Source of the DNA: Halobacteriales archaeon QH_10_67_13
GTDB taxonomy: Archaea; Halobacteriota; Halobacteria; Halobacteriales; Haloarculaceae
Direction: 5' to 3'
NCBI GenBank assembly: GCA_003021335.1
Contig: PXQL01000087.1
Location: forward strand, 1 to 17,291
DNA length: 17,291 bases
Part shown: positions 1 to 17,291 of the stretch, piece after piece
Position numbering within the stretch: the first letter of the stretch is position 1
How the letters are laid out: each line of letters opens with the position of its first letter
Notes under the pieces: generated by a model
Databases searched by the model: none
What the model was told of the DNA's origin: nothing
What the model saw: only the letters and a program-made list of their open reading frames with translations
Program-made: the position numbers and the translations under genes

Positions 1-422
1 GGCTGATCGACCGCCGGGCCGACCGGACCGCACAGACCCCGAGCGTCGAGCCTGTCCTCGACCGCGACCGCGTACAGGCGCTTCAGGAGGCCCCGGAACG
101 CGTGACCGTCGATCCGCGGTTGCGGGCGTATCTCGTCGAGCTCGGGCGCGAGACGCGCGCCGACGACCGCGCCGAGATCGGCGTCTCCCCCCGCGGCGTC
201 CAGCGGCTGTTCGAGGCGGTACGAGCACTGGCGACGATCAGGGGCCGCGAGTACGTGATCCCCGACGACATCAAGCGACTCGCCGGTCCCGTGTTCGCCC
301 ACCGGATCGTAGTGACCGGCGACGCTGCTGTCCAGGGAGCGGACGGCGCGGCGGTCGTCGCCGACGTGCTCGATCGCGTGGCCGTGCCGGCCGTCGAGGG
401 CACCCCACAGGTTGAGCGGTAG
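1..422 (+). CDS. MoxR-type AAA+ ATPase, C-terminal part (5' truncated by window edge)
   Basis: The reading frame is open from base 3 to a TAG at 420-422. It contains the C-terminal lid domain of a MoxR ATPase. What is seen: the GVSPRGVQRLFEAVRALA segment (the usual SPR(A/G) motif followed by an arginine-rich helix) and the hallmark ending IPDDIKRLAGPVFAHRIVV. The Walker A and B core lies outside the window. MoxR ATPases act as chaperone-like partners of DUF58/vWA proteins and are usually encoded beside DUF58 and transglutaminase genes. Here the partner cluster lies just downstream but on the opposite strand, converging with a 37-nt gap. An internal GTG at 102 is not the true start, because the frame and homology run through it to the window edge. 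Confidence 0.9.
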   Translation, partial: LIDRRADRTAQTPSVEPVLDRDRVQALQEAPERVTVDPRLRAYLVELGRETRADDRAEIGVSPRGVQRLFEAVRALATIRGREYVIPDDIKRLAGPVFAHRIVVTGDAAVQGADGAAVVADVLDRVAVPAVEGTPQVER

Positions 423-459
423 CTCCCGGGGCTGGTCGGCCGATTCGGACGACGACCGA

Positions 460-2028
460 TCACCGCAGGGCCGCGATGAGTCCGACCAGTCCCGCGACGG
501 CGAACAACAGGGCGAGCGTCGTCGGCGTGCCAGCGGCTAGTCCGTTGACGACCGCCCCGATCCCGGCCGCGAGACCCGCGCCGAGGAGTCCGACGCCGAT
601 CGTCGCGCCAGCGTGGAGGAGCTCGAGCCGCCGCGTTCTCGCCCCGGCTGCCTCCAGCCGTAGTTCGGTCCCGAACCGGCCGAGATCCCAGACGACCAAA
701 CTCGCGAGCACGCCGGCGAAGACGAGCCAGGCCGGCGCGGCGATCGTCCCGGCGAACGCGGCCGCGAGAAAGAGTCCGCCGCCGCCGAGCGCGTAGCCGG
801 CAGCCTCCATCCGGAGATAGCCCAGCCGCTCCACGCCCCGGAGCGCGAGGCTCGTGCCCACGGCGACCGCAATCAGCCCGACGATCAGCCAGAGCACGAG
901 CGTCACCTCGCCGTAGATCGCGGCGCTCCGTTCGGCGGCCTCGCGCCACCGCGGGCGGATCGGTCCCGGCAGTCGGCCGATCGTCTCCTCGACGACCGCC
1001 GCGTACGCTGGCTCCGCGACCGCGGCCGTGGCCAGCGCGATCGCCGCGCCGACGAGCCCCGGTACGACAGACCGCGCGCCTCTGCGGAGTGCACCGCGAC
1101 CGAGCCACGCGAGCCCGGCAACGATCACCCCGGCGGCGGCGACGCCGAACAGCAGCCTTCGGAGGCCGCCGGCGGTCGTGATTCCCGACAGTGCGGCGTA
1201 CGAACCCGGGCCGATCGCGTCGCTAATCGCGTCCGGCGAGAGTGCGAGCTCAATGGTGCCGACGACGGCCGCCGCCGCCGCGGCAACGACGGCGCCAACT
1301 CCGAGTGCGGTCTCCGCCCGATCGAGGCGGCGACCGGTCTGGCTCTCGGCGGCGACGCGCCCGTCGAGAAGCTCCCGGATCGGCGAGGCGGCGAGCGCGG
1401 CCCAGACCCCGGCGGCGGCTGCGGCGAGCGCGAGGAGGAAACTCCAGGCGGCCAGCCCCCCTCCGCCCGGATCGACCGCCAGCGACGCCAGCTCCGAGAG
1501 CGGCAGCTCGGCCGCCCCGGCGGGCGTCTCGCCGGTCCCCAGCGCGCGGACGGTAAGCGCACCGGCGAGCAGCGCTGGCCCGACGGCCGTCAGGAGCCCG
1601 ATCCGGCCGAACCGCCGGAGCGACCGCTCTCCGAGCGCGCCGCTCACCCCGAGCCCAACGCCGAGCGCTGCGACGGTCGTCCCGACGACGACGCCGACGT
1701 GACCGACGATGAGCAACACGCTGAGCGAGACCAGCGATGCGTCCGGGATCGGAAACACCGTTCCGCCGATCGAAACGGCCGTCAGGACCAGCGCAACCGC
1801 GACTGCGCCACCGCCCGGCACGACGAGCAGGCTCGCGCCCGCGACAGCCGGCCGACCGACGACGGTCGCAAGCGAGATCCCGACTGCCAGACAGAGCGCG
1901 CCGATCCCCCCGACCGCGACTGGGACCGCAAGCCCGTCGATCAGCTCCCCAAGGCTGGCAATCGCGACTCCGGCGACGACGACGGCGATCGCGGCGCTCG
2001 TTGACGTGGCGGTGTTTTGAGGCGTCAT
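460..2028 (-). CDS. Polytopic membrane protein of the MoxR/DUF58 cluster (DUF7519-like)
   Basis: This 522-aa protein is almost entirely hydrophobic, rich in Ala, Gly, Val and Leu. I count roughly 12-13 potential membrane spans, with short charged loops (for example around residues 130-140 and 215-235). No catalytic motif is visible. Its ATG at 2026-2028 directly abuts the stop codon of the DUF58 gene (2029-2031), so the two are translationally coupled and this is the last gene of a four-gene minus-strand operon. Established context: haloarchaeal DUF58/transglutaminase/MoxR clusters commonly carry a large multi-TM protein of unknown function, annotated as DUF7519 as far as I recall. The family name is by context and shape, not motif. 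A role as membrane scaffold for the DUF58/MoxR machine is inference. Confidence 0.8.
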   Translation of the reverse strand: MTPQNTATSTSAAIAVVVAGVAIASLGELIDGLAVPVAVGGIGALCLAVGISLATVVGRPAVAGASLLVVPGGGAVAVALVLTAVSIGGTVFPIPDASLVSLSVLLIVGHVGVVVGTTVAALGVGLGVSGALGERSLRRFGRIGLLTAVGPALLAGALTVRALGTGETPAGAAELPLSELASLAVDPGGGGLAAWSFLLALAAAAAGVWAALAASPIRELLDGRVAAESQTGRRLDRAETALGVGAVVAAAAAAVVGTIELALSPDAISDAIGPGSYAALSGITTAGGLRRLLFGVAAAGVIVAGLAWLGRGALRRGARSVVPGLVGAAIALATAAVAEPAYAAVVEETIGRLPGPIRPRWREAAERSAAIYGEVTLVLWLIVGLIAVAVGTSLALRGVERLGYLRMEAAGYALGGGGLFLAAAFAGTIAAPAWLVFAGVLASLVVWDLGRFGTELRLEAAGARTRRLELLHAGATIGVGLLGAGLAAGIGAVVNGLAAGTPTTLALLFAVAGLVGLIAALR

Positions 2029-3417
2029 CTACGAGATGTCGGCGAGCGCGGCGCCGATCGCGCCGTCGATCGGACCGTCCGGCGTCCAGTCGATCATCGC
2101 TCCGCCCTCGCGTTCGATCGCGTCCGCACGCAGGCTCCTGCGGACCGCGGCGAGTCGCTGACCGGCCGTCGACCCGGTCGTCACGTCCGGGCTCACCACG
2201 ACCGTCGGGTACTCCCGTCTGCACAGCGCTTCGGCGAGCTCGACCGGCCAGTCGTCGACGAGCGGCGTGCAGACGATCACCTGTGCGGCCGCCGGGAGCC
2301 GATCGAGCACGGCTCGTACCTCGGGGTCGTAGTCCGCCTCCGCTCGGGTCCGATCGAAATCTCGCGTCGCAGTACCGGCCGTCTCGCTTGTGCCCTCCGG
2401 ATCCGGTCGGTCGTCTGGCGTCCGCTGAAGCGCGCGAAACATGCCCTCCGCGGCCGCGCGGCCGCGCCTGTCGGTCGAATCCACCCAGGCGAGCCCGTCC
2501 GGGCCGACCAGTCCGTCTGGGACGGTCGTCTCTCCTCTGGCGACCGCGACGGTCGTGACGGCGTCGGCCCCACGGAGCGCCTCGTAGAGCCGCTCGGCAG
2601 CGTACCCGCATAGGGCCGTTCCCATCGAGGCCCCGGGTCGCGGCGCTACCCGGCCCTTCCGAGAGCCGTCGACGACCAGCACGGTCCTCGTCGCCTGCTC
2701 GCGCCGGTACTGGACGGTAACGAGCTTGCCGGTCTTCGCGAGGTGACGCCAGTCGACCTGCCGGATCGGGTCCGTCGGCCGGTATGGCCGGGGCGCGTAG
2801 AACTCGCGTCCGGGGCCGGCCTCGTCGGCGCTCCGACGGCCGGCCCGCGGGAGCGGCACTCCGCGAACCGGTGGCTCTCGAACCGCAGTCGTCGCAGTCA
2901 GCTCCCGGTCGCCCGCGACCGGTACCCGTCCTGTGATTGTCGTCGATCCGGACAGCGACCTGATCCTGACCGCCGGGTCCTCAAAATCGAACGTCCCACG
3001 TTTGCTCTCGACGGCGTAGGTCGTCGTCGCGGTCTCGCCCGGCCCGAGCGACCGGGCGAGCCGCGGCCGCCCGTCGGTGACGGCGAGCGGCTCCGGCACG
3101 CCGTCGACGACGCGGAGATCCGTCAGCGTCCGGTCGCCCGCGTTCGTGACCGATAGCGTCACCGAAACGGATTCACCCGGCGCCGGAGCGGCCGCGTCGA
3201 CGGTCCGCCGGGCGGTCACCGACGGCGACTCCGGGGGCTCCGAGATCGTCCCGTAGGCGAGATACGCCAGCGGAACCGCGGCCGCGGCCAGCAGCGTCTC
3301 GTTCGCGTAGACCACGCCGAGCAGGACCAACGCGAGCGTCATGGGCACTCCGATGGTCCACGGTCGAACGCGCCTGCGGACGGAATCGGCGAGCTCGGCT
3401 GTGGTTCGGTCACTCAT
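2029..3417 (-). CDS. DUF58 domain protein (membrane-anchored, vWA-like)
   Basis: A 462-aa protein. Two predicted TM helices lie near the N-terminus (about residues 21-38 and 41-57). A CARDB/Ig-like beta domain with NAGDRTLTDLRVVD follows at about 70-180. The DUF58 signature is at about 203-250: GREFYAPRPYRPTDPIRQ, then VDWRHLAKTGKLVTVQYRRE, ending in VLVVDGSRKGR. The last resembles a vWA metal site (D250-x-S252) but lacks the complete DxSxS. DUF58 proteins partner with MoxR ATPases; the substrate is unknown. The gene overlaps the upstream two-TM gene by 8 nt (3410-3417) and abuts the downstream membrane-protein gene with no gap, which indicates one transcript. The start ATG at 3415-3417 gives a typical short charged cytoplasmic lead before TM1. 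Confidence 0.92.
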   Translation of the reverse strand: MSDRTTAELADSVRRRVRPWTIGVPMTLALVLLGVVYANETLLAAAAVPLAYLAYGTISEPPESPSVTARRTVDAAAPAPGESVSVTLSVTNAGDRTLTDLRVVDGVPEPLAVTDGRPRLARSLGPGETATTTYAVESKRGTFDFEDPAVRIRSLSGSTTITGRVPVAGDRELTATTAVREPPVRGVPLPRAGRRSADEAGPGREFYAPRPYRPTDPIRQVDWRHLAKTGKLVTVQYRREQATRTVLVVDGSRKGRVAPRPGASMGTALCGYAAERLYEALRGADAVTTVAVARGETTVPDGLVGPDGLAWVDSTDRRGRAAAEGMFRALQRTPDDRPDPEGTSETAGTATRDFDRTRAEADYDPEVRAVLDRLPAAAQVIVCTPLVDDWPVELAEALCRREYPTVVVSPDVTTGSTAGQRLAAVRRSLRADAIEREGGAMIDWTPDGPIDGAIGAALADIS

Positions 3418-4012
3418 CGGCCCGCACCCGTTCGATCGCCGTGATCGTTCGCTCGATCCGGCGCCGGCGCTCGCGACGGGGGACCAGCCACAGCCGAAGC
3501 CGGGCCACGAGCGGCGGCGACTCCGTCCCGAGGACGGCCGCGGCGACCGGATCGTCGGTCCAGGCGCCGGTCTCGACGGCTGCCCGCGCGGTCGTGCGGT
3601 CGGTCCCGGTCGCGGCCGCGTACGCCGCGGCGGCCGTCGCCGTCAGCTCGGCCGTGAGGTCGCCGGTTCCCTCTCCCTCGTCCACGACCCGATCGACGGT
3701 GGCGTCGACGCGGGCCGCCGTCCGCGCGGTCGTCTCGCTTCGGGGGACCTCCGGCGGTCGGCCCTGGAGTCGATCGAACGCCCCCGAGTCCGCTATCCGT
3801 GACCGACCGTCGGCCCAGGCGGCGAGCAGCGCGTACCCGCCCACGGCGCCGGCGGCAAGCAATACCCCTGCGGTCCGATCGATTCCGACGATCGCCCCGG
3901 CGAGCGTGTCGAACGGGGGTCTCTCTGTCAGGCCCGGCGCGAGCCCGAGCGCGAGTCCGAACAGGCTCGCGACTGCCGCCGCCGCGACGACGGCGACGCG
4001 GCTGCGGTCCAT
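3410..4012 (-). CDS. Two-TM protein of the transglutaminase/DUF58 operon (DUF7269-like)
   Basis: A 200-aa protein starting MDRSRVAVVAAAAVASLFGL. Two hydrophobic helices (about residues 6-26 and 47-66) precede a long soluble, alanine-rich and charged C-terminal domain, ending in an Arg-rich helix (RLWLVPRRERRRRIERTITA). The ATG at 4010-4012 shares one base with the TGA of the upstream transglutaminase gene (TGATG overlap). This fixes the start despite the frame being open further upstream to about 4339. The C-terminus overlaps the DUF58 start by 8 nt. Haloarchaeal clusters of this type carry such a gene, which I believe is annotated DUF7269. I recognise no catalytic residues, and its function is unknown. 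Confidence 0.82.
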   Translation of the reverse strand: MDRSRVAVVAAAAVASLFGLALGLAPGLTERPPFDTLAGAIVGIDRTAGVLLAAGAVGGYALLAAWADGRSRIADSGAFDRLQGRPPEVPRSETTARTAARVDATVDRVVDEGEGTGDLTAELTATAAAAYAAATGTDRTTARAAVETGAWTDDPVAAAVLGTESPPLVARLRLWLVPRRERRRRIERTITAIERVRADE

Positions 4013-6639
4013 CACGTTCCCTCCGCGTCGCCGGCGGCGGCCTCGATCGCGGTGATCGCCTGGCGAACCCGCTCGACGCGTTCTGCGGGCGGTCGAGCCC
4101 CGTACTCGACGGCCCGGAAGGCGTCCCGGAGCGTCTCGACCGGTCGCCTCGGGAGCCCCTCGACCTCGATCGCGTGTGCTGCGAGCTCCTCCGGGGTCCG
4201 CGTTCGCCGCTCGCGGAGGCTCACTTCCTCGAGCAGCCGCGCCCAGGACGCCCTGACGACCGCCTCCGGATCCTCGGGCGACGGCGCCTGTCTTGTCTGG
4301 TCCGGCCGCTCGTCGTCGGCACGCAGCACCGATCGCCACCGCGCCCGTACTTCGGTGTGGAGCCGACTGAACACTCCGGCCGATCCGGTCCGACCGAGGC
4401 CGCTCGCTCCCCGGCCGACGGCGCCGTCAACCGCGGCCGCGGCGCCGATCAGTCCTTGCCGGAGGCCGCTCGCGGTCCGCTGGGCGGCCGTGCTGAGCCG
4501 ATCGCGGGCCCGGACCGCGACGCCGGAACGGCGCGACCACCCGATGGCTCCGAGAGCCCCGACCCCGAGCGCGACTACGAGACCGGCGGCGGCGTTTCGC
4601 AGCTGGCCCGACAGCTCCGCCGCTGCCGAGAGTCCGTACCGACTGCCGACGACGATGTCGTTCGACGCCGGGAGTCTGATCGTCGCGGTCCCGTCCGGGC
4701 CGGTCCGTGCGACGGTCTCGCCGCCGATGGCGACGGCCGCGTCAGGGACCGGCTCCCCGTCTGCCGTGACCGTGACCGTCGCCGAGCCGAACGGCAGCGC
4801 GACCGGGAGTTCGGGGTCGACCGCGACCGACAGGGCTGGGAGATCGACGATCTGCTCTCCCGCGACGGCACCGCGCTCGACCGCGATCGCGACCTGACCG
4901 GACCGCTCCGGGAGCGTCACGGTCGCCCGGCCGTCCCCGTCGGTGGTCGCGACGGCCTCGCCGTTGACGGTCACCGTCGCCTCCGGGACCGGCGTTCCCG
5001 ACACCGTCGCGAGGATCGTCACCGCCTCCCCGGGACGGGGATCGCCCGCGACGGTCACGGTCGCGTTCGTCTCCAGGGGAACGGTCTCGCCGACCGCCCG
5101 GACGAACGTCCCGCCAACGGCGCCGATCGCGTGGCTCCGGCCGGCATCTCCCCGCGCCACGCCCGTTGACCCGCCGACCGACGCGCCGACCGCCGCCGTC
5201 TCGGTCTCTTCGACGGTTATCTCGAGCTCGTCGGCGTAGGGGACGGTCCCGACGACGGTCCCGTTGCGGTCGGTCCTGCCGATCGGCTCGCCGTTGAACC
5301 GGACTATCTCCTCGACGACCGGCGACTCGTCGCGCGTCACCGTGACCGCGACCGTCCGCCCCGGCACGGCCGTCTCGTTGAGTGAGATGTCGATCGCCGG
5401 CGTCTCGTCGGTTCCGTTATCGGGATCGGGCCCGTCATCTGGCGGATCTCCCTCGGGTGGCTCCGGAGCGTCTGTCGGGTCGGCCTGGTCGGGCGTCGTG
5501 GCGCTTTCCGGCGCCGGATCGTCGCCGAGGTTTGCCTGCTCGGTCGCGATCCGGTCGGCCGGCGGCGTCGGATCGAACGGCACCCAGCCCACCTCGGGGA
5601 AGTACACCTCGACCCAGGCGTGGGCGTTCTGGCCTCGTACCGCGTACTCGCCAGTCCCGGTCTGCTCGCCGCTCGTGTAGCCGACCACGTACCGCGCCGG
5701 GATGTCCTGGGTGCGCAGCATCGTCGTCATCGCGGTCGCGAAGTACTCACAGTAGCCGGCCTCCATCTCGAAAATAAACGTGTCGGCGATCGACTCGCTC
5801 TCTCGGTCGGCTCTCAGGGAGTAGTTCTTCTCGGTCCGGAGCCACTCCTCGACGGCCGCGACCGCGTCGTAGGTCGTGTCGGATCCGTCGACGATCCTGG
5901 CCGTGCGCTCGCCCACCCGGTCGGGCGTGTCCGCTGGCAGTTGCGTGTACCGCTCGCGGAGTCTCTCCGGAACCGACCCCTCGCTCGCTTGGAGCACCGC
6001 CGGATCCTGGGGTGCGAGCACGCTCGTTCCGCTGTAGGTCGTCCCCGTCGGGACCGGCGACGCCGTCCGGATCGCCCGCTGGTCGGTCACTTCGAGCCCC
6101 TCGGCTGCGACCGATTCGGGCCGCCAGGCGGTCGGGAGGCTCGTCGCGCCGCGTGCGAGCGTGATCTCGTACTCGATTCGCTCGCCGGGCGAGCCGTCGA
6201 CTCCCAGCGGGCCGTTGTAGGGATCGGTCTCGCCGGGACGCTGCCAGCCGACCCCGGTGTAGGTGTCGTAGGCCCCGGTCCGCCAGTAGGCCGGCCGCGG
6301 GGCCTCGACGGTGAAATGCACGGACGTGTCGTTCGAGGCAAACGTTTCCTTGTCGAACCCGAGCTCGCCGCCGACGCCGGTCTGTGTCCTGGGGTTCAGC
6401 GCGCCGAGTCCGCCGTCGGCGCCCCCGGTGACGTTGTCCAGCCCGTCGGTGTCGGCCTGTCCGACGTACTGCTCGCCGGGGAGGGCCCGGTCGATCGGAC
6501 TCCCGGCGATGCCGGTCCCGCCGACCCCGGCGGCAAACGCTGCGATCGTCGCCGTGGCGACGACCGCGAGTGCGATCGCCGCCAGCCGAACCCCTCGCTC
6601 GGACAGCGAGTCCGGCCAACCATTGCGTAGCGGGGCCAT
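4012..6639 (-). CDS. Transglutaminase-like / DUF4129 membrane protein with three beta-sandwich repeats
   Basis: An 875-aa protein and first gene of the operon. One N-terminal TM (about 17-38) is followed by an extracellular beta-rich region. The transglutaminase core (about 240-360) has its triad visible: Cys297 in AGYCEYFATAM, His340 in GQNAHAWVEVYFPEVGW and Asp356 in PFDPTPP. A Pro/Asp-rich linker (365-415) leads to three related Ig-like modules, each with a G-E-x-(V/I)-x-R/T-T-(D/G)-x-x-G-x(5)-P strand-turn at about 450-467, 560-577 and 640-657. A second TM follows (about 683-701), then a cytoplasmic DUF4129 tail (about 793-865). TgpA-type relatives usually have five or six N-terminal TMs; here there is only one. 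Likely a cell-surface cysteine acyltransferase or protease-like enzyme working with DUF58/MoxR; the substrate is unknown. Confidence 0.92.
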   Translation of the reverse strand: MAPLRNGWPDSLSERGVRLAAIALAVVATATIAAFAAGVGGTGIAGSPIDRALPGEQYVGQADTDGLDNVTGGADGGLGALNPRTQTGVGGELGFDKETFASNDTSVHFTVEAPRPAYWRTGAYDTYTGVGWQRPGETDPYNGPLGVDGSPGERIEYEITLARGATSLPTAWRPESVAAEGLEVTDQRAIRTASPVPTGTTYSGTSVLAPQDPAVLQASEGSVPERLRERYTQLPADTPDRVGERTARIVDGSDTTYDAVAAVEEWLRTEKNYSLRADRESESIADTFIFEMEAGYCEYFATAMTTMLRTQDIPARYVVGYTSGEQTGTGEYAVRGQNAHAWVEVYFPEVGWVPFDPTPPADRIATEQANLGDDPAPESATTPDQADPTDAPEPPEGDPPDDGPDPDNGTDETPAIDISLNETAVPGRTVAVTVTRDESPVVEEIVRFNGEPIGRTDRNGTVVGTVPYADELEITVEETETAAVGASVGGSTGVARGDAGRSHAIGAVGGTFVRAVGETVPLETNATVTVAGDPRPGEAVTILATVSGTPVPEATVTVNGEAVATTDGDGRATVTLPERSGQVAIAVERGAVAGEQIVDLPALSVAVDPELPVALPFGSATVTVTADGEPVPDAAVAIGGETVARTGPDGTATIRLPASNDIVVGSRYGLSAAAELSGQLRNAAAGLVVALGVGALGAIGWSRRSGVAVRARDRLSTAAQRTASGLRQGLIGAAAAVDGAVGRGASGLGRTGSAGVFSRLHTEVRARWRSVLRADDERPDQTRQAPSPEDPEAVVRASWARLLEEVSLRERRTRTPEELAAHAIEVEGLPRRPVETLRDAFRAVEYGARPPAERVERVRQAITAIEAAAGDAEGT

Positions 6640-6667
6640 CCAACCGGTTGTGTCCTGGCGCGGCGCT

Positions 6668-6676
6668 CACATAACG
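6668..6676 (-). promoter_or_regulatory. Possible TATA box of the transglutaminase operon
   Basis: On the minus strand GCGTTATGT lies about 30-37 nt upstream of the ATG at 6639. This spacing suits a leaderless or near-leaderless haloarchaeal transcript. It is only a weak match to TTTAWATA. Confidence 0.3.
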
Positions 6677-6773
6677 CTCACGCCCCGTCTCTCGGCTCAC
6701 CGTTCCGGGTGCGTGTCGAGCGGGCTCGCGGTCGACACGAGCGGTTTTGTCCGTTCGAGCCCTACGGCCGGCG

Positions 6774-7211
6774 ATGACCGACGACCCCGAGTACGATACG
6801 GACTTTCGCGAACACCCCGAGGCCTATGAAATCGGCCGCGGCGAGCAGGGCGTGTTTAAGATTCAGCCGTACAAAGACGAACTCCTCCCGCTGTGGACGA
6901 TCAAAACCCTCGGAGACGCCGAGACCAGCGCGGCCAACATCTACGACCAGTTTGAGGCGTACAAAGACGCAGACGAGTTCCCGGGAATGGACCTCGCGCG
7001 GAAGTACCTCCAGATGGGCTGGACGCGCGCGCTCCGGTACGCAAAATACCCCGGCGGCCGGAAATATGACGACGACGGTACCGAACGCGAGCCTCAACGG
7101 TGGTACGACGAGGAGAAATACGAGATCAGCCAAGTTTACAAGGAGTATCTCGACCGGGTCCGCGAGGACGAGACGTACGCGCGCCGCAGGGAATCCTGGG
7201 GGGATAAGTGA
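6774..7211 (+). CDS. DUF4385 family protein
   Basis: A 145-aa acidic soluble protein. The family pattern is clear: DFREHPEAYEIGRGEQGVFKIQPYKDELLP near the N-terminus, then a W-T-I-K-T segment, then a helix AANIYDQFEAYKDADEFPGMDLARKYLQMG, then TRALRYAKYPGGRKYDDDG, and a C-terminal helix ending DETYARRRESWG. DUF4385 occurs in bacteria, archaea and phages, and its biochemical role is not known. I prefer the ATG at 6774 over an upstream in-frame start at 6747: the protein then begins MTDDPEYDTDF, and a T-rich TATA-like stretch (GGTTTTGT, around 6743-6750) lies about 27 nt upstream, as for leaderless mRNA. It is monocistronic and divergent from the transglutaminase operon. Confidence 0.9.
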   Translation: MTDDPEYDTDFREHPEAYEIGRGEQGVFKIQPYKDELLPLWTIKTLGDAETSAANIYDQFEAYKDADEFPGMDLARKYLQMGWTRALRYAKYPGGRKYDDDGTEREPQRWYDEEKYEISQVYKEYLDRVREDETYARRRESWGDK

Positions 7212-7217
7212 ACTTGC

Positions 7218-7267
7218 CCCACCCGACCGCGCTCGGGGCTCCTCGCCGCTTGCTTGTTGCGGGTGGG
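7218..7267 (-). repeat. Hairpin, candidate right-end structure of the relic element
   Basis: CCCACCCG at 7218-7225 pairs perfectly with CGGGTGGG at 7260-7267, with a GC-rich loop of 34 nt. Four nucleotides outside the stem, on the minus strand, is AGTTCAC. The same hairpin-then-GTTCAC layout recurs at 16167-16217. Confidence 0.55.
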
Positions 7268-7528
7268 ACTTCCTGGTTCTGCGTCGGAGCATGTCCCCGA
7301 TGTGGACACAGCGGCTCCAGACTCCGCGGACGGCTTCCCTTCACGGGCGGTTCGGAGTGTCCCACTCATACCGATTGGACACTCGGTCACAACCGCCGAT
7401 GCACACTCTGTGTCGCGCTTGAACACCGCCGGACTCGTGGCGAGTGTCTTAGCATCTCCCTCAACCTCAAGGGTCGCAGGGCCATGCCGGACAGTGGAAC
7501 TGAAACAAATGACGGGCGCTGTATCCCC

Positions 7529-7587
7529 CTCCCTTCTCGCGCTTCCAGCCCTCGCTGCGGAAGGGGGCGTAGCGCCCTGCGCCGCAG
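7529..7587. repeat. Overlapping hairpins inside the relic region
   Basis: Two alternative structures share this stretch. CTCCCTT (7529-7535) pairs with AAGGGGG (7561-7567, one G-T pair). CTGCGG (7555-7560) pairs with CCGCAG (7582-7587), enclosing GGGCG/CGCCC (7565-7569/7573-7577). The 10-mer GCGCCCTGCG at 7572-7581 also occurs, inverted, in the hairpin at 16187-16196. Confidence 0.4.
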
Positions 7588-7665
7588 ACGATAATCGCCG
7601 GCGTACGCGGCCGTCAACAAAGTCGCCCCCGAGGGTACGGTGCCGCTCGAACGCGGCCCGACTGA

Positions 7666-7845
7666 ACAGGTGTACGACGCCCCAGCGGAAATGACGGTTG
7701 GACTCTCCTGTTCGACGTGACCCCGGCGGCACGGGTGATCGCTCTCGTCACCGACGACAGCGCGTTGTCCCCGACAGAGGTCGCCGACACTGCCGACGAG
7801 CACGCCCACCGGGCCGCGTGGCGGTTGACGGCCGACGAGGACTGA
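7666..7845 (+). pseudogene. Fragment resembling a winged-helix regulator
   Basis: After a stop at 7663-7665, a frame stays open to a TGA at 7843-7845. It reads ..GNDGWTLLFDVTPAARVIAL, then VTDDSALSPTEVADTADEHA, then HRAAWRLTADED. The LFDVTPxARVxALLxxxxALSPTEVAxxA pattern resembles the first two helices of haloarchaeal wHTH regulators. The following recognition-helix/wing part is replaced by a short tail. No ATG or GTG exists before a GTG at 7717, which would give only 42 aa. A T-run (7859-7863) follows. I read it as a truncated gene remnant; a genuine 42-aa small protein starting at 7717 is possible. Confidence 0.35.
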
Positions 7846-7858
7846 CCTCGGCCGTCTC

Positions 7859-7863
7859 TTTTT
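7859..7863 (+). terminator. Short T-run between convergent genes
   Basis: TTTTT follows the + strand fragment by 13 nt and lies in the convergent gap before the minus-strand gene ending at 7870. Archaeal intrinsic termination uses such U-tracts. Five Ts is weak. Confidence 0.35.
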
Positions 7864-7869
7864 GAGTCC

Positions 7870-8418
7870 CTACTCGTCCGTGGTCTCGAAGCCCCACCGT
7901 TCGGCCCGTTCGCGTGCCTCCTCGCGGGCACGAGACTTGAGCTGTGCGATCCGTGCCTTGTCGTCGAGAAAGCTCGCTACCGCGTCGACTTCGTCGTCCT
8001 CGCGCGCGGCAGTTCGCAGCCGCTCCTCCGGGGCCGTCTCGCGGATCCGGTCGGCCAGACCCGGGTCGGTCGCGAGTCGCTCGGCCGGGAGCGCCGGCGG
8101 CACGGCGACGGCCTCGGCCTCGTGGATCGGCGCGAGCGTCTCGGGGTCGGTCGCGTACAACTCGACTCCGACCGGTCGGGTGCCGGCGAAGGCGTCAAGC
8201 GCCTCGGTTCCGCCGGCGTCGGTTCCGTCGTGGTAGGCCGCCATTGGGATGCCCTTCTCGAAGGTTACGACGACCGTTCCGCCCTCCTCAAGCAGCAGGC
8301 TCTCCTGGGATTCGAGCCGGGCGTACCCTGTCAGATCCGATTCGAGGGCCCGATCAAGAACCGTCCCGACATCCTCGACGACCCGACTTCGGACGAGCTG
8401 CCCCCGCGGGACGTTCAT
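7870..8418 (-). CDS. MinD-associated small protein with PATAN/DUF2226-like N-terminus
   Basis: A 182-aa acidic soluble protein starting MNVPRGQLVRSRVVEDVGTV. The N-terminal ~75 residues have the layout of PATAN/DUF4388 or DUF2226-type sensor modules: LTGYARL, then SLLLEEGGTVVVTFEKGIPMAA, then GGTEALDAFAG. In this layout a small beta-rich domain reports a strand followed by E/F-x-G-x-P-x-A. The C-terminal part (about 140-182) is a highly charged helix, likely a coiled coil or interaction tail. Its ATG overlaps the TGA of the minD-like gene by 4 nt (ATGA, 8415-8418), so the proteins are probably made together and may interact. No enzymatic motif is seen. The domain assignment is by pattern; the partnership is inference from the overlap. 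Confidence 0.82.
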   Translation of the reverse strand: MNVPRGQLVRSRVVEDVGTVLDRALESDLTGYARLESQESLLLEEGGTVVVTFEKGIPMAAYHDGTDAGGTEALDAFAGTRPVGVELYATDPETLAPIHEAEAVAVPPALPAERLATDPGLADRIRETAPEERLRTAAREDDEVDAVASFLDDKARIAQLKSRAREEARERAERWGFETTDE

Positions 8419-9182
8419 GACTGCTCGGGGATCACGGCGCTTTGGAACCGCTCCGCGACGTCCGCCGACAATCCCTCTCGAACCTCGAGCCCGTCTTCCG
8501 CCTGCCGGTAGGCGGCTGCGGCCGCCGACTCCGGGGTGTGTGCGAGTAGCGGCTCGCTCGCTCGCCGGGCGGCCCGGGCCGCGTCGCTCTCCGGGACCGA
8601 CGCGAGCGTCTCGCCTTCGAAGTACCGCTCTGCCTTCCCGGCGATCTCGTCGATCGCGGCGTCGTCGGTGACCCGGTTGAACAGGAGTCCGGCGACGCCC
8701 GTGCCGTAGGTCGTCGCGTACTCCTGGACTTTCAGTCCGTCCGACAGCGAGGGCACCGTCGGCTGGAGCACCACGACGATCCGGTCGGCGAGCACGATCG
8801 GCAACACCGCCGTCCGGCTTCCCAGCGCCGCCGGCGAGTCGAGCAGGATCACCTCGGCGTCAGCGGCGATGGTCGCAACGACCTCCCGCAGCCGGCTCGG
8901 GTCGGCTTCGCGAAAGCCCGCCAGCGACGTGCCACACGGGACGACCCGCATCCCGAATCGGTCGTAGGTGGCCGCCTCGACGGCGGCGTCGCCGGCGAGT
9001 ACCTCGTGTAGCGTCGGCTCGGCCTCAGTTAGTCCGGCGTGAAAGAGGATGTTCGCCATCCCGGTGTCGGCGTCAATAACGGTCACGTCGTGCTCGCGGG
9101 CCAAGGCCATCCCGAGCGCGAGCGTGCTCGTGGTCTTGCCGGTGCCGCCCTTGCCGCTGGCGACCGCGAACACCTCGACCAT
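8415..9182 (-). CDS. minD: MinD/ParA-like P-loop ATPase
   Basis: A 255-aa protein starting MVEVFAVASGKGGTGKTTST. The deviant Walker A KGGTGKTT is at residues 11-18 with the signature lysine Lys11. Switch I is DADTGMANI (37-45), and Walker B is VILLDSPA with Asp115. These define the MinD/ParA family, ATP-dependent dimerising ATPases that position cellular structures. I see no convincing C-terminal amphipathic membrane-targeting helix. The frame is open to an ATG at 9209, but a TATA-like AATTTATG (9207-9215, minus strand) overlaps that ATG. It sits about 27 nt before the ATG at 9182, which places the protein start right at the conserved first beta strand, so 9182 is preferred. The gene overlaps its downstream partner by 4 nt. 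The gene symbol is family-level; haloarchaea have several MinD paralogues. Confidence 0.9.
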   Translation of the reverse strand: MVEVFAVASGKGGTGKTTSTLALGMALAREHDVTVIDADTGMANILFHAGLTEAEPTLHEVLAGDAAVEAATYDRFGMRVVPCGTSLAGFREADPSRLREVVATIAADAEVILLDSPAALGSRTAVLPIVLADRIVVVLQPTVPSLSDGLKVQEYATTYGTGVAGLLFNRVTDDAAIDEIAGKAERYFEGETLASVPESDAARAARRASEPLLAHTPESAAAAAYRQAEDGLEVREGLSADVAERFQSAVIPEQS

Positions 9183-9206
9183 GTCGCTTGGTACCGCCGC
9201 CTCCGA

Positions 9207-9215
9207 CATAAATTC
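9207..9215 (-). promoter_or_regulatory. TATA-like box of the minD operon
   Basis: The minus strand reads GAATTTATG here, about 27 nt upstream of the ATG at 9182. It is the only AT-rich element nearby and supports leaderless initiation at 9182 rather than at the ATG of 9209. Confidence 0.5.
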
Positions 9216-9221
9216 TCGCGT

Positions 9222-9243
9222 GCCGACAGGACCCGCTGTCGGC
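9222..9243. promoter_or_regulatory. Perfect inverted repeat upstream of the minD promoter
   Basis: GCCGACAG (9222-9229) and CTGTCGGC (9236-9243) form a perfect 8-bp inverted repeat with a 6-nt spacer. It lies just upstream of the TATA-like box, a position suited to an activator or repressor site. It could also act as an RNA hairpin for transcripts reading in from the neighbouring gene. Confidence 0.4.
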
Positions 9244-9290
9244 GGCTCCCCGGACCGCCGCGAGCGCTCGCTCGCGTCCCCGGTGAGGCC

Positions 9291-9653
9291 CTACTCGATG
9301 CGATCCCGGGCCGAGGCCGAAAACAGCCGCTCGAACTCGGTCAGATCGTCGGGGTGTTCGTGGCCGGGCGCGGTGACTCTCTGGAAAAACTCGTGGTGCT
9401 CGGCGCTCAGCTCCCGGAGCTGTTCGTTCATGTCGGCCTCGTCGACGTCGGCGGGGTACGCCTCGTGTTCTTCGTGGAGATAGTACAGGGCCGGCTCGGC
9501 CTCGTCGAGCCAGGCGGTCTCGGCGTTCATCCTCTCGAGGGCCAGTCCCCGCTCGAAGGTCTCTCGGCGGTCCTCGAGGTCGGCGAAATACCTCTTGACC
9601 GCTTCGATTCGCTCCGGGTCGAGCGGGAGTTTGAACAGTCGTCTGTCCGCCAT
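9291..9653 (-). CDS. Small acidic DUF6176-like protein
   Basis: A 120-aa soluble protein starting MADRRLFKLPLDPERIEAVK. Features seen: a first beta strand followed by a helix rich in D/E/R (RYFADLEDRRETFERGLALERM), then NAETAWLDEAEPALYYLHEE, and an acidic helical C-terminal half. The order strand, helix with LxxRxE, then a hydrophobic strand with (F/W)L and YYL matches the DUF6176 ferredoxin-like family as I know it. No function is established. The start is chosen at the ATG of 9653, because an AAAA/TTTT TATA-like element (9679-9682) lies about 27 nt upstream. The gene stands alone, upstream of and co-directional with minD but about 80 nt away and with its own promoter-like signal. Confidence 0.78.
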   Translation of the reverse strand: MADRRLFKLPLDPERIEAVKRYFADLEDRRETFERGLALERMNAETAWLDEAEPALYYLHEEHEAYPADVDEADMNEQLRELSAEHHEFFQRVTAPGHEHPDDLTEFERLFSASARDRIE

Positions 9654-9746
9654 GCCCGCTCGGGCGGCCGGCGCGCACAAAAGCCTGCGGGGCGTGTCTC
9701 TCTCGCTACGACGGTTTCCCGCGTTGCCCGTGCCCGGCTTCCGTGG

Positions 9747-9968
9747 TCAGGCGTCGCGCCGGGGCTGATCCGGCGCGCCGTCGCGCGTCCAGGCGCGCTC
9801 GGCGGCCTCGGCCAGCTCGTACTCGGTCACGAGCTGCTCCTTGAGTCGCCGCTCCAGCTCCGGCACGGGCAGGTCGGCCGGAACCCGCCAGCTCCCCGCC
9901 TGGAAAACGACGGAAGCAGGTTGGACCGTCGACAGCGTTCTCCGGGCGAACCCACGACCGGTACCGTT
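9747..9968 (-). pseudogene. Orphan C-terminal gene fragment beside tRNA-Tyr
   Basis: The minus-strand frame ending with TGA at 9747-9749 is open to 9968 but has no ATG, GTG or TTG. Its second half reads like real protein: FQAGSWRVPADLPVPELERR, then LKEQLVTEYELAEAAERAWT, then RDGAPDQPRRDA. The helix is amphipathic and its codons have strong G/C third positions. The 5' part looks non-coding in this frame. A second frame starting with TTG at 9972 (KRYRSWVRPENAVDGPTCF) could be the missing front joined by a frameshift. It lies at the 3' side of the tRNA gene, a favoured integration site. I do not recognise the family. Confidence 0.4.
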
Positions 9969-9980
9969 TCAAAATCTGAG

Positions 9981-10054
9981 TCCGCCCTCCCCGATTTGAA
10001 CGGGGGACAAGCCGATCTACAGTCGGCTGCTCTACCGGGCTGAGCTAAGGGCGG
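9981..10054 (-). tRNA. tRNA-Tyr (anticodon GUA)
   Basis: On the minus strand a complete 74-nt cloverleaf folds. The acceptor CCGCCCU pairs with AGGGCGG with discriminator A73. The D-arm is GCUC/GAGC, the anticodon stem GCCGA/UCGGC with loop CUGUAGA (anticodon GUA), and the T-arm CCCCG UUCAAAU CGGGG. C1-G72 with A73 is the archaeal TyrRS identity set. No intron and no encoded CCA. A TATA-like box lies 25-33 nt upstream. Confidence 0.97.
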
Positions 10055-10078
10055 ACACGAACAACTGGCCGAGTGCCG

Positions 10079-10087
10079 GATTTAACC
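10079..10087 (-). promoter_or_regulatory. TATA box of tRNA-Tyr
   Basis: The minus strand reads GGTTAAATC, centred about 28 nt upstream of the tRNA 5' end at 10054, in an otherwise GC-rich sequence. Confidence 0.6.
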
Positions 10088-10268
10088 ATTTTCATTCGGC
10101 GCGGTCCACCTCGCGAGCAACTCCCTACCGGCTCCCGGTACGCTCAAGTCCCGCGTGTCACGGCGCGATCTCCGCCGAACTCGCCGAGCCGCCTGGGTGC
10201 CGAACGCGGACCCTCGTCACGAACCGGCGGGAACGAGTGCTCGCTCGCGGCGTCCGACGGCGGGAACA

Positions 10269-10285
10269 CGCGTGTCAGACACGCG
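10269..10285. promoter_or_regulatory. Inverted repeat upstream of the cdrL TATA box
   Basis: CGCGTGT (10269-10275), spacer CAG, ACACGCG (10279-10285): a perfect 7-3-7 inverted repeat directly upstream of the TATA box at 10292. It contains TGTCAGACA (10273-10281), whose reverse complement recurs at 10316-10324 on the other side of the TATA box. Candidate operator for an RHH regulator, possibly CdrL itself. Confidence 0.5.
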
Positions 10286-10291
10286 AGGAAG

Positions 10292-10299
10292 ATTCATAT
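10292..10299 (+). promoter_or_regulatory. TATA box of cdrL
   Basis: ATTCATAT in a GC-rich context, centred about 31 nt upstream of the GTG at 10327. The predicted transcript is leaderless or has a leader of only a few nucleotides. Confidence 0.55.
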
Positions 10300-10306
10300 G
10301 CCGCCG

Positions 10307-10324
10307 CAGACAACCTGTCTGACA
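10307..10324. promoter_or_regulatory. Inverted repeat between the cdrL TATA box and start codon
   Basis: CAGACA (10307-10312), spacer ACC, TGTCTG (10316-10321): a perfect 6-3-6 repeat that continues into TGTCTGACA (10316-10324). It covers the expected transcription start, a classic repressor position. Confidence 0.5.
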
Positions 10325-10326
10325 AC

Positions 10327-10908
10327 GTGAGCAAGATCACCTTCCGCGCGAACGACGAGCTCGTCGCCCGACTCGAGGAGTTCGACGCCTCGAAAAGCGA
10401 GGTGATGCGCCGGGCGCTTCGATCGTATCTCGGCGAGGAGGTCGACCGCTCGGCGGATCCGACCGACAGCGTCGACGAGCTGATTGCAGAGCGGGTCGAC
10501 GAGCTGGTCGAACGACGCGTCGATCGCGCGTTTACGCGCCGTCGCCCCCAGGATATCAACGTCAACATCGCGCTTGAGGGCGATCCGACTGCGGCGTCAG
10601 ACGCTGCGGAGGCAGCTGCAAACGTCGAAAACGCTGCGTCATACGACACGCCGGACGAGTCGTCACACGCCGACGAGGAGCGTAAGACGGACCACCCCCC
10701 CGCCGCCGAGGCAGCTCAGGACGAACGTAAGACGTGTACACAGTGTGGCGAAACCCTGTCGCCGTCCCACGTTTACTGCCCGAACTGCGGGGAGAAAGCG
10801 TCCCGCCGCGTGTTCTGCGAGTGCGGCGACGAGCTCCGGTCCGACTGGAGCTTCTGCCCCGGTTGTGGCCGTCGAACTCCCGCAGCCGATGTCCTCGATC
10901 AGTCCTAA
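10327..10908 (+). CDS. cdrL: CdrL-like regulator: ribbon-helix-helix plus double zinc ribbon
   Basis: A 193-aa protein. The N-terminal RHH DNA-binding domain (residues 2-37) begins with the strand SKITFRANDELVARLEEFDA and continues with SKSEVMRRALRSYLG. An acidic, coiled-coil-prone helix (about 47-71) and a disordered Ala/Asp/Glu linker follow. Two C-terminal zinc ribbons come next: C137-x2-C140 with C151-x2-C154, and C164-x-C166 with C177-x2-C180. RHH plus zinc ribbons directly upstream of cdrS-ftsZ1 matches CdrL, described in haloarchaea as a regulator of the cdrS-ftsZ1 unit. The GTG at 10327 is chosen because it opens the RHH strand and lies about 30 nt after a TATA box; an upstream in-frame ATG at 10237 would add an unrelated Arg-rich leader. 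Inverted repeats flank its promoter, suggesting autoregulation. Confidence 0.88.
   Translation: MSKITFRANDELVARLEEFDASKSEVMRRALRSYLGEEVDRSADPTDSVDELIAERVDELVERRVDRAFTRRRPQDINVNIALEGDPTAASDAAEAAANVENAASYDTPDESSHADEERKTDHPPAAEAAQDERKTCTQCGETLSPSHVYCPNCGEKASRRVFCECGDELRSDWSFCPGCGRRTPAADVLDQS
10682..10689 (+). promoter_or_regulatory. GTAAGACG octamer, copy 1 (inside cdrL)
   Basis: Lies within the codons CGT-AAG-ACG for Arg119-Lys120-Thr121 of CdrL. Same octamer as in the downstream promoter array. Confidence 0.35.
10727..10734 (+). promoter_or_regulatory. GTAAGACG octamer, copy 2 (inside cdrL)
   Basis: A second in-frame copy encoding Arg134-Lys135-Thr136, exactly 45 nt after copy 1 and just before the first zinc-ribbon cysteine. 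Confidence 0.35.
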
Positions 10909-10933
10909 ACCCCCGAAAACGACCGCCACAGGT

Positions 10934-10951
10934 CGTTTACCCCGGTAAACG
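10934..10951. promoter_or_regulatory. Perfect 8-2-8 palindrome upstream of the cdrS promoter
   Basis: CGTTTACC (10934-10941), CC, GGTAAACG (10944-10951). It lies 26 nt after the cdrL stop codon and about 35-40 nt before the TATA box centre at 10982. Candidate binding site for a dimer of RHH dimers, or a short hairpin at the end of cdrL mRNA. Confidence 0.55.
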
Positions 10952-10957
10952 CCGACA

Positions 10958-10965
10958 CGTCTTAC
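10958..10965 (-). promoter_or_regulatory. GTAAGACG octamer, copy 3 (inverted)
   Basis: CGTCTTAC on the plus strand, 13 nt upstream of the TATA box, in the region where BRE and upstream activator sites lie. Confidence 0.45.
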
Positions 10966-10977
10966 GCTGATCGGTAC

Positions 10978-10985
10978 TTTTATAT
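10978..10985 (+). promoter_or_regulatory. TATA box of the cdrS-ftsZ1 operon
   Basis: TTTTATAT within ACTTTTATATACATG is the strongest TATA match in the window. Transcription should start near 11005-11012, giving a leader of about 120 nt before the cdrS ATG at 11131, long for a haloarchaeal mRNA. Confidence 0.65.
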
Positions 10986-11010
10986 ACATGTGGTATGTTG
11001 TGTGTTGTGC

Positions 11011-11028
11011 GTAAGACGGTCGTCTTAC
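11011..11028. promoter_or_regulatory. Perfect 8-2-8 palindrome at the cdrS-ftsZ1 start site (octamer copies 4 and 5)
   Basis: GTAAGACG (11011-11018), GT, CGTCTTAC (11021-11028). Two octamers face each other in the same 8-2-8 geometry as the palindrome at 10934. It is placed at or just past the predicted transcription start, so a bound protein would block RNA polymerase. Confidence 0.6.
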
Positions 11029-11041
11029 ACGCCGCGGCGCA

Positions 11042-11058
11042 CGGCACGCATCGTGCCG
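11042..11058 (+). repeat. Hairpin in the cdrS leader
   Basis: CGGCACG (11042-11048), loop CAT, CGTGCCG (11052-11058): a perfect 7-bp stem with a 3-nt loop, in the untranslated leader between the octamer palindrome and the downstream octamers. Could be an RNA structure or another protein site. Confidence 0.45.
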
Positions 11059-11078
11059 CTGTCGTGTGGTTATGGTGT

Positions 11079-11086
11079 GTAAGACG
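11079..11086 (+). promoter_or_regulatory. GTAAGACG octamer, copy 6
   Basis: In the cdrS leader, with copy 7 inverted 26 nt further on. The pair forms a widely spaced inverted repeat just before the cdrS start codon. Confidence 0.4.
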
Positions 11087-11104
11087 TGCGGGCAATCGCG
11101 TCCC

Positions 11105-11112
11105 CGTCTTAC
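11105..11112 (-). promoter_or_regulatory. GTAAGACG octamer, copy 7 (inverted)
   Basis: CGTCTTAC on the plus strand, 18 nt before the cdrS ATG. The last copy of the array. Confidence 0.4.
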
Positions 11113-11130
11113 CCAACCAGGGGAACAACA

Positions 11131-11325
11131 ATGGAGCGTGTGACACTGCGGATTCCGAAACAGCAGATCGAGGAAGTCGAACAGATGGTCGATTCGGGCG
11201 AGTTCCCGAACCGGAGCGAAGCGATCAGGTCGGCGGTGCGAGAGATGCTGGCAGAGCAGGATACCGGTCAGGAACGCCCCTCTGAGAAACGCAGCCGCGA
11301 GGATCGCTCGTGGGCGAGGGTCTAA
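11131..11325 (+). CDS. cdrS: CdrS, short ribbon-helix-helix cell-division regulator
   Basis: A 64-aa protein that is almost only an RHH domain: beta strand [20 protein letters not shown], then [20 protein letters not shown], then a short charged tail ending RSWARV. The [16 protein letters not shown] pattern is the standard RHH helix A/turn/helix B. Size, fold and position two nucleotides before ftsZ1 match CdrS, which in haloarchaea controls ftsZ2 and other division genes. An in-frame ATG at 11086 would add a non-RHH leader; the ATG at 11131 starts exactly at the DNA-contacting strand. Transcription likely starts about 120 nt upstream from the TATA box at 10978, through a leader full of inverted repeats. 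Confidence 0.93.
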
Positions 11326-11327
11326 CG

Positions 11328-12503
11328 ATGCAAGACATCGTCAACGAGGCGCTCGAACGCGACGAGCAGGAACAGAAACAGATGGATGATGTCGAGGGCT
11401 TTGGCGACCCTCGGATCGTGATCGTCGGCTGTGGCGGTGCCGGTAATAACACCGTCAACCGGCTGTACAACATCGGCGTTGAGGGCGTCGATACGGTTGC
11501 GCTCAACACCGACAAGCAACACCTCAGGATGATCGAGGCAGACACGAAGATCCTCGTCGGCAAGTCCCTCACCAACGGGCTCGGAGCCGGTGGCGACCCC
11601 TCGATGGGCGAACGCGCCACCGAGATGGCCCAGGGGACGATCAAGGAGGTCCTCAGCGGCGCCGACTTAGTGTTCGTGACCGCCGGTATGGGCGGTGGCA
11701 CCGGCACCGGCGCTGCGCCCGTGGTCTCGAACATCGCAAAAGAGGAGGGTGCGATCGTTGTCGGCATGGTCTCGACGCCGTTTAACGTCGAGCGCGCCCG
11801 GACGGTTAAAGCTGAAGAGGGCTTAGAAAAGCTCCGCGAGGAGGCCGACTCGATCATCGTGCTCGATAACAACCGGCTGCTGGATTACGTGCCGAACCTG
11901 CCGATCGGCAAGGCCTTCTCGGTGATGGATCAGATCATCGCCGAAACGGTCAAGGGGATCAGCGAGACGATCATCCAGCCCTCGCTGATCAACTTAGATT
12001 ACGCCGACATGACCTCGATCATGGATCAGGGCGGGGTCGCCGTGATGTTGGTCGGCGAGACCCAGGAAAAAAACAAGACCGAGGAGGTGGTCAAGGACGC
12101 GATGAACCACCCGCTGTTGGACGTCGATTACCGCGGGGCAAGCGGCGGACTCGTCCACATCACCGGTGGTCCGGATCTCACCCTCCAGGAGGCCGAGGGC
12201 ATCGCCCAGAACATCACCGACCGGCTGGAGGCAAGCGCCAACGTGATCTGGGGCGCCCGCATCCAGGAGGAGTACAAGGGCAAGGTCCGCGTGATGGCGA
12301 TCATGACCGGCGTGCAGTCGGCCCAGGTGCTCGGCCCGACCACGCAAAAGCAGGCCGATAAGTCCCGTCAGGCGATCGAGGGCGTCGAAGACGGCTTCGA
12401 CGCGAGCGAGAACGCTGGCCGGAGTCGTGGGCTGGGCGAGACTGACGGCGGTCACGACCAGCTCGACCAGCAGAACGGGCTCGACGTCATCCGAACCGAG
12501 TAA
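11328..12503 (+). CDS. ftsZ1: FtsZ1, tubulin-like cell-division GTPase
   Basis: A 391-aa protein starting [20 protein letters not shown]. The nucleotide-binding domain has [11 protein letters not shown] (33-43) and the tubulin signature [13 protein letters not shown] (119-131). The catalytic T7 loop is NLDYADM (222-228) with Asp224 and Asp227, completing the GTPase site on assembly. The C-terminal tail is acidic and Gln-rich (352-383) and ends in the conserved peptide GLDVIRTE, a probable partner-binding motif. In archaea FtsZ1 forms the scaffold ring that positions FtsZ2. The ATG at 11328 is preferred over a GTG at 11310 inside cdrS: it lies 2 nt after the cdrS stop and 7 nt after a GAGGG Shine-Dalgarno-like sequence. 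It is co-transcribed with cdrS. Confidence 0.97.
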
Positions 12504-12530
12504 TCTGTCGACCAGCTGGCCGTCGACCCG

Positions 12531-12538
12531 TCTTTTTT
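12531..12538 (+). terminator. U-tract terminator of cdrS-ftsZ1
   Basis: TCTTTTTT, 27 nt after the ftsZ1 stop codon, in GC-rich surroundings. A six-T run is the usual archaeal intrinsic terminator signal. The following 160 nt up to the next gene hold nothing I can assign. Confidence 0.6.
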
Positions 12539-12702
12539 CGCCTGATCCGCCTCCGGTCGTCTCTCCACTTTGGCGACCGCGTCGGCGGAGCGGACGCCGG
12601 CGACGTGAGTAATTTGACCCTCGGGACGTGGAGGGGCGCGTGCGTCGTCTGTTTGTCGGCGCCGGGTCGAGGGACTCCTTGCGGAGGGCCGTCCCAGGCC
12701 GG

Positions 12703-13491
12703 CTAAGCTACCCGGCCGACGGTCACGTAGAAGGGAATCGTCTCGCGGTACCGGTACTCCTCGTCGCGCATCTGCTCGATCACTGCCCGGCCCATCGCGC
12801 GCCACCGCTCGCGGAGTCGGTCGAACGTCTCAGGCGTGGTGTCGCCGGCGAGCATCGTCGCCCGCTGCCCGTCGAGTCCCGCGCCGGTTGCCTTCCGGCG
12901 GGCGCTCTCGAGGGCGGTCTCGGAGTACGGCGGCTCGACGGTCAGCCGGTGGTCGTACCGCCGGACGGTCACGCCGGTCAGTCCCGCCCGCTCGAACAGC
13001 TCGCGGGCGCCTCCCAGCGTCGGGTCGCTCGAGATCCCCCGGAGGTACCGCCGGCGGGCCTCGCTCGCGAGCTCTGACTCCTCCGAGACGGTCGACTCGA
13101 CGGTTACCGCGCCGTTGTCCGGTTCGATCGCCCCGACGCGGTCGCTTGCGACCCGTGTAAACTCCGCGAGCGCGGCGGCCGGCTCGGACAGGTTGACGAG
13201 CAGCGCCTGACAGACGGCTAGTTCGACCGCGTCGTCGGCAAACGGGAGCCGACCCGCGTCCCCGAGTACCCGCGGTGGGTCGACCCGCTTGAGCAGCGAC
13301 CGGTCGGCGTCGACGGCGACGACCCCCCCTGGAGAGTCATCGCGGAGCACCCGGGTCAGCTCGCCGGTGCCGGCGCCGACATCGAGGGCGCTCCCGGTCC
13401 CTTCGAGTTCGAGGTCTGCGAGTGCCGCCCGCGAGTCGGCCCACATTCCTCGACGGGTCGTCTCGAGGTACTCGGCACTAAACCGGCGCAC
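12703..13491 (-). CDS. Class I SAM-dependent methyltransferase
   Basis: A 262-aa protein. The SAM-binding motif I LDVGAGTGELTRVL begins at residue 36. It is followed by the motif II acidic strand GVVAVDADRSLL and the motif III-like GDAGRLPFADDAVELAVCQA, which fits the Methyltransf_11/25 Rossmann fold. After the core a helical C-terminal region contains SARRKATGAGLDGQRATMLA and YRYRETIPFYVTVGRV. The frame is open far upstream, under the transporter gene, but no ATG occurs. The GTG at 13491 is chosen because it gives MRRFSAEYLETTRRGMWADS, a normal N-terminus, with a TTATCC TATA-like element (about 13513-13520) roughly 25 nt upstream. The substrate cannot be told from sequence. Confidence 0.85.
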   Translation of the reverse strand: MRRFSAEYLETTRRGMWADSRAALADLELEGTGSALDVGAGTGELTRVLRDDSPGGVVAVDADRSLLKRVDPPRVLGDAGRLPFADDAVELAVCQALLVNLSEPAAALAEFTRVASDRVGAIEPDNGAVTVESTVSEESELASEARRRYLRGISSDPTLGGARELFERAGLTGVTVRRYDHRLTVEPPYSETALESARRKATGAGLDGQRATMLAGDTTPETFDRLRERWRAMGRAVIEQMRDEEYRYRETIPFYVTVGRVA

Positions 13492-13601
13492 GCCGCCGGT
13501 AGCGTCGGCCGCCGGATAACAGTTTGTGACCTCGCGCGTCCGACGGCTCCGAAAGCGGCAGTGAGCCACCGGGACGCTGTCCCGACGGAGCCTCGGCAGA
13601 C

Positions 13602-15113
13602 TCAGGCGAACCCGTAGGGCAGCAGGAACAGCACCGCCGCCAAGAACGGAATCAGCGCGAGCAACATTACGACCGCGTAGCCGAACATCTCCCGGGCCTT
13701 GATCCGGGTGATCGCGAGCAGCGGGATCGCCCAGAACGGGTTCAACAGGTTGGTGTGGGCGTCCCCGACCGCGTAGGCCATCGTCGCGTGGGCCGGCTCG
13801 ACGCCCACGTTCTGTGCGGCCTCGAGCACCGACGGCCCCAGCACGATCCACTCGCCGCCGCCGGAGGGCACGAAGAGGTTCACGACCGCGGCGGTCAGCC
13901 ACGCGAACACCGGGAACGTCCCCTCCGTCGAGAGGTCGATCAGCCCGTCGGCGACGGCCCCGGCGAGCCCGGAGCCGGCCATCATCCCCTGGAGCCCGGC
14001 GAAGAACGGAAAGAGCAGAACGATTCCCGCCGCCGCCGTGGCGGCCTCGCCGAACTTCTCGCGGTAGGCGGCGGGGTTCGTCCAGAGCAACAGGCCGGCC
14101 ATCAGGAAGCCGAAGTTCACGACGTTCAACGCGAGCGCGCTCCGGCCCTCGGTCACGAACAGCCACGCGATGTACCCGACCCCGCCCGCGGCGACTGGAC
14201 CGGGGCAGTGCTGGACGCGGCCGAGAAGCGCTCGGGCGAGGCCGAGCGTGCCCGGGTCGGGTACTACGGGTCGATCACGCACGTCGACTACCAGCTCCGC
14301 CGGGACGACCGCCGCCGTCTGTCGGGTCACGCTCCCGCCGTCGGTCTCCGTTCCGAACAGCTCCTCTTCAGGGATGTACTCCGTAATACCGCGGGCGCGC
14401 TCACCCGAGGGGGTGATCAGTACCAGCACGAGCGCCGCGAACCCGACCGACAGCGCGGTCAGCGCGATCCCGTATGGGTGAAGGATCGTCTCGCTGGCCG
14501 GGATCGTCCCCGAGAGCATGTCGAAGGCCGTCCCCTCGCCGACCGCGCTCGCGTCGGTCAACAGGAGCGGCGCCGACCCCGACAGGCCCCAGTGCCAGGT
14601 CAGGCCCAGTCCCATGTAGCCGGCGACACACAACAGCGGGTAGTGCACGTCGATGTCCCGCTGGTGGGCGACCTTTCCCATCTCGCGGGCGAAAATCGCC
14701 CCGAGAATCAGGCTGAACCCCCAGTGGATCCAGGCCACCGCCATCGAGAACGCCGCCACCAGCGCGACGGCCTGCCGCGCTGAGCGGGCCCGTTCGGCCA
14801 GCCACACCAACAGGTCGTTGGCCCGCGGGTGATAGGCCAGCGCGAACCCGGTCATCAGGATTAGCGCCATCTGCATCGAAAAGCCCAGGAAATCCCAGAA
14901 GCCGCCGTACCACAGCTCGACCATCTCGACGGGGCCGTCCGGATCCGCCCCGCCGATCATCCCCAGCTGACCGAGCCCGACCCCGGCGACGAAGACGCCG
15001 TAGGTGAGCAGGATGGCAAACAGGAACGGACTCGGCATCCACCGCTCGACGACGCGCGACAGGCGATACCCGACCCGTTCGAGTACCGGTGCCTGTGTGT
15101 CTGTCGATGCCAT
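13602..15113 (-). CDS. AtoE-type short-chain fatty acid transporter with an anomalous internal segment
   Basis: A 503-aa polytopic membrane protein. N-terminal and C-terminal halves match the AtoE/TIGR00366 short-chain fatty acid transporter family: WMPSPFLFAILLTYGVF near residue 25, MAVAWIHWGFSLILGAIFAR, GLTWHWGLSGSAPLLL, then VVNFGFLMAGLLLWTNP, NLFVPSGGGEWIVLGPS and HTNLLNPFWAIPLLAI. It presumably imports acetoacetate, butyrate or similar acids. A segment at about residues 269-305 (14202-14309) reads DVRDRPVVP..., looks neither hydrophobic nor family-like, and has poor G/C third positions in this frame (see findings). The start at 15113 gives MASTDTQAPVLERV, with a TTTAATAC TATA-like box about 28 nt upstream. 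The frame is unbroken, so the gene may still be functional. Confidence 0.87.
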   Translation of the reverse strand: MASTDTQAPVLERVGYRLSRVVERWMPSPFLFAILLTYGVFVAGVGLGQLGMIGGADPDGPVEMVELWYGGFWDFLGFSMQMALILMTGFALAYHPRANDLLVWLAERARSARQAVALVAAFSMAVAWIHWGFSLILGAIFAREMGKVAHQRDIDVHYPLLCVAGYMGLGLTWHWGLSGSAPLLLTDASAVGEGTAFDMLSGTIPASETILHPYGIALTALSVGFAALVLVLITPSGERARGITEYIPEEELFGTETDGGSVTRQTAAVVPAELVVDVRDRPVVPDPGTLGLARALLGRVQHCPGPVAAGGVGYIAWLFVTEGRSALALNVVNFGFLMAGLLLWTNPAAYREKFGEAATAAAGIVLLFPFFAGLQGMMAGSGLAGAVADGLIDLSTEGTFPVFAWLTAAVVNLFVPSGGGEWIVLGPSVLEAAQNVGVEPAHATMAYAVGDAHTNLLNPFWAIPLLAITRIKAREMFGYAVVMLLALIPFLAAVLFLLPYGFA

Positions 15114-15137
15114 ATGTCCCCAACTTCTCCGCCCCCT

Positions 15138-15146
15138 GTATTAAAA
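15138..15146 (-). promoter_or_regulatory. TATA box of the fatty acid transporter gene
   Basis: The minus strand reads TTTTAATAC, about 25-33 nt upstream of the ATG at 15113. It lies in an AT-rich island (15140-15260) that contrasts sharply with the GC-rich genes and also holds a second TATA-like CTTATACTT. Confidence 0.55.
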
Positions 15147-15284
15147 TTACGTGCGAAGTATAAGAGATGATCTAATAACTCCTGGAATATGGTTGTTTCG
15201 TAAATCTCGGCCGGATCAACAGGAACCGCAACCGGAGAGTGGACCAAAAATTTGAGATCGGATGAAAGACGTTTACGAGAACTG

Positions 15285-16118
15285 TTACGATCGGAGTTCC
15301 CTCACGCGGTCGACGTTCCAGGCGAAGCCCTTGCCGTCCTCGGTGGGCGTCTCCAGCACGAACGGCACGTCGCGGACCGCCTCGTGGTTGACGAACGCCG
15401 CCATCCCGTCCTCGCCGATCAGCCCCTCGCCGACGTGGGCGTGTTCGTCCTTGTTGGTGCCACACCCGTGTTTCGAGTCGTTGAGGTGGACGCACGCGAG
15501 GTTCTCGAGGTCGACGACGTCGTCGAATTCCGCGATGGTCGCGTCGACGGCTTCCGGCGTCGAGAGGTCGTACCCCGCGGCGAACATGTGGGCGGTGTCC
15601 AGGCAGACTTCGAGGTCCTGTCCGGACCCGGCGAGGACGGTCCCGAGGTGTTCGAACTCGCCGCCGAGCTTGGTCCCGCCCCCGGCGTCGGACTCGACGA
15701 GGACGGTCACACCCTCCGGGACCTCGAGTTCGTCCAGCGCGCCGGCGGCGTTTTCGAGGCCCCCCTCGACGCCGGCGCCGGTGTGCGCGCCGAGGTGGGT
15801 GTTCACGTACTCGATGTCCAGCCTCGCGGCGGCGTCGAGTTCCTGCTGGAGACCCCGGATGGACTTCTCGCGGAGGTCCTCCTTGGGGGTCGCGAGGTTG
15901 ACGAGGTAGGAGGCGTGGATGACCCAGGGGCCGATGTCGTGCTCGGCCGACCCCTCGCGGAACCGGGTGGCGTTGTCCGCCTCGATGTTCGGTTCCTGCC
16001 AGACCTGCGGGGAGTGAGAGAAGATCTGGCCGCAGTTGCCACCGAACTCGCGCTGTTCGTCGACTGCGTTGTGGACGCCGCCGGCGATCGAGGCGTGGGC
16101 GCCGACTCTGAGTGTCAT
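15285..16118 (-). CDS. nfo: Endonuclease IV (AP endonuclease)
   Basis: A 277-aa TIM-barrel metalloenzyme of base-excision repair. It cleaves DNA 5' to abasic sites and removes blocked 3' ends. All nine metal ligands of the family can be placed: His68 (VIHASY), His108 (NTHLG), Glu142 (VLVESD), Asp174 and His177 ([14 protein letters not shown]), His211 ([20 protein letters not shown]), Asp224, His226 and Glu256 (FVLETP). Length is normal for the family. The ATG at 16118 starts [20 protein letters not shown], matching the conserved first strand; an upstream in-frame start at 16217 would translate through a GC hairpin and is rejected. A GCTAAAC TATA-like element lies about 28 nt upstream. It appears to be a single-gene unit. 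Confidence 0.96.
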
Positions 16119-16166
16119 GCCCCTGCGTCCGGGACGGGGCCGTTTAGCTGTTTGCAGGCGCTGAGC

Positions 16167-16217
16167 CCCCGCCCTCAAGGAGCGCCCGCAGGGCGCGAGT
16201 AGGGCGGGGTAGTTCAC
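16167..16217 (+). repeat. Double-stem hairpin, possible solo IS200/IS605-type end
   Basis: Outer stem CCCCGCCCT (16167-16175) pairs with AGGGCGGGG (16201-16209). The inner stem GCGCCC (16182-16187) pairs with GGGCGC (16191-16196) around loop GCA. It is followed directly by TAGTTCAC. The same hairpin-then-GTTCAC layout occurs at the relic near 7207-7267. It lies between the broken lplA gene and nfo, with no transposase gene next to it. It could alternatively be a repetitive palindromic element or a processing hairpin. Confidence 0.5.
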
Positions 16218-16233
16218 TGACTTCGCATCCCGG

Positions 16234-16958
16234 TCACGCGGTCGGGTCGGTCCGCTCGCGCGTCCACACGTCGGTGGCGTACTTCCCCTCGGCGCGGTCG
16301 CGTGCCCGCTCGAGTTCCGCGTCGGTCCACCCTCCCTCGTGTGCGTCGGCCCACGCGCCGAGCGCGGCTTCGAGCGCCGCGACCGCCTCGGCGCGGTCGA
16401 CGCCGGCCTGCTCGCGGACGGAGGTGACGCGTTCGCGGAACGCCCCGGGGTCGGGTGGGTCGGCGAACGTCCCGAGGTGGCGTCCGACCTCCCGGGCGTA
16501 GGTGACCGAGCCGTGCTGGATGACGCTGTCTCGCTGGCGGTACTGTGCGTTCCCGCTGATCTTGCGCCCGCCCGCCAGCACGTCGTGGGCCGGATGCAGC
16601 TTCCGAAGGTAGCAGGCCGGCTGGTGGACCGCCGGCCGCTCCTCGTCGGCGTAGGCGGCGTCGACGCCCAGCCGCTCGAAGGCGTCGAACAGCGGCTCGC
16701 ACAGCAGCGCGTAGCTGTCCATCAGGTCGCCCGGCAACTCCGCCGCGGGCGCGATGATGGAATAGGACGGTCGATGGTGTCGGGGTCCTGGTGGTAGCCA
16801 AGCGAGAGCGTGCTGGGGTCCCACCGGTAGACGCGCAGCGTCCGGGGCCCGCCCCCGGCGGCCGTCCCGGCGGCGGTCTCGTCGAGCGCCATGTTCATCG
16901 GCCCGTCCCAGGCCTCCTCGCGGATCAGCCGCCACTCCTTGCCTGCGAGGTCCGTCAT
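16234..16958 (-). pseudogene. lplA: Lipoate-protein ligase gene broken by an internal deletion
   Basis: The gene starts at the ATG of 16956-16958 with MTDLAGKEWRLIREEAWDGP, then MNMALDETAA and RVYRWDPSTLSLGYHQDPDT, the typical N-terminal part of lipoate ligases. At 16765-16770 the frame breaks. Translation would stop at 16722 in the old frame, while the rest of the protein ([20 protein letters not shown], then [20 protein letters not shown] with the conserved lysine, to a stop at 16234) continues in another frame. Compared with the family, about 30 residues are missing at the join, including the RRxTGGG loop that binds lipoyl-AMP. So this is a deletion as well as a frameshift, and the gene should be inactive. 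An assembly or sequencing error at the join is the alternative. Confidence 0.85.
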
Positions 16959-17045
16959 GGCGGGCGGTATGTGCCGGGTCCGGATACCGGTTGCGTCCTG
17001 CCGGGGGACCGACAGAAGCAATTGGCCGGCCCGCCCAGCGCCGGC

Positions 17046-17291
17046 ATGCCCGCGTTCGGCCACGAGGTCGAGGTGGACGTCCGGTACAGGGACATCGACA
17101 CGATGGGACACGTGAACAACGCCGTCTACTCCACGTACCTCGAACAGGCCCGCATCGAGTACCTCGAGGACGTGGTCGGCGGGGACCCGCTCGACGTCGG
17201 CGCGGTGCTCGCGGACCTGCACGTCGACTTCGAGCGCCCGATCCGGTACGGCGAGTCGGTCGTCGTCGGGACGTGCGTCGGCGAACTCGGG
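17046..17291 (+). CDS. Hot-dog acyl-CoA thioesterase (4HBT/YbgC type), 3' end outside window
   Basis: The first 82 residues run to the window edge. The opening MPAFGHEVEVDVRYRDIDTM continues into GHVNNAVYSTYLEQARIEYL, the signature of 4HBT-type thioesterases. Asp18 in the DxMGHVNN motif is the likely catalytic acid. The remaining visible part (VLADLHVDFERPIRYGESVV) is the expected strand after the central hot-dog helix. It likely hydrolyses acyl-CoA; chain length is unknown. It is divergent from the broken lplA gene with an 87-nt gap; a weak AT-rich CAATT at about 17016-17022 may belong to its promoter. Confidence 0.9.
   Translation, partial: MPAFGHEVEVDVRYRDIDTMGHVNNAVYSTYLEQARIEYLEDVVGGDPLDVGAVLADLHVDFERPIRYGESVVVGTCVGELG

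Follow-up and report, generated by a model that had tools for sequence, protein, structure and literature searches.

The operators of the ribbon-helix-helix (RHH) proteins Arc, MetJ, CopG and NikR consist of short half-sites about one helical turn apart, each read by the beta-ribbon of a dimer. Two RHH regulators of haloarchaea are the closest described relatives of the system reported here. The CdrL system of Halobacterium salinarum (Darnell et al. 2020, PMC7439475) has the same genes in the same order, and there CdrL-FLAG ChIP-seq yields a sole reproducible site, upstream of cdrS-ftsZ2; the published cdrL deletion carried second-site mutations, and CdrL is stated to be present in all sequenced Halobacteria. 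The main text does not contain the word 'motif' and names no operator. PMC7439475 was the only paper found that treats CdrL, and a literature search—preprints and most subscription papers lying outside its scope—found none on a CdrL motif. For Haloferax volcanii, CdrS ChIP gave 18 sites, the cdrS promoter not included (Vogel et al. 2021, PMC8406309, Table 1), and the article describes a symmetric motif 50 nt upstream of the ftsZ1 start site. How FtsZ levels are set in archaea is an open question, and a cis-acting code would supply the exact bases to mutate in Haloferax or Halobacterium.

The array described below is RHH operator control in a new form, not a new kind of system. It differs from the Arc, MetJ, CopG and NikR operators in its half-site sequence, in having units within the regulator's own coding sequence, and in the spread of its units over 430 bp across a TATA promoter. 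With the CdrS regulon it shares a symmetric motif of the short-RHH kind, and the ftsZ1 site read here has the same 7-4-7 plan; the CdrS regulon differs in that base 3 is mostly C at this ftsZ1 site, in having 18 genome-wide sites rather than one, and in the absence of the cdrS promoter from it.

The cdrL-cdrS-ftsZ2 locus

The window (the whole stretch of DNA analysed, 17,291 nt) contains, in order, tRNA-Tyr, cdrL, cdrS and ftsZ2. The features of the locus are:

9980-10054, minus strand: tRNA-Tyr
10274..10280, plus strand: GTCAGAC half-site upstream of cdrL, where relatives have GTCNGAC-N4-GTCNGAC; the left half is degenerate in the window (sequence; relatives)
10327..10908, plus strand: cdrL, with ribbon-helix-helix domain, CdrL middle region and double zinc ribbon; GTG start, VSKITFRA... 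(Pfam RHH_1, CdrL_M, DZR; alignment)
10682..10689, plus strand: putative operator half-site inside cdrL, CGT AAG ACG = Arg-Lys-Thr (exact octamer; codon analysis)
10727..10734, plus strand: putative operator half-site inside cdrL, CGT AAG ACG = Arg-Lys-Thr, preceding the first zinc-ribbon cysteine (exact octamer; codon analysis)
10958..10965, minus strand: upstream half-site that directly precedes the BRE/TATA region and precedes the palindrome by 52 bp (about five helical turns) (exact octamer; relatives)
10979..10986, plus strand: TATA box of cdrS-ftsZ2, TTTATATA, 32 bp before the palindrome (sequence; consensus of 72 loci)
11011..11028, plus strand: core palindrome GTAAGACG-GT-CGTCTTAC on the predicted transcription start, with copies at 11011 (plus) and 11021 (minus) (sequence; relatives)
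11079..11086, plus strand: leader half-site, the '-60' site (exact octamer; relatives)
11105..11112, minus strand: leader half-site ('-25' site), a short distance upstream of the GGGGA stretch (exact octamer; relatives)
11120-11124: GGGGA, a Shine-Dalgarno-like stretch (sequence)
11131..11325, plus strand: cdrS, 64 aa, ribbon-helix-helix (Pfam RHH_1)
11328..12503, plus strand: ftsZ2, MQDIV... (Pfam Tubulin and FtsZ_C; FtsZ identity comparison)

Pfam RHH_1 exceeds its gathering score in both CdrL (23.6) and CdrS (32.8), and a regulator of the fold expected for an RHH-type operator is encoded at the locus; a PDB sequence search with CdrL gave only distant solved relatives, the nearest being a CopG-family protein (E 0.0009) and NikR (E 0.0023). 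The FtsZ of the window is 84-91% identical to the best-matching FtsZ in each of 28 haloarchaeal genomes and only 43-50% identical to the FtsZ1-type protein of the same 28, and the gene after cdrS is therefore ftsZ2 and not ftsZ1, in keeping with the naming in Hfx. volcanii, where ftsZ2 adjoins cdrS and ftsZ1 lies elsewhere (PMC8406309). A reading of this DNA from its letters alone (the sequence-only reading) had put a palindrome at the predicted start of cdrS-ftsZ1; the position stands, and the gene name is corrected to ftsZ2. Elsewhere, a second ftsZ2-like gene, 78% identical to the FtsZ2 of the window, was observed at G349:C19:12132-13277 (L264), with no GTAAGAC in the retrieved stretch.

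An array of seven octamers

The octamer GTAAGACG, counted in either orientation, has seven exact copies between 10682 and 11112, compared with 0.39 expected in the whole window, and none of 200 dinucleotide shuffles of the window reaches seven (mean 0.39). No other octamer of the window clusters as tightly, this one having seven starts in 430 nt and the next two (both GC-rich words) reaching six. A search tolerating one mismatch yields 13 matches where 12.1 are expected, so it is the exact word alone that stands out. The assembled 1.49 Mb of the source genome (52% complete) contains 19 copies, seven of them within these 431 bp. The sequence-only reading had listed the seven copies, judged their clustering to be beyond chance, and called for a genome-wide count; all seven lie where it placed them, no eighth exists in the window, and the shuffles agree with it. 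Its description of the arrangement—an 8-2-8 palindrome, a copy before the TATA box, copies in the leader, and two in-frame Arg-Lys-Thr copies—is likewise accurate.

Conservation of the core palindrome and promoter

A total of 80 named cdrS loci, together with further loci from genomes of the same order and phylum, were compared. Of 392 genomes of the order, 205 have the exact 18-base palindrome GTAAGACGNNCGTCTTAC, each at a single place, and the control gave no matches; in all 30 of the 205 copies that were examined, cdrS starts 101-117 nt downstream, and the palindrome is thus placed as expected of a CdrL operator, before cdrS-ftsZ2 and nowhere else in the genome. All 14 letters of the GTAAGAC/GTCTTAC core are found in 170 of 181 haloarchaeal loci, and conservation upstream of cdrS in relatives, on which the sequence-only reading had staked its claim, is evident. 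The spacer of the best half-site pair in these 181 loci is 4 in 147 and 5 in 28; N4 spacing, with half-sites 11 bp apart, is a trait of CdrS operators that is also found at cdrS.

Within 230 nt before cdrS, at least two copies of GTAAGAC/GTCTTAC occur in all 156 loci with an adjacent cdrL (mean 4.2; shuffles 0.04) and at least three in 155 of them. At least two are present in 9 of 11 haloarchaeal loci without an adjacent cdrL and in none of 26 outgroup loci, one of which has a single copy. This count left out L010 and L025 (no upstream DNA), L146 (split match), L147, L148 and L178 (not cdrS), L179 (the copy in the window) and loci whose upstream stretches are identical; the 181-locus core scan additionally left out L035 (run of N) and L061 (second copy of the XH8 genome) and kept identical stretches. 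L031 and L281, which have identical sequence and belong to one genome (G286), were counted once. Since these loci are not independent of one another, a non-redundant subset of 90 was selected, whose members share less than 75% identity in the region of the palindrome and have palindrome scores of 11 or higher; the score threshold excludes five of the 181 scanned loci (L136, L137, L145, L169 and L174). The 72 N4 loci of this set have a TATA consensus of TTTATAA at -32 to -26, i.e. 32 bp before the core, and from this position and archaeal promoter geometry, transcription is predicted to start on the first bases of the palindrome.

Outlying sites in the promoter and leader

Upstream half-sites (GTCTTAC, GTCATAC or GTTTTAC) number 63 in the 90 loci, and their distance to the palindrome is 52 bp in 44 of the 63 and 51-54 bp in 58. 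In the leader, a match to 7-8 of 8 letters is found at the '-25' site in 81 of 84 loci where cdrL is adjacent and in five of six where it is not (letter shuffles 0.4%), and at the '-60' site in 58 of 84 and one of six, respectively (letter shuffles 1.4%). The orientation of this pair is fixed, plus then minus; the mutual spacing varies, mostly over 27-36 bp, and therefore gives no hint of fixed cooperativity between the two leader sites. A helical-phase figure for the +63..+90 site was set aside as proof, as it is not independent of ancestry.

An inverted pair of a different word, GTTTAC-N4-GTAAAC, lies at 10935-10950 of the window, between cdrL and the upstream half-site, and GTAAAC-like units are also seen near several cdrS promoters of CdrL-less genomes, for example L143 at -161/-150. 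These are possibly weak or alternative half-sites.

Sites inside cdrL

Among 80 cdrL genes read from the non-redundant set, 41 contain Arg-Lys-Thr triplets, 54 in all. The Arg codon is CGT in every one of the 54, compared with 267 of the 1544 Arg codons in these genes overall; the triplets are spelled CGT AAG ACA (26), CGT AAG ACG (21) and CGT AAA ACG (7), and 47 of the 54 thus have the form CGT AAG AC[AG]. GTAAGAC occurs 50 times in 75 cdrL genes, whereas 200 within-gene shuffles of synonymous codons give a mean of 8.6 and a maximum of 17; the shuffles never reach the observed count, and the DNA word itself is therefore kept, outside the predicted cdrS transcript. The 50 copies are distributed among 40 of the 75 genes, every one on the coding strand, and about half of the cdrL genes are without a site. 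No GTAAGAC was found in 85 ftsZ2 genes, where merely about 0.5 would be expected. Codon usage thus indicates that the two copies within cdrL of the window are real sites, maintained at the level of synonymous codons, and operator sites would be preserved within coding sequence across many haloarchaeal lineages.

CdrL as a probable reader of the array

A putative operator array for the division-regulator operon, as the sequence-only reading had proposed, is strongly supported by units at fixed places, a single palindrome per genome, upkeep at the codon level, and outgroups without the array. The array almost certainly acts as a double-stranded DNA operator. Genome G064 was recognised as Hbt. 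salinarum by a bacteriorhodopsin 100% identical over residues 3-262, and its cdrS promoter (L175) has GTGAGAC-N4-GTCTTAC, with 13 of 14 core letters, flanked by GTAAGACA at -178 and -54 and CGTCTTAC at -26; the palindrome is thus present where CdrL was mapped by ChIP-seq. Because the CdrL ChIP-seq peak is found only here, and the CdrS ChIP list does not include cdrS, CdrL is favoured as the reader of the A-type half-site (base 3 of GTAAGAC being A), and we consider it probable that CdrL reads the array wherever it is present. The array in turn offers a reason for the single CdrL ChIP site.

The half-site unit would be GTAAGAC, and the array would most likely be occupied by RHH dimers, one per half-site. 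Two facing units one helical turn apart (GTAAGAC-N4-GTCTTAC) would form the core operator over the transcription start; beyond the core, a single unit precedes the TATA box, about five turns upstream, and the leader and cdrL each contain two. An occupant of the upstream unit would lie across the TATA box from the core. CdrL, where present, may be bound at the core and held there cooperatively by the outlying sites, and occupancy would be expected to hinder RNA polymerase or the promoter complex at the start site; we lean slightly towards a negative net effect on cdrS-ftsZ2. CdrL would thereby set the dose of CdrS and FtsZ2, with CdrS acting at ftsZ1 and cdrL. Taken as a whole, a haloarchaea-wide DNA operator array for cdrS-ftsZ2, read by RHH proteins, with CdrL the likeliest reader where present, is the best explanation and a reasonably likely one.

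A proposed second operator code at ftsZ1, cdrL and outgroup cdrS

GTAAGAC was sought at 28 ftsZ1 loci, in about 800 bases retrieved per locus; it is missing from 27 and occurs once in L259, some 140 nt upstream of the gene, and GTAAGAC was accordingly rejected as the ftsZ1 operator. All 28 loci have instead, at positions -62 to -67 relative to the start codon, a GTCNGAC-N4-GTCNGAC palindrome that matches 10-12 of 12 letters, with scores of at least 10 in 0.5% of shuffles. We infer that this palindrome is the mapped CdrS motif, a match made by place and not by comparison with the published motif letters. A palindrome of the same type precedes cdrL, scoring at least 10 in 50 of 74 loci, 45 of them at -58 to -75 (shuffles 1.4%).

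At cdrS, 178 of 180 half-sites have A at base 3, and at ftsZ1 50 of 56 have C; this base seems to separate two operator codes, and the CdrS-operator trait of C at base 3 is absent at cdrS. A wider palindrome pattern occurs 1-11 times per genome in 29 genomes, compared with 0-3 for the reversed-pattern control. Among the matches listed, which come from ten genomes, a single A-type pair, located at cdrS, is seen in eight genomes, and no A-type pair with N4 in the other two (G075 and G098); the remaining pairs listed are C-type or mixed. An exact search with the CdrS pattern in four genomes of genus g60 recovered ftsZ1 and a recurrent divergent promoter, and no further published ChIP target could be matched. 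In this genus (L269, L271, L272 and L274) the divergent promoter, MGLTCRLLGHSYG... and MRARREFRNRRD..., has a CdrS-type palindrome between two genes.

The outgroup cdrS loci (L198-L223) have GTCNGAC-like half-sites 11 bp apart beside the start codon. At least one full GTCNGAC is present near cdrS in all 26 of them (150 nt before the gene), compared with 22 of 90 haloarchaeal loci (230 nt). With one mismatch allowed per unit, runs at 11-bp spacing have a mean of 1.88, compared with 1.00-1.08 at spacings of 7-10 and 12-16; runs of at least two units at 11 bp (5 of 6 letters per half-site) are found in 16 of 26 loci and in 0.2% of shuffles, a run of two with no mismatch in merely one of 26. The third base of these units is C at 55 sites and A at 8. 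From these comparisons the GTCNGAC operator looks like the ancestral state at cdrS, with base 3 altered there in haloarchaea, the ancestral operator presumably serving CdrS autoregulation.

CdrS residues 3, 5 and 7 are R, T and R in all 183 haloarchaeal and all 26 outgroup loci, and those of CdrL are K, T and R in 162 of 162, although the reading pattern itself fixes T5. We hypothesize that K3 reads A where R3 reads C, and such a base-3 code would suggest a way for two related RHH regulators to keep off one another's sites. Our tentative suggestion, to which we give somewhat less than even credence, is of a one-base code that was rewired: the ancestral C-type operator stood before cdrS, as it does to this day in relatives outside the haloarchaea; in haloarchaea the C-type code is found at ftsZ1 and cdrL, and cdrS-ftsZ2 switched to GTAAGAC read by the newer CdrL (K3-T5-R7, compared with R3-T5-R7 in CdrS). 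The resulting loop, from CdrS to cdrL and from CdrL to cdrS-ftsZ2, would balance FtsZ1 and FtsZ2, with CdrL sites in the codons of cdrL itself and a second reader in species without CdrL.

These observations bear on the possibility that CdrS is the main reader, the array serving its autoregulation through a haloarchaeal variant of the half-site and CdrL merely modifying the outcome. The gene directly following the array is cdrS in all loci studied, those without CdrL included; the outgroup promoters have the same architecture of GTCNGAC-like units at 11 bp (16 of 26 loci), and the CdrS-type palindrome at ftsZ1 differs chiefly at base 3. We regard this as unlikely nonetheless, given that the Hfx. 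volcanii CdrS ChIP list does not include the cdrS promoter (PMC8406309), and that base 3 differs between cdrS and ftsZ1 even though R3, T5 and R7 of CdrS are invariant.

Genomes without CdrL

A profile search for CdrL, in which the best eight candidates per genome were scored, detected the protein in 380 of the 391 genomes searched, each of which, apart from that of the window, has a completeness of 95% or more. The 11 without a match (G003, G191, G253, G286, G390, G012, G026, G039, G101, G104 and G561) are 96-99% complete. In five of these all candidates were scored, and inspection of the DNA before cdrS revealed no cdrL in three more; for G253, G026 and G561 the absence is that given by the profile search of the best eight candidates. 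The 11 genomes without a detected CdrL disagree with the universality of CdrL stated in PMC7439475. A tRNA-Tyr, which precedes cdrL in the window, is found in the region before cdrS in seven of eight inspected CdrL-less genomes, and cdrL therefore seems to have been lost in place. In genera g5, g7, g12 and g55 sister genomes have CdrL, so some of the losses may be recent.

An operator read by CdrL alone might be expected to be gone where CdrL is absent; GTAAGAC-N4/5-GTCTTAC and the '-25' site are nevertheless kept in all eight inspected genomes (G191, G286, G003, G012, G039, G104, G390 and G101). The upstream unit is present 51 bp before the core in seven of the eight and the exact '-60' site in two, and the exact 18-mer occurs in five of the ten CdrL-less genomes included in the 18-mer search, the same rate as in all genomes. 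Retention of the palindrome rules out CdrL as the sole reader. The sequence-only reading had named CdrL as the probable reader, which fits the ChIP-seq peak and the 13 of 14 core letters at Hbt. salinarum and fails to account for the CdrL-less genomes.

Because species without recognisable CdrL retain the core, a further reader is needed, and we think the existence of one somewhat likely; it would most likely be CdrS itself or another RHH protein. Core base 3 remains A in the inspected CdrL-less genomes, and a simple takeover by CdrS with its usual preference for C is therefore not obvious. A third haloarchaeal protein could also be the main reader of the core, with CdrL using the outlying sites only: the core and '-25' site persist in all eight genomes with A at base 3, and the '-60' site, which matches 7 or 8 of its 8 letters in 58 of 84 loci with adjacent cdrL, is exact in only two of the eight. 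We find this quite improbable, as the CdrL ChIP-seq in Hbt. salinarum has its peak here and no other reproducible site (PMC7439475); no candidate protein was found, some of the losses lie within a genus and may be recent, and the unit at -51 is kept in seven of eight genomes, so that loss of CdrL does not simply entail loss of the outlying sites. CdrL as reader where present, joined by a further reader, is thus retained as the preferred explanation.

Leader RNA and codon usage

An alternative is action at the level of the mRNA, with leader hairpins formed by the palindrome and by the -60/-25 pair controlling translation or decay; the leader pair has a fixed orientation with variable spacing, its '-25' member is close to GGGGA, and the mRNA would begin with a GTAAGAC-N4-GTCTTAC hairpin. 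Instead of covarying, however, the letters of the core hardly vary at all, and the '-25' site is kept more often than its '-60' partner (81 and 58 of 84 loci). The conserved units before the TATA box and in cdrL lie outside the predicted cdrS transcript, on which ground a leader-RNA hairpin was rejected as the whole story, and action in the mRNA is highly improbable. Chance clustering or codon bias, for which it can be said that CGT AAG ACG is a permissible spelling of Arg-Lys-Thr, is excluded with near certainty by the window shuffles, the 205 of 392 genomes with the 18-mer, the 230-nt counts, the CGT usage and the synonymous shuffles.

One genome, that of Haloferacaceae archaeon XH8, has two cdrL-cdrS loci (L057 and L061) on one chromosome, with octamers at the usual places in both.
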